Shown: positions 1 to 64,000 of the stretch, piece by piece
Layout of the letters: each line of letters starts with the position of its first letter
Position numbering within the stretch: position 1 is the first letter of the stretch
From: Pseudomonadota bacterium
GTDB taxonomy: Bacteria > Pseudomonadota > Gammaproteobacteria > Burkholderiales > Gallionellaceae
Reading direction: 5' to 3'
Assembly (NCBI GenBank): GCA_021848465.1
Contig: JAJZUP010000002.1
Coordinates: 248,001-312,000 of the forward strand
Length of the DNA: 64,000 bases
Made by a program: the position numbers and the translations under genes
The notes under the pieces: model-generated
Database searches by the model: none
What the model saw: the letters and a program-made list of their open reading frames with translations, nothing else
What the model was told of the DNA's origin: nothing

Positions 1-107
1 CCGACACCGGTCCCGGCGTCGATCAACACATCCTGATTCAGCAATAGCGAGGTGGTACGCAAGTTTCCACCAATTCCACCACTGCACCCCAACACCCTGA
101 GCTTCAT
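1..107 (-). CDS. Cyclic-nucleotide phosphodiesterase, MBL fold (5' part only)
   Basis: This is a partial gene running off the left edge and is not in the ORF track. Reverse translation from the ATG at 107 gives MKLRVLGCSGGIGG, then LRTTS and LIDAGTGV. That is the opening beta-strand and loop pattern of the metallo-beta-lactamase-fold class II type cyclic-nucleotide phosphodiesterases, which hydrolyse cAMP. The HxHxDH metal-binding motif would lie outside the window, so activity cannot be checked here. It starts 36 nt after the adenylate cyclase stop on the same strand, so the enzyme that makes cAMP and the one predicted to remove it are probably co-transcribed. Confidence 0.7.
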   Translation of the reverse strand, partial: MKLRVLGCSGGIGGNLRTTSLLLNQDVLIDAGTGV

Positions 108-143
108 CCGCAACTCGTCCCCTGATTTAGTCCACACTGCATT

Positions 144-2345
144 TTATTTTGTCTTGAACACAAAAACGCCATCCCATGCCGCTGGTGGCGGATTATTGCG
201 GTAATAACCGATCCGCTCAGTGTACACATGATATAACTTAGTGTCCGGCGCTTTCTGCTGGAGGTTGAATAGCAACAACTCGGCCTGGTCCCAATCCTGG
301 TTACGATACGCGCGCAACATCTGGTGGAACAATTTGTTTTCCTCCTGCACCGCCTCGCTCACCGCCCCCTTCAACCCAAGCGGCTCAAAGATCGCCACCG
401 GCTCCTCCTTGCCTTTCACGCGCACCATATCCAGTTCGCGATAGACGAATTCCGGTGCAGCCGTCTTGGTGTTTTCGCCCACCACAACCTTTGCGCCATA
501 CTCCTTGGTGATCCCCTCCAGGCGCGAGGCGAGATTCACCGCATCCCCCATCACGGTATACGCAACGCGCACTTCAGAACCCATGTTGCCGACGCTCACG
601 CGCCCGGTATTCACGCCCACACCAATATGCAGCTCCGGCCAGCCGCGCTGCTTTAGCCGTGGCTGCAAGGCGTCCAGCGCCTTATGCATCTCCAGGCCGG
701 CGAGTATACCGTGATAGGCATGACGCTCATCCGGCAGCGGCGCTCCCCAGAATGCCATGATGCAGTCGCCCATGTATTTGTCTATCGTGCCACGGTGCTT
801 ATGAACCACGCGCGATAACGGCGTCAGGAACTCATTCATCAGCAGCGACAGCTCCTTCGAGTCGAGCCCTTCGGAAATCGAGGTAAAGCCGCGCACATCG
901 GAAAACAGGATCGTCATCTCGCGGCTGTCTCCCGCCATGGAAACCTGGTCAGGATGCTCGCTCAGTTCGCCGACAACCTCTTTGGGAACATATTGACCAA
1001 ACAGCTTGGTAATCTGGCGCTTGGTGCGCGACTCCAAAAAGTAGCCGAACGACATGTTCAGCGCAAACAGCGCTGACACCATCATCAGGAAACTGGCCAA
1101 CGGCAAATCGATCGCGCCATATTTCCAGACCAGTATGTTCAACGCAACCATGCCCAGCAGCACCAGGAGGCTCGCCAAGGTGCCGTGGATCGGGCTCAGC
1201 TGGGGCAGCAGCACACTCAACACGCCACCCACCAGCAACAACAGGATCACCTCGGCCCCCATGATGTAAGGTGGCCTGGATTTTAAATCCTGATGCAGGA
1301 TGCCGCTGATCATGTTGGCATGCGCCTCCACTCCTGGATAGACCTCATTTACCGGCGTCGTGCGCATATCCAGCAAACCCGGGGCTGTCGTGCCCACCAG
1401 GATGATCTTGCTTTTCAGTTCCGCAACCGGGATGCGCTGATGCAAGACATCCGTCACCGAAACGTAACGGAAGGAGTTGCGGAAACCGCGATACGGCACC
1501 AGCGCACTGGCGGTCCTGTCCACCGGAATGCGCAAATTATCCAGTTGCAGCCACTCCAGCCCGGCATAACTCCTGTCATCGTTGCCATATCCGGCCTTCA
1601 AGGACGGGTTGCCGAGCAAGGTGCGCACCATCGCCAGAGAAAGCGATTCGTAATATGCCCCGCCATACTCGATCAACATCGGTATCCTGCGCACCACGCC
1701 ATCCTCATCCGGTGATTGCGTGAAATGCCCGGCACTGGCGGCACGACTCTGGAACTCATCAAGGTTGCCGCCATAACCGTCCGCGTGAATGAAATCTATG
1801 GGCCGTCCCTGAAAAGTCCCCGGTGCGAAAACCGGGGCTGGCAACGCACCGGAAGTGCTGCCGGTATTGTTGAAGTAGTATCCCAGAACCACATTGCGCT
1901 GCTGCATCTTGCTGGCAAACTGCGCGTCATATTCGAGTTGCGGCTGGATTTGTTCTAGCGCACTTTGGTAAGCAGGGACGCCTTTAAGCTGCTGCCGGGC
2001 AAGCTCTTGCAGCACCGCGAGTCCGGAACTGGTATCACGCTCGGCAAACACCACGTCAAAGCCGACTTCGGCCACGCCGTAAGTATCAAACAGCTTGTCC
2101 AGCAACAAAGCCAGTTTGTCCCGTCCCCATGGCCAGTGCCCCTCTGCCTTCAGGCTTTTTTCATCGATATCGAGAATGACGATGCCATCATCCTGCGTTT
2201 TGGGCATCGTCAGACGCAGGCGCGTATCGTAGATTTTTTTCTCGACAAAGCTGACAAAGCTCAGCTTGTAGAAGTGGGCCGCACTGCCCGCAAACAGGAG
2301 GACGATCAGGAAACCTAGCGCGATCAGCAGTGCGTGCTTTCTCAT
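144..2345 (-). CDS. CHASE2-domain adenylate cyclase (class III)
   Basis: A 733-aa membrane-bound class III cyclase making cAMP from ATP. An N-terminal membrane segment is followed by an extracytoplasmic CHASE2 sensor (about residues 35-345), three hydrophobic helices (about 360-435) and the catalytic domain (about 470-640). Metal-binding aspartates sit in SDVRGFT (about residue 480) and YMGDCIMAFWG (about 525). Purine-selecting residues are the Lys of DKYMGD and the Thr of VAYTVMGD, the adenylate rather than guanylate pattern. The C-terminal tail looks helical or TPR-like. It is last but one in a minus-strand run of kinase, phosphatase, FHA and cyclase genes with 17-36 nt gaps. The ligand of the CHASE2 domain is unknown. 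Confidence 0.88.
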   Translation of the reverse strand: MRKHALLIALGFLIVLLFAGSAAHFYKLSFVSFVEKKIYDTRLRLTMPKTQDDGIVILDIDEKSLKAEGHWPWGRDKLALLLDKLFDTYGVAEVGFDVVFAERDTSSGLAVLQELARQQLKGVPAYQSALEQIQPQLEYDAQFASKMQQRNVVLGYYFNNTGSTSGALPAPVFAPGTFQGRPIDFIHADGYGGNLDEFQSRAASAGHFTQSPDEDGVVRRIPMLIEYGGAYYESLSLAMVRTLLGNPSLKAGYGNDDRSYAGLEWLQLDNLRIPVDRTASALVPYRGFRNSFRYVSVTDVLHQRIPVAELKSKIILVGTTAPGLLDMRTTPVNEVYPGVEAHANMISGILHQDLKSRPPYIMGAEVILLLLVGGVLSVLLPQLSPIHGTLASLLVLLGMVALNILVWKYGAIDLPLASFLMMVSALFALNMSFGYFLESRTKRQITKLFGQYVPKEVVGELSEHPDQVSMAGDSREMTILFSDVRGFTSISEGLDSKELSLLMNEFLTPLSRVVHKHRGTIDKYMGDCIMAFWGAPLPDERHAYHGILAGLEMHKALDALQPRLKQRGWPELHIGVGVNTGRVSVGNMGSEVRVAYTVMGDAVNLASRLEGITKEYGAKVVVGENTKTAAPEFVYRELDMVRVKGKEEPVAIFEPLGLKGAVSEAVQEENKLFHQMLRAYRNQDWDQAELLLFNLQQKAPDTKLYHVYTERIGYYRNNPPPAAWDGVFVFKTK

Positions 2346-2377
2346 TCCGTCCTCACCGGATGCCGGTCAGCCGTAGA

Positions 2378-3115
2378 TCAGCTCTTGAAATAAAATTCCA
2401 TTTTTACGCCTGCCAGCTCAATGATGTCATGATCATTCAACTGATGCGGATGCTCGCCGGTCGATTCGCCGTTCACCAGCGGAAATCTATCCCCTTCGAC
2501 ATGGGTGATGAAATAACCGTGCGGGCGCTTGGCCAGCACCGCCACCTGGACTCCGGGCTTGCCCAGTGTGGTCAGACTCTTCACCAGCTCCAGTTCACGA
2601 CCGGCATTGGGGCCATTCAGGATCTGGATTGAAGCCTGCTGCTGCGCCGGCGCAGCCGGGGTCGGCTGCGGAGCGGTCTTGCCCAGCGTGGTCGTCCCGA
2701 ACCCGGCTCCATCGCCTACGGCACCAAACTTGCCGGTCGCCTCGCCGGGTTCCGGGGCTGCCTGCTTGGGCGTCTTGCTAAGCACCATGGTCTTTTCGAA
2801 ATCGGCCGGGGTTGCCTGGTTTGGCTGGTCATTCAGGTACTTGAGCTTGTACTTGCCGATCTCGATCACATCCCCGTTCTGCAGGAAATGTTTCTTGGTA
2901 ACCATCCCATTCACGGCAAGGCCGTTGGTGCTGTCAAGATCCTCCAGGAACGAGTCATTCAGGATCGTGATGATCGCCGCATGCTCGCTGCTTACCGCCA
3001 GGTTATCGATCACGATATCGTTATGCGGTTTGCGTCCGATCAAGGTCCGCTCCTTGCTGAGCACATGTTCTTTCAGCACCACGCCATCCATGCTGAGTAT
3101 CAGTTTTGCAGCCAT
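2378..3115 (-). CDS. FHA-domain phosphopeptide-binding protein
   Basis: A 245-aa cytoplasmic protein. The N-terminal FHA domain (about residues 5-95) shows the binding signature LIGRKPHNDIVI, then SSEHAAI and DLDSTNGLAVNG, the loops that contact phosphothreonine. A Pro/Ala-rich linker (about 100-160) leads to a second, degenerate FHA-like fold ending NDHDIIELAGVKMEFYF. FHA proteins normally serve as partners or substrates of Hanks-type kinases. This one lies directly between the PP2C phosphatase and the adenylate cyclase, so it may carry signals from the upstream CHASE2 kinase, which is an inference. A GGGGA ribosome site precedes the ATG. No signal peptide is seen. Confidence 0.85.
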   Translation of the reverse strand: MAAKLILSMDGVVLKEHVLSKERTLIGRKPHNDIVIDNLAVSSEHAAIITILNDSFLEDLDSTNGLAVNGMVTKKHFLQNGDVIEIGKYKLKYLNDQPNQATPADFEKTMVLSKTPKQAAPEPGEATGKFGAVGDGAGFGTTTLGKTAPQPTPAAPAQQQASIQILNGPNAGRELELVKSLTTLGKPGVQVAVLAKRPHGYFITHVEGDRFPLVNGESTGEHPHQLNDHDIIELAGVKMEFYFKS

Positions 3116-3132
3116 ATCATCTTTCCCCGTAG

Positions 3133-3960
3133 TTAATCCTTGAACCAGGACAAGAGTTTCGCCATCCAGCCTCGCGGCGCAGCAAACTTGCCCTTCACCT
3201 TCACCAAAATCACGGAAACGTTGTCACGCCCGCCATTGTCGTTAGCCATCTGCACAAGCTCGTTTGCCGCCAGCGGCAAATTGGCCTTCAGCATTTTCAG
3301 CACATCCCCGATCTCTTCGTCCGCAACCATATCGTTGAGACCGTCTGAACAGAACAAATATATATCGCCCACCTGCACATCATGCACATGCACCTCGACC
3401 TGGACTTCGGTATCGATGCCCACCGCACGCGTCACCAGGTTCTTGTTTTTGGAGGTACGAGCATCCTCTTTGCTGATCATGCCGCTGTCGATCTGCTCCT
3501 GCAGCAGCGAATGATCCCTGGTCACCACCGCGAACTCTTCGCCGCGCAAGCGGTACATGCGCGAGTCGCCGACATGCGCAACCGCCACGCGGTTATCGTA
3601 AAACAGGCCGGCAACAACAGTGGTGCCCATGCCGGAATACTGCGGCTGGCTCTGGGCCGCGTGAAAAATCGAGGCGTTTGCCTTCTGCACATTATCGCGC
3701 AGCAACACCACGCCGGTATCCTCGCCGCAAAACGGGTCAGGCGTCTCGGGTTTCACGCTCTGCAAATGAAATTTGATCTCGCTGGACAACACCGATACAG
3801 CAATACCGCTGGCAACCTCCCCGGCATTGTAGCCGCCCATGCCATCGGCCAGCACCACCAAGCCGTTCGCGGCATCGGTGGCTACACTATCCTCATTGTG
3901 CGAACGCACCCGGCCCGGATCGGTGCGACTCGCTATTTCAAGTGCGTCCTGTATATCCAC
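3133..3960 (-). CDS. PP2C-family Ser/Thr phosphatase (Stp1-like)
   Basis: A metal-dependent protein phosphatase expected to reverse phosphorylation by the neighbouring kinase. The PP2C motifs are present in order: SRTDPGRVRSHNEDS, LADGMGGYNAGEVAS, VAHVGDSRMYRLR, CSDGLNDMV and GGRDNVSVILV, so all metal-coordinating aspartates are kept. The track ORF starts at 4002 inside the kinase gene without a ribosome site. I prefer the GTG at 3960, preceded by AGGGA at good spacing, which puts the first conserved motif about 10 residues in. The result is about 275 aa, normal for the family. It lies 17 nt after the kinase stop and 17 nt before the FHA gene. Confidence 0.88.
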   Translation of the reverse strand: MDIQDALEIASRTDPGRVRSHNEDSVATDAANGLVVLADGMGGYNAGEVASGIAVSVLSSEIKFHLQSVKPETPDPFCGEDTGVVLLRDNVQKANASIFHAAQSQPQYSGMGTTVVAGLFYDNRVAVAHVGDSRMYRLRGEEFAVVTRDHSLLQEQIDSGMISKEDARTSKNKNLVTRAVGIDTEVQVEVHVHDVQVGDIYLFCSDGLNDMVADEEIGDVLKMLKANLPLAANELVQMANDNGGRDNVSVILVKVKGKFAAPRGWMAKLLSWFKD

Positions 3961-3977
3961 ATTCGTCCCTATGGTCG

Positions 3978-6512
3978 TTATCCACGCACCGTGGCGGCAC
4001 ATTGGCGGATAGCTTCAGCCATCTCCTGCCCGCTGCGGAAACGCTCTTCAACACTCTTCGCCAGCGCCTTGTTGATGATTGCCACCACGCAAAGGGGCAC
4101 GTCCGGAGCCACCTCCAGGATGTTGGCCGGAGGCTCGGAAGCAATCCGGTACATCAGCTGAGCCAGCGATTCGCCCTCGAAAGGGAGCTTACCACATACC
4201 ATCTGGTACAGGCTTACGCCCAGTGAGAACAAATCCGACGGCCCCTCAATCTTGTTCCCTGCCAGTTGCTCAGGGGACATATACGACGGCGTACCCAGAA
4301 CCATGCCGGTTTTAGTCTTGGACGAGTCGGTAATGCGCGCGATCCCGAAATCCGTCACCTTGACCGTATCCGTTTCCGGGTCGTACATAATATTGGCGGG
4401 TTTGACATCCCGGTGCACCACATGCAGCGTATGAGCATACCCCAGCGCGTCGGCCACCCGCGCCATAATGCTCAGCACCTTGGGCAAGGGCAGCAGATTC
4501 TCGCGCTTGGTGTAGGGCACCAGATCCTTGCCCTTGAGGAACTCCATCGCTATATACGCCAGATCGTGTTCTTCGCCGGCATCGTACATCGTGACGATAT
4601 TCGGGTGACTGAGACGCCCGGCGGTTTCCGCTTCGCGGAAGAAGCGCGCCTTCACCTCGGCCAGTTCATCCTCCTCAAATTCCTCGGACAAATTCAGGGT
4701 CTTGATCGCCACAACGCGGCCAATCTTGGGGTCCTTGCCCATATAGACGACGCCCATCGCCCCCTTGCCCAACTCCTTCTCGATTTCGTAGCGGCCCAGC
4801 ATGGGTTTGGAAACCCCGGCCCTGCCCAAATGCAACGTGCTCGCATTCCCTTTGGCGGACGCGCCGCCCAGGATCACGGTTTCGGCCATCGCGCGCGCCT
4901 GGCTCAGGCGCTGCTCGAGATCGCGGAATTTGGGGTTGTACTCGGCCATATAGCGGAATACCGACTCGGCTTTGTTAAACTGGCGCTTGCGCTCGAAGTC
5001 CAGTCCCAGGTTGTACAACACATCCATCAGGCTGTCGTCCATCGGCACCTTGCGGAACTTGTCAAACGCCATGTCCAGTTGCCCTTGCCCCTGAAAGGCC
5101 AAGCCAAGCATCCGGTTGCTTTCCGCCGACTCCGCATCGGATTTCTCCTTGCCCTTTTCCGTCACCAGGAAGCGCTTGGTGGTCAGCAGCAAATGGCCCA
5201 CCAACAGCATCGCCGCCGGCAACATCAACTGCAGCCAGATGCCCTGCGTCATCATCAGCACGAAATGGCTGCCGACAAGCAATACAAACAAAAACCCGGT
5301 AAGCAAAGCCCCCAGGCCGGCCTTCAGGCGCGGCAGCACGACAATCAGGTACAGCGCAACCGTCAGGAATATTCCCGTTTGCGCCCAGAACCCCCAGTCG
5401 GGAACCACAAAAAAGTCCTGTTTCAAAATGCTGGAAATCGAATGCGCCAAGGTGATCACCGGCGCCATCCCGGCGGAAACCGGGGTTACCTGTAAAGTCC
5501 CGACACCCGCCGCCGTCGCCCCGATCAACACAATCTTGTCGCGATACTTGTCGGCGGGTATCTTGCCTGTCAGCACATCATAGAAGGAATCAACCTGGAA
5601 TGCCGGCTTGCCCTCCTGGCTGCCGTAGAAATATGTGTACATGCGCGACATTGGGTCGGTAGCAATGGTCAGGTTGCCCAGCTTCACATCCTTGCCCAGC
5701 TCGACATGAATATCCTTGGGCTCAAGATTCAGGCTCTTCGCCGCCAGCATCAGGGAAAGCGAAGGATAGAGCTGGTCGTAATATCCCAGCACCAGTGGCT
5801 CAGTGCGTATCCCGCCATCCACATCCGGCGTCACATTCAAGTGCCCGACACCCAAGGCCAGCGAGCCCAGCATCGGGATGGGGATTTGTGCGCCACGGCT
5901 CTGGATAGGCTCACCTGCCTCGCCCACTGTTTTGACATCGACCAACTGATCCCTGAGGATGTAATCCGGCATGGGACTGTCCGGCTTGCCCTGCGGCACT
6001 CCCAACTCCAGCAACATGCCCAGCAGCACCTGGTTTGACCTTGCCATGCTTTCCGCCAGCTTGGCATCGTTATCCAGATGCGAAAGGGCCTCCTGCAGGA
6101 TGGCGCTCAATTGGTTCCACTGCTCCGGATTGCTTTCTTTCAGAGTGGAGTTGGCAACCAGCTCGGCAATCTTGTTGACGTACACCAGCCCGGCATCCAC
6201 TTGCGGCTCGGAAAACAGGATCGTCTGTCCAATGACCTTGGGATGACCGGCTGACAAAACATCCAGCAGCATCGCCTGGATTTCACGCGGCCACGGCCAG
6301 CGTCCGAGGTTGGCGATACTGGCATCGTCAATGGCAATAATGGCAATCTTGTCGCTGGGAGTACGTGCGGACGCCTTGACGCCGAGGTCATAGGCCTTGC
6401 GCTCCATGCTTTGGAGCAAATCTGAATTTGCCCCAATCAGGAAAAGCAAGGCAACCAGCAATCCAACCAGCCAGTCAGCCTTCAAAAGCGCCATTTTTCT
6501 GAAATTCGCCAT
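3978..6512 (-). CDS. CHASE2-domain Ser/Thr protein kinase
   Basis: An 844-aa Hanks-type kinase. An N-terminal transmembrane helix and CHASE2 sensor (about residues 30-365) are followed by three membrane helices (about 370-450), a short TPR-like helical linker (about 465-545) and a kinase domain (about 573-840). Kinase motifs are complete: LGKGAMGVVY, AIKTL, HRDVKPANIM, DFGIA and GTPSYMSPEQ. The sensor resembles that of the cyclase three genes downstream, so two outputs may read the same kind of envelope signal. The ATG at 6512 has AAGG upstream. It appears to head the operon, since an inverted repeat and the uspA stop lie just upstream. Confidence 0.9.
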   Translation of the reverse strand: MANFRKMALLKADWLVGLLVALLFLIGANSDLLQSMERKAYDLGVKASARTPSDKIAIIAIDDASIANLGRWPWPREIQAMLLDVLSAGHPKVIGQTILFSEPQVDAGLVYVNKIAELVANSTLKESNPEQWNQLSAILQEALSHLDNDAKLAESMARSNQVLLGMLLELGVPQGKPDSPMPDYILRDQLVDVKTVGEAGEPIQSRGAQIPIPMLGSLALGVGHLNVTPDVDGGIRTEPLVLGYYDQLYPSLSLMLAAKSLNLEPKDIHVELGKDVKLGNLTIATDPMSRMYTYFYGSQEGKPAFQVDSFYDVLTGKIPADKYRDKIVLIGATAAGVGTLQVTPVSAGMAPVITLAHSISSILKQDFFVVPDWGFWAQTGIFLTVALYLIVVLPRLKAGLGALLTGFLFVLLVGSHFVLMMTQGIWLQLMLPAAMLLVGHLLLTTKRFLVTEKGKEKSDAESAESNRMLGLAFQGQGQLDMAFDKFRKVPMDDSLMDVLYNLGLDFERKRQFNKAESVFRYMAEYNPKFRDLEQRLSQARAMAETVILGGASAKGNASTLHLGRAGVSKPMLGRYEIEKELGKGAMGVVYMGKDPKIGRVVAIKTLNLSEEFEEDELAEVKARFFREAETAGRLSHPNIVTMYDAGEEHDLAYIAMEFLKGKDLVPYTKRENLLPLPKVLSIMARVADALGYAHTLHVVHRDVKPANIMYDPETDTVKVTDFGIARITDSSKTKTGMVLGTPSYMSPEQLAGNKIEGPSDLFSLGVSLYQMVCGKLPFEGESLAQLMYRIASEPPANILEVAPDVPLCVVAIINKALAKSVEERFRSGQEMAEAIRQCAATVRG

Positions 6513-6579
6513 GCCTGCCTTATGGTCATCTGCGTCAAATGTGCGCGAATACTAAAACATTTTTTAAAGGCCATCCATA

Positions 6580-6610
6580 CCTGTTTGATTTATTTGAACA
6601 TCCAAACAGG
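6580..6610. repeat. Inverted repeat between uspA and the kinase operon
   Basis: CCTGTTTG and CAAACAGG form perfect 8-bp arms around a 15-nt loop, ending one base before the uspA stop codon. No U-tract follows on either strand, so a terminator is not clear. It could instead be an operator for the CHASE2 kinase operon, whose start lies about 70 nt further on. Confidence 0.4.
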
Positions 6611-7036
6611 TTACTTGACCAGTAAAACCGGGATTGACGACAGGTTGACCACCTTGCTGGCAACCGAGCCGAGCAGCAGGGTCGCCAGCGTATTTTCACC
6701 GTGAGCGCTCATCACGATCTGGTCGATATGCTGCGCCTCGGCATACTGGATCACCGCTTCAGCCGGAGCCCCCACGCTGATATGGTAGGTATATGGAACA
6801 CCCGCGGCATCAAGCTTTGCGCGCGCTTTGGACAGGGCTGCGACACCCTGCTCGCGGTAATAGTCATTGATGATTTCCTGATTGATGAACAGCTTGATGT
6901 TCGCGGAAGCCAGCTTCCACTGCACGTTGAGCAAATGCAGCTCTGGCAGGTCTTTAAGCTGTGCGCGATAGGCAAGCATGTAATCCACCGCACGGTCGGC
7001 ATTGGCGGAACCATCGACTGGAATCAGTATCTTCAT
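6611..7036 (-). CDS. Universal stress protein, UspA family
   Basis: A 141-aa protein starting MKILIPVDGS, the first strand of the Usp fold. It ends with SAHGENTLATLLLGSVASKVV, close to the G-x2-G-x9-G-S/T nucleotide-binding pattern of ATP-binding UspA proteins. The track ORF reaches back to 7162 inside the TerC gene. The ATG at 7036 is preferred because GAGG sits 8 nt upstream, whereas the ATG at 7042 is too close. It follows the TerC gene by 10 nt and is probably co-transcribed with it. The precise role is unknown. Confidence 0.88.
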   Translation of the reverse strand: MKILIPVDGSANADRAVDYMLAYRAQLKDLPELHLLNVQWKLASANIKLFINQEIINDYYREQGVAALSKARAKLDAAGVPYTYHISVGAPAEAVIQYAEAQHIDQIVMSAHGENTLATLLLGSVASKVVNLSSIPVLLVK

Positions 7037-7046
7037 TTTCATATCC

Positions 7047-7790
7047 TCAAGATTGATCGCCCGAAGTCCCGGGCACATGCTCGTCCACCAAATCCACTGC
7101 CTTGCCGGCCGCCACCCGGCGCAACGCCAGCCACTTGCCGACCACCAGCACCAACAGCGCACACAGCACCGGCACGATCACATGCAATGCATGCCAGGTC
7201 TCCAGCAGCGGCTTCAGGGATGCCTCGCTCACCAGCATCTCCCCGGCCACATATCCCAACAGGGCGCCGCCGCCGTAGATGATGGCCGGGAAGCGGTCAA
7301 TCAGCTTGAGCACCAGCTGGCTGCTCCAGGCAATCAACGGAATACTGACCAGCAGGCCGAACACCAACAGCACCGTATTGCCGTGCGCAGCACCCGCCAC
7401 GCCAAGCACGTTGTCCAGACTCATGATGAAGTCGGCAATGATAATCGTCTTGACGGCGCCCAACAGATTGCCAGCAGCCTGCACACTGCCTTCGTCATGC
7501 TCATCCTCTTCGGGCAAGATCAGTTTGATACCGATCCAGATCAGCAACAATGCTCCCACCAGTTTCAGGTAAGGCAACGCCAACAAACTGACCGCAAAAA
7601 ATGTCAGCACAACCCGCAGCACAATTGCCCCGACCACACCGTACATGATGCCTTTTTTTCGTTGCGCAGGGGGCAGGTTGCGACACGCCAGCGCAATCAC
7701 CACCGCGTTATCGCCGGACAGCAACATATCTATTACGATAATCTTGCTCACATCCACCCAAAATTGGGCGCTCATCAACATTTCCAACAT
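7047..7790 (-). CDS. TerC-family integral membrane protein (YjbE type)
   Basis: A 247-aa polytopic membrane protein with about seven hydrophobic segments. The family hallmarks are acidic residues within membrane helices: IDMLLSGDNAVVIALA near the N-terminus and IIIADFIMSLDNVLGVAGAA in the centre. TerC/YjbE/Alx relatives are linked to metal-ion (manganese or calcium) export and tellurite resistance; the substrate here cannot be told. A TAGGAG ribosome site lies about 8 nt before the ATG. The adjoining UspA gene suggests a stress-related unit, which is inference. Confidence 0.88.
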   Translation of the reverse strand: MLEMLMSAQFWVDVSKIIVIDMLLSGDNAVVIALACRNLPPAQRKKGIMYGVVGAIVLRVVLTFFAVSLLALPYLKLVGALLLIWIGIKLILPEEDEHDEGSVQAAGNLLGAVKTIIIADFIMSLDNVLGVAGAAHGNTVLLVFGLLVSIPLIAWSSQLVLKLIDRFPAIIYGGGALLGYVAGEMLVSEASLKPLLETWHALHVIVPVLCALLVLVVGKWLALRRVAAGKAVDLVDEHVPGTSGDQS

Positions 7791-7805
7791 TTATAAACTC
7801 CTATA

Positions 7806-7896
7806 GGGGAAGGGGAAAGAGTCCGCACCTGCGGCGCTCAAGGGGGAAGGGTAAAAACCGTTGAGCTACCGCCCCCCTTCTCTCTTCCCCCTTCCC
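7806..7896. repeat. Imperfect purine/pyrimidine inverted repeat downstream of sucD
   Basis: GGGGAAGGGGAAAGAG near 7806 and CTCTCTTCCCCCTTCCC near 7880 are near-complementary, with a further GGGGGAAGGG block between them. The repeat fills the gap between the sucD stop and the terC start. It could fold into a long stem and act as a transcription end for sucD. There is no clean U-run, so the terminator reading is tentative. Confidence 0.4.
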
Positions 7897-7901
7897 GGTT
7901 A

Positions 7902-8783
7902 TTAGCCTTTCAAAATTTTCTGCATTGTGCGCCCCATCTCCGCCGGATTGCGCGTGATGTGAATGCCGCACTCCTCCATCACGGCCAGCTTCTGATCCGC
8001 ACCGCCCTCGCCGCCGGAAATGATCGCCCCGGCATGCCCCATGCGCTTGCCCGGCGGCGCGGTAATCCCGGCAATAAACCCCACCACCGGTTTCTGCATA
8101 TTAGCCTTGATCCAGCGCGCGCACTCCTCTTCCGCACTGCCGCCGATCTCGCCCACCATGATCACCGCATCGGTCTCCGGGTCGTCATTGAACATGCTCA
8201 TCACGTCGATATGTTTGAGGCCGTTGATCGGGTCGCCGCCGATACCGACGCAGGACGACTGACCATAGCCCAATGCACTCAACTGGCCCACGGCTTCATA
8301 AGTCAGCGTGCCGGAGCGCGACACCACGCCGATGCGCCCCTTCTTGTGGATATGCCCGGGCATGATGCCGATCTTGATCTCGTCAGGGGTGATCAGGCCG
8401 GGGCAGTTGGGGCCGATCAACAGCGTCCTCTTGCCCTGCATCTTGTAGCGCGTCCTGATCATGTCATGCACCGGAATGCCCTCGGTAATGCAGATGACCA
8501 GATCGAGATCAGCCTCCACCGCCTCGTCGATCGCCGCCGCCGCACCCGCCGGCGGCACATAGATCACCGATACCGTGGCACCGGTAGCCTCTTTCGCATC
8601 CTTCACAGTCGCATATACTGGAATGCCGTCAAACTGCTCGCCCGCCTTCTTCGGGTTCACGCCCGCCACAAAGCAGTCCGCCCCGTTCGCATAGGCCTTG
8701 CACTGCTGGGTATGGAACTGGCCGACCTTGCCGGTCATGCCTTGAGTAATCACTTTGGTGTTCTTGTTTATCAATATGGACAT
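7902..8783 (-). CDS. sucD: Succinyl-CoA synthetase, alpha subunit
   Basis: A 293-aa TCA-cycle enzyme subunit that with SucC interconverts succinyl-CoA and succinate with NTP formation. The N-terminal CoA-binding Rossmann fold begins [10 protein letters not shown]. The active-site phosphohistidine lies in [16 protein letters not shown] near residue 247. Length is normal. It starts 5 nt after the sucC stop with AGG upstream, so the two subunits are translated from one message. The catalytic motifs appear intact. Confidence 0.97.
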
Positions 8784-8788
8784 GGTGC

Positions 8789-9955
8789 CTAACCTTTCGC
8801 CGCTGCACTGACAACCTTCTGCGCCGCATCCGCCATGTCGTTGCCGGAGATGATGGGCAGGCCGGATTCAGCCAGTATTTTCTTGCCTAGCTCCACATTG
8901 GTGCCTTCCAGCCGCACTACCAGCGGCACATTCAGACTCACCTCACGTGCTGCGGCCACGACCCCTTCAGCGATCACGTCACACTTCATGATGCCGCCGA
9001 AGATGTTGACCAGGATGGCCTTCAGGTGCGGATTCTTCAGCATCAGCTTGAACGCCTCGGTGACCTTCTCCTTGCTCGCACCGCCGCCTACGTCGAGGAA
9101 GTTGGCCGGACTGCCGCCATACAGCTTGATGATGTCCATGGTTGCCATTGCCAGTCCCGCACCATTCACCAGGCAGCCGATGTCACCATCGAGCGAGATA
9201 TAGGAAAGATCAAACCTCGACGCCTCAATCTCGGCCGGGTCCTCTTCATCCAGGTCGCGCATCGCCACAATCTCGGGGTGGCGAAACAGCGCATTGGAGT
9301 CGAAATTGAATTTGGCATCCAATGCAACAACGCGGTTGTCGGCAGTCAGGATCAGCGGGTTGATTTCAGCCAGCATCGCGTCCTTTTCCACAAACGCGCA
9401 ATACAGCCCTTGCAACACCTGCACCGCAGCAGCATTGGCCGCATCCGGAATGCCGATCGCACGCGCCGTATCGGCAGCCTGCGCAGCGGTCAGCCCGGCC
9501 GCGGGGTCGATGCGCACGGTGCGGATTTTTTCCGGGGAATGTTTGGCGACCTCTTCAATCTCCATGCCGCCTTCGCTGGAAGCCAGCAAGGCCACGCGCT
9601 GCGCCGCGCGATCCACCACCATGCCGACATAGAATTCCCTGGCGATCTGCGCGCCCTCTTCGACCAGCAGGCGGCGCACTTTCTGGCCTTGCGGGCCGGT
9701 CTGGTGCGTGACCAGCTGCATGCCGAGAATCTGCTGCGCAAAGCTGCGCACCTCGCCCAACGACTTCGCCACCTTCACGCCGCCGCCCTTGCCGCGCCCA
9801 CCGGCATGGATCTGGGCTTTCACCACCCAGACGCTGCCGCCGAGCTGCTGCGCGGCTGCGACAGCTTCTTCAACGCTGAAACACGGGCTCCCGCGCGGGG
9901 TAGTCACGCCGAATTCGCGCAGGATTTCCTTGCCTTGGTATTCGTGGATTTTCAT
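8789..9955 (-). CDS. sucC: Succinyl-CoA synthetase, beta subunit
   Basis: The track ORF is extended to 10207, but the true start is the ATG at 9955 ([12 protein letters not shown]). This gives 388 aa, the usual family length. The ATP-grasp domain includes [18 protein letters not shown] and [19 protein letters not shown]; the C-terminal ligase domain carries [11 protein letters not shown] and [11 protein letters not shown]. It lies 43 nt downstream of rfbD on the same strand, so sucCD could receive read-through from the rhamnose operon. No strong promoter was seen in that short gap. Confidence 0.97.
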
Positions 9956-9998
9956 AAGCACCCTAATAAAATGCAGTCGCCCAATATGCGCCGCCGAA

Positions 9999-10889
9999 TC
10001 AACCCTTGTTTTGTTCCTGCATGCACAGTTGCAGATTATCCAGCCAGTCCCCCGCCTGCAAGCCGAAAGCCTGGTACAGCTTGTCATTCGACAAGACCGA
10101 ATTCTTCGGGCGAACTGCCGGCGTGGGATAATCGGAAGACGGAATCGCCTGCAAATGCGGGGCCGGAGCAATTCCCGCAAGCCGAATGATCTCCGTGGCG
10201 AAACCATGCCAGGATACGCTGCCGGAAGAAGTCAGATGGTAAGTACCGGACAGATGCTGCCGGTTCGCCTCGCTGCTCCCGGGAGCATACAACTGGGCCA
10301 GCATCAGCGCCGTCACTTCTGCAAGTGAGCGGCACCAGGTCGGCGCCCCGATCTGGTCTGCAACGATGTTCATCTCGCTGCGCTCGCGCGCCAGCCGCAA
10401 CATGGTCAGCAGAAAATTTCGTCCGCGCATGCCATATACCCAACTGGTACGCAGGATCAGGTGAGCAGCCGCCGCCGCACGGATCGCCTGCTCCCCGGCC
10501 AGCTTGCTCTTGCCATACACGCTAAGCGGATTGGTTGCATCACCTTCCTGATACGCGCCGGCCTTGCTGCCGTCAAACACATAGTCGGTGGAAAAGTGCA
10601 CCAGGAAAGCGCCGCAACGCTTCGCCTCCTCGGCCAGCACCCCGGGTGCCGTACCATTGACCGCATAGGCCAGCTCAGGCTCGGATTCGGCTTTATCAAC
10701 GGCAGTGTAGGCCGCCGGATTCACAATGATATGCGGGGCAATCTCGCGCACCGTGCGCCGGATCGCATCCGCATCCGCCAGGTTCAGCGCCTGGCTATCC
10801 AGCGCAACCACCCGCCCCAGGGGAGCCAGGCTGCGTTGCAACTCCCAGCCCACCTGCCCGCCCTTTCCGGTCAACAGGATGCGTCTCAT
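9999..10889 (-). CDS. rfbD: dTDP-4-dehydrorhamnose reductase
   Basis: A 296-aa SDR enzyme catalysing the last step to dTDP-L-rhamnose, NAD(P)H reduction of the 4-keto sugar. It has the nucleotide-binding start [22 protein letters not shown], and the catalytic YGKSKLAGE (YxxxK). Its start overlaps the rfbC stop by 4 nt (ATGA), indicating coupled translation. It ends the rfbB-A-C-D operon. The product feeds rhamnose-containing polysaccharide; no glycosyltransferase is in this window. Confidence 0.95.
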
Positions 10890-11440
10890 GCAAACACCTC
10901 AGCGTCGCCCAAACGCTTGCCGACCTGGTCTTTCGCGGAAAGAACCGGCTCAGCCCCACCGAGCGGCCAATCGATCCCGATATCCGGATCGTCCCAGACA
11001 ATCGTGCGCTCAAACTCCGGCGCATAATAGTCCGTCGTTTTATAGAGAAATTCGGCAGATTCACTGAGCACGACAAAGCCATGCGCAAAGCCGGGTGGAA
11101 CCCAGAACATGCGCTTGTTCTCCGCCGAAAGCGTCAGGCCAACCCATTTGCCGAAAGTCGGCGAACTCTTGCGGATATCAACCGCCACATCGAATACTTC
11201 GCCAGCCACCACGCGCACCAATTTCCCCTGTGTCTGGCGGATCTGGTAATGCAATCCGCGCAGCACATGGCGCGCCGATTTCGAATGGTTGTCCTGTACG
11301 AATTCGGCCGTCACCCCGGTCAGTTCGGCAAACTGACGTTTATTGAAGCTTTCGTAGAAAAAGCCGCGTTCATCGCCGAACACTTTGGGCTCGACAATCA
11401 GCAAGTCAGGGATTTCCGTGGCGATGACGCGCATGTTCAA
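10886..11440 (-). CDS. rfbC: dTDP-4-dehydrorhamnose 3,5-epimerase
   Basis: A 184-aa cupin-fold epimerase acting on dTDP-4-keto-6-deoxyglucose. Typical motifs are [22 protein letters not shown] with the catalytic His, and [10 protein letters not shown]. Length fits the family. It overlaps both neighbours (rfbA and rfbD) by 4 nt. All four dTDP-rhamnose genes are complete, so the pathway is expected to work. Confidence 0.96.
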
Positions 11441-12312
11441 AACGCCCGGTCTTCCAGTAACCCGAGCAGATAGCGTCCGTATGCGCTCTTGTTCAACGGC
11501 TGCGCCAACTGCTGCAACTGCTCGGCGGAGATGTACCCCTTGCGGAAGGCGATTTCCTCGGGGCAGGCAATCTTCATGCCCTGACGCTTTTCCAGCGTCT
11601 CCACGAACGCGCCGGCTTCCAGCAACGATTCGTGCGTCCCTGTATCCAGCCAGGCATAGCCGCGCCCCATCACCTGCACATCCAGGTCGCCGCGCTCCAG
11701 GTAAATCTGGTTCACCGTCGTGATCTCGAGTTCGCCGCGGGCCGATGGCTTGATCGATTTGGCAATCCCGACCACATCGTTATCGTAGAAATACAGGCCG
11801 GTGACGGCATAGTTCGATTTCGGCTTGAGCGGCTTTTCTTCAATGCTCAATGCGCGTCCTTGCGCATCAAATTCAACGACGCCATAACGCTCCGGATCCT
11901 GCACATGATAGGCAAACACGGTTCCGCCTTTACGCTTGGCAACCGCTGAGCTCAGCAAGCGGTCAAACCCGTGTCCGTAGTAGATATTGTCCCCCAGCAC
12001 CAGCGAGCAGCAGGCATTGCCGATGAACGATTCACCGATGATGAACGCTTGCGCCAGGCCGTCAGGGGAGGGCTGCACTGCATAGGAGAAATTCAGGCCC
12101 CATTGGTTGCCGTCACCCAGCAGCTTCTGGAACAGCGGGATGTCCTGCGGCGTGGAAATAACCAGGATGTCGCGTATTCCTGCCAGCATCAGGGTGGTCA
12201 GCGGATGGTAAATCATCGGCTTGTCGTATACCGGCAGCAGTTGCTTGGATACCGCCTGGGTAACCGGGTACAGGCGCGTGCCCGATCCTCCGGCCAGAAT
12301 GATTCCCTTCAT
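11437..12312 (-). CDS. rfbA: Glucose-1-phosphate thymidylyltransferase
   Basis: A 291-aa nucleotidyltransferase making dTDP-glucose from dTTP and glucose-1-phosphate, the first step to dTDP-rhamnose. The start [16 protein letters not shown] holds the pyrophosphorylase signature; [10 protein letters not shown] and [10 protein letters not shown] follow. The track ORF begins at 12582, but the ATG at 12312 has AGGAG upstream and overlaps the rfbB stop by 4 nt. The length matches the short RmlA class. Confidence 0.96.
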
Positions 12313-13376
12313 GCTGCACTCCTGTTGCCATAGTTTTGCTGCATCCACTGCTGGTACTCGCCGCTGGTCACCCCGCGCACCCAGTCGCCATGCGCGAGAT
12401 ACCACTCGACGGTCTTGCGCAGGCCGCTGGCAAAAGTCTCCTGCGGTTTCCAGCCCAGCTCGCGCTCGATTTTTCCGGCATCGATCGCATAACGTTTGTC
12501 GTGCCCGGGACGATCCTGTACGAACGTAATCAACTGTGCATGCGGCGCCTGCCCGGGATGCAATTCGTCCAGGATGGTGCATATTGCCTGCACGACTTCA
12601 AGATTGGTTTTCTCGTTCCAGCCGCCGATATTGTAGGTCTCGCCAAGCCGCCCCTTTTCCAGCACCAGGCGCAACGCGCGCGCATGGTCGTCCACATACA
12701 GCCAGTCGCGCACATTGTCGCCCTTGCCATAGACAGGCAGAGGTTTGCCGTCGAGCGCATTCAGGATGACCAGCGGGATCAGTTTTTCCGGGAAATGGTA
12801 AGGGCCATAATTGTTGGAGCAGTTGGTGGTCACCACCGGCAAGCCATAGGTGTGGTGCCAGGCGCGCACCAGATAGTCGGACGATGCTTTGCTGGCCGAA
12901 TAGGGGGAATTCGGTTCATAGGCCGTTTTTTCGGTGAAATACCCGCTCGCACCGAGGCTGCCATACACTTCGTCGGTGGAAATATGGTGAAAACGGAATG
13001 CGGCCTTGCGCGAAGTATCGAGCGCACTCCAGTAGTTGCGCGCGGCCTCCAGCAAGGTATAGGTGCCGACAATATTGGTCTGGATGAAATCAGCCGGCCC
13101 GCTGATCGAGCGATCCACGTGCGATTCCGCAGCCAGGTGCATGACGGCATCCGGCTGGTGCTCGCGAAAAATCCGCGCCATTGCTGCCGCATCGCAAATA
13201 TCGTGATGTTCGAATATATAGCGCGAACTGCCGGAAACCGCAGCCAGCGATTGCAGGTTGCCCGCATAGGTCAGCTTGTCGACATTGACGACCTTGCATT
13301 GCGTTTCAGCCATGAACTGGCGTACTACCGCCGATCCGATGAACCCCGCACCGCCTGTAATAAGGATGGTTTGCAT
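12309..13376 (-). CDS. rfbB: dTDP-glucose 4,6-dehydratase
   Basis: A 355-aa extended SDR that converts dTDP-glucose to dTDP-4-keto-6-deoxyglucose with bound NAD. It has the [12 protein letters not shown] nucleotide-binding loop, the STDEVYG motif and catalytic YSASKASSD (YxxxK). It is first in the rfbB-A-C-D operon, about 95 nt from the end of the tRNA-Thr hairpin terminator. Length is normal. Confidence 0.96.
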
Positions 13377-13471
13377 ATTGAACGCTTGTTTGATCCTGTT
13401 GGCCGAATTCTACAACATCGCGCCATTTTCCCGGCACGCATCCGCTCTCGGTACCTCTCCAAAATACAGAA

Positions 13472-13493
13472 GGCCACTGCAAACGCAGTGGCC
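13472..13493 (-). terminator. Hairpin terminator after tRNA-Thr
   Basis: GGCCACTGC and GCAGTGGCC form a perfect 9-bp stem around a 4-nt loop. On the minus strand it is followed by a U-rich stretch (TTCTGTATTTT). It lies 8 nt past the tRNA 3' end, as expected for a rho-independent end of the tRNA transcript. Confidence 0.8.
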
Positions 13494-13500
13494 CTCGGAT

Positions 13501-13576
13501 TGGTGCCGCTTGCCGGATTCGAACTGGCGACCTACCGCTTACAAGGCGGTTGCTCTACCAACTGAGCTAAAGCGGC
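13501..13576 (-). tRNA. tRNA-Thr (anticodon TGT)
   Basis: A 76-nt cloverleaf on the minus strand. The acceptor GCCGCTT pairs with AAGCGGC, the D-arm is AGCTCAGTTGGTAGAGC, the anticodon stem-loop ACCGC-CTTGTAA-GCGGT gives anticodon TGT, and the T-arm contains GTTCGAATC. The CCA end is encoded. It reads threonine ACA codons. It has its own promoter and terminator and lies between rfbB and mdh. Confidence 0.96.
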
Positions 13577-13652
13577 GGAAAAGCTGGATGTATCGAGGAA
13601 ACGCAAGACATCGCGAACGATGAAAGATGCAGCTACTCGGGAAACGGCGCGC

Positions 13653-13681
13653 ATTATACATGCACGAACCGATTTCACCAA
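13653..13681 (-). promoter_or_regulatory. Sigma70-type promoter of tRNA-Thr
   Basis: On the minus strand TTGGTG, a 17-nt spacer and a consensus TATAAT, followed by the GC-rich discriminator GCGCGCC. That discriminator is typical of stable-RNA promoters under stringent control. Predicted transcription begins about 70 nt before the tRNA. Confidence 0.75.
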
Positions 13682-13773
13682 ACGCTCTTGACCGGATCGC
13701 TTGCAGCCATGCCTTTGCCTGAATCGCAAAGACTGGCAGAATGCCTGCACCCCATGTTCAGGAGGAAAGCCGC

Positions 13774-14766
13774 ATGAAAGCCCCCATCCGTGTCGCCATC
13801 ACCGGAGCCGCCGGACAAATCGGTTACAGCCTGCTGTTCCGCATCGCCAACGGCGATATGCTCGGGCGTGAACAGCCTGTCATCCTGCAACTGCTCGATA
13901 TTCCCGCGGCCCAGCAAGCCCTGCGCGGCGTCGCCATGGAACTGGAGGATTGCGCCTTCCCCAACCTGCAACAGGTGATTTGCAGCGACGACCCGCGTGT
14001 CGCCTTCCGCGATGCCGAAGTCGTACTGATGGTCGGCGCCAGACCGCGCAGCAAGGGCATGGAACGCAAGGATCTGCTTGAAGCCAACGGGGCAATCTTT
14101 TCCGAACAGGGCCGCATCCTGAACGAGGTCGCAGCGCGCCACGTCAAGGTACTGGTGGTCGGCAATCCGGCCAACACCAATGCGCTGATCGCGATGAGGA
14201 ACGCCCCCGATCTGGACCCGCGCAACTTCAGCGCCATGATGCGGCTGGATCACAACCGCGCCATTACCCAGGTCGCGCTCAAGCTGTTCCAGCCCATCCA
14301 GGACATCAAGAAAATGGTGATCTGGGGCAACCATTCCGGCACGCAGTTTCCCGATTTGTCGCACGCCGAAATCCGTGGCCGTAAAGTCATCGACATCCTG
14401 CGCCAGAACGGCTGGGAAGACTGGGCCGAAAATGCATTCATCCCGACCGTGCAAAAACGCGGTGCCGCCGTCATCGAAGCGCGCGGGCTATCGAGCGCGG
14501 CCAGCGCGGCCAATGCCGCGATTGCCCATGTGCATGACTGGCTGCTGCACTCCCACCACAACGACTGGGTCACCATGAGCGTCCCATCGGACGGCAGCTA
14601 CGGCATCCCGGAAGGCGTGATGTATGGTTTTCCGGTGACCTGCCGCAACGGCCATTACACCATCGTCAAAGACCTGCCACTGACCGAACTGGGCCGCAAG
14701 CACATGTTGGACAGCCATCAGGAGCTGCTTGACGAACGCGAGCATGTAAAACACTTGCTGGTTTGA
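13774..14766 (+). CDS. mdh: Malate dehydrogenase
   Basis: A 330-aa NAD-dependent TCA-cycle enzyme converting malate to oxaloacetate. It has the Rossmann loop [11 protein letters not shown], the substrate arginines in [22 protein letters not shown], and the catalytic His in [12 protein letters not shown]. The track start at 13741 is too early. The ATG at 13774 follows GGAGGA by 7 nt and gives the normal length of the cytosolic-like MDH class found in many betaproteobacteria. Confidence 0.96.
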
Positions 14767-14906
14767 AAAAACACTTCCCCTTACTGGGAGCGCGGTTTCA
14801 GGCCTATATACTCGGCTTGAATATATACGCCATCATTCCAGTTGTTCGCCCTTGCAATCGCAGGCAAAATCGCCCGATTCAGCAATCCCGAACCCGCCCT
14901 GCAACC

Positions 14907-17405
14907 ATGCACTTGAACATTCGCGCAGCCCACCTCCTGTCCTTGTGTTTCGGCATCATTGCCTTTCCCGCTCAGGCCGCCGAAAGCGTCCGGCTGCAGT
15001 TGAATGGCACGCACTCATTCGAGTATGCAGGTTATTATGCCGCACAGGAAAAAGGGTTCTACCGCGATGCCGGCCTGGACGTAGAGCTGCAGGAAAAGAA
15101 CACGCCGCAAGGCCCGACCGCCGTGGTAACCGGCGGACAGGCCCAATTCGGCGTCGGCAACAGCGGATTGATACTTGCGCGCGCAGCCGGCAAGCCGGTG
15201 GTCGTACTGGCCGTTATTTTTCAGCACTCCCCTCTCGCCCTTTACACAGCCACATCCATCAGCAACCCGCACCAGCTTGCCGGCAGCACAACCCTGCTGG
15301 GCCCACAGTCGAGCGAACTGCTTGCCTACCTGCGCTTCCTGGGCGTTCCGCCCGGACATATCCAGCAACAGGAAACCTCCCCCGGCAGCCAGGATCTCGG
15401 CGGCGGAAAAATCCAGGCCATGTGCGGACTGGTCTGGAGAACCCCGGAGCAATTGCAGTCAGCCAATATTGACTACCATTCCTTCAGCCCGCACGACTTG
15501 GGCATGGACTTTTACGGCGACAACCTGTTCACCACCGAACAGGAAATACGGAATCACCCGCATCGCGTTGAGGCTTTCCTGAAAGCCAGCCTGCAAGGCT
15601 GGCGCTATGCAAGTGAACACCCCCGGGAAGTCGCCGAACTGATCCAGAAAAACCATGCACCGGGCAGCTCCCTGATCTCCCTGCAACTGGAGGCGGCCCG
15701 GATCATCCCGCTGCTGCAAACGGATATTTACGATATCGGGCACTCCAGCCCTGCGCGCTGGCAACAGATTGCCGAAATCTACGCCAATGCCAACATGATG
15801 CCGCACCGCCAGCCTCTCAACAACTTCATCTACGACCCACAGTCCAGCAAAGACACCTGGCTCTATCGCGGTGTGGGTCTGGCACTTGCCCTGCTGTTGC
15901 TGGTCAGCGTCACCGCCCTGTTCATTTTCCGCATCAACCGCAAACTCACCTTGAGCATCCGCAAAATGGAAGGCCTGCACCAGCAAGAACAAGCGCGCGG
16001 CCATGCCATGGAGTTGCTGGCGAAAGACGCACCGCTGGCCGAGGTGCTTGCTGCCATCGTGAAATGCGTCGAAGCCGAAGAGCAGGGTTCGCTGTGCTCC
16101 ATCCTGCTGATGGACGAAGACGGCAAACACCTGCATGTTGCAGCGGCCCCCAGCCTGCCATTTTTTTATAATCAGGCCATCGACAACCTTGAGATCGGCT
16201 TCAATGTCGGCTCCTGTGGAACCACGGCCTACCTGGGAAAACGCACCATAGTCAGCAATATCCTCGAACACCCGAGCTGGGCCGACTACAAGGAGCTGGC
16301 TGCCGAGGCCGGGCTGGGCTCATGTTGGTCCGAGCCGATCCTGTCGTCCTCCGGAAAAGTGCTCGGCACCTTCGCCATTTACCATCACACGCCGCACCAG
16401 CCGGGGGATCAGGACATTGAACGCATTGAGCGCGCCGCCAATCTGGCCCAGATTGCCATCGAAACCAGTTACACCAAGCAAGCCCTGCTGAGCAGCGATA
16501 AACTGCTGTCGAAAATATCCGCCGAAGTTCCCGGCATCATCTTCCAGTTGCGCCGCCACCCGGACGGCCGCTACAGCTTTCCGTTCATCAGCGAAGCCGT
16601 GCGCAAGATGTACGGGCTGGCGCCCGAGCAACTGCGCAAGGACGCCACCGCCTTCTTCCAGCTCAAACATCCGGATGATGCCGGCCACCTGATGGAGTCC
16701 GTGGAAACCTCCGCGCAAAACCTGGCACGCTGGCACATTGAATACCGCGTCATCCTGCCCGGCCAGGGCACCCGCTGGCGCTTGGCCGATGCGCAACCGG
16801 AAAAATTCGATGACGGCAGCACGCTCTGGCACGGCATCATCAGCGACATCACCGAACGCAAGCAGACGGACGAACGCATCCAGCACATGGCGCAGTACGA
16901 TGCCCTCACCGACCTGCCGAACCGCGCCCTGTTCAGCGACCGCCTGCAACGCGCGCTGGCCGCTGCCAAGCGCAACCGCACGCGTTTTGCCCTGCTGTTC
17001 CTGGACTTCGATAAATTCAAGCCAATCAATGACACGCTCGGCCATGCCGTCGGCGACATCCTGCTGCAGCGCGCCGCCGGCCGCATGCAGCGCTGCATGC
17101 GCGAATCGGACACCATCGCCCGCATTGGCGGTGACGAGTTCGTCGTACTGCTGCCGCTCATCGAAAACCAGCAGGACACCACTTTCGCGGCTGAGAAAAT
17201 CCGCATGGCAATCGAGCAACCGTTCGAGATCGAAGGCCATGAGCTCGAAATCAGCTGCAGCATAGGCATTGCCATCTACCCACAGCATGGCGAGAACGAA
17301 ATCGACCTCTCCAAGCACGCCGATATCGCGATGTATTATGCCAAGCAAGGCGGACGCAACACCGTGGTGATCTACCATCACGGCATGCACGAAATCGTTC
17401 AGTAA
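14907..17405 (+). CDS. Diguanylate cyclase with periplasmic NMT1-like sensor, GAF and PAS
   Basis: An 832-aa membrane signalling protein predicted to make cyclic di-GMP. A signal peptide (about 1-24, ending AQA) precedes an NMT1/THI5-like solute-binding domain (about 27-315; EYAGYYAAQEKGFYRDAGLDV), one transmembrane helix (about 320-342), GAF (about 370-525), PAS (about 530-650) and GGDEF (about 665-830). The GGDEF motif is intact near residue 740, and RESD five residues upstream forms an inhibitory I-site. No EAL domain follows. The track start (TTG, 14763) would place extra residues before the signal peptide, so I chose the ATG at 14907, though no ribosome site is obvious. NMT1-type domains bind pyrimidine or similar small ligands; the ligand here is unknown. 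Confidence 0.85.
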   Translation: MHLNIRAAHLLSLCFGIIAFPAQAAESVRLQLNGTHSFEYAGYYAAQEKGFYRDAGLDVELQEKNTPQGPTAVVTGGQAQFGVGNSGLILARAAGKPVVVLAVIFQHSPLALYTATSISNPHQLAGSTTLLGPQSSELLAYLRFLGVPPGHIQQQETSPGSQDLGGGKIQAMCGLVWRTPEQLQSANIDYHSFSPHDLGMDFYGDNLFTTEQEIRNHPHRVEAFLKASLQGWRYASEHPREVAELIQKNHAPGSSLISLQLEAARIIPLLQTDIYDIGHSSPARWQQIAEIYANANMMPHRQPLNNFIYDPQSSKDTWLYRGVGLALALLLLVSVTALFIFRINRKLTLSIRKMEGLHQQEQARGHAMELLAKDAPLAEVLAAIVKCVEAEEQGSLCSILLMDEDGKHLHVAAAPSLPFFYNQAIDNLEIGFNVGSCGTTAYLGKRTIVSNILEHPSWADYKELAAEAGLGSCWSEPILSSSGKVLGTFAIYHHTPHQPGDQDIERIERAANLAQIAIETSYTKQALLSSDKLLSKISAEVPGIIFQLRRHPDGRYSFPFISEAVRKMYGLAPEQLRKDATAFFQLKHPDDAGHLMESVETSAQNLARWHIEYRVILPGQGTRWRLADAQPEKFDDGSTLWHGIISDITERKQTDERIQHMAQYDALTDLPNRALFSDRLQRALAAAKRNRTRFALLFLDFDKFKPINDTLGHAVGDILLQRAAGRMQRCMRESDTIARIGGDEFVVLLPLIENQQDTTFAAEKIRMAIEQPFEIEGHELEISCSIGIAIYPQHGENEIDLSKHADIAMYYAKQGGRNTVVIYHHGMHEIVQ

Positions 17406-17409
17406 GGGA

Positions 17410-18603
17410 TCAGGCGGCGCAGCGCACCAGCGCAAAACCGCCGCCTGGCGTGCGGAAGTTCGTGGTCTGCCCCTGATACAGGCGTGCCGCAGCCAGTTGC
17501 AGTTTCCCGGCATACACATAGCAGCGCACATCGAATTTAAGCTGCTGCGACACACCGTCCACCATCACTGCGCACTCGCCCGGCGCCGCCAGTTGCTGCG
17601 CGACATAGCCGCCCTGCAGCACCTCGTCGAACACGCGCCGCGTCATCTTGTCGCCGCGATAGGCGCCTTTCGCGCCATAGCCCGACACCGGCTTGAAAAA
17701 CCATTGCTTGCGCTCGCTCCACCATTGCTCGGCATCGTTTGCAGCCACCAGTCGCGTCTGCGGAATGCCCTGCTGCAACACTGCAATCGTCGCAGCATCC
17801 GCACCCAGCGCCTGCAACGCCGCAGCATCAGTCAGCCGAGCCAGGTTGCGTTTGTCCGCATAACGCAGATAGTTGTCCGGGTGAGGCGTCACGACCACCT
17901 GGCTGTTGCGCAAGGCACTCAGCAAAGCCGGGTAATTCGCCAGGGAGAAATCCGTGAGGCGGTTATAAACCAGGTCAATCCGGTCATTGCCTACATACAG
18001 GCCGTCCGCCCGTGCCGCCAACTCCACCGGATCGGCAATCACGGCACGCATGCCGGCTTGCTCGAACATCTGCTGCGCCAACACGAATTCCGGATACAGG
18101 TATTGCTCTGAAGGTTGCTCATCCACGATGGCGACCGTGCCCAGCGGCGCGGCACCGCGCTCCAGCCGCCACTCGGTGAAAAACATGTCGAGCAGGAGTT
18201 GCCCAAGGTTTTCACTGGCGACGACTGCGCCGAGCGCCGGAACATAAGCCTGGCTTTTCAGCAGCAAGGCATTCAGGAAAGCACCGCCCGCATTGGTATT
18301 GATTTCGATCAAGTGCGCGCCATGCTCATTCAGGTGGAAATCGTAACCGTAAAATACGCCGTGGCAACGAGCCTCCGTTTCGGCTTTCGCCCAGCCCGGC
18401 AGATGCACCACGCGCTCCACCGCCGCAATCACCGCCTCCATCTGGCTCAGTTGCGCCGCTGAAATTTCCACCTGTGTCGCGGCAAACAAATTCGCATGAC
18501 GCGCGGAAAGACTACTGTGAAAGGTGCTGCCTTGCTGGCGTATGGCCAACTCCAGCGCAACGCGATCGAGCGGCGCCGCCCCTGCGGCCGCGCTACTTGG
18601 CAT
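17410..18603 (-). CDS. ATP-grasp-like protein of unknown substrate
   Basis: A 397-aa protein without a named family in my view. Motifs suggest an ATP-grasp ligase fold: HLIEINTNAGGAFLN early, FKPVSGYGAKGAYRGDK (a phosphate-binding-type loop), GGYVAQQL, and FDVRCYVYAGKL near the C-terminus. There is no signal peptide. Its ATG overlaps the stop of the upstream chalcone-isomerase-like gene by 11 nt, so translation is probably coupled. Its stop lies 4 nt from the convergent diguanylate cyclase stop. It could ligate or modify a peptide or small acid, but I cannot name the substrate. Confidence 0.6.
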   Translation of the reverse strand: MPSSAAAGAAPLDRVALELAIRQQGSTFHSSLSARHANLFAATQVEISAAQLSQMEAVIAAVERVVHLPGWAKAETEARCHGVFYGYDFHLNEHGAHLIEINTNAGGAFLNALLLKSQAYVPALGAVVASENLGQLLLDMFFTEWRLERGAAPLGTVAIVDEQPSEQYLYPEFVLAQQMFEQAGMRAVIADPVELAARADGLYVGNDRIDLVYNRLTDFSLANYPALLSALRNSQVVVTPHPDNYLRYADKRNLARLTDAAALQALGADAATIAVLQQGIPQTRLVAANDAEQWWSERKQWFFKPVSGYGAKGAYRGDKMTRRVFDEVLQGGYVAQQLAAPGECAVMVDGVSQQLKFDVRCYVYAGKLQLAAARLYQGQTTNFRTPGGGFALVRCAA

Positions 18604-19195
18604 TGGCCGGCTGCCCCAGCAGCTTGCCTTTCAGGTCAAACTGGGCCGGCTGCACGCCCAGCCACACCAGCAGGAAGGCACGCATGAAATCGGGGTCCGC
18701 GATGTTCCCGAGCGGCTTCCCGTTCATGCTGATACGCATGCCCTTGGCCGGCTGGTAGTCCACTGAAAGCACGTCTTCCTTCCTGAACTCCTTGACCCCA
18801 TCGAACAGCGCAGCAAACTGCTTCCAGCTCGCGTCCAGCTTCTTCAGGTCGTCGGCCGCCATGTTTTCCGACATCAGCTTGTAGGTGGCATCCAGCAGTT
18901 GCTCGCTGGTCACCTTGATGCCGAGCGGCGTGAGGAACCAAATCGTGACATTCTTGCTGCGCCCCGCATCCAGCACCTCCGCCACCGTGTGCCGGTTATC
19001 CGGCATGTACAAGGCGATGACATAGACATCGATGATGCCGGCCATGAAGCGCGAACCCGCGCCGTTCAGCACCAGCGGCAGCTCGCCCATCTGCATCTTT
19101 TCCGGCACGCGCACCCCGGCGATCTCCAGCGCTCCGGCATTCAAACTCAGGCACAACAAACAGGCCGCAACCAGCATCCGTTTCATCTGTTTCAT
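18593..19195 (-). CDS. Exported chalcone-isomerase-like protein (copy 1)
   Basis: A 200-aa protein with a cleavable signal peptide (MLVAACLLCLSLNAGALE). The mature part matches the bacterial chalcone-isomerase-like family: an early ALEIAGVRVPEKMQ, FMAGIIDVYVIALYM, and a late MRAFLLVWLGVQP. Members share the CHI fold but usually lack plant flavonoid activity; fatty-acid or small-ligand binding has been suggested for related folds. It is next to a second family member and overlaps the ATP-grasp-like gene. It probably acts in the periplasm; the function is unknown. Confidence 0.75.
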   Translation of the reverse strand: MKQMKRMLVAACLLCLSLNAGALEIAGVRVPEKMQMGELPLVLNGAGSRFMAGIIDVYVIALYMPDNRHTVAEVLDAGRSKNVTIWFLTPLGIKVTSEQLLDATYKLMSENMAADDLKKLDASWKQFAALFDGVKEFRKEDVLSVDYQPAKGMRISMNGKPLGNIADPDFMRAFLLVWLGVQPAQFDLKGKLLGQPANAK

Positions 19196-19198
19196 CCT

Positions 19199-19759
19199 TT
19201 ATCCCAGCAAAGCCTTCTTCACCGCATCCTTCACCGGCTTGTCGCCGATCCACACGGACAGCAGCGCGCGGTAGAAATCCTCGCCCGCAATGCTGCCCAG
19301 CTCCTTGCCGTTCAACAGCACATGCGTGCCGGTCGCCGGGACCCAGTCAAACGCAATCACATCGCCGCGCTTCACCTCCCTGACGCCGGCGAACAACTGG
19401 TCGAACGCATGCAGCCGCTCGTGCAACGCCTCCATCTGCGCATCGTTATGGTTTTTTTCGATCCCTTTGTGGAACCCGTTCAGGAAACGTTCCGTCTCGG
19501 CGTCCTTCACCAGCACATGCAGCGCAATCCGCTTCGGGTGGGTATCCGCCAGCACCGCCGCCGCACTGCCCTGCTTGCGCTCCAGGTACAAGCCCACCAC
19601 GTACATCTTGAAAATCGCCACGCTACGCACCGCAGCCCCATTCAGCGTCAATGCCGCATCCTGCACCTGCACGTTGTCATCCAGCTTCACGCCTTCCAGC
19701 TCCAGCGCCCCCACCTGCATGGAAACGCACAGCAACAGCAACGTCATCAGTTTCTTCAT
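19199..19759 (-). CDS. Exported chalcone-isomerase-like protein (copy 2)
   Basis: A 186-aa paralogue of the next gene. The chosen ATG at 19759 (MKKLMTLLLLCVSMQVGA) gives a clean signal peptide; the track ORF extends too far upstream. Shared blocks with copy 1 include ALELEGVKLDDN, SVAIFKMYVVGLYL and FYRALLSVWIGDKP. The two copies differ over most residues, so the duplication is old. The gap to copy 1 is 3 nt, indicating one operon with the ATP-grasp-like gene. Confidence 0.75.
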   Translation of the reverse strand: MKKLMTLLLLCVSMQVGALELEGVKLDDNVQVQDAALTLNGAAVRSVAIFKMYVVGLYLERKQGSAAAVLADTHPKRIALHVLVKDAETERFLNGFHKGIEKNHNDAQMEALHERLHAFDQLFAGVREVKRGDVIAFDWVPATGTHVLLNGKELGSIAGEDFYRALLSVWIGDKPVKDAVKKALLG

Positions 19760-19913
19760 AATCGCCCTCAAAATCCGTCTGCACCCCGGCATCCCGCCGC
19801 AAGCGGGCGCCATCTTACCCCAGACCGGCAAGAACGCCGACAACCCTGCCCCCACTCCGCAAAAGAGGATTGTTTTTTAATGGATAAAAAGAAGTAAAAG
19901 CATCCAGCCGGAA

Positions 19914-21116
19914 TTACTGGAATGCCTCAAACACCCCGGCCGCGCCCATCCCGGTGCCGATGCACATCGTCACCATGCCGTATTTCTGCTTGCGCCGGCG
20001 CATGCCGTGCAAAATCGTCGCGGTGCGGATCGCCCCGGTGGCACCGAGCGGATGGCCCAGCGCAATTGCGCCGCCGAGCGGATTCACCTTGGCCGGGTCG
20101 AGACCGACATCGTTGATGACCGCCAGCGACTGCGCCGCAAAAGCCTCATTCAGCTCGATCCAGTCCATATCGGCGAGACTGAGCCCCACCTGTTTCAGCA
20201 CGCGCGGGATGGCCTCCTTCGGGCCGATGCCCATCACCTCCGGCGGCACGCCCGCCACGCTGAAACCGAGGAAGCGCCCGATCGGCGTCAGGTTATAACG
20301 CTTCAGCGCCGCCTCCGAGCACAGCAGCACCGCCGCCGCGCCGTCCGACATTTGCGAGCTGTTGCCCGCCGTCACCGAGCCCTCCTTGGCAAACACCGTC
20401 TTCAATTTTGCCAGCGCCTCCAGCGAAGTATCGGCGCGCGGCCCCTCGTCCTGCGCCGCCAGGTGCTGCTTCAATTGCAGCGCACGGCTCTGCATATCCG
20501 CCACATGCTCGACGATCGGGTACGGCGTGATCTCCTGCGCAAACTCACCGCCGTTGATCGCCGCGATCGCGCGCTGATGGCTCTGCAACGCAAAGGCATC
20601 CTGCGCCTCACGCCCCACCTTCCAGCGCTGCGCCACCTTCTCCGCCGTCAGCCCCATGCCGTAGGCAATCGCGTAGCGCTCGTCGCGCTCGAAAATCGCC
20701 GGGTTGAATGCCAGCTTGTTGCCCATCATCGGCACCATGCTCATGCTCTCGGTGCCGCCGGCGATCATCACATCCGCCTCGCCGAGACGGATGCGGTCGG
20801 CCGCATTCGCCACCGCCTGCAAACCGGAAGAACAGAAACGGTTCAGCGTCATGCCCGGCACTGCCTGCGGCAACCCGGCCAGCAGCAGCGAGATGCGCGC
20901 CACGTTCATGCCCTGCTCGGCCTCAGGCATCGCGCAGCCCACCACCACATCGCCGATGGCCGCCGGGTCGAGCGTCGGCGCCTGCGCCAGCACGCCCTTC
21001 AACACATGCGACAGCAAATCGTCCGGACGGGTGTTGCGGAACATGCCGCGCGGCGCCTTGCCCACCGGCGTGCGCGTCGCGGCAACGATGTAGGCTTCCT
21101 GTACCTGTCTGCTCAT
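19914..21116 (-). CDS. Acetyl-CoA C-acyltransferase (3-ketoacyl-CoA thiolase)
   Basis: A 400-aa thiolase for the last step of fatty-acid beta-oxidation, cleaving 3-ketoacyl-CoA to acetyl-CoA and a shortened acyl-CoA. The nucleophile Cys is in LNRFCSSGLQAV (about residue 92). GHPLGATGAIR carries the active-site His and CIGTGMGAAG the second Cys. Length is normal. It lies at the downstream end of the fad locus but is now separated from the FadN-type gene by cnoX, an AT-rich kinase and hicAB. It could also be a biosynthetic acetoacetyl-CoA thiolase, but context favours degradation. Confidence 0.9.
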   Translation of the reverse strand: MSRQVQEAYIVAATRTPVGKAPRGMFRNTRPDDLLSHVLKGVLAQAPTLDPAAIGDVVVGCAMPEAEQGMNVARISLLLAGLPQAVPGMTLNRFCSSGLQAVANAADRIRLGEADVMIAGGTESMSMVPMMGNKLAFNPAIFERDERYAIAYGMGLTAEKVAQRWKVGREAQDAFALQSHQRAIAAINGGEFAQEITPYPIVEHVADMQSRALQLKQHLAAQDEGPRADTSLEALAKLKTVFAKEGSVTAGNSSQMSDGAAAVLLCSEAALKRYNLTPIGRFLGFSVAGVPPEVMGIGPKEAIPRVLKQVGLSLADMDWIELNEAFAAQSLAVINDVGLDPAKVNPLGGAIALGHPLGATGAIRTATILHGMRRRKQKYGMVTMCIGTGMGAAGVFEAFQ

Positions 21117-21154
21117 GATGCTCTCCCTTTCCTGTCCGGGCGACTGCCGCCCGC

Positions 21155-22006
21155 CTAATTCAGCGCACTCGCCAGCTTGCGCCGGTAAGCCATCACCAGC
21201 TCGCCCTGCCCGCCCAGCAGGTTGAATACATCGAGCAAGGTTTTGCGCCCGATGTCATCCTGGAAGGTACGGTCGCGCTGCACGATCTCCAGCAACTGAT
21301 CCATGCCCTCGGCATAGCGTTGCGTCGCGATCAGCACATTCGCCAGTTTCAGGCGCGCATCAAGATCGTTGGCATTCGCAGCAATCGCAGCGGTCAGCTC
21401 GGCCTCGCTGGCGCCCGCCCCGGCCTGCGCCAGCCGGGTCTGCGCGCGCAATTGCAGCACCAGCGCATCCTTCAACACCTCCGGGTCTTTCAGGCTGTCG
21501 AGCAGGCGGCCGGCCTCATCCATCTCGCCACGCGCCAGCATGATCTGCGCCGCATCCACGCGCACCCACTCGTTGGACGGATCGAGCGCGGAGGCCTCGC
21601 CCAGCAACTGCAAAGCGCCGTCGAGATCGTCAGCCGCCATCTTGTGCTGCGCGGCCATGCGCAGCTCATCCGCCGGGCTCGGCACGATCTTGTCCAACCA
21701 GGCGCGCACCTGCCCTTCCGGCAACGCGCCGGAAAACTCGTCCACCACCTTGCCGTTCACCACCGCCTTCACCGCCGGAATGCCGCGCACGGCGAACTGC
21801 GCCGAAAGCTCCGGGTTCTCGTCCGAATTCACCTTCGCCAGCAAAAACTTGCCGCCATACTCCGCCGCCAGCTTTTCCAGAATGGGTTTGAGCACCTTGC
21901 ACGGCGCACACCACGGCGCCCAGAAGTCGATCACCACCGGCTGCCGGAACGAAGCCTGGATGACTTTTTCTTCAAAGTCGGATTGGGTTACGTCTTGTGA
22001 AAACAT
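21155..22006 (-). CDS. cnoX: Thioredoxin-TPR co-chaperone, CnoX/YbbN family
   Basis: A 283-aa cytoplasmic protein. An N-terminal thioredoxin domain (about 1-110) with VIDFWAPWCAPCKVLKP and the cis-Pro loop RGIPAVKAV is followed by TPR-like helices (about 115-283). In the E. coli homologue the first active-site Cys is replaced and the protein is a holdase. Here the CAPC pair is intact, so this one could also reduce or exchange disulfides, as reported for CnoX of some other proteobacteria. It lies upstream of the thiolase by 38 nt and downstream of the AT-rich kinase. Confidence 0.88.
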   Translation of the reverse strand: MFSQDVTQSDFEEKVIQASFRQPVVIDFWAPWCAPCKVLKPILEKLAAEYGGKFLLAKVNSDENPELSAQFAVRGIPAVKAVVNGKVVDEFSGALPEGQVRAWLDKIVPSPADELRMAAQHKMAADDLDGALQLLGEASALDPSNEWVRVDAAQIMLARGEMDEAGRLLDSLKDPEVLKDALVLQLRAQTRLAQAGAGASEAELTAAIAANANDLDARLKLANVLIATQRYAEGMDQLLEIVQRDRTFQDDIGRKTLLDVFNLLGGQGELVMAYRRKLASALN

Positions 22007-22054
22007 TTTCTATTTTCCTTTTGATGTGAAAACACTTTCAAATAGAACTCCATA

Positions 22055-23188
22055 TCAGAACGGAATGTCATCATCAAAATTGGCAAATTTCCCCTGGCTA
22101 TATCGTTTTACGACATCAAGCTTAGTTTGAATATTTCCAATAATAATGTTTCTCTTTTCCCGAGAGCTTGATCTAAATAGATTTAGAAATGATCTCAATA
22201 CATGCACTTCAAATGAATATGAGTTATTAAAGTAATACGCCCCATTGATAAAACATTTAAGTACAAGAGTGCTACTAGGAACATACTCTTCAAGCATAAC
22301 TTTCTTATAACACTCTTCCAGTTTTGCCTGTATTTCACTGGCGTCATCGTAATACTTCGTGCTCTCTTCTATCTTTGAAATTGCAGAAAAAAGGCAATTC
22401 GAAAATTCCCTATATATATTGAGTTCATTATTTGAGAAATCGATATCAAGAAATTTCTCAGACAAGAGTTCTTTTCGGATTTCTGAGAATGAAGAAATTC
22501 TTGCTTCTGGATTTGAGAAGCTCATTCGACCAAGGAGAGACGTATGCCTAAAATGCTCAATGCGTCTATCAGAGATTATTTTCTCAAATAGTTTCCCTAC
22601 AAAATAAACTTCAGTTCTGTAATCGTAGAGAGCCTCTTTGAACTCAGGTGGCGGTTCGCACCACCAATTCAGTGTAATACTTTTTCCGTAATCATCCGCA
22701 TTAATGGTCTGCTTCCCAAAACCAAAATCTATAATCTTCACCACACCATCATTCGCCACCATTACATTTTGCGGTCTGATATCACGATGCAATATCTGAT
22801 TTTTCTCAAGATGGGCAAAACCTTCTATTACTTGCGCAAATACCTCATTCACATCCTCTGGTCGCTTAGTCAGATAGTCTTCAATATCAAATCCCCGTAC
22901 ATACTCCATCAAAATATATCCAGTTAGTTGTTCTGGATATAAATAGTAATTAAACACTCGAACAACATTTTGATGATTCAGTAAGTGCAATAACTTTATT
23001 TCACGAACAAAATTTTTGAAGAAGTCCTCTTTTAAACTCTCATGAATTGGCGAATATTTTTTGCATACAAACTGCTCATCAATGACACCATCATAGAGCA
23101 ACACAGTTCTCCCACATGCTCCCTGCCCAAGCTCTCGCTTTAGAACGAAGTCTTTCTTTCTAATGAATTCAACTATCTTCTCTGTCAT
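22055..23188 (-). CDS. AT-rich orphan Ser/Thr protein kinase
   Basis: A 377-aa soluble kinase. Motifs: ELGQGACGRTVLLYD (glycine loop), FVCKKY (Lys), REIKLL (Glu), LHRDIRPQNVM (catalytic loop with Arg where Lys is usual) and IIDFGFGKQ (metal-binding Asp). The all-helical C-terminal region (about 230-377; FANFDDDIPF at the end) matches nothing I recognise. The gene is visibly richer in A/T than all neighbours and uses codons such as AAA and ATA freely, so it is probably acquired. It sits between housekeeping cnoX and a HicAB module inside the fad locus. Kinases in such settings can be abortive-infection effectors, but this is inference. Confidence 0.8.
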   Translation of the reverse strand: MTEKIVEFIRKKDFVLKRELGQGACGRTVLLYDGVIDEQFVCKKYSPIHESLKEDFFKNFVREIKLLHLLNHQNVVRVFNYYLYPEQLTGYILMEYVRGFDIEDYLTKRPEDVNEVFAQVIEGFAHLEKNQILHRDIRPQNVMVANDGVVKIIDFGFGKQTINADDYGKSITLNWWCEPPPEFKEALYDYRTEVYFVGKLFEKIISDRRIEHFRHTSLLGRMSFSNPEARISSFSEIRKELLSEKFLDIDFSNNELNIYREFSNCLFSAISKIEESTKYYDDASEIQAKLEECYKKVMLEEYVPSSTLVLKCFINGAYYFNNSYSFEVHVLRSFLNLFRSSSREKRNIIIGNIQTKLDVVKRYSQGKFANFDDDIPF

Positions 23189-23231
23189 TTTTCTAGCAAC
23201 TCAATTATGCGAATACTCTCCAGAGCAAAAT

Positions 23232-23306
23232 TTAATTCAACTGCGCCCCACGATCCAACATGCATTCAATCCACGCCTTAGGCTTGTTAGTCGCCAGCAA
23301 CACCAT
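23232..23306 (-). pseudogene. 24-codon ORF resembling the C-terminus of the FadN-type gene
   Basis: Its ATG overlaps the hicB stop (TGATG). The predicted peptide begins MVLLATNKPKAWIECML and ends GAQLN. The FadN-type protein encoded upstream of hicAB ends with LLATEKTQQRIEHML and GKPLRN, and roughly half the positions agree. It may be a decayed copy of that gene's 3' end left when the TA module or kinase arrived. Chance similarity over such a short stretch is possible. Confidence 0.35.
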
Positions 23307-23638
23307 CAGGCAGCGACACTTTTCTCGATCACTTCGGACACCCAGGTATTCAGGCTCTGCCCATGCATTTCGGCAGCCAGTGCGGCACGCGCATGCAGCT
23401 CGGGAGACAAGCGCAAGCGGAATTGTCCTGAATAAGGTTTGTTGGGCTCCTTCTTCAATTTCTTGCAGGTTGCCAGGTAATCCTCAACCGCCTCGACAAA
23501 TGCTTCGCGCAACTCGGCGACGCTCTCGCCGTGGAATCCGACAACATCCCTGATCCCGGCAATATGCCCAATAAAGCAGCCGTCGGCTTCGCTGTACTCC
23601 ACGCGCGCGGCAAAATCCTTGTATGTCATGGTGTTCAT
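23306..23638 (-). CDS. hicB: HicB-type antitoxin
   Basis: A 110-aa antitoxin of a type II module. The N-terminal partly degraded RNase H-like HicB fold (ARVEYSEADGCFIGHIAGI, then GESVAELREAFVEAVEDY) is followed by a ribbon-helix-helix-like DNA-binding tail (FRLRLSPELHARAALAAEMHGQSLNTWV). It overlaps the hicA stop by 4 nt, the toxin-first order usual for hicAB. It should neutralise HicA and repress its own operon. Confidence 0.92.
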   Translation of the reverse strand: MNTMTYKDFAARVEYSEADGCFIGHIAGIRDVVGFHGESVAELREAFVEAVEDYLATCKKLKKEPNKPYSGQFRLRLSPELHARAALAAEMHGQSLNTWVSEVIEKSVAA

Positions 23639-23889
23639 GGTTTGACTCCTAAATCTTCGAGATACATCCTTGCATCGCGCACTTGGTAAGGTTTGGCTTC
23701 CTTTGCAGGGTGAGGTCTGTGGAAGGTGGCCACCAGCCCATCCTTTTCGAATCGCACGCGGGAGCCATTGCCTTCAATGACGCGACAGCCCACCGCTACC
23801 AGCAGGGCTTCGATCCTGCGCCACTCCAGCGAGGCCGACACCGGGTCGGTGAAAATGGCCTGGAGCGTTTTGCGATGTGTCGCATTCAT
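23635..23889 (-). CDS. hicA: HicA-type mRNA interferase toxin
   Basis: A small RNA-binding toxin with a dsRBD-like fold. The core GCRVIEGNGSRVRFEKDGLVATFHRPHP contains the region where the family's catalytic His lies. I use the ATG at 23889 (MNATHRKTL), giving 84 aa. The track start at 23910 adds seven residues and would cover a palindrome that looks like the operator. The module lies 27 nt after the FadN-type stop on the same strand, so basal read-through from the fad genes is possible. Confidence 0.9.
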   Translation of the reverse strand: MNATHRKTLQAIFTDPVSASLEWRRIEALLVAVGCRVIEGNGSRVRFEKDGLVATFHRPHPAKEAKPYQVRDARMYLEDLGVKP

Positions 23890-23899
23890 GGTATCAAAT

Positions 23900-23911
23900 T
23901 TTGGAACCAAA
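23900..23911. promoter_or_regulatory. Palindrome before hicA (candidate operator)
   Basis: TTTGGAACCAAA is a perfect 12-bp palindrome 10 bp upstream of the preferred hicA start and just after the FadN-type stop. Its position fits autoregulation by the HicB DNA-binding tail. Function is inferred from position only. Confidence 0.45.
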
Positions 23912-23916
23912 TAAAA

Positions 23917-26415
23917 TCAATTCCGCAATGGCTTGCCGTTCTTCAGCATATGCTCAATGCGCTGCTGCGTCTTTTCGGTCGCGAGCAACTCCATGAAGTG
24001 CTTGCGCTCCAAATCGAGCAGCCATTGCTCGTCGACCAGGCTGCCGGCATCGACGTCGCCGCCACACAGGGTCTCGGCCACGCGGCAGCCGATTTGGTAG
24101 TCGTGCTCGGAGATGAAGCCGCCTTCGAGCATGTTGATCATCGAGGCCTTGAAGGTGGCGATGCCGGTGCGGCCGGCCACGGCGATCTGGCGCTGGTGCA
24201 GCGGCGGCCGATAGGCCGTGGCGTTGAGTGCGCGCGCCTCTTCCTTCGCCACGTGCAACAGCTCGAATTTGTTCAGCACGATGCGATCAGACGGGCGCAG
24301 GTAGCCCATCTCGCGCGCCAGCTCGGCGCTCTTGGCTACTTCGCCGAGGGCGATGTGCTGGAAGTAGCGGCGCACGAAGGCAAAGGTGTCGGGGCGGTTG
24401 TCGTTGGCAAAGCGTTGCGCTTCGAGGGACGCGCGTTGCGCCATTTCCTTGCAGCCGCCGCCGGCGGGCAACAGGCCGACGCCCACTTCCACGAGCCCGA
24501 TGTAGCTTTCCAGCGTGGCAACGACGCGCGTGCAGTGCAGCGAAAACTCGCAACCGCCGCCGAGCGCCAGGCCGTCCACGGCGGCGATGGTCGGCACCTG
24601 CGCGTACTTGAGGCGCATTGAGGCTTGCTGGAATTTGGCGACCACGTCTTCCACGCGCGGCATGTTGCCGGCCGCCGCATTGAACAGGTCGCCCATGCCG
24701 CCGCCGCTGGCGATGGTGTATTTGACGCGCGTGGCCGCGCCTTTCAGCTTGCCGAACAGGCCGGCTTCCTGCGCCGGCTCCTGCACGCCCTGCATCAGTT
24801 GCAGCAGGTTCGCCCCGGCGGAGAACGGCGCTTCGGTCTGCCACAGGACCAGCGCCGAGAAATGCGCTTCGGCTTCGTCCACCGCGCGCAGGATGCCGTC
24901 CAGCACTTCGTCGCTGACCGTGTGCATCTTGGTCTTGAAGCTGAGGATGGCGATGTGGTCGCCGGTGTGCCACAGGCGCACCTCGTCGGTCTCGAACACG
25001 GTTTCGCCGTATTCGCGCGGCTCGCCCAGCAAATGGTCGGGAAACGCCTGGCGCCAATACACCGGCAGCGTCGAACGCGGCTGATAGCAGTTTGTCAGCG
25101 GGGCATAAGAGCCTTGCGAGGTATGCACGCCATTGCGGGCCGGGTCGGTCGCCCAGGCCGGCAGCGGCACTTCGCACATGGCCTTGCCGGCCGCGATGTC
25201 GGCGCTGATCCACTGCGCCACCTGCTGCCAGCCCGCCGCCTGCCAGATTTCGAACGGGCCGTTGTCCCAACCGAAGCCCCAGCGCACCGCGAAATCGACA
25301 TCGCGCGCATTGTCGGCAATGCTCTCCAGGTGCAACGCGCAGTAGTGGAACACATCGCGGAAGGTGGCCCACAGGAACTGCGCTTGCGCATGCGGGCTGG
25401 CACGCAGCCCGGCCAGTTTTTTGGCCCAGTCGCGTTCGCGCAGGATGGCCTTCACGCCGTCATCCACCTTGGCATCGGAGAGCCGGTATTCCTGCGTGTG
25501 CAAGTCCAGCACGTGGATGTCCTTGCCGATTTTCTGGTAGATGCCCTTCCTGGTTTTCTGTCCGAGCGCGCCCTGGTTCACCAGGTACTGGAACCAGCCC
25601 GGCAATTCGTAGTGCTGGTGCCACGGGTCTTCGCTGAGGTTTTCGCGCATGGTGTTGACCACGTGTGCGAACACGTCCAGCCCCACCACATCCAGCGTGC
25701 GGAAGGTGGCGCTTTTCGGGCGGCCCAGATAGCGCCCGGTCAGCGCATCCACGGTGTCGAAGCCGAGGTGGAAGGCCTGTGCATGGTGCTTGGTCGCCAG
25801 CATCGAGAAAACGCCGATGCGGTTGGCGATGAAGTTCGGCGTATCTTGCGCGCGCACCACGCCCTTGCCGAGCGTGGAAACGAGGAAGGTTTCCAGCGCA
25901 TCGAGCAGCCCCGCCTCGGTGACGCGGCACGGGATCAGCTCGACCAGATGCATGTAGCGCGGCGGGTTGAAGAAATGGATGCCGCAGAAACGATGGCGCA
26001 ACGCTTCCGGGAATGCCTCGGCCAGCACGTTGATCGACAGGCCAGACGTGTTGGTGGCAAAGATCGCATGCGCGCCTACATGCGGTGCCACCTTGCGGTA
26101 GAGATCGGACTTCCAGTCGATGCGCTCGGCGATGGCCTCGATGACCAGGTCGCAATCGCGCAGTTTTTCCAGGTGCTGCTCGTAGTTGGCCGGCTCGATA
26201 TAGGCCAGCCGCGCGGGAGATGAGGCCGGGGCCGGCTCCAGTTTTTTCAGGCTGTCGATGGCCTTGTTCACGTTGCCGTTCGGGTCGCCGCCTTGCGCGG
26301 GCAGTTCAAACAGCAGCGTTTCGACATTTGCGTTCACCAGGTGGGCTGCGATCTGCGCGCCCATCACGCCGGCGCCCAGCACGGCCGCCTTGCGTATCGT
26401 CAGTTTGTTGTTCAC
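23917..26415 (-). CDS. 3-hydroxyacyl-CoA dehydrogenase / enoyl-CoA hydratase (FadN type)
   Basis: An 832-aa two-domain beta-oxidation enzyme. The dehydrogenase part comes first (GAGVMGAQIAAHL NAD loop, about 10-400) and the crotonase-like hydratase part follows (ALGGGCEFSLHC oxyanion region, about 600). This order is that of Bacillus FadN rather than E. coli FadB. It hydrates enoyl-CoA and oxidises 3-hydroxyacyl-CoA, feeding the thiolase. Start is GTG with GGAG 6 nt upstream. A rho-independent terminator lies 14 nt before this start, so expression may depend on read-through past it. hicAB follows on the same strand. Confidence 0.9.
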   Translation of the reverse strand: MNNKLTIRKAAVLGAGVMGAQIAAHLVNANVETLLFELPAQGGDPNGNVNKAIDSLKKLEPAPASSPARLAYIEPANYEQHLEKLRDCDLVIEAIAERIDWKSDLYRKVAPHVGAHAIFATNTSGLSINVLAEAFPEALRHRFCGIHFFNPPRYMHLVELIPCRVTEAGLLDALETFLVSTLGKGVVRAQDTPNFIANRIGVFSMLATKHHAQAFHLGFDTVDALTGRYLGRPKSATFRTLDVVGLDVFAHVVNTMRENLSEDPWHQHYELPGWFQYLVNQGALGQKTRKGIYQKIGKDIHVLDLHTQEYRLSDAKVDDGVKAILRERDWAKKLAGLRASPHAQAQFLWATFRDVFHYCALHLESIADNARDVDFAVRWGFGWDNGPFEIWQAAGWQQVAQWISADIAAGKAMCEVPLPAWATDPARNGVHTSQGSYAPLTNCYQPRSTLPVYWRQAFPDHLLGEPREYGETVFETDEVRLWHTGDHIAILSFKTKMHTVSDEVLDGILRAVDEAEAHFSALVLWQTEAPFSAGANLLQLMQGVQEPAQEAGLFGKLKGAATRVKYTIASGGGMGDLFNAAAGNMPRVEDVVAKFQQASMRLKYAQVPTIAAVDGLALGGGCEFSLHCTRVVATLESYIGLVEVGVGLLPAGGGCKEMAQRASLEAQRFANDNRPDTFAFVRRYFQHIALGEVAKSAELAREMGYLRPSDRIVLNKFELLHVAKEEARALNATAYRPPLHQRQIAVAGRTGIATFKASMINMLEGGFISEHDYQIGCRVAETLCGGDVDAGSLVDEQWLLDLERKHFMELLATEKTQQRIEHMLKNGKPLRN

Positions 26416-26429
26416 CGCTTACTCCAGAT

Positions 26430-26453
26430 AAAAAAAGGGAGGCAACGCCTCCC
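26430..26453 (-). terminator. Rho-independent terminator between fadL-like and fadN-type genes
   Basis: GGGAGGC-AAC-GCCTCCC forms a perfect 7-bp GC-rich stem. On the minus strand it is followed by seven T residues. It lies 16 nt past the fadL-like stop and just before the FadN-type ribosome site, so it could end the upstream transcript or act as an attenuator within the fad operon. Confidence 0.85.
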
Positions 26454-26469
26454 TGTGTGTGCATCAAAT

Positions 26470-27462
26470 TCAGAAACGATGTCCGTACTGCAAGCTGTAG
26501 ATATTGACGCTGCCGCCGGAGCTGCCCAGCAACGGATTCAGGCCGTCGGCACCGACGCCCTGCGTGATGCCCATGTTGTTCACATACAGGTGGGCGTAGC
26601 CGAAATTCAGCGCACTGTCCTTGGCCAGCTTGTATTCGCCGCCCAGCGAAAACCAGGTGTGATCCTGGTCGGAAACCTGGTCGGTGCGGTAGATCGCGGA
26701 GGCTGAGGTGCGGTCGTAGGCCAAGCCCAGGTGCGCACTCCACTGCTCGTCGTAATGCTGGGTAGCGCCGATCGCGCCGCGCCAGTTTTTGCGCCAGTTA
26801 TCCGCGGGCAAGGTTGCATCCGCAGCGGGCACCGCCACACCCAGATTCTGCATGGCGCCAAGGCCGGCCACGGTCAGGTCGGCCGACACATCGAACTGTT
26901 CGTCGAGGCGGTAGACCACGCCGCTGGACAAGGCATCCGGCAGCACCGCATCGCCGCCCGGCGTGCGCAACGGCCCGATATTGTCATTGACCAGCGCCGA
27001 CAGCGAGAACGGGTCTTCCATGCCGCGCTTGCCGGGGGTACGGTAAAGCAGGCCGACGCGGGTCTGCTCATCGACCTCCATCAACGCCCCGAAATTATAG
27101 GAGTGCTCGACAACCGGCCGCAGCGCCGGATCGTCCAGCAGGAGATTCCCGCCGAGCTGCGGCGAACCGCCGGCGGCAAACAACAAGGTGTTTTCGTCCA
27201 ACTGCAACGCCGCATCCTGCCTGGCACGGCGCTTTTTCGCGCTTACACCGCTTGGCTCGCTCCGCTGCGCGGAAGCCAGCAGTATTTCTTGCGGGACATG
27301 CGCACTGGAAGCAGCGAGCAGATCAATGCGCGGCAGCGTGATTGTCGACGGAGCGGCCGCCTCGTTCGCATACATCGAAAAACCATATGCAGCATTACCC
27401 GCCCAGGCTGTCGCCAGCAGCAGGCCCACAGGATATTTCCATGCATTTGCAATATGTTTCAT
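26470..27462 (-). CDS. FadL-family outer-membrane protein, unusually short
   Basis: A 330-aa predicted outer-membrane beta-barrel for uptake of hydrophobic compounds. A signal-like start (YPVGLLLATAWAGNAAYG) is followed by a non-barrel stretch rich in Ala/Arg/Lys (about 40-85), then typical FadL barrel segments (HYDEQWSAHLGLAYDRTSAS, YKLAKDSALNFGYAHLYV) and a terminal Phe (YGHRF). FadL proteins are usually 400-450 aa, so much of the N-terminal hatch and first strands is missing or replaced. The ATG at 27462 has GGGAG upstream; the track start is too early. It sits amid the fatty-acid oxidation genes. Confidence 0.7.
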   Translation of the reverse strand: MKHIANAWKYPVGLLLATAWAGNAAYGFSMYANEAAAPSTITLPRIDLLAASSAHVPQEILLASAQRSEPSGVSAKKRRARQDAALQLDENTLLFAAGGSPQLGGNLLLDDPALRPVVEHSYNFGALMEVDEQTRVGLLYRTPGKRGMEDPFSLSALVNDNIGPLRTPGGDAVLPDALSSGVVYRLDEQFDVSADLTVAGLGAMQNLGVAVPAADATLPADNWRKNWRGAIGATQHYDEQWSAHLGLAYDRTSASAIYRTDQVSDQDHTWFSLGGEYKLAKDSALNFGYAHLYVNNMGITQGVGADGLNPLLGSSGGSVNIYSLQYGHRF

Positions 27463-27510
27463 GATGATCTCCCAGTCGTCGTGCAACAACGGAATCATGC
27501 TCCCAAGCCA

Positions 27511-27906
27511 TCACTCCGGCGGCAATTCGCGCGGCTTGCGGTTATCGCCCACCGCCACATAGGTCAGCGTCGCTTCGGTCACCTTGACGCACACCGGCTT
27601 TACCGGGTCGCGCTGCGCATAGACTTCCACATTGACCGTCATCGAGGTGCGCCCCACGCGCACGATGTCCGCATACAGGCTGACCACATCCCCGACAAAC
27701 AGCGGCTGCTTGAACACGAACGAATTCACCGCCACCGTCGCCACCCGTCCGCGCGCCCGGCTGACCGCCGGGATGCTGCCGGCAATATCCACCTGCGCCA
27801 TCACCCAGCCGCCGAATACATCGCCGCTGATATTGCAGTCGGTCGGCATGGCCACCACACGCAAGGTTGCGTGGCGTGCCGGCAGGGTGGTTGTCTGCTC
27901 TTCCAT
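27511..27906 (-). CDS. Acyl-CoA thioesterase, YciA-like hotdog fold
   Basis: A 131-aa hotdog thioesterase hydrolysing acyl-CoA. It has the family block DCNISGDVFGGWVMAQVDIAG with its catalytic acidic residue, FKQPLFVGDVV, and a typical strand pattern. It begins one base after the acyl-CoA synthetase stop, so the two are co-translated. It may balance CoA pools during fatty-acid activation or release medium-chain acids. Confidence 0.88.
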   Translation of the reverse strand: MEEQTTTLPARHATLRVVAMPTDCNISGDVFGGWVMAQVDIAGSIPAVSRARGRVATVAVNSFVFKQPLFVGDVVSLYADIVRVGRTSMTVNVEVYAQRDPVKPVCVKVTEATLTYVAVGDNRKPRELPPE

Positions 27907-27907
27907 A

Positions 27908-29710
27908 TTAGTGCCCCAGGTAAAGATTGTCGATCTCGGTGTGGTATTTAGCCACCACCTTGTCCCGCTTGAGGCTCAGCTTCGGCGTAAGCAGGCCGTT
28001 TTCTATGCTCCATGGCTCATCCAGCAGCAACACGCGATGCACCTTGGCATAGCCGGGAAAACTCCTCAGGTTGCGCGCAATGCGCCGCAGCACCTTGGCT
28101 TCGACATTGCTGTCGCACAGCGATTCCGGCATATCCGGACGCACGCCGACCTTGGCGGCGATTTCCAGCCAGACGGTCGGGTTGACCACGGCCAGCGCCA
28201 CCAGATAGGGCCGCCCTTCGCCGTAGATCATCACCTGATCGATCAGCGGATCATGCAGGATGGCTGCCTCCATGTCGCCGGGCGGCAGTTTTTCGCCGTT
28301 CGCCAGCACGATGATTTCCTTGAGCCGCCCGGTGATGTAGATGTGGCCGGAATCGTTGATGTAGGCGATGTCACCGGTATTCAGCCAGCCGTCCGCATCG
28401 ATCATCGCGCGCGTTGCTTCCGGGTTGTTCCAGTAACCCAGCATCACATTCGGACCTTTCACCAGCAACGCATTCTGCTCGCCGAGCTTGACCTGTACGC
28501 CGCGCAGCACCTGCCCGACGCTTTCCGGAAAATTGTTGTCCAGACGGTTGCCCGAGACGATCGGGCTGGTCTCGGTCAGGCCGTAACCCTGCACCACCGG
28601 CAGTCCCAGCCCGACGAACATATGCGAAATTTCCGGCGCCAGCGCCGCACCGCCGCTAACTGCGGTGCGCAGGCGCCCGCCCAGACGATCCAGCACCTTG
28701 CGCGCCACCAGCGCGTTCAGCAGCGGCCAAGCCAGGAACGACAACTTCCAGGGGCCGCGTCCCTGCTCATGGATGAAGCGCGCCCAGCCCACCTTGACTG
28801 CCAGCTCGAACAGCCAGCGCCGCGCCGGCGGCCCTTCGCTAAGCTTGGCGTAAATCGCCGCATGCACACGCTCGTAGATGCGCGGCACGGCCACCAGAAC
28901 GGTGGGACGGAGGTTTTTCAGGTCCTCGGCGAGCAACTGCACCGAACGGGCATAGGCCACAGTGGCGCCGACCATGACTTGCAGGTAATAACCGCACACG
29001 CGCTCGAATGCATGCGACAGCGGCAGAAACGACAGCAGCAGGTCGTCGCCGCGCAGCTCGAAGGTGCTCAACGCACCGTAAGTGTTGCTCAACAGGTTGG
29101 CGTGGCTCAGCATCACGCCTTTCGGGCGTCCGGTGGTACCCGAAGTGTAGATCAGGGTGGCGAGTTCATCCTTGGTGCGCGCCACGGCCGGCTGCAGCTC
29201 GGCCGTTTCCGGCAGGCTTGCAGAGGCGCACAGCAGGCGCGGATCGGCGGCGGCAATTTCATTCAGCGAGACAAAACGCTGCACCCCCTCAAGCTGCCCC
29301 AGCACCGCACCGAGTTCGCGCCACTGGTCGGCATTCTCGAACAGCAGCACCTTGGCCTGCGCATCGTTGATGATGTAGGCGATATTGTCGGCGCGGTCTA
29401 TCGTGTACAGCGGGACGGTGACCAGTCCCAGCGATGCCGCTGCCTGGTCGAACATCACCCACTGCGGGCAGTTGCGCAGCATGATGGCGACCCGCTCGCC
29501 CGGCGCCAGCCCCTCGCGCAGCAGCAGGGCCTGCCAGCGTGCCACCTGGTCGCGCATCTGCGCCCAGGTATAGGACTGCCAGGTATTGGCCTGCATGTCG
29601 AAATAGCGGTATGCCTCGCGTTGCGGCGTGCGCCGCACCCGCTCCTGGAACAATCCATACAGCGTGCCGGCCTGATCCGGCGTAACCACTGCGTTATGAA
29701 GTCCCCCCAT
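27908..29710 (-). CDS. Long-chain acyl-CoA synthetase (AMP-forming)
   Basis: A 600-aa ANL-superfamily ligase activating fatty acids with ATP and CoA. Motifs: LIYTSGTTGRPKGVMLSH (phosphate-binding loop), VVQGYGLTETSP, WLNTGDIAYINDSGHIYITGRLKEII (the TGD and hinge motifs), and a C-terminal lysine region (LTPKLSLKRDKVVAKY). Size and order match the long bacterial FACL group rather than E. coli FadD. It lies 17 nt after the SDR gene in the fad operon. Confidence 0.92.
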   Translation of the reverse strand: MGGLHNAVVTPDQAGTLYGLFQERVRRTPQREAYRYFDMQANTWQSYTWAQMRDQVARWQALLLREGLAPGERVAIMLRNCPQWVMFDQAAASLGLVTVPLYTIDRADNIAYIINDAQAKVLLFENADQWRELGAVLGQLEGVQRFVSLNEIAAADPRLLCASASLPETAELQPAVARTKDELATLIYTSGTTGRPKGVMLSHANLLSNTYGALSTFELRGDDLLLSFLPLSHAFERVCGYYLQVMVGATVAYARSVQLLAEDLKNLRPTVLVAVPRIYERVHAAIYAKLSEGPPARRWLFELAVKVGWARFIHEQGRGPWKLSFLAWPLLNALVARKVLDRLGGRLRTAVSGGAALAPEISHMFVGLGLPVVQGYGLTETSPIVSGNRLDNNFPESVGQVLRGVQVKLGEQNALLVKGPNVMLGYWNNPEATRAMIDADGWLNTGDIAYINDSGHIYITGRLKEIIVLANGEKLPPGDMEAAILHDPLIDQVMIYGEGRPYLVALAVVNPTVWLEIAAKVGVRPDMPESLCDSNVEAKVLRRIARNLRSFPGYAKVHRVLLLDEPWSIENGLLTPKLSLKRDKVVAKYHTEIDNLYLGH

Positions 29711-29727
29711 GGTCCCCCCTGTTTTTC

Positions 29728-30546
29728 TTATACAAACAAATCTTCCTGCAAATTTGCGCCCGGCTGCATCGCATAGTGCGCGAAATCGCTGATACCTTCT
29801 TCACACAGCACCTGCTCATCAATGAAAAAATTCCCGCTGCATGCCCGGCTGCCGCGGAGCAGGATGACATGCGCCGCATCGGCCATGATGGCCGGTTTGC
29901 GTGAAGCTTGCAGTATTTCCGGCGGGAAGTTGTTCGCAATCGCGGCAGTGGCGATCGTCGTGCGCGGCCACAGACAGTTGCAGGCGATGCCGTCGGCGGC
30001 AAACTCGCGCGCCATGCCCAGCATGCACATGCTCATGCCAAATTTTGAAATGCTGTACGCGGCGTGCGGCGCGAACCATTGCGCATCCATATTGAGCGGC
30101 GGCGACAGGGTCAGCACGTGCGGGTTGGCCGCCTGTTTCAGGTGCGGAATGCAGGCTTGCGTGACCAGGAAGGTCGCGCGCATGTTCACCGACCACATCA
30201 GGTCAAGCTGCTTCGGGGTGGTTTGCAGCGTGGGCGTCAAGGCAATCGCGCTGGCGTTATTGACCAGCACATCGAGGCCGCCGAAATGCTGCACGGCCTG
30301 CTCCACCGCGGCGCCGATGGCCTGCGCATCGCGCACATCCAGTTGCAGCGCGAGTGCGCGGCCGCCGGCCTGGCGCACCTCTTCCGCCACCTCATGGATG
30401 GTTCCAGGTAGCTTCGGATGCGGCTCGGCGGTCTTGCCGGTAATCACCAGGTTGGCGCCGTCGCGCGCACAGCGCAGCGCAATCTCGCGCCCAATGCCGC
30501 GGCTCGCGCCGGTGATGAAGATGGTCTTGTTGTGCAAACCGGACAT
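29728..30546 (-). CDS. Short-chain dehydrogenase/reductase (HSDL2-like)
   Basis: A 272-aa classical SDR. It has the TGASRGIGREIALRCA cofactor loop, NNASAIALT and the catalytic AYSISKFGM (YxxxK). Overall it resembles the hydroxysteroid-dehydrogenase-like 2 group, whose substrate is uncertain but which is often found with lipid metabolism genes. It is positioned between fadE and the acyl-CoA synthetase with short gaps, so a role in acyl chain oxidation or reduction is likely but not proven. Confidence 0.85.
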   Translation of the reverse strand: MSGLHNKTIFITGASRGIGREIALRCARDGANLVITGKTAEPHPKLPGTIHEVAEEVRQAGGRALALQLDVRDAQAIGAAVEQAVQHFGGLDVLVNNASAIALTPTLQTTPKQLDLMWSVNMRATFLVTQACIPHLKQAANPHVLTLSPPLNMDAQWFAPHAAYSISKFGMSMCMLGMAREFAADGIACNCLWPRTTIATAAIANNFPPEILQASRKPAIMADAAHVILLRGSRACSGNFFIDEQVLCEEGISDFAHYAMQPGANLQEDLFV

Positions 30547-30583
30547 CGGTTCCCCCTTGCTGTTTGCAGCCCTGCGCGCTGTC

Positions 30584-33013
30584 TCAGGCGTGCAATGCCT
30601 CCGGCGCGAAATCGTCCACCATGATCACCTTGCGTCGCAGGTTGTAGTCCAGTTCCAGTTGCGCCGCCTGCTCGGCATTGATCAGCCCCATATCCCATGC
30701 CTCGGCAATCAGGCCCGGCTCATCCAGCGCCTTGAGCTTGCCTTCCTTGCGCGCACGCGCCAGCTCGGCCTGCAGCGGCTCGCACTGCAGCGTGCTCTCC
30801 AGTGCCGCTTCCAGCGCCCCGAGCGGCTCGTTTTCGTTCGCGGGGAGGTAGCATCCGGCGGTCAGGCGATCGCGCGCATCTCCCCGGCTGGAAAGCAGCG
30901 TGGCGACCTCATGACCGAGCGCATCGGAAGGCGGCTTGCGCCACTGCCCGAGCGGGAAGATCAGCGCGCGCAGCAACAGTGCTGCCAGGCGGTTCGGGAA
31001 ATTCTGCAGCACGCCATCCAGGGCTTGCTGGATGCGGTACAGGCCGTCCCGCATGGCCCAGTCCAGCAGCGGCAAGTCTTCGACCGGACGGCCGTCGTCC
31101 TCGAATTTTTTCAGCACGGCGGAGCACAGATACAATTGGCTAAGTACATCGCCCAAGCGCGCCGACAGTTTCTCGCGGCGCTTCAGGCTGCCGCCCAGCA
31201 CCAGCATCGACATGTCCGCCGCAATCGCAAACGAGGCCGAATAGCGCGTCAGCATCTGGTAGTAATGGTGGGTCGGCTCGCCAGTGGGAGCATGCACAAT
31301 GCGGCTGCCGCTGGCCGCGAACAGCAGCGAACGCACCGCATTGCTGAGCGCAAAGCTGATATGCGCAAACAGTGCCGCATCAAAATCCATGACCGCACGC
31401 TTGCGGTCCGCGTCATGCGCGGCCTTGATTTCCTTCAGCACATACGGGTGGGCGCGCACCGCGCCCTGCCCGAAGATGATCAGGCTGCGCGTCAGGATGT
31501 TGGCACCCTCGACGGTAATGCCGATCGGGGTCTGCTGGTAAAAGCGCGCCAGGTAGTTGGACGGCCCCATGCAGATGCCCTTGCCGCCATGCACATCCAT
31601 CGCGTCATTGATGACTACGCGGCCGCGCTCGGTGCAGTGGTATTTCACGATCGCGGAAATAACCGAGGGCTTCTCGCCGGCATCGACTGCCTGGGCCGTC
31701 AGTGTGCGCGCAGCTTCCATCACATACAAGTTGCCGGCGATGCGCGTCAGCGCCTCCTCCACCCCTTCGAATTTTCCTACCGGCACGTGGAACTGCTTGC
31801 GCACGCGGCCATAGGCGCCGCTGCTGCGCGCAGCCAGCCGGGCGCTGCCGGTGGCACTGGCGGGCAACGAAATCGAACGCCCCGCCGCAAGGCACTCCAT
31901 CAGCATGCGCCAGCCCTGGCCGATGCGCTCGGCACCGCCAATGATGTAATCGAGCGGGATGAAAACGTCCTTGCCTTGGGTCGGCCCGTTCTGGAACGCG
32001 GAGTTGAGCGGGAAATGGCGCCGCCCGATCTGGACGCCGCGCGTGCCGGTCGGGATCAGTGCCAGCGTGATGCCGCGTTCAACCTCAGGGCTCAGCAGTT
32101 TATCCGGATCGTACAGTTTGAACGCCAGCCCCAGCAGCGTCGCCACCGGCGCCAGTGTGATGTAGCGTTTTTCCCAGGTGACGCGCACGCCCAGCACATT
32201 GGCGCGCCCTTCGAATTCGCCGTAGCACACGATGCCGGTATCCGGAATGGCCCCGGCGTCGGAGCCGGCAAACGGCCCGGTCAACGCGAAACACGGAACC
32301 TCCTCCCCGTGCGCCAGGCGGCGCAGGTATTTGTCCTTCTGTTGCTGGGTGCCATAGTGCAGCAGCAATTCGGCCGGGCCGAGCGAATTTGGCACCATCA
32401 CGGTCACTGCTGCCGAACCACTGCGCGAGGCGATTTTCGCCACCACTGCTGAGTGGGCCTGAGCCGAGAATTCCAGCCCGCCATAGGCCTTCGGGATAAT
32501 CATGCCGAAGAAGCCCTTGTCCTTGATGAACTGCCAGACCGCCGGCGGCAAATCCTGGCGCACATGCGTTACGTCCCAGTCATCGACCATGGCGCACAGT
32601 TCTTCCACCTCATTGTCGAGGAACGCCTGCTCCTGCGCGCTCAACACCGGCCTGGGTTGGGCCAGCAGCTTTTCCCAGTGCGGGTTGCCGCTGAACAATT
32701 CGCCATCCCACCATACGGTGCCGGCATCCAGCGCCTCTTGCTCGGTTTGCGAGACGTGAGGCAGGACGCCGCGAAACAGGCTAAGCAGCGGACGACTGAC
32801 CAGCATTCGCCGCAGGAACGGAATGCCGAACACCACCACGAACAGGAACAGCAGCACGTACACCGACTTCAGCGCGGTATCCGAGATCCGGCTCTGCATG
32901 GCAACGAACGGCACGAACACCATTACGGCAATCAGCCAGCTCAGAATGGAAGCCCGGAAAAAGGCCAGCAACAAAAACGTGGCGACCACCAGCGCAAACA
33001 ATAAAACTGCCAT
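30584..33013 (-). CDS. fadE: Acyl-CoA dehydrogenase, FadE type
   Basis: An 809-aa flavoprotein for the first step of beta-oxidation. It has N-terminal hydrophobic segments (about 1-70) not present in ordinary acyl-CoA dehydrogenases, then the ACAD core with CFALTGPFAGSDAGAIPDTG (flavin and substrate contact), VHGGKGICMGPSN and the long C-terminal extension. Length matches E. coli FadE (about 814 aa). It appears to be the first gene of the fad operon; the 100-nt gap upstream separates it from the RsbS-like gene. Confidence 0.92.
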   Translation of the reverse strand: MAVLLFALVVATFLLLAFFRASILSWLIAVMVFVPFVAMQSRISDTALKSVYVLLFLFVVVFGIPFLRRMLVSRPLLSLFRGVLPHVSQTEQEALDAGTVWWDGELFSGNPHWEKLLAQPRPVLSAQEQAFLDNEVEELCAMVDDWDVTHVRQDLPPAVWQFIKDKGFFGMIIPKAYGGLEFSAQAHSAVVAKIASRSGSAAVTVMVPNSLGPAELLLHYGTQQQKDKYLRRLAHGEEVPCFALTGPFAGSDAGAIPDTGIVCYGEFEGRANVLGVRVTWEKRYITLAPVATLLGLAFKLYDPDKLLSPEVERGITLALIPTGTRGVQIGRRHFPLNSAFQNGPTQGKDVFIPLDYIIGGAERIGQGWRMLMECLAAGRSISLPASATGSARLAARSSGAYGRVRKQFHVPVGKFEGVEEALTRIAGNLYVMEAARTLTAQAVDAGEKPSVISAIVKYHCTERGRVVINDAMDVHGGKGICMGPSNYLARFYQQTPIGITVEGANILTRSLIIFGQGAVRAHPYVLKEIKAAHDADRKRAVMDFDAALFAHISFALSNAVRSLLFAASGSRIVHAPTGEPTHHYYQMLTRYSASFAIAADMSMLVLGGSLKRREKLSARLGDVLSQLYLCSAVLKKFEDDGRPVEDLPLLDWAMRDGLYRIQQALDGVLQNFPNRLAALLLRALIFPLGQWRKPPSDALGHEVATLLSSRGDARDRLTAGCYLPANENEPLGALEAALESTLQCEPLQAELARARKEGKLKALDEPGLIAEAWDMGLINAEQAAQLELDYNLRRKVIMVDDFAPEALHA

Positions 33014-33113
33014 TGATTTTTCCTCTTGAACGGGATTGCTTGAATGGCACGCACTTTAACTCTTCTGGCGCATTCTTGCCATGCCCGGAACGGCTTCCAG
33101 GCCAGTGCGGCAG

Positions 33114-33452
33114 TCAGTCCGGGACGCTGAGGGCGGTCTCGAAGACCGGCTTCCGCGACAGGAAGCCGGACAACGCATAAGCAGCAGTTGGCTGCATGTT
33201 GATGCACACCATGGTGATATTTACGGTCTGGCATGCACGGGCCAGCGTGTCGAGCCAGTCATAGTAGGCCTGGTCGATTACCGGCAGCGTGTGCAGGTCA
33301 TAATACAGGCGCTTGCCCTGTCCTTGCTGCATATGGGCAACCACCTCCTCTATGAGCTTGTTCCGCAACCGGATGTCCAGGCTGCGCAACGGCTCAAGCA
33401 GGAAGTTTCCGCGCCCGATACGCGTCAGGTGAACGCCCGGAATAGCCATCAA
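33114..33452 (-). CDS. RsbS-like STAS-domain protein lacking the phospho-serine
   Basis: A 112-aa single-domain protein overlapping the RsbR-like stop by 4 nt. The order of strands and the block YYDLHTLPVIDQAYYDWLDTL align with the RsbS/RsbR region where the phosphorylated serine follows 'hhD'. Here that position is Gln (VIDQ). Position after an RsbR-like and an RsbT-like gene supports an RsbS role in a stressosome, but similarity is weak. Without a phosphorylatable residue it would need a different switching mechanism, or it may be a non-switching structural subunit. Confidence 0.55.
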   Translation of the reverse strand: MMAIPGVHLTRIGRGNFLLEPLRSLDIRLRNKLIEEVVAHMQQGQGKRLYYDLHTLPVIDQAYYDWLDTLARACQTVNITMVCINMQPTAAYALSGFLSRKPVFETALSVPD

Positions 33453-34318
33453 CTGCTTTTCTGCGTGACCTGGATGCCCATGCGCAGGAAGGCCTCCTTG
33501 AGGCCGTCGGACAGGCTCGCACGCGTGGTCACGGCGCTCAGGTCAATGTTCAGACTGACCAGCGCACGCGCAATTTCCGGGTGGATGCCGGTGATGATCG
33601 CGTCCGCCCCCATCAACTGCACCGCGCGCACCATCTGGATCAGGTGGTGCGACACCTGCGAGTCGATGTTCTTCACGCCGGTCAGGTCCATCACCACGGC
33701 GCGCGAGCGATCCCTGGCGATGCGGCTGAGCAAGGCCTCCATCACCAGCATGGTGCGGCTGGAATCGAGCGTGCCGATAATGGGCAAGGTCAGCACGCCA
33801 TCCCAGATTTCGGCAATCGGGGTGGAAGTCTCGCGCAACTCCTCCTCCTGCGCCTTCAGCGTGTTTTCCCGCTCGCTCAGGTAGGTGCGGAACACCGCCA
33901 TGATCAGCTCGTCGAACAACTGGGCAAAGAACAGCAGCACCGAACGCGACTGGGTGAAGGCGACGCCGCTATCCTGCTCAAGCACGGCAATCAGGTTGTA
34001 CTGCAACTGCTGTGCGTAGCGCACCACATCCTCGACATTGCCGCCGCGCATCAGCATGCGCTGCGCGAGGCTGGAAAAAAACGACTCCAGCGCATGAAAC
34101 TGCGGGGATGTGCGTTTGTGCGGATCTTTTGAGCCCAACATGGCTGCAATCAGGTTGACGAATTCGCCGCTCAGATCGCTGACCTCATCCTCATCCATCA
34201 GCTTGTTGTCCGCGCAGAAAAACTCACGTCCGACTTCCTCCAGTTGCGAGGAAATGTTGCCGATCTTGAGCCCGAATAATGCGGTGAGCTTTTCGCTGCT
34301 TTCCTTTTTTTGCACCAT
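33449..34318 (-). CDS. RsbR-like stressosome protein (sensor plus STAS)
   Basis: A 289-aa protein. The helical N-terminal sensor half (about 1-155) is followed by a STAS domain (about 165-280) with STPIAEIWDGVLTLPIIGTLDSSR, VMDLTGVKNIDSQVSHHL and GIHPEIARALVSLNIDLS. This closely follows the RsbR pattern. The residue matching the first RsbR phospho-threonine is Ser (NIDS); the second site appears to be Ala (EIARALV). The start MVQKKES at 34318 has GGGAG upstream. It overlaps its neighbours slightly, consistent with co-translation of a stressosome set. Confidence 0.8.
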   Translation of the reverse strand: MVQKKESSEKLTALFGLKIGNISSQLEEVGREFFCADNKLMDEDEVSDLSGEFVNLIAAMLGSKDPHKRTSPQFHALESFFSSLAQRMLMRGGNVEDVVRYAQQLQYNLIAVLEQDSGVAFTQSRSVLLFFAQLFDELIMAVFRTYLSERENTLKAQEEELRETSTPIAEIWDGVLTLPIIGTLDSSRTMLVMEALLSRIARDRSRAVVMDLTGVKNIDSQVSHHLIQMVRAVQLMGADAIITGIHPEIARALVSLNIDLSAVTTRASLSDGLKEAFLRMGIQVTQKSS

Positions 34319-34332
34319 ATTGTTTCTCCCTT

Positions 34333-35376
34333 TTACCCTATCGAACATACACAAATTGATTGATCATCAGATATCCGTCCCATGATGTTGCCGAGCGTGT
34401 AGGCGATCAGTTGCGGATGCTGGTGAAACAGGCCGGAAAAATTCGCCACATCCCAGTTGCGGCGTATCCCGTCGCTTGCAGTAATGATGACATGTTTCTT
34501 GCCGAAATCGGCCTCGATTTCGGTGGTCGAGCGATGCTCACGCCCGAGGATGCCTGGTGCGAACGTAAGATGCTGCATCTGCTCCTGGTCATAAATATGC
34601 GCACTCATGTCGCCGATCCCGGACAGGCGCAACTCGCACCGGGCCAGGTCAATTTCCCCGGTGACCGCCACCGCGCCGCGCGTATGGACGAGCTGCTGGT
34701 CCACTGCCAGCAGCACCGCCTCAGGCGACTCGTAATTCAACAGGTGAGAAGACAACCCGGTCGTTGCTGCCTGCGCCTCCTCTCCATGCCCGAGCCCGTC
34801 CAGGTGCAACCAGCGCAACAGCTTTCCCTCCCTTTTCAGGTAAACGCGGTCGCCGTTGTAGCGCTCGTCGGACAACGAGCGCGAAAACAGCCCGAATCGG
34901 AAACCGGAACGCGCCTCCTTGTTTTCCTTGCCCAGATGAAAGCGAGCCATGATGACCGTACCAGTCCATTTGCGCGGTGCGTCGGGACGCAGTTGCTGGG
35001 TATAGATGTATGACTCGTCGCTGAGACGGCGGATGGCCCCCAGCCCCTTGCCCAGGGTCTGCGCAGTGGAATAACCGTCTTCTTCCGCTGCGGCAAGATT
35101 GGCGATGCCAGGGCCGAAATCCAGTGACAGCAAGTCCAGCACATTGCCGGGCTGCTTCCAGAGCTGCACCATGCCGCGGCCGCCAGCATGCTTGACGTTG
35201 TTGCTGACCAGCTCGGAGGCAACCAGCAACATGTTTTCCTGCTTCAGTTCGCTGACGCCGAGACGCTGGGTGATTGCCATCAGCTTGGAGCGCAATAAAA
35301 TCAGGGCACTTTCCGTTTGCGTGGCATTGTTGAACAGCAGTTTGCAATCCGTGGCGCTATCGAAAATATCAGTCAC
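34333..35376 (-). CDS. RsbT-like kinase fused to RsbX/SpoIIE-like phosphatase
   Basis: A 347-aa protein. The N-terminal GHKL ATPase (about 1-145) has LLVASELVSNNVKHAG (N box), DFGPGIANL and LGKGLGAIRRLSDE, as in RsbT. The C-terminal PP2C/SpoIIE-type domain (about 150-347) has LHLDGLGHGEEA, SGIGDMSAHIY and ITASDGIRR. In Bacillus these activities (RsbT and RsbX) are separate proteins; here one chain could both phosphorylate and dephosphorylate the STAS partners. Start is GTG at 35376, overlapping the upstream stop by 8 nt with AGG about 7 nt before; the track ORF is too long. Confidence 0.82.
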   Translation of the reverse strand: MTDIFDSATDCKLLFNNATQTESALILLRSKLMAITQRLGVSELKQENMLLVASELVSNNVKHAGGRGMVQLWKQPGNVLDLLSLDFGPGIANLAAAEEDGYSTAQTLGKGLGAIRRLSDESYIYTQQLRPDAPRKWTGTVIMARFHLGKENKEARSGFRFGLFSRSLSDERYNGDRVYLKREGKLLRWLHLDGLGHGEEAQAATTGLSSHLLNYESPEAVLLAVDQQLVHTRGAVAVTGEIDLARCELRLSGIGDMSAHIYDQEQMQHLTFAPGILGREHRSTTEIEADFGKKHVIITASDGIRRNWDVANFSGLFHQHPQLIAYTLGNIMGRISDDQSICVCSIG

Positions 35377-36358
35377 TGAGCACCTTTTCCTTGCAATTTC
35401 CTCCACACATCCGGCTATCCAGATTGCTGCAATGCGCCACCACGGCACGGCCGCGCCCACGCCGCTTCGCCTCATACAGCGCACTGTCCGCGGCATGGAT
35501 GAAATTTTCCAGCGTGAAATTATCCGGAGTGTTGCGGTCAATCGTCGCAATGCCGACGCTGGCCTTGCCGTCCATCTGTTCGATGACCTGCTTGGCCTTT
35601 TCGCACGCAGTGCTGAAATCGGCATAAATCATCATGGCAAACTCATCGCCGCCGAAACGGAACGCGGCATCCACGTCTTCGCGGATTACGCTACGCAACA
35701 CATGCGCCATCCGGTTCAGGTAGGCATCGCCATACAGGTGGCCATGTTCGTCGTTGATGTTCTTGAAAAAATCCAGGTCCAGCATCACCAGTGTCAAAGG
35801 CGTCGTACGCTGACGCATGGTGTAGCGGAACGCCTGCTTCAGGCGCTCGTCGAAAGCGCGCCGGTTCAGCAGCATGGTGAGCGGGTCGGTCTCGGCCTGG
35901 CGCATCGAAACCTGCAATTCCGCCTGACGGCTTAACAGTTTCGCCTGCATATCGGCCAACTCGGACTCGGTACGTTTGCGCGTCTCTTCCAGGAAGCGCT
36001 GCATGGCGGCATTGCGCTGGGCAAGGATGTCGGTATCGATCGACTCGGTGGATTTGCTGAGGTAGTCGCGCAATTGTTCCAGCGCGCCGGCTTCGTAACA
36101 GCCAAGATCGGTCACGGTGAACACATGCTCATTCCAGTGAACGTTCAGGCGCCCCTTGTGCATTAACAGCGTGACATGGAACGGCTGCCCGCTGCAGGCT
36201 CCGGCATGGCGCAAGCGCTGGGTCAAATCAAGACAGGCGCGCGAAGCTCTGTAGGCATTCCCTTTCAGGCGCCACACACTTTCCATGAGAAAGCCGACAA
36301 AATTCTGGAGATCAGGTTCGATTGCCAGATTCAGCCGCAGAAGCTCCACTGATTCCAC
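35369..36358 (-). CDS. Diguanylate cyclase (GGDEF) heading the stressosome-like operon
   Basis: A 329-aa soluble protein. A novel N-terminal region (about 1-110), a helical coiled-coil linker (about 110-165) and a GGDEF domain (about 168-300) with LDLDFFKNINDEHGH and FGGDEFAMM. The I-site position reads EDVD instead of RxxD, so product inhibition is probably lost. Start is GTG at 36358, about 23 nt after the predicted transcription start. As first gene in the Rsb-like operon it is the natural output: stress sensing would then change cyclic di-GMP. Confidence 0.85.
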   Translation of the reverse strand: MESVELLRLNLAIEPDLQNFVGFLMESVWRLKGNAYRASRACLDLTQRLRHAGACSGQPFHVTLLMHKGRLNVHWNEHVFTVTDLGCYEAGALEQLRDYLSKSTESIDTDILAQRNAAMQRFLEETRKRTESELADMQAKLLSRQAELQVSMRQAETDPLTMLLNRRAFDERLKQAFRYTMRQRTTPLTLVMLDLDFFKNINDEHGHLYGDAYLNRMAHVLRSVIREDVDAAFRFGGDEFAMMIYADFSTACEKAKQVIEQMDGKASVGIATIDRNTPDNFTLENFIHAADSALYEAKRRGRGRAVVAHCSNLDSRMCGGNCKEKVLSD

Positions 36359-36387
36359 GGTACCCCGCCAAATTGAATTCGTGGAGC

Positions 36388-36416
36388 TTTATAAAGGACA
36401 CCCCGTGCTTGGTCAA
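36388..36416 (-). promoter_or_regulatory. Sigma70-type promoter of the stressosome-like operon
   Basis: On the minus strand TTGACC and TATAAA are separated by exactly 17 nt. The predicted start near 36381 leaves a short leader before the GTG at 36358. It lies in the gap between the queG stop and the diguanylate cyclase. Confidence 0.7.
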
Positions 36417-36454
36417 CCCCTCCGCAAAGAATAACCCACTATGCATAAAACCAA

Positions 36455-37522
36455 TTATTCCCGCCCATGCTGCCGCAACGCCCACGCCACATGCTCACGC
36501 ACCAGCTCAGAAGCATGTCCGGCGCGGCTGTGCAAGGCCGCAATATTGGTCGCCGTGGCCGGGGCGTTGCCCAGCGCCACCGCAATATTGCGCAGCCACT
36601 GCTCATGGCCGATACGGTAAATCGCGCTGCCCGCCATTCTTTGTTGAAACTCATCCTCCTCCCAGGCAAACAGCTCGGTCAGTCCAATATCGTCGAGGCG
36701 GTTGCGGACGGCGAAATCCGGCTCCAGCGTGGTGCGGGCAAAGCGGTTCCACGGGCACACCGTCTGGCAATCGTCGCAGCCATAAATGCGGTTGCCGAGC
36801 AGCGGGCGCATTTCCACCGGGATGCCGCCCTTGTGCTCAATGGTCAGGTAGGAAATGCAACGCCGCGCATCCAGTTGGTATGGCGCAATGATCGCCCGCG
36901 TCGGACAGGCATCTAGGCAGGCATGGCACGTGCCGCAATGTCCCGGCGCACCATTGTCCGCCGGCAGCGGCAAATCGATGAAAATTTCCCCCAGGAAAAA
37001 CCAGGAGCCGCGCTCGCGCGACAGCAACAACGTATGCTTGCCGCGCCAGCCCAGGCTGGCTTTCTGCGCCAACTCCACTTCCAGTACCGGCGCGCTGTCG
37101 GTGAACACACGACACTGGCAGGCGGTCTCACCGCGTATGCGCTGCGCCAGCTTTTCCAGGCGCTGGCGCAACACCTTGTGATAGTCACGGCCCAACGCAT
37201 AGCGCGACACGAACGCACGATTGCCGTCCGCCAGCACCGCCTGCGCATCCACGGCCTGCTGCGGAATGTAGTCCATCGCCACTGAAATCACGCGCTGCGT
37301 TCCCGGCACCAATTGCGCCGGACGCGCACGTGTGACGCCATGTTTTGCCATATAATCCATGCTGCCGTGATACCCGTCTGCCAGCCATTGCAGCAAGCGG
37401 GTTTCAGCCGCATCGAGATGCGTATCGCTGATCCCGACTGAGTGGAATCCGAGTTCAAGCGCCCACTCCTTGATGCGCGCGGCGAGCAAGTTGTAATCCG
37501 TTTGAGGTGTTTCGTTGTGCAT
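36455..37522 (-). CDS. queG: Epoxyqueuosine reductase
   Basis: A 355-aa cobalamin-dependent Fe-S enzyme making queuosine in tRNA from epoxyqueuosine. The two ferredoxin-type clusters are visible: CGTCHACLDACPTRAI and GCDDCQTVCPWNRFA. The B12-binding part is at the N-terminus (GISDTHLDAAETRLLQWLADGYHG). The track start is extended; the ATG at 37522 gives a normal length. Its 5' end overlaps the divergent tsaE start by 6 nt, so its promoter must lie inside tsaE. Confidence 0.95.
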   Translation of the reverse strand: MHNETPQTDYNLLAARIKEWALELGFHSVGISDTHLDAAETRLLQWLADGYHGSMDYMAKHGVTRARPAQLVPGTQRVISVAMDYIPQQAVDAQAVLADGNRAFVSRYALGRDYHKVLRQRLEKLAQRIRGETACQCRVFTDSAPVLEVELAQKASLGWRGKHTLLLSRERGSWFFLGEIFIDLPLPADNGAPGHCGTCHACLDACPTRAIIAPYQLDARRCISYLTIEHKGGIPVEMRPLLGNRIYGCDDCQTVCPWNRFARTTLEPDFAVRNRLDDIGLTELFAWEEDEFQQRMAGSAIYRIGHEQWLRNIAVALGNAPATATNIAALHSRAGHASELVREHVAWALRQHGRE

Positions 37523-37987
37523 ACGTCTGATGATAGCCGAATATTCCTGCCCGATGAGGCCGCCACGCTGGCTTTTGCTACACGGCTCGCCGCCGTACTC
37601 AAGCCGGGCCTGGTAATCCATCTGCACGGCAACCTCGGTGCTGGCAAGACCACGCTGGTACGCGGCCTGCTGGCGGCGCTGGGCCATCGTGGCCGCGTGA
37701 AAAGTCCGACCTATGCATTGATTGAGCAATACGACCTGCCTGGGTTAAACTTGCGCCACTTCGATCTTTACCGCTTCCGCGATGCCGAAGAGTGGGAAGC
37801 GGCAGGTTTCCGCGATGAATTCAATGGCCGCAATGTCTGCCTGGTGGAATGGCCCGAGCAGGCTGCCGGTTTGCTCCCGCCGGCAGACCTGGAAATTTTT
37901 TTCGAGATCCAGCCACACGGGCGCCAACTGCAAGTCCGTACTGCCAGCAAGACAGGAGAAACATGTTTAGCCGCTTTGCCAGAATAG
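37517..37987 (+). CDS. tsaE: tRNA threonylcarbamoyladenosine biosynthesis ATPase
   Basis: A 156-aa P-loop protein working with TsaB/TsaD in t6A modification of tRNA. Walker A is GNLGAGKTTLVRG, followed by the family block VKSPTYALIEQY and HFDLYR. The track start at 37442 lies deep in queG. GTG at 37517 has GAGG 9 nt upstream and gives the usual size. Its 3' end overlaps the amiC start by 25 nt, a common tsaE-amiC arrangement in betaproteobacteria. Confidence 0.93.
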   Translation: MHTSDDSRIFLPDEAATLAFATRLAAVLKPGLVIHLHGNLGAGKTTLVRGLLAALGHRGRVKSPTYALIEQYDLPGLNLRHFDLYRFRDAEEWEAAGFRDEFNGRNVCLVEWPEQAAGLLPPADLEIFFEIQPHGRQLQVRTASKTGETCLAALPE

Positions 37988-39252
37988 TCCTTTTCGCCGC
38001 TCTGCTGTGGCTGCCCGGCGCACAGGCTGGCATCCAGGTCAGTGCAACACGCATCTGGCCGGCGCAGGACTACACGCGCCTGACCATCGAAACCAAGCAG
38101 CCCATCCACTACAACTTGCTCACTTTGAAAAACCCGGATCGGCTGGTCGTCGACCTTGAGGACGTGGACATCACTCCGGCGTTGAATGAACTGGCAGGCA
38201 AGATCGGCAACGACGATCCCTACATCAAGGCCGTGCGCATCGCGCGCTTCAAACCGAATGTCGTACGCATGGTGCTCGACCTGAAAACCGGGGTGAAACC
38301 GCAGTTATTCAACCTGAAACCGGTCGCCGAATATGGTCATCGCCTAGTGCTGGATGTCTATCCCGCCGTGGCGGTCGATCCGCTGATGGCGCTGCTGCAA
38401 CAGGACGCCCCTCCGCAAACGGCTTCGGCTCCCGCCAGCGAGGCCCTTGCCACCGCATCGGCGCCAAGTGTGACAGCGCGTATCGAAACCATGCCCGCAC
38501 CGCCTCCCGACAAGCCTGCGCGCAGCGAGTTACGCCAGCGCACACTGATCGTTGCAGTGGATGCCGGACATGGCGGCGAAGACCCCGGCGCGCACGGCCG
38601 GCGCGGCACGCATGAAAAGGATGTGACGCTGGCCATCGCGCGTTTGCTGAAAAGCAAGATTGACGAAACCCCGGGCATGCGCGCAGTCCTGATCCGCGAT
38701 GGCGACTACTTCATCCCGCTCGGCGGGCGCGTGCAGAAAGCGCGCCAGGCCCACGCCGACCTGTTCGTCTCGATCCATGCCGACTCGTTCATCAAATCCA
38801 ATGCGCGCGGTTCGTCGGTATTCGCCCTGTCCGAGCGCGGCGCCACCAGCGCCTCGGCGCGCTGGCTGGCAAAACGTGAAAACGAGGCCGACCTGATCGG
38901 CGGCGTCAACATCGCGGTTAACGACCCGTATCTGGCGCGCACGCTGCTCGACCTGTCGCAGACCGCCTCGATCAACGACAGCATGCGCGTCGCAAAGCAG
39001 GTGCTGCACGAACTCGGGCATATCAATACACTGCACCGGGGTTTTGTAGAGCAGGCCGGCTTTGCCGTGCTGAAAGCACCGGACATCCCCTCGATCCTGG
39101 TGGAAACCGCTTTCATCAGCAACCCTCAGGAAGAGCAACGCCTGCGCGACCCGGACTACCGCGACAAGCTTGCCACCGCCATCCTGGGCGGCATCAAGCA
39201 TTACTTCGCCACCAACCCGGCTTTGTCCAAACCGCGCATCGCCGAAAACTAA
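37963..39252 (+). CDS. amiC: N-acetylmuramoyl-L-alanine amidase (AMIN + Amidase_3)
   Basis: A 429-aa periplasmic cell-wall amidase that cuts peptide side chains from peptidoglycan during daughter-cell separation. A signal peptide (1-22, ending AQA) is followed by an AMIN targeting domain (about 25-125), a Pro/Ala-rich linker, and the zinc amidase domain (about 190-415) with VDAGHGGEDPGA, GTHEKDVT, VSIHADSF and ETAFISN. The chosen ATG at 37963 follows AGGAG by 4 nt. Unlike some AmiC proteins, no twin-arginine pair is evident in the signal. Confidence 0.92.
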   Translation: MFSRFARIVLFAALLWLPGAQAGIQVSATRIWPAQDYTRLTIETKQPIHYNLLTLKNPDRLVVDLEDVDITPALNELAGKIGNDDPYIKAVRIARFKPNVVRMVLDLKTGVKPQLFNLKPVAEYGHRLVLDVYPAVAVDPLMALLQQDAPPQTASAPASEALATASAPSVTARIETMPAPPPDKPARSELRQRTLIVAVDAGHGGEDPGAHGRRGTHEKDVTLAIARLLKSKIDETPGMRAVLIRDGDYFIPLGGRVQKARQAHADLFVSIHADSFIKSNARGSSVFALSERGATSASARWLAKRENEADLIGGVNIAVNDPYLARTLLDLSQTASINDSMRVAKQVLHELGHINTLHRGFVEQAGFAVLKAPDIPSILVETAFISNPQEEQRLRDPDYRDKLATAILGGIKHYFATNPALSKPRIAEN

Positions 39253-39286
39253 GCCCGCTTTACGCAAATTTCACACACCCGATGCA

Positions 39287-39307
39287 GGTGCGACAAAATG
39301 TCGCACC
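39287..39307. promoter_or_regulatory. Perfect 21-bp palindrome, RegA/PrrA-like operator
   Basis: GGTGCGACA-AAA-TGTCGCACC has 9-bp perfect arms. A third half-site GTGCGAC lies at 39332-39338, just before CATAAT (39342), a possible -10 element. The core GCGAC-N5-GTCGC fits the GCGNC-N-GNCGC pattern of RegA/PrrA/ActR-type redox regulators. Identity of the regulator is inference. Confidence 0.6.
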
Positions 39308-39371
39308 CAAGCGCCGTGCCTGCAGGCTAAAGTGCGACGACCATAATAAATACTCAGGGAGTGAGATCACC

Positions 39372-40364
39372 ATGCGTCAGCACCGCCAAATTTTCGCCAT
39401 ATTGTTAAGCCTGTCCTGCGTTACCGCCGCCCACGCCAGTTGCGGCAGCAGTGCCTGCGCCATCAACACCAACTGGGATGAGCATAGCGCCAGCAAGCCA
39501 GGCCTGAGCATGGACCTGCGCTACAGCTACAGCAAGGCCGACCAGTTGCGTTCGGGCAGTTCGAAAATCAATGCCGACACCACCTTCAACGGCGAAGTCG
39601 AAAATCTCAGCACCGTCAACCGGATCACGACCGCAACCCTCGACTACTCATTCAACGAACACTGGGGCGCGATGCTGGCCGCCCCGTTCATTTCCCGCGA
39701 CCACAGCCATAACCTTGGCCCCTACACCGGCAGCACCCCGGCGGGTTCGGAAACCTTCACCGCCAATGCGCTGGGCGATGTCAAACTGGTCGGGCGCTAC
39801 CGCTGGGAACTGGGCGACACGGGCTTTTCCAGTGCCGGCGTGAAACTCGGCATGAAGCTGAACACCGGCCGCCAGGACAGCCTGATCGTGGACAATCTCG
39901 GCAACAGCAAACTGCCGACCGAAGTCACATTGCAGACCGGCAGCGGCAGTACCGACCTGGTGGCCGGTGCGTTCTGGCAACTGTCCGACCCCGCCAGTTC
40001 GCTGAGCTGGTTTGCCCAGGCAATGGCGCAAAGCGCCATCAACAGCCGTGCAGATTTCCGGCCCGGCGACCAGTACAACCTGGATGCCGGCATGCGCTAT
40101 GCATTCAGCAAAAGCATGAGCGGCCTGCTGCAACTCAACTCGCAATGGAACGCCGCCGACTCCGGCAGCAGCGCCGCGCTGACACCAGCCGGCGCCACCA
40201 GCAGCGGCGGCAACTCGGTGCTGCTCACCCCCGGTCTGATCTATGCCATTACCACCGGCACCAACCTGTACGGACTGGTACAAATCCCGCTTTACCATTA
40301 CGTGAATGGCGAACAACTGACCGTCAGCCAGGCATTTACTGTCGGCATCAACCACCGCTTCTAA
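39372..40364 (+). CDS. Outer-membrane beta-barrel protein of unknown role
   Basis: A 330-aa exported protein. A signal peptide (about 1-23, ending AHA) is directly followed by SCGSSACAINTNWD, a Cys pair at the mature N-terminus. The rest has alternating barrel-like strands and ends in Phe (INHRF), as outer-membrane barrels do. Similar proteins near copper/SCO or respiratory genes are known to me in betaproteobacteria, but this is from memory. The start at 39372 is chosen from the signal peptide; the track start is too early. The palindromic operator upstream suggests redox or metal control. Confidence 0.65.
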   Translation: MRQHRQIFAILLSLSCVTAAHASCGSSACAINTNWDEHSASKPGLSMDLRYSYSKADQLRSGSSKINADTTFNGEVENLSTVNRITTATLDYSFNEHWGAMLAAPFISRDHSHNLGPYTGSTPAGSETFTANALGDVKLVGRYRWELGDTGFSSAGVKLGMKLNTGRQDSLIVDNLGNSKLPTEVTLQTGSGSTDLVAGAFWQLSDPASSLSWFAQAMAQSAINSRADFRPGDQYNLDAGMRYAFSKSMSGLLQLNSQWNAADSGSSAALTPAGATSSGGNSVLLTPGLIYAITTGTNLYGLVQIPLYHYVNGEQLTVSQAFTVGINHRF

Positions 40365-40373
40365 GCTGTGCAC

Positions 40374-40393
40374 GCCGGGCCGCTCGGCCCGGC
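40374..40393 (+). terminator. GC-rich hairpin after the beta-barrel gene
   Basis: GCCGGGCC-GCTC-GGCCCGGC is a perfect 8-bp stem 10 nt after the stop codon. No U-tract follows. A nearly identical hairpin follows cysM at 44409-44426. The next 200 nt, up to the mrtJ-like stop, show nothing I can assign. Confidence 0.55.
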
Positions 40394-40593
40394 ATCGGAT
40401 GTGCCATCCTGGGAGTGTAGTTACTGCACCCGCACAAGACTGCGTTCAGTCCCCGCTGCGAAACGCCCCATCCCGCTCCACGCAATAATCCCCGCCGCCA
40501 CGCCCATCGAACCTCGGGCCGGCGCACGGCAATTCTGGGGAATGATTGAATTACACTGCACAAGCCTGAGGCCTGATGCAATCTTGCGCTTCA

Positions 40594-41010
40594 TTAGCGA
40601 GCAAGCAGACTCAAGAACAATAGCGCGAGGTTGTAATAGAGGTGCAAAGCCAGCGGAACACGGATGCCGTTATAGTGGTCGCGAAAGTGACCCAGCACCA
40701 GCGAAACGGCAAGATACCCGGGAACAAGCCCCAACGGATGCTGCCAAGCATGTGCACAAGCAAAAAGCAAACTGGTCACCCAGTTTGCCCGGCTGAAACC
40801 AAACAACTTTAAGTGGAATACCGCTTTCTGACGTAGCCATCCCTGAATGCCGCCGCGGAAAACCACCTCTTCCAGGACGGCAACGGAGATGCTGAAGACT
40901 AGCGCACCGGTCAGTCCCTCCCGGAAGATTACCGCACTCCAGGGAGGAACCCACCACACCAGCAGCAGCGGCGCAAGGACCGCTGCAAACAGGCGATAAT
41001 CAGTCCGCAC
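40594..41010 (-). CDS. mrtJ: CPBP-family intramembrane protease, MrtJ type
   Basis: A 138-aa membrane protein with about four helices. It keeps the glutamic-type intramembrane protease (CAAX/CPBP) motifs: EEVVFRGG (EExxxR), FACAHAWQHP and ALHLYYN. Single small CPBP proteases encoded beside one JDVT-CTERM protein are known as MrtJ, thought to process only that neighbour. Here the GTG start overlaps the 3' end of the S8 protease gene by 11 nt, so the processor is translationally tied to its likely substrate. The symbol is given by context and motif. Confidence 0.8.
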   Translation of the reverse strand: MRTDYRLFAAVLAPLLLVWWVPPWSAVIFREGLTGALVFSISVAVLEEVVFRGGIQGWLRQKAVFHLKLFGFSRANWVTSLLFACAHAWQHPLGLVPGYLAVSLVLGHFRDHYNGIRVPLALHLYYNLALLFLSLLAR

Positions 41011-43462
41011 GACGTGTGTTAACTACGCGACGACGCAACCAGTAAACCGCAACCGCCAGCATTGCCAACAACAAGGAAGCATCTGGTGTGGCGCCGAGGG
41101 GCATGATTGCGCAACCGCCGCCACCGCCGCCGCCGCCACTCGCTGTAGTAGTTGTAGTTGTAGTTGTAGTTGTAGTTGTAGTTGTAGTTGTAGCTGGAGC
41201 TGGAGCTGGAGCTGGAGTCGCATAGCCACTGATCCCCACTAACGTTGAATACGAGCTTCCAGCAAAACGCAGCGAAGCGGTACCAGTATAATTTCCAGCC
41301 AAGTTTGGAGTAATAGTCACCGTCACTGTACAAGACGCACCTGCCGCCAATGTTGAATTGCTACAAGCGTCTGACGCCGCCGCCATGGTCGTTGACGGAG
41401 ACACAGCGAAAGCACCTACGGAAAATGCCGTCCGGTTGGGATTGGTAAAAGTCACATTGACTGTAGTAGAGGAACCGACTTGCACCGTAGCTGCCGTTAC
41501 AGCGGACGACAATGCCGTCAAAGCCGAACCGGATGACCCTGTCAGTGCCACATAGGTATTCTTTGTCCCATGGGGAGTTTTCAGGATTGCCGAATATGCA
41601 CCGGCTTGGGTTGTTCCATAAACCACAGTAATCTGGCAAGTGCCTGCCGCCGCAATTATCTGACTACTACAAGTATCAGTAGATTTTGAAAAATAGCCCG
41701 TATTGAGGCCGATAATGCTAGCGGTTCCCACAGTAACAGGAGAGCCTGAACTGTTCGTAAACGTTATCGTCCGCGAAACAGAGGCACCTGGCGCCACAAC
41801 TCCAAAATCTGTTGCAGCGGTCGCGGTCAAAGGGTGAGCGACACTGTCAGCTACGGCCGAGTTAGCATTCAGTCTCCCGGCCCCACAATTGGATTTCAAT
41901 GAGCAATCGAAACTCGAGCTACCCGAAAAGGAAGGGAAACTTGCAGTTGTGGCCATCAAGATAGTTTTAATCTGAGCAGGAGTAAGCGCCGAATTCAAGG
42001 AAAGCATCAATGCCGCTGCGGCAGAAACGTGAGGTGTCGCCATACTGGTGCCGCTATACCAGCCATAAGTAGTCCCCGCTGATGTTTGCGTACCAGTGTC
42101 AAGAGTGGAAAGAATACCATTGTCAAAAGTGGCTGCGTAATAGCCCTTATCCCCCCCCGGAGCCGCCAAAGAAACCTGCATCGGATTGGTAAGATTAGTT
42201 GAGGGAGAGCTGTAATTGCTATAAGACGCACGACTACCATCCCGTGCAAGAGCGGCAACCGATATCACGTTGGCACAGTTTGCAGGTGTCGTATTTGCGA
42301 CATCCAGATTGTCATTGCCTGCTGCCACCACAACCACAGCCCCGGCTGTAACCGCAGAGTTAATCGCATTCTGCAAAGTCGTGGAGCAAGTGCCTGTTCC
42401 GCCCAAACTCAGGTTAATGACTTTGGCCGGGTTAGGATTGGTAATCGTGGAGTGCACTCCTGCCGCCCACAAAATGCCGTTCGCGATATCGGAGGTGAAA
42501 CCGCCGTTTTTACCCAACACCCGCACCGGCAATATTTTTGCGTTATATGCCCCACCAATCACGCCAATACTATTGTTGCCCAGCGCCGCAATTGTTCCTG
42601 CCACGTGCGTCCCATGCCAGGAACTGTTCGCAACGGTTGCAGTCGACCAGTTCGGATTATCGATTCTGTCCTGAGCAGTAATAAAATCACCCAAATCCGT
42701 CGCATTGGCAGAAGGGGCAACATATGCGCTGCCCGCAGCCGTAGACGCAGCACACGAGGCGCGTGTGCGACAGTCGGTAATAAAGTCATAACCTGTCGAT
42801 GCCAAGTTACTCGCAGCCCCGGCAGCAACCACGCCACTTGCTCCGACAATATCCAGATTCGGAGTAATCCCGCTATCAACCACTGCGACAACCACACCGG
42901 AGCCTGCCACAGTATCCCAAGCTGTCTGAAAATCCGCGCCATAACTGCCTGACACAGAACTTGCCGGCCACATATCCCACAGCCCTGGATATGTAGTTCC
43001 TCCACTAACCGCACTGGTGTAATTCGCATCATTCGGAGTCATCTGCGCGGTTAATATCTTGTCCTCTTCAACATATTCCACATTTGGAAGACTGCGAATT
43101 CCCGCGATTGCCTTATCTATTGTCTGCCTGTTGGCGCCGCCAGTAATAGCAAGCACATGTTCGCCGGTTGACATGGCGTGAAGTTCTGTGAGGCCGGTAC
43201 CCGCAGCTTTTTTCAATTCATTAATAGTCTCAGCAGCAAGCGGCTCGCTTAACTGTGAATGAATTTGAGCAACACTCAAACCCTTCGCTAAATTATTGGC
43301 CTTGTACTTGATGATTAGCCTGTCACTGACTGGTGCTGGATTAGCCGGTGCCACATAACTGGCTTTGTCCTTTATGGGTGCAGAAGCCCAAACCGGCACC
43401 GAGTTAAACACCAAGGAAATGGAAAGCGCGATGGCTATCGAACGACGCGTACTGTTTTTCAT
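41000..43462 (-). CDS. Subtilisin-like S8 protease with JDVT-CTERM-like sorting tail
   Basis: An 820-aa exported protease. A signal peptide (ending WASA) leads to an I9-like propeptide (about 45-140, ending LPNVEYVEEDKIL) and the catalytic domain with VVDSGI (Asp about 194), WHGTHVAG (His about 282) and YSGTSMATPH (Ser about 472). Two repeated Ig-like modules (about 540-760) follow, then a Pro/Thr low-complexity linker, a Gly run, Cys, LGATPDASLLL, a hydrophobic helix and RRR. That tail matches the three-part C-terminal sorting signal. It should be anchored and then released or modified at the envelope by the neighbouring MrtJ. AGGAGG precedes the ATG at 43462. Confidence 0.88.
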   Translation of the reverse strand: MKNSTRRSIAIALSISLVFNSVPVWASAPIKDKASYVAPANPAPVSDRLIIKYKANNLAKGLSVAQIHSQLSEPLAAETINELKKAAGTGLTELHAMSTGEHVLAITGGANRQTIDKAIAGIRSLPNVEYVEEDKILTAQMTPNDANYTSAVSGGTTYPGLWDMWPASSVSGSYGADFQTAWDTVAGSGVVVAVVDSGITPNLDIVGASGVVAAGAASNLASTGYDFITDCRTRASCAASTAAGSAYVAPSANATDLGDFITAQDRIDNPNWSTATVANSSWHGTHVAGTIAALGNNSIGVIGGAYNAKILPVRVLGKNGGFTSDIANGILWAAGVHSTITNPNPAKVINLSLGGTGTCSTTLQNAINSAVTAGAVVVVAAGNDNLDVANTTPANCANVISVAALARDGSRASYSNYSSPSTNLTNPMQVSLAAPGGDKGYYAATFDNGILSTLDTGTQTSAGTTYGWYSGTSMATPHVSAAAALMLSLNSALTPAQIKTILMATTASFPSFSGSSSFDCSLKSNCGAGRLNANSAVADSVAHPLTATAATDFGVVAPGASVSRTITFTNSSGSPVTVGTASIIGLNTGYFSKSTDTCSSQIIAAAGTCQITVVYGTTQAGAYSAILKTPHGTKNTYVALTGSSGSALTALSSAVTAATVQVGSSTTVNVTFTNPNRTAFSVGAFAVSPSTTMAAASDACSNSTLAAGASCTVTVTITPNLAGNYTGTASLRFAGSSYSTLVGISGYATPAPAPAPATTTTTTTTTTTTTTTTASGGGGGGGGCAIMPLGATPDASLLLAMLAVAVYWLRRRVVNTRRAD
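41143..41217. repeat. Hexanucleotide repeats in the protease linker
   Basis: About eight TTGTAG-type units run into four CTGGAG units on the plus strand. They encode the Ala-Pro and poly-Thr linker before the Gly run of the S8 protease. Because the unit is 6 bp, slippage would change linker length by two residues per unit without breaking the frame. Confidence 0.8.
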
Positions 43463-43566
43463 CATTACTCCTCCTAGAGTAAAAAATCCCACAATTCCCT
43501 ACCCGATGCGTCTCAAGCAAGACATTGTTTTATGTTTAAAACCTAACGAATCCCTGTTACTGCCCA

Positions 43567-43983
43567 CTATTGGTGCTGCATGACGGCATCCTGCTCCACC
43601 AGCCTGATCCCGAACCTCCCTGCTTGCGACATCAATGCTTTTGAAAAGACGGCAAAGGTGTGCGATTGCGACAAGGGAACTTCGTAAATAAGTGCATCGG
43701 CGCCATAGGCACTCAGGAAGATCGGCTGACAGGCGCAGGCTTCCGCGATCGCGGCCAAAAGCGGTTTGCTATCTTTTGTTGCCTGTTGGAAATAGATGAT
43801 GACGCGGATGGGCTGCGGCACTGCGGCTTGCACAGCAGGCACTGACGGATTCATTTTATTTGGTGCTACGGGACTCATGACGCCCGGACTATCGTGGACA
43901 ACTGCATTGCTTTGCAGTGAACCCCCCACCAGAAGACATAGCAATGCTGAAACCAAACCGTACCGCTTACCGCTTCCCCGCAT
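43567..43983 (-). CDS. Small exported protein resembling a stand-alone subtilisin propeptide
   Basis: A 138-aa protein with a signal-like start (RYGLVSALLCLLVGGSLQSNA) and a short Pro-rich region. The C-terminal half looks like a propeptide/inhibitor I9 alpha-beta fold: PIRVIIYFQ opens as a first strand and GIRLVEQDAVMQ closes like the VEYVEPD-type end of S8 propeptides. Two Cys lie in EACACQPIF. It is 105 nt upstream of the S8 protease, same strand. It could inhibit or help fold that protease even though the protease has its own propeptide. This role is inferred. Confidence 0.5.
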   Translation of the reverse strand: MRGSGKRYGLVSALLCLLVGGSLQSNAVVHDSPGVMSPVAPNKMNPSVPAVQAAVPQPIRVIIYFQQATKDSKPLLAAIAEACACQPIFLSAYGADALIYEVPLSQSHTFAVFSKALMSQAGRFGIRLVEQDAVMQHQ

Positions 43984-44041
43984 GACCGCAACCCTTCAAA
44001 AGATATATTTTATTGTTAATTTTTGTTAATCAATGGACGCA

Positions 44042-44088
44042 ATTATGCCTGTCGAAATTGATTCCGAAACCTATCCAACCTGATAGGT
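44042..44088 (-). promoter_or_regulatory. Lux-box-like inverted repeat with -10 element
   Basis: ACCTATC-CAACCT-GATAGGT (44069-44088) is a 20-bp repeat with perfect 7-bp arms and fits the CT-N12-AG core of LuxR-family boxes. On the minus strand CATAAT lies at 44042-44047. A start near 44035 would put the box centre at about -43, typical for LuxR activation. It precedes the propeptide-like gene, its leader being about 50 nt. The regulator is not in this window. Confidence 0.45.
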
Positions 44089-44408
44089 ATGCCTCATTTC
44101 ATTTTTCGTCCCGGCCTCTACTGAAAAAACAAATATCACATTGAAACGTAAAATTAATTCACTAATACCAGGAAAAATAAAAAGGCTATCAGCAACGCAA
44201 ATGTAACAAGCTTCCGCTTGGCAACCAGGAAAAGGCTGCCAGCTCAAAACCTGAAATTAAAACTGTGCAAAAGAAAACAGGGAGAGGGAGTTAAGAACAA
44301 TCTCGGCGATGTAAAACCTCAGGCCGAAGTCACGCTAAAAATCTGCAACAGCGAGCAACCCGATGTTGTTCGCCCCTGCCTCAATCACCGCACTTCTGAG
44401 TTTGTCGT

Positions 44409-44426
44409 CCGGGCCGCGTGGCCCGG
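44409..44426 (-). terminator. GC-rich hairpin after cysM
   Basis: CCGGGCC-GCGT-GGCCCGG is a perfect 7-bp stem beginning 2 nt after the cysM stop on the minus strand. No U-tract. Nearly the same sequence follows the beta-barrel gene at 40374-40393, suggesting a lineage-typical terminator. Confidence 0.5.
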
Positions 44427-44428
44427 CA

Positions 44429-45322
44429 TCAGGCGGGGAAAACCCCGGTGGAAAGATAACGGTCACCACGATCGCACACGATGAACACGATGGTGGCGTT
44501 CTGCACCTGTTGCGAGACGCGTAGCGCCACGCTCAAGGCGCCGCCGGATGAAATGCCGCAGAAAATGCCTTCCTCGCGCGCCATGCGCCGCGTCATTTCC
44601 TCCGCGTCCTGCTGGCTCACATATTCCAGCCGGTCGACGTTCTTGCCGTCATAGATTTTCGGCAGGTATTCCGCCGGCCATTTGCGGATGCCGGGAATCT
44701 GCGCGCCGGTTTCCGGCTGCACGCCGATGATTTGGATGGCCGGGTTCTGCTCCTTGAAGAAGCGCGAGTTGCCCATGATCGTACCGGTGGTGCCCATGCT
44801 GCTGACAAAGTGCGTGATCTGCCCGTGCGTCTCGCGCCAGATCTCGGGCGCGGTACCCTCATAATGCGCGAGCGGATTATCCGGATTGGCGAACTGGTCG
44901 AGGATAATGCCGCGCCCTTCGTTGCGCAGCTTTTCCGCAGTGTCGCGCGCCAGCTCCATGCTGCCCTCTTTCGACGTCAACACCAGCTCCGCACCGAACG
45001 CGCGCATGGTCTGGCGGCGTTCCACACTCTGGTTTTCCGGCATTACGAGGATCATCTTGTAGCCGCGCATTGCCGCCGCCATCGCCAAGGCAATGCCGGT
45101 GTTGCCGCTGGTCGCCTCGATCAGGGTATCACCCGGCTTGATGGCGCCGCGCTCTTCGGCATGCCGGATCATCGACAAGGCCGGCCGGTCCTTCACCGAA
45201 CCGGCGGGATTGTTGCCTTCCAGTTTTGCCAGGATCACATTCGACGTAGCGCCGGGAATGCGCTTCAAGCGCACCAGCGGCGTATTGCCGACGAAGTCCT
45301 CGATACTGCGATAGCCAGACAT
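44429..45322 (-). CDS. cysM: Cysteine synthase B (O-acetylserine sulfhydrylase)
   Basis: A 297-aa PLP enzyme. The Schiff-base Lys is in NPAGSVKDRPA, the phosphate-binding loop is GTTGTIMG, and EATSGNTGIALA is also present. The CysM type accepts thiosulfate as well as sulfide, giving S-sulfocysteine. Its ATG overlaps the stop of the YeeE-like gene (TAATG), so it is translationally coupled to predicted thiosulfate uptake. The track start at 45484 is wrong; 45322 gives a normal length. Confidence 0.92.
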   Translation of the reverse strand: MSGYRSIEDFVGNTPLVRLKRIPGATSNVILAKLEGNNPAGSVKDRPALSMIRHAEERGAIKPGDTLIEATSGNTGIALAMAAAMRGYKMILVMPENQSVERRQTMRAFGAELVLTSKEGSMELARDTAEKLRNEGRGIILDQFANPDNPLAHYEGTAPEIWRETHGQITHFVSSMGTTGTIMGNSRFFKEQNPAIQIIGVQPETGAQIPGIRKWPAEYLPKIYDGKNVDRLEYVSQQDAEEMTRRMAREEGIFCGISSGGALSVALRVSQQVQNATIVFIVCDRGDRYLSTGVFPA

Positions 45323-45786
45323 TACGAACAATCGCCCTGTTCGGCCACTTCGACCACCACCGGCTTCTTGTCCTGGCGCGCGGCCCACACCTTGTGCGCG
45401 GCAATGCCCACCAGCATTGCGGGCAGGAACACCCACAACTCCCAGTTCGGTGCAGCAAGCAGCGCCACCGCCGGGCCCGGACAATAGCCGCCGATGCCCC
45501 AGCCCAATCCGAACAATACCGCACCGCCGATCAACGCGCGGTCAATCTGGCTCTGCCCGGTGAAATAAAAACGAATATCCATCAGCGGCCGCTTGCGGCG
45601 CAGGATGATCGGGAACGTCACCGCAGTCACTCCCACCGCACCGCCCAGCACGAACAGCAACGTAGGGTCCCACACGCCCGCCACATCAAGGAAGCCGAGC
45701 ACTTTTTCCGGATGCGTCATGCCCGCCAGCGCGAGCCCGAAACCGAATACCAGGCCCGTCAGCAAGCCGACCAGATTCCTAGACAT
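45322..45786 (-). CDS. Half-size YeeE/YedE-family transporter subunit (DUF6691 type)
   Basis: A 154-aa membrane protein with four helices. It begins MSRNLVGLLTGLVFGFGLALAGMTHPEKV and carries GWGIGGYCPGPAVALL, one of the Cys-containing loops through which YeeE/TsuA proteins pass thiosulfate. It overlaps the other half-size gene by 8 nt and abuts cysM. Two half-size proteins probably pair to equal one full-length TsuA-type channel. Confidence 0.85.
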   Translation of the reverse strand: MSRNLVGLLTGLVFGFGLALAGMTHPEKVLGFLDVAGVWDPTLLFVLGGAVGVTAVTFPIILRRKRPLMDIRFYFTGQSQIDRALIGGAVLFGLGWGIGGYCPGPAVALLAAPNWELWVFLPAMLVGIAAHKVWAARQDKKPVVVEVAEQGDCS

Positions 45787-46225
45787 GTCCGCCTCCCACG
45801 CTGAAAACATGGCGCACCACAGTCGTGGTCAGGATCGCCACACTCAGGAACACCACCGTCGCCACCAGCGAACGCAACGAGAAACGCCCCAGCCCGCACA
45901 CCCCATGCCCGCTGGTGCAGCCCTTGCCGAGCGAAGCGCCGAATCCCACCAGCACACCGGCCACTACCAGCAGCCAAACCGGAAAATCCGCGCGTGCCAC
46001 CGGCGCCGGCGCGGCACCGAGATAGCACAGCTTGGCGCCGATCACGAGCCCCAACAGGAACAGCGCGCGCCACACCCACTCATTCGAATCCTGCAACGCG
46101 AACATCACGCGTCCAACGATGCCGCTGATACCCGCCACATGGCCGGTCAGCCACAACAGCAGCGCTGCCGAAGTGCCGATCAGCACCCCACCCAACAACG
46201 CATGCACCACAGAAAAATCACTCAT
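45779..46225 (-). CDS. Half-size YeeE/YedE-family transporter subunit
   Basis: A 148-aa membrane protein with four helices and the conserved GKGCTSGHGVCGLGRFSLRS loop, the best-known signature of YeeE/YedE thiosulfate and sulfur-compound transporters. The start at 46225 has GGGAG 5 nt upstream; the track ORF runs too far upstream. First gene of the uptake-cysM operon. The substrate may be thiosulfate, given cysM, but other reduced sulfur forms are possible. Confidence 0.87.
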   Translation of the reverse strand: MSDFSVVHALLGGVLIGTSAALLLWLTGHVAGISGIVGRVMFALQDSNEWVWRALFLLGLVIGAKLCYLGAAPAPVARADFPVWLLVVAGVLVGFGASLGKGCTSGHGVCGLGRFSLRSLVATVVFLSVAILTTTVVRHVFSVGGGHV

Positions 46226-46355
46226 CATCACTCCCGATTTCTTGAACACCCCGGCCTTGCCTGACAGCGCGCAGCCGCGAAACTGCGCGATTATATCCGA
46301 GCCCCGCCTTCGGCATCTGCCGCACAAACATCAGCATTCGCTTATGCCTTGAGAT

Positions 46356-46382
46356 ATAGATAAGCAATTTTTCTTTATCTAT
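46356..46382. promoter_or_regulatory. Inverted repeat between the sulfur operon and a divergent gene
   Basis: ATAGATAA and TTATCTAT are perfect 8-bp arms 11 nt apart, in an A/T-rich stretch of the 231-nt divergent region. The shape fits a LysR-type (for example CysB-like) operator controlling the sulfur genes, the divergent Cys-rich gene, or both. The regulator is inferred. Confidence 0.4.
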
Positions 46383-46456
46383 GCCAACAGGCATATGGAA
46401 TTTGATGGATTCTGACTGTATCTTGCGCCGACCGTTACCGCGGAAAGGATCACAAA

Positions 46457-46858
46457 ATGAACAACACCTGCCAGTACGGACTGCCGAATGTCACCTTCCA
46501 CCCGGCCAAGTATGTGAAATCGTATTACGGGGTCATTGAGGAAGACGGCAAGGATATCCACCACGTTGCCGACATCGACGCCTACTACAGCGTATTCGGC
46601 TACACCCGCGAAATGCGCAAATCCGGCATCCTGCCGGAAGAATTCATCTGGGAAACCTACATCCGCAAGAACTGCCTGCGTTGCCTGAAAATGCACATGA
46701 TCGAATACCTGATGCGCAACTCCGAGAGTTTCCGCGAAAAATACCAGGAACAGTACCAGCAATGGCTGGAAAATTACCGCAAGGAAAAGGACACGGCAAA
46801 CTGCGCGCGCAAATGCCTGGAGTGCGCCGTGCGCCCCTGCGACACAAGCTTAAGCTGA
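46457..46858 (+). CDS. Unknown small Cys-rich protein
   Basis: A 133-aa cytoplasmic protein with no signal or membrane segment that I do not recognise. It is rich in Tyr, Glu and Lys. It has CLRCLKMH in the centre and CARKCLECAVRPC at the C-terminus, six closely spaced cysteines suited to binding a metal or Fe-S cluster. The start has AAAGGATC upstream. It is divergent from the thiosulfate-uptake operon with a shared palindrome between, so a link to sulfur or redox metabolism is possible. Confidence 0.6.
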   Translation: MNNTCQYGLPNVTFHPAKYVKSYYGVIEEDGKDIHHVADIDAYYSVFGYTREMRKSGILPEEFIWETYIRKNCLRCLKMHMIEYLMRNSESFREKYQEQYQQWLENYRKEKDTANCARKCLECAVRPCDTSLS

Positions 46859-46859
46859 C

Positions 46860-47279
46860 TCACTCCCCGTGCAGCGTCAACACAATCCGGCGGCTACCGC
46901 CATGATTGCGATGCTCGCACAAATAAATACCCTGCCAGGTCCCCAGCCTTAACTGGCCATTGCCGACCGGGATCGTCAGTCCCGCCCCCAGCAGGCTGGA
47001 TTTGATATGCGCGGGCAAATCGTCGGAGCCCTCGTCCTGATGGCGGTAATACGGCTCATCCTCCGGCACCGCGCGATTGAAAAAACTTTCGAAGTCCTGG
47101 CGCACTGTAGGATCGGCGTTTTCATTCAGCGTCAGGGAAGCGGAGGTATGCAGGATGAACAAGTGCAGCAGCCCCACCCGGCAAGTCCGCAGTTCCGGCA
47201 GCTCGCGCAGCACCTCCTGCGTCACCAGATGAAAGCCGCGCGGATATGGCGGCAAACGAGTTTCTTTCTGCAACCACAT
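46860..47279 (-). CDS. YjbQ-family protein (UPF0047)
   Basis: A 139-aa protein with the family features [55 protein letters not shown], and conserved His residues. YjbQ proteins have weak thiamine-phosphate synthase activity and an unknown main role. It ends 1 nt from the convergent Cys-rich gene and lies upstream of a small membrane protein on the same strand. Confidence 0.9.
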
Positions 47280-47287
47280 GACCGGCC

Positions 47288-47620
47288 TCAGTTGCGAATG
47301 CGGACGCGCGCCTCGTCGACGTGCACCACTTCGCCCTCAAACACATTCGCATCCTGCGGCGCATTGCGCTGCGCAAAGCCCGACCCGGCGAAGCCCTGCG
47401 CTGAAAACTGCTGCTGCATCTGCGCCATCAGCTTGCGCACCTTGCGCAGCTTCCACCACACATAGATGCCACCGGCCAGCGCGGCCACCAACAGCGCCAC
47501 CAGCAACACGGCGGAAAACATCAGCACCAGCGTGCCCAACAGCAACGCCGAGACAATGAACACCAGCTTGCCGAGCAGACTGGCGGGACGCGTAGATGGG
47601 GAAATGAAACGGATTTGCAT
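47288..47620 (-). CDS. Small membrane protein of unknown function
   Basis: A 110-aa protein. Two adjacent hydrophobic helices (about 16-55) are followed by a basic stretch ([18 protein letters not shown]) and a short beta-rich tail ([15 protein letters not shown]). It is probably an inner-membrane protein with its tail in the cytoplasm. It lies 8 nt before yjbQ and 38 nt after the YkgJ-type gene, likely one operon. I know no function. Confidence 0.6.
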
Positions 47621-47658
47621 GGCGCCAGTTTAGCCGAATATCCCGCCTGCTGCGCGCT

Positions 47659-48030
47659 TCATTTGATGCCGTATTTGGCGCGCAACTGCACGCACTCCGG
47701 GTTCAGCGAGCCGTCGTCGAGCAGCGCACGAAACTCGCGGCACACCGAAGGCCGCTGCGCGTAAATGCTGCAACGCATGTCGTCCTGCAACGCAATGCAG
47801 CGGCCGTTGCCCGCCTCGGTGCCCTTCATGCAGGCGCGGAACGGCGTGAGCTGCACCGCCAGATCGGCCGGCACGCAGCCGCCCGGCTGCGTATCCAGCT
47901 CGCCGTGATAAAACGAAATGCGGAAATAGCGGCAGCACGCGCCGCAACCGGTACAGGGACTCTCCGCCCCGCTCATGTCATAGTAAATACGCCCATCCTC
48001 GACCGGGATGGCAATCTGGGTATGTTTCAT
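47659..48030 (-). CDS. YkgJ-family Cys-cluster protein
   Basis: A 123-aa protein with the family's cysteine pattern CTGCGACCRYF, GGCVP, RCIAL, RCSIYAQRPSVCREF. Such CxxCxxCC proteins are thought to bind zinc or an Fe-S cluster; the function is unknown. The start is set at the ATG 48030 (MKHTQIAIPV), much shorter than the track ORF. It is divergent from the MATE pump with about 146 nt between. Confidence 0.82.
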   Translation of the reverse strand: MKHTQIAIPVEDGRIYYDMSGAESPCTGCGACCRYFRISFYHGELDTQPGGCVPADLAVQLTPFRACMKGTEAGNGRCIALQDDMRCSIYAQRPSVCREFRALLDDGSLNPECVQLRAKYGIK

Positions 48031-48176
48031 TGGGTACCGCGCCGGAATCCTTGGCCACTTGCAAAGCGGCGGCATCATACTGGTTATCGGCGCGCAGAGA
48101 AAGCCGCCGCGGCGCCCGATTGGCGCGTCCGCCCGGCTCGCGTAAGATGCCGCCCTTTCCCGCACGCACCTCCGCC

Positions 48177-49526
48177 ATGCCGCACACCTCATCCACCCGC
48201 GCCCTGTTCCAGCTCGCCTGGCCGATGCTGGTCGCGCAACTCGCGATGATGGCCAATGCGGTGATCGACACGGCGATGGCTGGGCGGCTCTCCGCCATCG
48301 ACCTCGCTGCCGTCGGCGTGGCCGCTTCGATCATGGCGACCGTGATGATGTCGCTGGTCAGCGTACTGTTCGCGTTGCCGCCGTTGATCGCGCACCTGTA
48401 CGGTGCCGGCCGCGCCGATGAAATCGGACGCGAAATCCACCAGGGCGTCTGGATTTCGCTCGGGCTCGCACTGGCGACCATCCTGCTGTTGCTCTTCCCG
48501 CAGCCCTTCCTCGCCATCTCGCACCTGCAACCCGATGTCGAAACCAAGGTGCGCGCCTACCTCAGCGCCTCCGCCTGGGGCGTGCCCGCCGTGTTTGCGC
48601 TGCGCCTGTTCTTCGGGCTTTCCACCGGCATCGGCCGCCCGCACCCGGTGATGTTTTTCAACCTGCTCTCGCTCGCGCTCAAGGTGCCGCTCAATGCAGC
48701 CTTCATGTACGGCTTGCTCGGCCTGCCGGCAATGGGCGCGCCGGGCTGCGCGGTGGCCACCTCGCTGGATGCCTGGCTGATGGCCGCGCTCGCCTGGGGC
48801 TGGTGCCTGCGCCACCCGGACTACCTGCAGTTCCGCCTGCGCCAGCACTTCACCGCGCCGAACATCAGGACCATCGGCGAATTCCTCAAGCTCGGCATCC
48901 CGATCGGCCTCACCTTCATCGCCGACGTCACCGCCTTCACCTTCATGGCATTGTTCATCGCCCGGCTGGGCCCGGTGGTATCCGGCGCGCACCAGATCGC
49001 CGCCAACATCACCGCGCTGGCCTTCATGGTGCCGCTCGCGCTGGGCAATGCCACCTCGGTGCTGGTCGGGCAAGCACTCGGCGCGGGACAACCGGAACGC
49101 GCGCGCCGCATCTGCTGGGAAGGCATCCGCCTCGGCCTCGGCATCGCGCTGGTGCTGAGCCTCACCTTCTGGTTCGGCGCCACGCACATCGCCGCGCTCT
49201 ACACCACCGACGCACAGGTGCAGGCCATCGCTGTGCCGCTGATCATGCTGGTGGCGGTCTACCACCTCGGTGACGCCATGCAGGCGATCACCGTCAACGC
49301 GCTGCGCGGCTACAAGAAATCGGTGATCCCGATGTTGATCTACACCGTGACGTTGTGGCTGCCGGGGCTGGGTGGCGGGGTCGTGCTCGGCCTCACCGAT
49401 TATCTTGGCCCGGCACGCGGCGCGCCCGGCTTCTGGCTGGCCGGCATCGCCGGCATCTGGCTGGTGGGCGGACTGATGGCGCTATACCTCCACCACACCG
49501 CAAAACGGCACTGCGAGGCAGTCTAG
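48177..49526 (+). CDS. MATE-family efflux transporter (NorM-like)
   Basis: A 449-aa inner-membrane protein with about twelve helices in two similar halves. It starts LFQLAWPMLVAQLAMMANAVIDTAMAG, the family opening, and has VSGAHQIAANI in the second half. It exports cationic drugs or metabolites using a sodium or proton gradient; the substrate is unknown. The track start is too early. Its stop overlaps the convergent histidine-kinase stop within CTAG. Confidence 0.92.
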   Translation: MPHTSSTRALFQLAWPMLVAQLAMMANAVIDTAMAGRLSAIDLAAVGVAASIMATVMMSLVSVLFALPPLIAHLYGAGRADEIGREIHQGVWISLGLALATILLLLFPQPFLAISHLQPDVETKVRAYLSASAWGVPAVFALRLFFGLSTGIGRPHPVMFFNLLSLALKVPLNAAFMYGLLGLPAMGAPGCAVATSLDAWLMAALAWGWCLRHPDYLQFRLRQHFTAPNIRTIGEFLKLGIPIGLTFIADVTAFTFMALFIARLGPVVSGAHQIAANITALAFMVPLALGNATSVLVGQALGAGQPERARRICWEGIRLGLGIALVLSLTFWFGATHIAALYTTDAQVQAIAVPLIMLVAVYHLGDAMQAITVNALRGYKKSVIPMLIYTVTLWLPGLGGGVVLGLTDYLGPARGAPGFWLAGIAGIWLVGGLMALYLHHTAKRHCEAV

Positions 49527-51361
49527 CCCGCCGCCGTATCGTGCTCATGCCCGAGCGCGATATGCTGCGATGGCTCGCGGATCACCCTTGCCACCGCGAA
49601 GAACATCGCGGCGCGCAGCCGCTCCGGCGCCACCGGCTTGTGCAGCATGATGCCGCCGCTGGCATTGATCTCCTGCACCGTGGCGGCGGCGGTGTCGCCG
49701 GTCAGCACGATGGCCGGCAAATCCTCGCCCCACTGCTTGCGCATCTGGCGGATCACGTGGATCGCGGTTTCGTTATTCAGCAGCCGGTAGTCGCACACCA
49801 GCAGGTCGGGCTGGCTGTGCTGCTGCATGAACTGCAACAACACCTCGGTGGCAGACTCGCCCGCGCACACCGTGCAGCCCCAACCGCGCATCAGGTTGAC
49901 CAGCATGCCGCGAATTTCCGGCTCGTCCTCCACCAGCGCCACCGCCTTGCCCGCTATGTTGTAACGCGAAAACGCGCTGCTCGTCGGCTGCGCCACCTGC
50001 TCGGCATTGCCATCCGCCACCACGAAACTGAACGTCGAGCCCGTGCCCGGCACCGAGCTCACATCGATCTTCAACCCGAGCAGGCTTTCGATCCGCCGCA
50101 CGATTGCCAGCCCGAGCCCCAGCCCCTTGCGGCGGTCGCGCTGCGGATTGTGCACCTGGTAATACTCCTCGAAGATATGCGCCTGGGCCTCGGGCGTCAT
50201 GCCGATGCCGCTGTCCTCAACCTGGATGCGCCAGCCCTGCTCCGCGCGCTGGCAGCTCACGCGCACAAAGCCCTGGTCGGTATAGCGGATCGCGTTCGAC
50301 ACCAGGTTGTTCAGGACGCGCTGCAACAGCAACGGATCGCTGTACAGCACCCAGTCGCCGCGACCAATCACCAGCGCCACACCCTTGTTGCGCGCAAGCT
50401 GGGTCATATCGCCCGCGATGTCGTCCAGCAATGGCTGCAAGCGGAACGACTTCCAGTGCGGCTCCACCACCCCGGCATCCAGCCGCGACACATCCAGCAG
50501 CTCGTCGAACATCCCCGCCAGCGCATTCACCGACTTGCCGATCTGCCCGGCCAGGCGCGGCACCTCCTGCGCTCCTGCGTCGGTCAGCGCATCGCTGAAC
50601 AGCATCAGCGCCTGCATCGGCTGGCGCAAATCGTGGCTGGCCGCCGCGAAAAAGCGCGACTTCTCCAGACTGGCCGACTCGGCATCGGCACGCGCCTGGT
50701 TCACCACCGCCTGCTGCGCCACCAGTTGCTGGATCACGCGCTCCTTGCCCATGCGTTGCACCAGCGCATCGCGAAACGCTCCCGCCACCTCGCTCCCGCT
50801 TTTCAGCAGCACCGCGTAATACAGCGCGATAAACACCGCCGTCGCCTGGTACACCTCGCCGTCCATGCTGATGCAGCGGGCAATCGGCGGCACCAGCACG
50901 CCGGTGATCCACACATAAAACGAAGCCGGGTACACCGTATTCGTACTCACCGAAGCCGCAGCCAGCCCCATCAACAGCATCAGCAACACCGATTGGTAAA
51001 TCAGGTCGGGCGGGAACAGCCAGAGCGCCGAACTGCCCCAGAACAGCGCCAGAAAACCGGTGAAAGAAATGAATGCGAAATGCCAGCGCGTGCAATCCTC
51101 AAGCGACTCGGTGCGATGACGCATGCGCCACCACCACAGCAGCTCAACCGACCACGCCAGCCCCCCCAGCACGTCGTACCAGAACAGCGCGGCATGTGAC
51201 AACACGCTCCACATCAGCCAATTGAAAATCGCCAGCAGCGCCAACTGGCTGCTGATCATGCTCAGGTAATTTTTCAGACGCGAGCGAATCTGCTCGGAAA
51301 CGATATGCAGGTTATCTGCATTAACCGGAAATCTCAGCGACTCCAGGACGGTTTTCTTCAT
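49523..51361 (-). CDS. Membrane hybrid histidine kinase with receiver domain
   Basis: A 612-aa sensor. About six membrane helices (45-215), then a dimerisation/phospho-acceptor domain with FAAASHDLRQPMQAL (His), a kinase domain with LVSNAIRYTDQGF, DSGIGM and GLGLGLAIVRRI, and a C-terminal receiver (about 485-600) with LVCDYRLLN (Asp) and HKPV (Lys). The DLRQP H-box and lack of a separate periplasmic domain suggest a membrane-sensing group. No partner regulator is adjacent. The start is the ATG at 51361. Confidence 0.9.
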   Translation of the reverse strand: MKKTVLESLRFPVNADNLHIVSEQIRSRLKNYLSMISSQLALLAIFNWLMWSVLSHAALFWYDVLGGLAWSVELLWWWRMRHRTESLEDCTRWHFAFISFTGFLALFWGSSALWLFPPDLIYQSVLLMLLMGLAAASVSTNTVYPASFYVWITGVLVPPIARCISMDGEVYQATAVFIALYYAVLLKSGSEVAGAFRDALVQRMGKERVIQQLVAQQAVVNQARADAESASLEKSRFFAAASHDLRQPMQALMLFSDALTDAGAQEVPRLAGQIGKSVNALAGMFDELLDVSRLDAGVVEPHWKSFRLQPLLDDIAGDMTQLARNKGVALVIGRGDWVLYSDPLLLQRVLNNLVSNAIRYTDQGFVRVSCQRAEQGWRIQVEDSGIGMTPEAQAHIFEEYYQVHNPQRDRRKGLGLGLAIVRRIESLLGLKIDVSSVPGTGSTFSFVVADGNAEQVAQPTSSAFSRYNIAGKAVALVEDEPEIRGMLVNLMRGWGCTVCAGESATEVLLQFMQQHSQPDLLVCDYRLLNNETAIHVIRQMRKQWGEDLPAIVLTGDTAAATVQEINASGGIMLHKPVAPERLRAAMFFAVARVIREPSQHIALGHEHDTAAG

Positions 51362-51690
51362 TGCACTTGTAACCTCACAGCCGCACCTCGCAAAAGCCCG
51401 CAGACAACACAAGAAAAACCAGTGAGGCGCAGCATACCCGAGCGCAACGTATGCATCCAGAATAATTTATACAGTTATTTAACATACATCATTTGATGCG
51501 CAGAGAATGCGCAAACCGGCACTTCATTCATGCAAAATACCCAAGCCGCATAACCCGAGCAGCAAGCGATTGACAGGCATTGCGAGGCTCCCATAAAGTT
51601 GCGCCCACTTGCTACTCTGCTCCACGCACATCGCACCGCATGGACGGCGCGAGGCTCACGGCAAAGTCCCCAGAACAGGAGGCTGCGAAA

Positions 51691-51738
51691 GGGTGACGGC
51701 GAAGCCGTCGGGCACCCTCGGCGTACCCCTTGCGGGTG
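51691..51738 (+). promoter_or_regulatory. Candidate switching leader before the methyltransferase
   Basis: In the 446-nt gap 51362-51807, GGGTG-ACGGC-GAA-GCCGT-CGGG-CACCC forms a bulged hairpin (51691-51717). A second GGGTG at 51734-51738 could pair with the same CACCC instead, giving two mutually exclusive folds shortly before the methyltransferase start. No known riboswitch is recognised. The rest of the gap shows no gene I accept. Confidence 0.35.
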
Positions 51739-51807
51739 CTGGCGCAAGAAAACCCGCATAGACGGGAACGCAATTTGCCACAACACAGTTTGCAAAAGGG
51801 ATCGCAT

Positions 51808-52632
51808 TTGTCACAACCAGCCTCCGGTAACCCGCTCGCCGCCATCGAGCCCTGGAACCTCGTCGCCGATGGTTACGCCGAGACCACAATGCTGGTGTTC
51901 CAGCGCTTCGCCGAACAAGCCATCGCCGCCGTCGGCCTGCAAACTGGCGACACCGTGCTCGATGTCGCCTGCGGCCCCGGCACGCTCGGGCTCATCGCCG
52001 CAGAAACGGCGAGCAAGGTGCACGGCATCGACTTCTCCGAATCCATGCTCGCCATCTTCAAACAGAAGATGGCACAGGCCGGGCACAACCATATCGAGCT
52101 GCACTGCGGCGACGCGCAAGCGCTGCCCTATGCGGGCGCAACCTTCGACGCCGCCTTCTCGCTGTTCGGCCTGATGTTCTTCCCCGATCGCAGCAAAGGC
52201 TTCGCCGAAATCCACCGCACACTCAAACCCGGCGGCCGCATCGCCATCACCAGCTGGGCGCCGATGGATCAATCGCCCGCGATGACGACCATGTTCGGCG
52301 CACTGCGCGCCATAAACCCCGACCTGCCGCAACCGCAACGCTCCGTCACCACGCTGGAAAACCCGGAAGTGTTCCAGCGCGAAATGGAAACGGCTGGATT
52401 CAAAAACATAGAGATACGCCCCCTCACCCAAGGCTTTCCCGTCACTACCGTTCCCGAGTTCTGGGACTTCATGGTCAAGGGCAGCGCCCCGCTGGTGATG
52501 ATGAAAATGAAACTGGGGGAAGAACTGTGGCGCGAAAAGGAAAAGATTGCGCTGGGGTATCTGGAGGATGTGTTGACAGGGAAACAGGGCGAGCTGACTT
52601 CGAATGCGTGGTTGGGGGTTGGCGTGAAATGA
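51808..52632 (+). CDS. SAM-dependent methyltransferase (class I)
   Basis: A 274-aa protein with the SAM-binding glycine loop VLDVACGPGTLGLIA, then GIDFSESML, HCGDAQALPYAGATFDAAFS and KPGGRIAIT, the usual motifs I-III of UbiE/Methyltransf_11 enzymes. The substrate is unknown. I favour TTG at 51808 (LSQPASGNP) with AAGGGA upstream; the track ATG at 51730 would translate the structured leader. Its 3' end is partly duplicated at 53349-53582, beyond a HigBA-type module. Confidence 0.82.
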   Translation: MSQPASGNPLAAIEPWNLVADGYAETTMLVFQRFAEQAIAAVGLQTGDTVLDVACGPGTLGLIAAETASKVHGIDFSESMLAIFKQKMAQAGHNHIELHCGDAQALPYAGATFDAAFSLFGLMFFPDRSKGFAEIHRTLKPGGRIAITSWAPMDQSPAMTTMFGALRAINPDLPQPQRSVTTLENPEVFQREMETAGFKNIEIRPLTQGFPVTTVPEFWDFMVKGSAPLVMMKMKLGEELWREKEKIALGYLEDVLTGKQGELTSNAWLGVGVK

Positions 52633-52681
52633 CAGAACGCTAAAACACACGCGCTGACACCGGAATTGATCGCTTGCCACT

Positions 52682-52703
52682 CAATATAAATACTTATATA
52701 TTG
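52682..52703. promoter_or_regulatory. A/T-rich palindrome before the HigB-like gene
   Basis: CAATATA-AATACTTA-TATATTG has perfect 7-bp arms and ends 5 nt before the toxin ATG. TTGATC lies just upstream as a possible -35. Position suits autoregulation by the HigA-like protein. Confidence 0.5.
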
Positions 52704-52708
52704 CCAAT

Positions 52709-53032
52709 ATGAAACCGCTCAAGTTCATCGGTTCCAGCGAAGACGATCTGGCCGCCTTCCCAAAGGAAGCAAAAGGACTGGCGGGAAACGAACTCTGGCA
52801 AATCCAGCTAGGCTTGATGCCGTCGGACTGGAAGCCGATGCTGAATGTGGGCGCAGGTGCGTATGAGATTCGTGTCCATGTATTGGGCGAGTGGCGCGTG
52901 ATCTATGTGGCTAAATTTGCTGATGCGGTTTATGTGCTGCATGCCTTCCAGAAGAAAACGCAGCAAACGCGCAAGGAAGACATTGCACTGGCGGCCACCC
53001 GCTACAAGCAGATCAAGGAGATTGCGAAATGA
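52709..53032 (+). CDS. higB: RelE/HigB-superfamily toxin (Gp49-like)
   Basis: A 107-aa toxin of the RelE/ParE fold, Gp49-like branch. Typical are LWQIQLGLMPSDWKPM, the central AYEIRVHVLGEWRVIYVAKF and VLHAFQKKTQQTRKEDIALA. It would cleave mRNA at the ribosome. The toxin comes first and the antitoxin second, overlapping by 4 nt, the order of higBA-type modules. It has its own palindromic operator. Confidence 0.87.
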   Translation: MKPLKFIGSSEDDLAAFPKEAKGLAGNELWQIQLGLMPSDWKPMLNVGAGAYEIRVHVLGEWRVIYVAKFADAVYVLHAFQKKTQQTRKEDIALAATRYKQIKEIAK

Positions 53033-53322
53033 AAAAAGAAAAACTCAAAATCACCGAATCCAGCGGCAACGTATTTATCGATCTTGGCTTTTCGCCGGAA
53101 GAAGCCACCATCCTCGCCATGCGCTCCCAACTTATGGGCGAACTGCGCATCAAAATCCGCGACGAAGGATGGACACAGGCCGAGGCCGCAGAAATACTCG
53201 GGGTCTCCCAATCCCGCGTCTCTGACCTGACTCGTGGCAAGTTCGAAAAGTTCAGCCTGGACATGCTCATCACATTGGCGACGCGGGCGGGGAAGAAGGT
53301 TGAACTCAGGCTGGCGGCGTGA
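53029..53322 (+). CDS. higA: XRE-family antitoxin (HigA-like)
   Basis: A 97-aa protein. A short N-terminal toxin-binding part is followed by a helix-turn-helix, WTQAEAAEILGVSQSRVSDLTRGKFEKFSLDML, of the HTH_37 type found in antitoxins of Gp49-like toxins. It should neutralise the upstream toxin and repress the pair. It overlaps the toxin stop by 4 nt and is followed at once by the broken methyltransferase copy. Confidence 0.87.
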   Translation: MKKEKLKITESSGNVFIDLGFSPEEATILAMRSQLMGELRIKIRDEGWTQAEAAEILGVSQSRVSDLTRGKFEKFSLDMLITLATRAGKKVELRLAA

Positions 53323-53348
53323 AAGCGTGGCCTGTCCCCCGAATATTT

Positions 53349-53582
53349 CTGCGCGCCATGAACCCTGACCTGCCGCAACCGCAACGCTCCGTCACCACCG
53401 TTCCCGAGTTCTGGGATTTCATGGTCAGAGGCAGCGCCCCGCTGGTGATGATGAAAAAGAAACTGGGGGAGGAACTGTGGCGCGAGAAGGAAAAGATCGC
53501 GCTGGGTTATCTGGAGGAAGTGCTGGCGGGGAAACAGAACGAGCTGACTTCGGATGCTTGGTTGGGGGTAGGGGCGAAGTAG
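53349..53582 (+). pseudogene. Broken duplicate of the methyltransferase 3' end
   Basis: From CTGCGCGCC onward this repeats the last part of the upstream methyltransferase almost base for base (AMNPDLPQPQRSVTT, VPEFWDFMV, KLGEELWREKEKIALGYLEE, WLGVGAK). About 99 nt are missing: the copy jumps from the first SVTT to the later VTTVPEF, consistent with deletion between short repeats of CCGTCAC[C/T]AC. The 5' two-thirds including the SAM site are absent, so it cannot be active. The track ORF 53319-53582 has no function by itself. Confidence 0.85.
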
Positions 53583-53675
53583 CGCCGAATGAGAGCAATG
53601 TCACTATGCTGGCAGAACCATACATAAGGTTGCCATCACAAATCGGTTGAAATAACTCAATACACGAGATCCACT

Positions 53676-54920
53676 ATGATTAATTTCGTTGCGCAAAACA
53701 ATCGTCGAAACGTAATTCTATTTATCCATGGATTTACGGGCGGGAAAGAGACTTGGCGAAACTCCAGCGGGGAATATTTCTATGACCTCCTGCATGAAGA
53801 CCAGAACATTCAAGAAAACTGCGATATTGCGACTTTTGAATATTTCTCAAAATTAACCACTATTTTGGTAGACACAAAATCAACCACACAGAAAATATTC
53901 GCCCTCTTTGGCGCAACGCCCACAAAGGCACCAAAAAATCTTGGGGTGGAAGAAATTGCAGAACTCCTTAGAACACAAATCAAGTTTAGATTGAAGTCGT
54001 ATGAACGTGTCTTTGTCATCGCTCATAGTATGGGGGGCTTAGTAGCGAAGTCCGCGATAGTTAAGGACTATAACGAAAATATTCAGAACAGAATTTCACT
54101 ATTCATTTCTTTAGCGGTACCGCATCTTGGAGCTGACCTTGCCAATTTAGGGAAATATATAGTCTCGCACCCACAGGTAAAGGACCTAAGCTCGATTGGT
54201 GACTTGATACCACATCTGAACAATCAGTGGATAAAAATAGAAAATCACCCAAAGATAAAATATTTCTACGGGACTTATGACAATGTAGTCCCAAAAGCTA
54301 GCGCAATAGGAACAGATACGATTCAGCAAGACATTGTCAGCTGCGATGACGATCACACTAGCATCTGCAAACCATCCAGTGAAAACACTATAACGGTAGT
54401 CGCAGCCAAAGATTTTATTAATCAGTCGATAAAAGAGGCAAAAATTTCCGATGATTTTGAATTCCAGTCACTCGAAGACGAAAAGCAATTTGATAACGAA
54501 TATTTCGTCCTAAAACTTCTAATCGCAGACGTACATCAAGCAACACTTAAAAACTCCAAAGAACATTTTCTGAATGCCGAGTACGCACGAAAGCTGTTTT
54601 CAAGTTCTTCAGATCAACAACAGCTCGTAGCTTTATATTCACGAATTCGCACGCTGTACCAAAACAGTTATGAATACTTTCTTAACAAGGACGGAAAAAT
54701 AGAAAAAGGGGGGCTACTGGTAAATGACGTCTACGAAAAAATAATTCGTGAAGATGCAAACTTCCTGAAGTCGAATCTCCCCTTTATAGCAGGGCTGCAT
54801 AAGATGGGAATGCTTCATCAGCTAGCAAATGACCTTGATCAGGACATTTGGTGGAGTGAGGATCACTCCATTGCTGCATTACAGGAATTGATTACAGCGA
54901 AGCATGATAATGAACACTAA
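53676..54920 (+). CDS. Alpha/beta-hydrolase effector of an ABC-3C-like system
   Basis: A 414-aa soluble protein. The N-terminal hydrolase domain (about 1-260) has the oxyanion motif FIHGFTGG, the nucleophile elbow VIAHSMGGLVAK (Ser118), an Asp in GTYDNVVPKASA and His in DDDHTSICKP, so the catalytic triad looks complete. The C-terminal helical region (about 265-414) with GLHKMGMLHQLANDLDQDIWW resembles the shared C-terminal part of third components in ABC-3C systems. It would cleave a lipid or ester when triggered. The gene and the two after it are strikingly A/T-rich compared with flanking genes. Confidence 0.75.
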   Translation: MINFVAQNNRRNVILFIHGFTGGKETWRNSSGEYFYDLLHEDQNIQENCDIATFEYFSKLTTILVDTKSTTQKIFALFGATPTKAPKNLGVEEIAELLRTQIKFRLKSYERVFVIAHSMGGLVAKSAIVKDYNENIQNRISLFISLAVPHLGADLANLGKYIVSHPQVKDLSSIGDLIPHLNNQWIKIENHPKIKYFYGTYDNVVPKASAIGTDTIQQDIVSCDDDHTSICKPSSENTITVVAAKDFINQSIKEAKISDDFEFQSLEDEKQFDNEYFVLKLLIADVHQATLKNSKEHFLNAEYARKLFSSSSDQQQLVALYSRIRTLYQNSYEYFLNKDGKIEKGGLLVNDVYEKIIREDANFLKSNLPFIAGLHKMGMLHQLANDLDQDIWWSEDHSIAALQELITAKHDNEH

Positions 54921-55419
54921 TAGCCTGCCTTTCTTTGACCCAACCAAGGACATCGATTTGAATGTCGGGATACTACTGATTCTGCTTAATTCCTTAGCCA
55001 GATCAAACCGCGGCACCCTTTTGATAAACAACGAAAAGCTACACGCATATTTTTATCTGGTTAGAAACCCCGTATTGCTTGACCGGCTACTGGTTCAACT
55101 GGGCAGAACTGGGGTTCCTCTAGATGAGGCGGAGTTGTATTCAGTCAATAGCATCTCAATAAATCTAGACCCACTCTTTGACTCCAGTTGGATCAAAGCG
55201 CTAATAGGTTTTGCTGCCTCAAAGAATTTAATTGCGGTGGAGTATAGAAAAACTGACGGCTTTATGTACTACCTGACTGATGAGGGAATAAGTATTGCCC
55301 AACAACTTGGAGGTGAATATTTCTCTCTCGTTGAAAAATACGTTCGCGGCATTGACCAAATAAAGTCGTTACCGACCTCAGAGCTAACTAAATCACTTAA
55401 TAACTTATTTAGAGGTTAA
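54904..55419 (+). CDS. Small middle component of an ABC-3C-like system
   Basis: A 171-aa protein overlapping the hydrolase gene by 17 nt and ending 1 nt before the ATPase gene. It looks helical and winged-helix-like, with DLNVGILLILLNSLAR, a central helix LHAYFYLVRNPVLLDRLLVQLG and FMYYLTDEGISIAQQL near the end. Size, position and the LTDEG-type wing match the small middle components that accompany ABC-3C ATPases. Function: probably links ATPase and effector. The ATG at 54910 is an alternative start. Confidence 0.65.
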   Translation: MIMNTNSLPFFDPTKDIDLNVGILLILLNSLARSNRGTLLINNEKLHAYFYLVRNPVLLDRLLVQLGRTGVPLDEAELYSVNSISINLDPLFDSSWIKALIGFAASKNLIAVEYRKTDGFMYYLTDEGISIAQQLGGEYFSLVEKYVRGIDQIKSLPTSELTKSLNNLFRG

Positions 55420-55420
55420 G

Positions 55421-57400
55421 TTGAACATGATCAATCCTAGCATCTTGGTGCAACGCCTAATACTAGTTGGGCATCGAAAAAACTACATAGTGCCTTTTAA
55501 TCGTGGCGTAAACATTATTTATGGAGATTCTACAACTGGGAAATCAAGCATCCTCGAGCTGATTAATTATCTTCTTGGGAGTTCGACATTCATATACGAC
55601 AGCGAAATTGAATCCTCAGTTAACTATGCTGCCCTTGAGATCAAACTAAATGACCAACCTTATCTCATAACGAGAGATATATTCGACAGCAGCAAATTGA
55701 TAGCCGTCTATCCAACAGACTTCGAAAAGCAACACTTATGCTTCCCGAAGAAATATGCTCCAAGCTCAAAAGTTTCCGTGGAAAACGATGGTCTATTTTC
55801 CGATTTCCTTCTGGATGCACTAAACCTGCCAATTCTCAAGGTACGGGAGGCGCCCACAAAAGCAGACTCTCCTATGATTAGGCTTAGCTTTAGGGATGTA
55901 TTTAAGTACTGCTACCTCAAACAAGATGATGTGGGCAGCAAACAAATTTTGAGTTTTGGAAATTGGGCCGTCCATTCAAAAAATATGCAAACTTTCCGCT
56001 ACTTTTTCAATTTGCTTGATACCAACATCACCGATTCAGAGGCCGAACTTTCAAGACTCACATCTGAAAGAAACCATCTCGAAAATAGATACGAATCAAT
56101 CTCAGACTTTTTGAGAGAGACAAAGTTTGCTTCAGCAATTGGCATCGAGGACTCTCGTCAGCAGCTTCAGGAGCGGCTTGAGATTCTTAGAAATCAGCTC
56201 TCCGACATAAGCAATAAGATTGTTGCTGACTCTGAAAGATATAACGCACTAAAAAGCATACTGACTGACATTTCAACCAAAATACTAGTGCACGAAAGTG
56301 AAAGAACCTCGGCCGAAACTGCCATTGAAAGATATTCCCGCCTTAAGAATGATTATGTAACCGATATTAATAAAATCAAGGCTGTCAGATTAGCGAAAGA
56401 CATTATCGGGGTTTCAAAGGCAGAACATTTCACATGCCCAATATGCGATACAAAAATTGACCTAAAACAAACAAAAGAAAAGTTCGAGGTTAATGAGAAA
56501 GATAATTTAGGCCATGAATCAAATTTACTTGGTAGGCGGATTAGAGAGCTAGACCAGCTCATTGAGCACGAAAGAAACACCCACAGATCGTCTTCCCTAA
56601 ATCTCGCGAAGCTAGCTGAGGACCAGCTTCGGGCCAGAAGAATGTTAGACGAGGAAACTGCAGAAATAGTCACTCCATACTTATCTGAGAGGGATGGCAT
56701 TTCAGCCGAACTCGCGACAACACAGGAAAAGCTAAGGCAGCTGGACCAATCCTTGCGGGTGCGCAATCAACACAAGTACATTCAAGACGAAATAGCAAAG
56801 CTCCATTCAAGAATTGGTAGGCTCCAGGAAAGTTTGGAGCAACTGAAGAAGAATGCACCTTCCCTCACAGCAATTCTAGGTACCTTAGGCGATTTGCTAG
56901 ATTCATATCTTGAGCGGGTGAATATTAAAGACAGACGGGATGTCAGAATTAACGATAAGAATTTTTTGCCAATTCTTAGAAACAGAGAATACTTCAACGT
57001 TACTTCTGGTGGACTTAGAACCATCCTGTCAATTGGATATTTTGCCAGCCTTCTAAAATATTCACTTTCAGAAAATACTAATCTGCCTTCTTTCTTGATG
57101 ATTGATACCGTTGGGAAGTATTTAGCTAAAACACATGCACGATACAACGACACAGATATCAATGAAGATAAGAAAGAAAGTATTTCTGACCCCACCAAGT
57201 ACAGCAACATTTATGAATTCTTGATTGAAATCGCGGAAACTGCGGAGGAGAACGGAAAAATTTGTCAGATTATTCTTGTTGATAATGATGTTCCGAGAAA
57301 TATCCAAGAGAAATATGCTGGTTTTATTGCAGCGCACTACAGTTCAAGTGGTGAAAATGGCTTGCCATTTGGCTTAATTGACGACATCCAGCAAGCATAA
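55421..57400 (+). CDS. SMC/Rad50-like ATPase of an ABC-3C-like system
   Basis: A 659-aa ATPase. Walker A is YGDSTTGKSSI (about 35-43). Two long coiled-coil arms (about 205-330 and 350-500) flank a zinc-hook-like CPICDTKI (about 338). The ABC signature-like TSGGLRTILS and Walker B-like FLMIDTVG are near residues 525-570; note Thr where the catalytic Glu usually follows the Asp. Overall it resembles the DUF3732-type ABC ATPases of conflict systems. It probably senses or binds DNA and controls the hydrolase. Start: TTG at 55421 with AGAGG 5 nt upstream, or ATG at 55427. Confidence 0.78.
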   Translation: MNMINPSILVQRLILVGHRKNYIVPFNRGVNIIYGDSTTGKSSILELINYLLGSSTFIYDSEIESSVNYAALEIKLNDQPYLITRDIFDSSKLIAVYPTDFEKQHLCFPKKYAPSSKVSVENDGLFSDFLLDALNLPILKVREAPTKADSPMIRLSFRDVFKYCYLKQDDVGSKQILSFGNWAVHSKNMQTFRYFFNLLDTNITDSEAELSRLTSERNHLENRYESISDFLRETKFASAIGIEDSRQQLQERLEILRNQLSDISNKIVADSERYNALKSILTDISTKILVHESERTSAETAIERYSRLKNDYVTDINKIKAVRLAKDIIGVSKAEHFTCPICDTKIDLKQTKEKFEVNEKDNLGHESNLLGRRIRELDQLIEHERNTHRSSSLNLAKLAEDQLRARRMLDEETAEIVTPYLSERDGISAELATTQEKLRQLDQSLRVRNQHKYIQDEIAKLHSRIGRLQESLEQLKKNAPSLTAILGTLGDLLDSYLERVNIKDRRDVRINDKNFLPILRNREYFNVTSGGLRTILSIGYFASLLKYSLSENTNLPSFLMIDTVGKYLAKTHARYNDTDINEDKKESISDPTKYSNIYEFLIEIAETAEENGKICQIILVDNDVPRNIQEKYAGFIAAHYSSSGENGLPFGLIDDIQQA

Positions 57401-57427
57401 GACCGCTTCGCATATTTCTGAAGTCCC

Positions 57428-57585
57428 ATGGCCCCCCCATCCCCACCCTAGGCTCCGCCAAATTCGACGCTCGCGGCGAGCTGCGCCTCGCCGAGCGCCT
57501 AAAAGACTGCCTCGAAGACAACGCCTGGGTGTGGCACAACATTCCGGTGGGGCCGTTCGACAAGCGCGCCTTTCCGCATTCTTGA
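57428..57585 (+). pseudogene. NERD-domain protein remnant, frameshifted in a C tract
   Basis: The frame giving TLGSAKFDARGEL then RLAERLKDCLEDNAWVWHNIPVGP matches the start of NERD (nuclease-related) domain proteins, often fused to helicases. An ATG at 57428 would open this frame if the run of seven C had eight. The reading ends soon after at TGA (RAFPHS), where the next locus's operator begins. So both a frameshift and loss of the rest are evident. GC-rich, unlike the ABC-3C genes before it. Confidence 0.6.
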
Positions 57586-57652
57586 AATAAGAATATTGAC
57601 TTTAACGAATTGTCGCCCGTACCATTCGCCGCATCATTCTTATTTCGAGAAT
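57578..57652 (+). promoter_or_regulatory. Promoter flanked by two near-identical operators (AbiE-like pair)
   Basis: ATTCTTGAAATAAGAAT (57578-57594) has perfect 6-bp arms. Its reverse complement with one mismatch, ATTCTTATTTCGAGAAT, lies at 57636-57652, 58 bp away centre to centre. Between them TTGACT (57596-57601), 18 nt, and TACCAT (57620-57625) form a plausible promoter. The second operator ends 7 nt before the ATG. This suits negative autoregulation by the winged-helix protein. Confidence 0.7.
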
Positions 57653-57659
57653 AAAGAAT

Positions 57660-58196
57660 ATGGCAAAAGTCAGCAATAAGCAGATCGTGCTCAAGCCGCA
57701 GGATTTATATGTCTTGCTGGCCTTGTTGAGCCGGGGCGGCGGGAGTGTTGGTTATCCAGAGTTGGCGGAGCAAACGGGGTTGGCGGTGTCGGCCGTGCAT
57801 GGGGCATTGAAGCGTGCGGCGGCGGCGCAGTTGGCGATGTTTCAGGATCGCCGCCCGGTGGTGCTGAAGACGCAATTGCGCGAATTCCTGTTGCATGGCG
57901 CGAAGTATGTTTTTCCTCCGGTCTGGGGTTCGCTGGCGCGCGGTGTGCCGACCGGATATGCGGCGGCACCTTTGAATGCTTTGATTGCGCCCTCTTCCGA
58001 CCCGGTGCCGGTCTGGCCGCATCCCAAGGGAACCGTGCGAGGTGTAAGCCTGGCGCCTTTGTATCCTTCGGTTGCGGCGGCGGCGCTCAAGGATGAGAAG
58101 CTGCATGCCATCCTTGCCCTGTTCGATGCGCTGCGCTGCGGGCAGGCGCGCGAACGCAGCGCAGCGCAAAAATTGCTGGATGAGTTTTTTCAGTGA
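57660..58196 (+). CDS. Winged-helix regulator/antitoxin paired with a nucleotidyltransferase
   Basis: A 178-aa protein. The N-terminal winged helix (about 12-70: LLALLSRGGGSVGYPELAEQTGLAVSAVHGALKRA) should bind the twin operators. The rest is poorly defined, with a helical C-terminus (LHAILALFDALRCG, QKLLDEFF). It overlaps the nucleotidyltransferase start by 4 nt. The arrangement equals the type IV AbiEi/AbiEii antitoxin-toxin modules, though the antitoxin sequence differs from the typical AbiEi. Antitoxin role is inferred. Confidence 0.65.
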   Translation: MAKVSNKQIVLKPQDLYVLLALLSRGGGSVGYPELAEQTGLAVSAVHGALKRAAAAQLAMFQDRRPVVLKTQLREFLLHGAKYVFPPVWGSLARGVPTGYAAAPLNALIAPSSDPVPVWPHPKGTVRGVSLAPLYPSVAAAALKDEKLHAILALFDALRCGQARERSAAQKLLDEFFQ

Positions 58197-58894
58197 GGCC
58201 GCAATATCCGAATTTACCCAAGGTGGAGTTGATCGCGCGGGCGCTCGGAGGGTTACGTGAGCAATTGGTGTTTGTGGGCGGCTGTGCGGTGGATTTGTTG
58301 CTGACCGATGCGGCTGCCGCCCCTTCGCGGGTGACTTACGATGTAGATCTGGTGGCGCAGGTTACTGCATTGCCTGACTATCACAAGCTGGAGGAAGCGT
58401 TTGTCGAGCTGGGTTTCAAGCGCGATGTGTCGAAAGCTGCACCGATCTGCCGCTGGCGCTTCGGCAATCTGGAGGTGGACTTGATGCCCACGGATACCCG
58501 AATTCTGGGTTTTTCCAACCGCTGGTATCCGCTGGCGATGGAGTCGGCGCAAGTTATTACGCTGCCGAGCGGAACAACGATACGCCTGATCGCCGCCCCG
58601 GTGTTTGTGGCGACCAAGCTGGAGGCGTTTGCGGATCGCGGTCAAGCCGATTTTCTGGGCAGCCACGATCTGGAAGATATTGTGAATGTGCTGGATGGCA
58701 GGCCGGAGATCGTTGAGGAAATCACCGCAAGCCCGGTTGAATTGCAGCGCTATCTGGCGGACCGGTGCGAGGCACTGCGGGCAAATCCAAAATTCATGGA
58801 TGCCGTCCATGGAATGATTTTCCCGGATGAATCACATGCCGAGCGTGTACGGTCATTGACTGAAAAGCTACGGCAGATTGCACAGGCCGCATAA
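58193..58894 (+). CDS. AbiEii/MenT-like nucleotidyltransferase (predicted toxin)
   Basis: A 233-aa protein of the DNA polymerase-beta type nucleotidyltransferase fold. LVFVGGCAVDLLL and, after an insert, TYDVDLVAQV provide the GG...DxD catalytic pattern. EVDLMPTD supplies the third acidic residue, and FVATKLEAFADRG matches the family's Lys-containing helix. Relatives transfer nucleotides to tRNA or act as GTP-dependent toxins. It is co-translated with the winged-helix gene. GC content is near that of the host, so acquisition may be old. Confidence 0.75.
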   Translation: MRPQYPNLPKVELIARALGGLREQLVFVGGCAVDLLLTDAAAAPSRVTYDVDLVAQVTALPDYHKLEEAFVELGFKRDVSKAAPICRWRFGNLEVDLMPTDTRILGFSNRWYPLAMESAQVITLPSGTTIRLIAAPVFVATKLEAFADRGQADFLGSHDLEDIVNVLDGRPEIVEEITASPVELQRYLADRCEALRANPKFMDAVHGMIFPDESHAERVRSLTEKLRQIAQAA

Positions 58895-58908
58895 TTCTTA
58901 AATCTCCC

Positions 58909-59298
58909 TTACGCCCCCTGCGGCACATAAAACTTCACCGTCTTGCGCGATTTGGCATGGCGCTTGTGCGTGACCACGCCCTTGATGATCTGTAGCCCGG
59001 CGATGGCGGTGGCGGGATAAGCGGGGTTGAGCGCGTGCAGTTGCCAGCCGCCTTGTTCGTCGCGCTGTAGTTGGCGAAAGATGAAGTCTTCCTTTGCCAC
59101 TTCGGCGATGACGTAATCGCCGGGCGCAGCGGGGCGGCCCATTTCGATGACGAGGATTTCGCCTTCGGCAAATTCGGGTTGCATGCTGTCGCCCAACACC
59201 ATGAGGGCGACGAGTTCCTTGCCGGAGCAGTTGCTGCCCGCCTCCTCTGCGGCAGGGGCTGAGACGACGGGGATGGAAAGGGGTTTGCGCGTTTGCAT
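58909..59298 (-). CDS. S24/LexA-like peptidase-fold protein, catalytic Lys replaced
   Basis: A 129-aa protein. VLGDSMQPEFAEGEILVIEMG is the S24 signature with its serine, and GDYVIAEVAKEDFIFRQLQR follows. At the position where LexA and UmuD carry the catalytic Lys (xxVKxL) this protein reads FIFRQL, so Arg replaces Lys and self-cleavage may be lost. No helix-turn-helix is present in the preferred frame (start ATG 59298, GGAAG upstream). It resembles short S24 proteins of unknown role. It is convergent with the AbiE-like pair. Confidence 0.72.
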   Translation of the reverse strand: MQTRKPLSIPVVSAPAAEEAGSNCSGKELVALMVLGDSMQPEFAEGEILVIEMGRPAAPGDYVIAEVAKEDFIFRQLQRDEQGGWQLHALNPAYPATAIAGLQIIKGVVTHKRHAKSRKTVKFYVPQGA

Positions 59299-59456
59299 GG
59301 TTCTGGCTTCCGGGTTGAAGCGCGGATGATAACGGCATTTCCGCAGGCGATGCACCCACTCATGGCAGGGGCTTGCGCCACTCCCCCGAACGGGGCATAG
59401 CAGCTCATCCGGCCTTCCGGTAGAGTCGCGCCCTGCTTTCATACCGGTAGGCTGCC

Positions 59457-59732
59457 ATGGACACTGAAGAACTGAGCAAGGAACAACGCATCCTGCGCCT
59501 GATGCGCAAGACGCTGGGCAATGTGGTGCGCGATGTCACGCCGCTGGGCGGCCGCCCCAACCCGCTGACCGGCGACACGATCCAGGACATCAAGGATTGC
59601 TTCGCGCTGATTTCCGAACGCGAGCGGGAATTGGCCGAACAGCTCAATTTCGATTCGTCGCGCCCGTATTTCCGCGATGGCGCGCAGCCCAGCGCACAGG
59701 TGCTCAGCTTCGTGAAGCCGGGCAAGGAGTAA
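59457..59732 (+). CDS. Conserved small protein of unknown function
   Basis: A 91-aa soluble, charged protein (EELSKEQRILRLMRKTLGNVVRDVTP, then IQDIKDCFALISERERELAEQL). Probably helical. No motif I know. It lies just before the dispersed repeat and before the next unknown gene on the same strand. Codon use is host-like and the ATG is well placed, so I consider it real. Confidence 0.6.
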   Translation: MDTEELSKEQRILRLMRKTLGNVVRDVTPLGGRPNPLTGDTIQDIKDCFALISERERELAEQLNFDSSRPYFRDGAQPSAQVLSFVKPGKE

Positions 59733-59736
59733 TTCG

Positions 59737-59848
59737 GTCATGCCGGTGCCAGCCGGTATCCAGCGGTTTTATTATTAACTCCATCAAGGTTTGTCCTGCT
59801 GCGCAGGGCTGTTGCAATTGACTGGATACCGGCCTGCGCCGGTATGAC
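59737..59848. repeat. Dispersed inverted-repeat element (REP/MITE-like)
   Basis: GTCATGCCGGTGCCAGCCGGTATCCAG (arms shown in part) at 59737-59763 faces its near reverse complement at 59822-59848; 23 of 27 positions agree. The minus strand translates in part to HTGAGRYP, a hallmark of a short repeat scattered in many proteobacterial genomes. Only one copy occurs in this window. It could fold into a long hairpin and end transcription of the upstream gene. Confidence 0.7.
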
Positions 59849-59873
59849 GATATACGAGGATTACAGGATAGCC

Positions 59874-60554
59874 ATGAGCAAGAATTTTGTAGAAATCAAA
59901 AGCGCCGCGCAGGAAGGCGGCCCCGCCGAACTCGCACAGGAACTGGCCGCCAAGTTGCAGGCCTTGCAGGCGCTGGACGACAGCGAGACGTTGGCGCGGG
60001 TGCGCTTGCAACTGGACGCTGCCGAACTGCTGACGCGGCTGGAACGCAAGAGCGATGCCTGGACACTGGCGCGCAATGCCTTCGATTCGGCGCTGGCGCA
60101 GGAAGCCTGGGCGGACGCGGTGGAAGCATGCGATGTGCTGTTCCAGTGCGGGCAGCCGGAATCCATCGCCGCGCTCGGCATGGGCGTGTGGCTGTCGGTA
60201 AGTTTCCCGGTGAACCCGGAGCTGACGCTGGCGATGCTGGCGCACATCGTGGAAGAAACGCCGCACCATGCCGACGGTGCAGCGCTGGCCGCCGTGGCCG
60301 CGCGCTATGTGATCGACCTGCGCGCCAATGACGAACAACACGAAAGCCTCGCCTTCTTCGCCAACAATCTGATCGCCCAAGTTGCGGAGCGTCACGGCCA
60401 GGTGCGCGACCAGGCCGCGCTCGACGCCTGGATGGACCGGCTGGAGCTGCGCGACCCGCAAGATTTCCTGCCGCGCCTGGGCCAGGTGGTGAATATCCTG
60501 GTCGGCAACGCCTGGTGGTTCGACCGCGACGAGCTGCGCAACAAGTTCGACTGA
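59874..60554 (+). CDS. Conserved helical-repeat protein of unknown function
   Basis: A 226-aa cytoplasmic protein, Ala- and Leu-rich and probably all alpha-helical, with TPR-like spacing (ARVRLQLDAAELLTRLER, AWADAVEACDVLFQCGQ, LAAVAARYVIDLRAND). No catalytic motif is seen. The ATG at 59874 follows AGGA; the track start adds residues encoded by the dispersed repeat. I can give no function. Confidence 0.6.
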   Translation: MSKNFVEIKSAAQEGGPAELAQELAAKLQALQALDDSETLARVRLQLDAAELLTRLERKSDAWTLARNAFDSALAQEAWADAVEACDVLFQCGQPESIAALGMGVWLSVSFPVNPELTLAMLAHIVEETPHHADGAALAAVAARYVIDLRANDEQHESLAFFANNLIAQVAERHGQVRDQAALDAWMDRLELRDPQDFLPRLGQVVNILVGNAWWFDRDELRNKFD

Positions 60555-60642
60555 GGCGCAACAGCGGCGCCCCCGTTGATCTCGACATAGGGAAGCGCTG
60601 CGGCTATCCTCATGACAAACTCAACCGCCATGGAGTTCTGTC

Positions 60643-60912
60643 ATGCCTACCATCAGCATGTTTTTCGGCATCCTCATCCGCATGTACTTCTTCGATGATA
60701 AGCAGCACCATGCGCCGCACATTCATGCCGAGTGCCAAGGGGAACAGGCTGTTTATCTGATCGAAACCGGTGAGCGCATTTCGGGTAATATGCCCGCCAC
60801 CAAAGAAAAATTGATCCAGGCATGGATGGTCATTCACAAGGATGAACTTTTTGCCGACTGGGAATTGGCTGTTAAAGGTGAGGAGCCGTTCCGAATCGAG
60901 CCGTTACGTTAG
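60643..60912 (+). CDS. DUF4160-family protein
   Basis: An 89-aa protein matching DUF4160: PTISMFFGILIRMYFFD, then HHAPHIHAEC and ERISGNMP and a C-terminal AWMVIHKDELFADWELA. Members nearly always pair with a DUF2442 protein, as here with a 2-8-nt gap. The pair is often listed among candidate toxin-antitoxin-like units; the activity is unknown. The HxPHxH motif may bind metal. Confidence 0.85.
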   Translation: MPTISMFFGILIRMYFFDDKQHHAPHIHAECQGEQAVYLIETGERISGNMPATKEKLIQAWMVIHKDELFADWELAVKGEEPFRIEPLR

Positions 60913-60920
60913 AGATGCTT

Positions 60921-61175
60921 ATGAATCCGCATGTCGCCATTGTCAAACCGCTGGAAAATTTTGAATTACTGCTGACCTTCACATCCGGTGAGCAGCGAAT
61001 TTTTGATGCGAAGCCTTATCTCGATAAAGGCGTGTTCAAACGTCTGCGCGAGAAAAATTGTTTTATGGGAGCGCGCGTCGTTTCCGGTTCCGTGGAATGG
61101 CCCGGCGAAATCGACCTCAGCTACGACACCCTGTATCTGGAAAGCCAGCCCTTTAGTTCACAAATCGCCGCTTGA
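60921..61175 (+). CDS. DUF2442-family protein
   Basis: An 84-aa protein of the DUF2442 family: VKPLENFELLLTFTSGEQRIFDAKPYL, then GVFKRLREKNCFMGARVVSGSVEWPGEIDLSYDTLYLES. It is the regular partner of DUF4160. I choose the ATG at 60921 over 60915 for ribosome-site spacing. Some relatives show DNA-binding features, so it may be the antitoxin or regulator of the pair; this is inference. Confidence 0.85.
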   Translation: MNPHVAIVKPLENFELLLTFTSGEQRIFDAKPYLDKGVFKRLREKNCFMGARVVSGSVEWPGEIDLSYDTLYLESQPFSSQIAA

Positions 61176-61224
61176 TCCAGACAAGTCCGGATGAACACAT
61201 CCGGGCCACTTGTCGCTCCACTCT

Positions 61225-62283
61225 ATGCGCCTTTCCGACCTCCAGCTTCGCCTGCAAGACCTCGACTGCAAGCCCTGCCATATCGAGCGCCTGCTGCGCG
61301 GCTGGGTGCAGCGCCGCTCCTATGACCGCAAGAGCAGCCCGGCGGCCACTTTTTTTCCTGCTGCATTGCGCGCCGCCCTGCCCGCCATCGAGGCTGAGCT
61401 GCAAGGGCTGGCGCGGCTGAAAAGCGCGCACCCCGACACACTCACCCTCTCGCCGAGAGAGCAGGAACTGCGCCGCGACTCGGAAGTGGCGCGGCTGCTG
61501 GTGGAGCTGCACGACGGGCAGTTGACGGAAAGCGTGCTGCTGCCGCGCGGCGGCTTGTGCATTTCCACGCAAGTGGGCTGCGCGGTGGGTTGTGTGTTTT
61601 GCATGAGCGGCCGCGCCGGCCTGGTGCGCCAGCTCGACAGCGCCGAGATCGTGGCCCAGGTGGTGCTAGCGCGCAGCCTGCGCGCGGTGAGCAAAGTGGT
61701 ATTCATGGGCATGGGCGAGCCGGCACACAATCTCGACAACGTGCTGGAAGCCATCGAGGTGCTGGGGATGCTGGGCAACATCGCGCACAAGAACCTGGTG
61801 CTTTCGACAGTGGGCGACCTGCGCGTGTTCGAGCGACTGCCGCAGCAAATAGTCAAACCCGCCCTCGCCCTCTCACTGCACAGCACCGACGATGCGCTGC
61901 GTGCGCAGTTGCTGCCGAAAGCGCCGCGCATCCCGGTGGCCGAGCTGGTGGCGCAGTGCGAGGCGTATGCGCGCGCCACGCACTACCCGACGCAATACCA
62001 ATGGACGCTGATCGAAGGCGTGAACGACAGCGATGCCGAGCTGGAGCGCCTGATCGCATTGCTGACCGGCAAATACGCGATCATGAATTTCATCCCGTTC
62101 AACGCGGTGGACGGCCTGCCCTACCGCCGCCCCGCGCCCGAGCGCCTGGCGCGCATCGTGGGCATGCTGAAGCAGCACGGCATCGTCACCCAGTTGCGCG
62201 ACTCCGCCGGGCAGGAGGTGGAAGGCGCGTGCGGCCAGTTGCGCGCGCGGGCCGTGCAGGCCAGGGATCGCACAAGCAGCTGA
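61225..62283 (+). CDS. RlmN/Cfr-family radical SAM RNA methyltransferase
   Basis: A 352-aa enzyme. LCISTQVGCAVGCVFCMSG holds the CxxxCxxC cluster and, seven residues before it, the first catalytic Cys of the RlmN mechanism. GACGQLRA at the C-terminus holds the second (methyl-carrying) Cys. VFMGMGEPAHNLDNV and LSTVGDL are also family blocks. It should methylate C2 or C8 of an adenosine in RNA. It differs from standard RlmN in its N-terminal domain, so it may be a paralogue with another target. The ATG at 61225 is preferred over the track's TTG. Confidence 0.85.
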   Translation: MRLSDLQLRLQDLDCKPCHIERLLRGWVQRRSYDRKSSPAATFFPAALRAALPAIEAELQGLARLKSAHPDTLTLSPREQELRRDSEVARLLVELHDGQLTESVLLPRGGLCISTQVGCAVGCVFCMSGRAGLVRQLDSAEIVAQVVLARSLRAVSKVVFMGMGEPAHNLDNVLEAIEVLGMLGNIAHKNLVLSTVGDLRVFERLPQQIVKPALALSLHSTDDALRAQLLPKAPRIPVAELVAQCEAYARATHYPTQYQWTLIEGVNDSDAELERLIALLTGKYAIMNFIPFNAVDGLPYRRPAPERLARIVGMLKQHGIVTQLRDSAGQEVEGACGQLRARAVQARDRTSS

Positions 62284-62444
62284 AATCCGCGCATCACAGG
62301 CAGTCCGCGGCACCCCACTCCCTCCAACTTAACGCGCCCTTTGCGCGTGCCGTCACGGCAATTTCCGTTTTGTAAGCAATTGACCTAGAATGCTTTGCAG
62401 CATGTAGCCTCATCCAACCACCCTCGCTCAGGAAGGATACGACC

Positions 62445-63281
62445 ATGACGAAAGCCTGCCATGCATTGCTGTTTACCCTCTTCAGTTTGTTTATCGCTCC
62501 CGCTTGCCTTGCCGCACAAAAAGACGCAGCCAACTGCAAGGATCATCCGCTGCTCTCCCGGCTTCCCGACTACTGGATCGAATCATGTACGCTGAAGCAG
62601 TTCGATGCCTACGGCTTCATGGTCGGCAAAGGTAAACCGCTGCAGGTGGAGGGCCTGTTCACGAACATCCGTTACCAGCCTCCCGCCGGGCTGACGCCCA
62701 AGCCAAGCACGCTGCAGGTGCTGCGCAATGTCGAAAACGCCGTGAAGCAGGTGGGCGGCACTCTCGTGGCAAGCGACTCCAGCAAGGAGACGCTGAAGCT
62801 CAGCAAGGACAACAAGGAGTTGTGGATCGAAGTCTGGGCTGACTATACCGGCAAGTACATCCTGACCATCGTGGAGAAGGCCGCAATGGCGCAAGAGCTG
62901 GTGGCAAACGCCGACGCCTTTGCCAACGGCCTCAAGGCGACCGGCCACATTGCGCTGGAGGGCATTTATTTCGACACCGCAAAGACCGAGCTCAAGCCCG
63001 AGTCGGACCAGGCCATTGCCGAGGTGGCGAAGCTGTTGAAAAACGATGCCGGGCTGAAGCTGTATGTGGTCGGCCATACCGACAACACCGGCGCGCTGGA
63101 CGGCAACATGAAGCTTTCCGAAGGCCGCGCCCAGTCGGTCGTGCAGGCGCTGGTCAAAACGCACGGCATTGCCGCGACGCGCCTCAAGGCCTATGGCTCC
63201 GGCCCGTATGCGCCGGTCGCCTCGAACGATAGCGAAGAAGGACGTGCAAAAAACCGCCGCGTCGAACTGGTGAAGCAATAA
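62445..63281 (+). CDS. OmpA-family peptidoglycan-binding protein
   Basis: A 278-aa exported protein. A signal peptide (about 1-24, ending CLAA) precedes an unknown domain (about 30-155; KQFDAYGFMVGKGKPLQVEG) and an OmpA-C domain (about 165-278) with IYFDTAKTELKPES, VVGHTDNTG, LSEGRAQSVV and RAKNRRVEL, the peptidoglycan-binding core. There is no barrel, so it is likely periplasmic. TTGACC occurs about 60 nt upstream but without a good -10. AGGAAGG precedes the ATG. Confidence 0.88.
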   Translation: MTKACHALLFTLFSLFIAPACLAAQKDAANCKDHPLLSRLPDYWIESCTLKQFDAYGFMVGKGKPLQVEGLFTNIRYQPPAGLTPKPSTLQVLRNVENAVKQVGGTLVASDSSKETLKLSKDNKELWIEVWADYTGKYILTIVEKAAMAQELVANADAFANGLKATGHIALEGIYFDTAKTELKPESDQAIAEVAKLLKNDAGLKLYVVGHTDNTGALDGNMKLSEGRAQSVVQALVKTHGIAATRLKAYGSGPYAPVASNDSEEGRAKNRRVELVKQ

Positions 63282-63295
63282 CAATCGGAGGCACC

Positions 63296-64000
63296 ATGGC
63301 CCGCATAACTTCCCTGCTGTTTTGTTTGCTCACCGGTACCGCGCTCCAGGCGCAGGCGGCCGATCGCCTGCCGGTTTTTGCCGGCAGGATGCACGTGTAT
63401 GTGCTGGTTGAGGTCGACGGCACCGTCAAGACCTGGGGCAGCCCAAGTGACGGCGAAGGCCCCTACCTGGGCGATGGCACCGACGGCAACGTCGCCGCGC
63501 GCGATGAGCCGACGCCCATTCCCGGCGTGCATGACATCGTGGATGCGGCGGTCGGCACCCAGCATGTGCTTCTGCTGGCGCGCGACGGCACGGTTTACGC
63601 ATGGGGACGCAACAACATGTGCGAAGTTGGCACCGGCAATGACAACGGCATCAAATCGCCGGTGGCCGTGGCCGGCGTGAGCGGCGTCAAACAGGTTGCC
63701 GCCTCAGAGGGAATTTCCGGCGCGGTGCTCAATGATGGCACCGTGTGGATGTGGGGCAATGCGCAAACCGGGCTGCTGGCAAACGGCGCCATCGGGTGGA
63801 AAACGGAATGCGCCTCACACCCGGTAAAGGTTGCCGGGTTGTTCGGTGTAAAGAAGATCGCCACGGATGGCTCGAACGCCATCGCGCTCAAGGAAGACGG
63901 CACGGTGTGGGGTTGGGGCATTAACAAAGGGGCACTCGGCGACGGCAGCACCGAGCCGCGCACACAACCGGTACAAATGCAGGGCATCAGCAATGCAGTG
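63296..64000 (+). CDS. RCC1-repeat exported protein (3' end beyond window)
   Basis: A partial gene, absent from the ORF track because it has no stop here. It starts at ATG 63296 after CGGAGG, 14 nt past the ompA-like stop. A signal peptide (ending LQAQAAD) leads to at least four RCC1-type blades with DGTVKTWG, LLARDGTVYAWGRN, LNDGTVWMWGN and KEDGTVWGWGIN. RCC1 propellers bind proteins or surfaces; the role in bacteria is poorly known. Probably co-transcribed with the OmpA-family gene. Confidence 0.85.
   Translation, partial: MARITSLLFCLLTGTALQAQAADRLPVFAGRMHVYVLVEVDGTVKTWGSPSDGEGPYLGDGTDGNVAARDEPTPIPGVHDIVDAAVGTQHVLLLARDGTVYAWGRNNMCEVGTGNDNGIKSPVAVAGVSGVKQVAASEGISGAVLNDGTVWMWGNAQTGLLANGAIGWKTECASHPVKVAGLFGVKKIATDGSNAIALKEDGTVWGWGINKGALGDGSTEPRTQPVQMQGISNAV

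Follow-up and report, generated by a model that had tools for sequence, protein, structure and literature searches.

Organisation of the locus

In the window, the whole 64,000-nt stretch of DNA that was analysed, four adjacent genes run on the minus strand from position 36358 to 33114 and encode, in this order, a diguanylate cyclase (DGC), a HATPase+SpoIIE fusion, an RsbR-like protein and an RsbS-like protein:

35369..36358, minus strand: DGC, 329 aa, GTG start; GGDEF domain (HMM 5e-34) with intact GGDEF; canonical RxxD absent (E227xxD230)
35888..36358, minus strand: DGC N-terminal domain (b-a-a-b-b-b-a) and long neck helix; unclassified; may be a degenerate RsbT-like HATPase that lacks ATP-lid motifs (AlphaFold2; weak, co-linear similarity to output kinases fused to a HATPase)
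34333..35376, minus strand: fusion of a HATPase (RsbT/RsbW-type kinase) and a SpoIIE/RsbX-type PP2C phosphatase, 347 aa, GTG start at 35376; kinase N, G1 and G2 boxes and phosphatase metal Asp conserved (HMMs)
33449..34318, minus strand: RsbR-like, 289 aa, helical N-domain (weak RsbRD_N) and STAS; Ser186 and Ser220 at the RsbR phosphosite positions T171 and T205 (HMM, PDB match, tree)
33114..33449, minus strand: RsbS-like, STAS-only, 111 aa; RsbS phosphoserine position is Gln60 (hhalign, tree, alignment)

The DGC and fusion genes overlap by 8 nt, 14 nt separate the fusion from the RsbR-like gene, and the two STAS genes overlap by 1 nt, in agreement with an earlier, sequence-only reading of this DNA, which had described the four genes in this order as overlapping or nearly so. 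The mechanical open reading frame for the fusion (34333-35625) starts too early, and the start was set at the GTG. On the same strand, the upstream neighbour, 96 nt away, is presumably a QueG-like gene, and the downstream one, 100 nt away, we take to be an acyl-CoA dehydrogenase-like gene. A long opposite-strand ORF (29822-32452) was not counted as a gene. Scanning the window for RNA families returned a tRNA as sole match, and a promoter and terminator scan gave a signal no better than shuffles.

A kinase and a phosphatase in one chain

Profile searches of each protein, a check that the sequence-only reading had proposed, were clear for GGDEF and for HATPase_c_2 (3.5e-7), while SpoIIE (3.6e-4) and the STAS domain of the RsbS-like protein (0.008) stayed under the Pfam cut-off. 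The PP2C half of the fusion matches in the PDB the SpoIIE-type protein 3zt9 (1.2e-5), named in connection with the Moorella system (PMC7647112), and RsbX 3w40 (0.006). In alignments of 51-54 sequences per protein, the kinase N-box E55/N59, G1 D86-G88-G90 and G2 G109-G111-G113 are invariant, as are Asp176, 193, 302, 337 and 338 of the phosphatase. The fusion, as judged by conservation, keeps the active-site residues of both enzymes and is itself co-conserved with the cassette. Kinase and phosphatase do form one chain, as had been proposed.

The label RsbT-RsbX fusion given in the same reading survives only in that respect. In the HATPase tree, the fusion HATPase is sister to that of the TX fusion of G025 (99/96), apart from stand-alone RsbT; this grouping with the RsbX-fused HATPase of a different operon rules out a classical RsbT-RsbX fusion. 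G025, from the same family of bacteria, has the ordinary arrangement of RsbR, RsbS with intact Ser, RsbT and TX fusion, followed by a hybrid histidine kinase that itself begins with an RsbT-like HATPase. Runs of T, TX and HATPase-fused output kinase are also found in another class (G525, G1227, G1130, G1099). Thus the fusion is not peculiar to the cassette. In the genome's own assembly (86% complete) we found neither a stand-alone RsbT, with no short HATPase_c_2 (PF13581) ORF, nor a canonical RsbS, and its sole stressosome-type HATPase sits in the fusion. On the evidence of the sequences, the peculiarity of the cassette is that RsbT and the RsbS phosphosite are both gone.

Phosphosites kept in the RsbR-like and lost in the RsbS-like protein

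The STAS domain of the RsbR-like protein is recognized by HMM (4e-14). Its PDB matches are solved stressosome RsbR proteins (1.2e-30 and 1.5e-28), and the STAS tree places it with canonical RsbR (91/96). By PDB alignment, Ser186 occupies the T171 position in 51/51 sequences, and position 220, equivalent to T205, is Ser in 48 and Thr in 3, hence Ser/Thr throughout. Both phosphosites are kept, as far as residue identity tells.

Profile-profile comparison (hhalign, E 1.4e-7) identifies the RsbS-like protein as a STAS of RsbS type. It forms its own clade in the STAS tree (92/100), whose exact sister is not settled and for which there is a long-branch warning, and it falls within the stressosome STAS set as opposed to the other STAS proteins of its own genome (98/96). 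The RsbR-like protein thus groups with RsbR, and the RsbS-like protein is of RsbS type by profile, a point on which the sequence-only reading had staked its stressosome assignment. Its naming of an RsbS-like protein holds for the STAS type but not for the phosphoserine: at position 60, the RsbS phosphoserine by hhalign alignment, Pro, Gln or Glu predominates among the 52 sequences, 3 have Thr and none has Ser. The alignment thus indicates that the usual phosphoserine is lost and, consequently, that the protein cannot be a classical RsbT substrate.

A diguanylate cyclase with an unclassified N-terminal domain

The DGC active site RFGGDEF is intact, with GGDEF, K199 and D203 invariant, and the catalytic site is intact by residue conservation. 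The RxxD inhibitory site is common in diguanylate cyclases and is not required. Its Arg is absent from all 52 family members, in which the position is E/Q or another residue; the DGC had indeed been described as lacking its I-site. A non-canonical inhibitory site is nevertheless possible, since an invariant Arg226 lies one residue before the I-site Arg position. This DGC is one of many in its genome, which has 55 GGDEF matches; it also has 7 PilZ matches, and c-di-GMP receptors therefore exist.

The AlphaFold2 prediction for the N-terminus (37 aligned members; pLDDT 86) displays the order b-a-a-b-b-b-a and then a neck helix about 48 residues long. None of 38 members gave a Pfam match for this domain, and an RsbU_N-type docking domain was rejected on this ground and on the different order of secondary structures. 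Foldseek against PDB and BFVD viral folds gave no match at E<=0.001, and direct comparison with RsbT, TX or STAS profiles was not above controls.

One trail leads to the output kinases of other stressosomes. Scanning the phylum with the profile of this domain returned a single protein beyond true members, the HATPase-fused output kinase of the G525 stressosome operon (20 bits, E 2e-4 for one genome), with a match spanning the first strand, two helices and the N-box region. The DGC neck motif DPxxLxxRNxEM aligns with DPxxExxQNREL, found at the same place in HATPase-fused output kinases. With hhalign, domain and neck together score 29.4 against these kinases, whereas the highest of 60 column shuffles reached 20.2, and the neck motif contributes most of the signal; the HATPase N-lobe alone against the DGC domain does not score above shuffled controls. 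Since it is chiefly the neck motif that lifts the score above shuffles, descent of the DGC domain from an RsbT-like HATPase, with loss of its catalytic Asn and ATP-lid motifs, is no more than probable. The domain may serve for docking and be kinase-dead.

Conservation and genomic context of the cassette

A search through 85,462 species genomes for the fusion profile identified 47 loci, in records labelled Gallionellaceae, Gallionella, Sideroxydans, Sulfuricella, Thiobacillus, Hydrogenophil-, Nitrosomonadales, a Chromatiales and other proteobacteria. The cassette is spread over many beta- and gammaproteobacteria and dozens of genera. The DGC is found in 44 loci, the RsbR-like protein in 44 and the RsbS-like protein in 41, with constant order and strand, the absentees falling beyond contig ends; 13 further class-level cassettes each contain all four genes in this order. 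The flanks vary, the nearest neighbours belonging to many unrelated groups, and identity of the DGC N-terminal domain falls to about 40% across loci. This recurrence, despite diverged protein sequences and different flanking genes, argues against a chance association. The DGC had been regarded as the only output gene, and its strict co-conservation with the fusion and STAS genes bears this out.

In even genome draws, the profile of the DGC N-terminal domain matched 25/300 genomes from the order and 16/369 from the class; apart from the window itself, a draw of 399 from the phylum yielded just one genome of the same order and a single marginal match, hence essentially nothing outside the class. 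The fusion gene lies directly downstream of the domain in 39/41 loci, and the remaining two are fragments of one broken copy. The domain occurs only in this cassette. G085 and G141 each carry the cassette together with a canonical RsbR-S-T-X operon, so these are two separate systems.

In the Sulfuricella locus L034, a PilT/PilU-type ATPase gene lies 2 nt downstream of the cassette, with members of the same homology group in L035, L036 and L039, and the cellulose gene bcsG lies upstream in three Gallionella loci. Such neighbours have links to c-di-GMP and are compatible with a role in surface attachment. Most other cassette neighbours resemble housekeeping genes. Sulfuricella sp. T08 (L039), which has the cassette, is recorded as a strain and not as a metagenome bin.

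A putative partner switch controlling c-di-GMP synthesis

We propose that the cassette would constitute a self-contained partner switch of stressosome type, a reduced one with a diguanylate cyclase as output in place of a sigma factor. The STAS core would be made of the RsbR-like protein as sensor and the RsbS-like protein as non-phosphorylatable scaffold. The fusion would write and erase the phosphate on Ser186/Ser220 of the RsbR-like protein, so that a single chain would act both ways, as kinase and as phosphatase, on a single substrate. The DGC would dock on the STAS core or on the fusion by means of its N-terminal domain and neck. The phosphorylation state would set whether the DGC stays inactive or can dimerise and synthesise c-di-GMP in the absence of canonical product inhibition. 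From residue conservation and by analogy with known systems, we consider it fairly likely that the fusion, acting on the RsbR-like protein, gates docking and dimerisation of the DGC in this way. A partner switch acting on a DGC is plausible given the precedents of HsbR/HsbA/HsbD, SiaC/SiaD, MtT/MtG and RSTX modules with c-di-GMP outputs. With less certainty, the docking domain could have arisen, with loss of kinase activity, from the RsbT-like HATPase found fused to output histidine kinases in other stressosome operons.

A bolder version, which we hold only tentatively, takes all these peculiarities jointly as a distinct stressosome subtype: RsbS would be a pseudo-substrate, the one-chain kinase/phosphatase would act on RsbR only, and the DGC would use a kinase-dead RsbT-like domain to compete with the kinase for the STAS core. 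If so, c-di-GMP synthesis would be tied directly to the occupancy of the stressosome, without release of a messenger protein.

Alternatively, after its release from the STAS core, the kinase part of the fusion could itself bind and switch the DGC, which the STAS proteins would never contact. MtT, which binds and attenuates the DGC MtG (PMC7647112), is the closest stressosome precedent for this, RsbT drives coiled-coil dimerisation of RsbU, as proposed also for GGDEF outputs (PMC12143880), and the predicted structure of our DGC has a long coiled-coil neck. However, its N-terminal domain is not RsbU_N-like, neither by Pfam nor by order of secondary structures, and the sole kinase is tethered to the phosphatase, which makes this alternative unlikely. 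We find it slightly harder still to accept that the RsbS-like protein is a dedicated DGC activator sitting on the neck, with the RsbR-like protein and the fusion setting the amount of its free form. The DGC is indeed bound by a small STAS or STAS-like protein in HsbRAD and SiaABCD (PMC5085249, PMC8457831), and the RsbS-like protein is dedicated to the cassette and has lost its phosphosite. Yet in both precedents the switch is phosphorylation of the small protein, the equivalent site here is not phosphorylatable, and the protein resembles stressosome RsbS, with no DUF1987 match. Finally, mere co-transcription of a DGC unregulated by the STAS, kinase and phosphatase proteins, conceivable in a genome so rich in GGDEF proteins, is very improbable for a block maintained in dozens of genera while its flanks are shuffled and for an N-terminal domain with no intact copy lacking the fusion gene.

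The partner switch proposed here bears on how Gram-negative stressosomes without sigma-B relay their signal. The cassette is compact, and its output enzyme, encoded in the same operon, has a product that can be measured; four proteins would suffice to study how a STAS core gates an enzyme. With the usual phosphosite gone in RsbS and kept in RsbR, the cassette is also a natural experiment that touches the debate on phosphorylation-dependent versus -independent signalling in the B. subtilis stressosome.

Comparison with known systems

A DGC as stressosome output is not new (PMC4976288, PMC9237108, PMC12143880). We found no description of a four-gene subtype with a phosphosite-less RsbS-like protein in the open-access literature; this version appears undescribed so far, an earlier mention being possible.

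The Moorella thermoacetica stressosome, in the accounts that later papers give of Quin et al. 2012 (PMC4976288, PMC7647112, PMC12143880), comprises MtS, MtT, an RsbX-type phosphatase and MtG. It shares with the cassette stressosome STAS proteins, an RsbT-type kinase and a DGC output. However, MtG is an RsbU_N-GAF-GGDEF protein, whereas the cassette DGC has another N-terminal domain; the Moorella kinase and phosphatase are separate and ours fused; and MtS is phosphorylated, unlike the RsbS-like protein.

RSTX modules with c-di-GMP outputs are described in Vibrio, Chromobacterium and Herbaspirillum (PMC9237108), with effects on motility for that of V. vulnificus (PMC10014275). As in the cassette, a stressosome module adjoins c-di-GMP enzymes in Proteobacteria, but these modules have stand-alone RsbT and RsbX and a globin RsbR, and their output gene is downstream (in Vibrio, a two-component pair), whereas the cassette DGC comes first in the operon.

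SiaABCD of Pseudomonas (PMC8457831, PMC7647112) likewise gathers a PP2C, a kinase, a STAS-like protein and a DGC in one operon, and SiaC binds the neck of SiaD (PMC8457831). SiaC is a DUF1987 protein that is itself phosphorylated, there is no RsbR, and kinase and phosphatase are separate. Membership of the cassette in this system was rejected: HMM search gave no DUF1987 match in it, and the SiaD model scored 106 bits against a cut-off of 290.

Finally, HsbR of Pseudomonas is a two-way kinase/phosphatase acting on HsbA, which binds the DGC HsbD (PMC5085249). This system has in common with the cassette one chain with both activities (predicted in our case), a STAS protein and a DGC. It differs in that HsbR is a response regulator and carries a receiver itself, and HsbA is a classical anti-anti-sigma STAS and not a stressosome one.

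Residues and gene neighbours of the cassette

In the diguanylate cyclase of the cassette, R226 and D230 (window 35669-35683) are invariant among 52 sequences. Their spacing is RxxxD, whereas that of the I-site is RxxD; the two might act as an inhibitory site that has shifted, or their pairing might be structural.

Other genes accompany the cassette in relatives, on its strand:
L034:8339-9511, Sulfuricella relative, T2SSE-family gene, PilT/PilU-like, directly downstream of the RsbS-like gene
L039:8364-9515, Sulfuricella relative, the same gene type and position
L027:2133-4505, Gallionella, bcsG (cellulose biosynthesis), upstream of the cassette

The T2SSE-family gene looks like a PilT/PilU-type pilus retraction ATPase and, at Sulfuricella locus L034, starts 2 nt from the RsbS-like gene. 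The bcsG arrangement is shared by three Gallionella loci (L027, L026 and L059).

Related architectures and known systems

Canonical stressosome operons of G085, G231, G175 and G308 (L093-L096) carry tandem RsbT-like genes, one being RsbT and the second immediately preceding RsbX; the HATPase-RsbX fusion may have arisen from such a paired state. In ordinary stressosome operons of other proteobacteria, the output histidine kinase combines a DPxxExxQNREL neck with an N-terminal RsbT-like HATPase domain, an architecture of which no description was found in the literature searched:
L015:5369-7153, such an output histidine kinase (also L179, L182, L183)

Elsewhere, the genome containing the window encodes:
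C5:19741-22684, two proteins ordered SpoIIE then HATPase (L113, L116, L129, L130)
C5:16890-17159, a nearby STAS protein (L124)

This set resembles an HsbR/HsbA-type partner switch.
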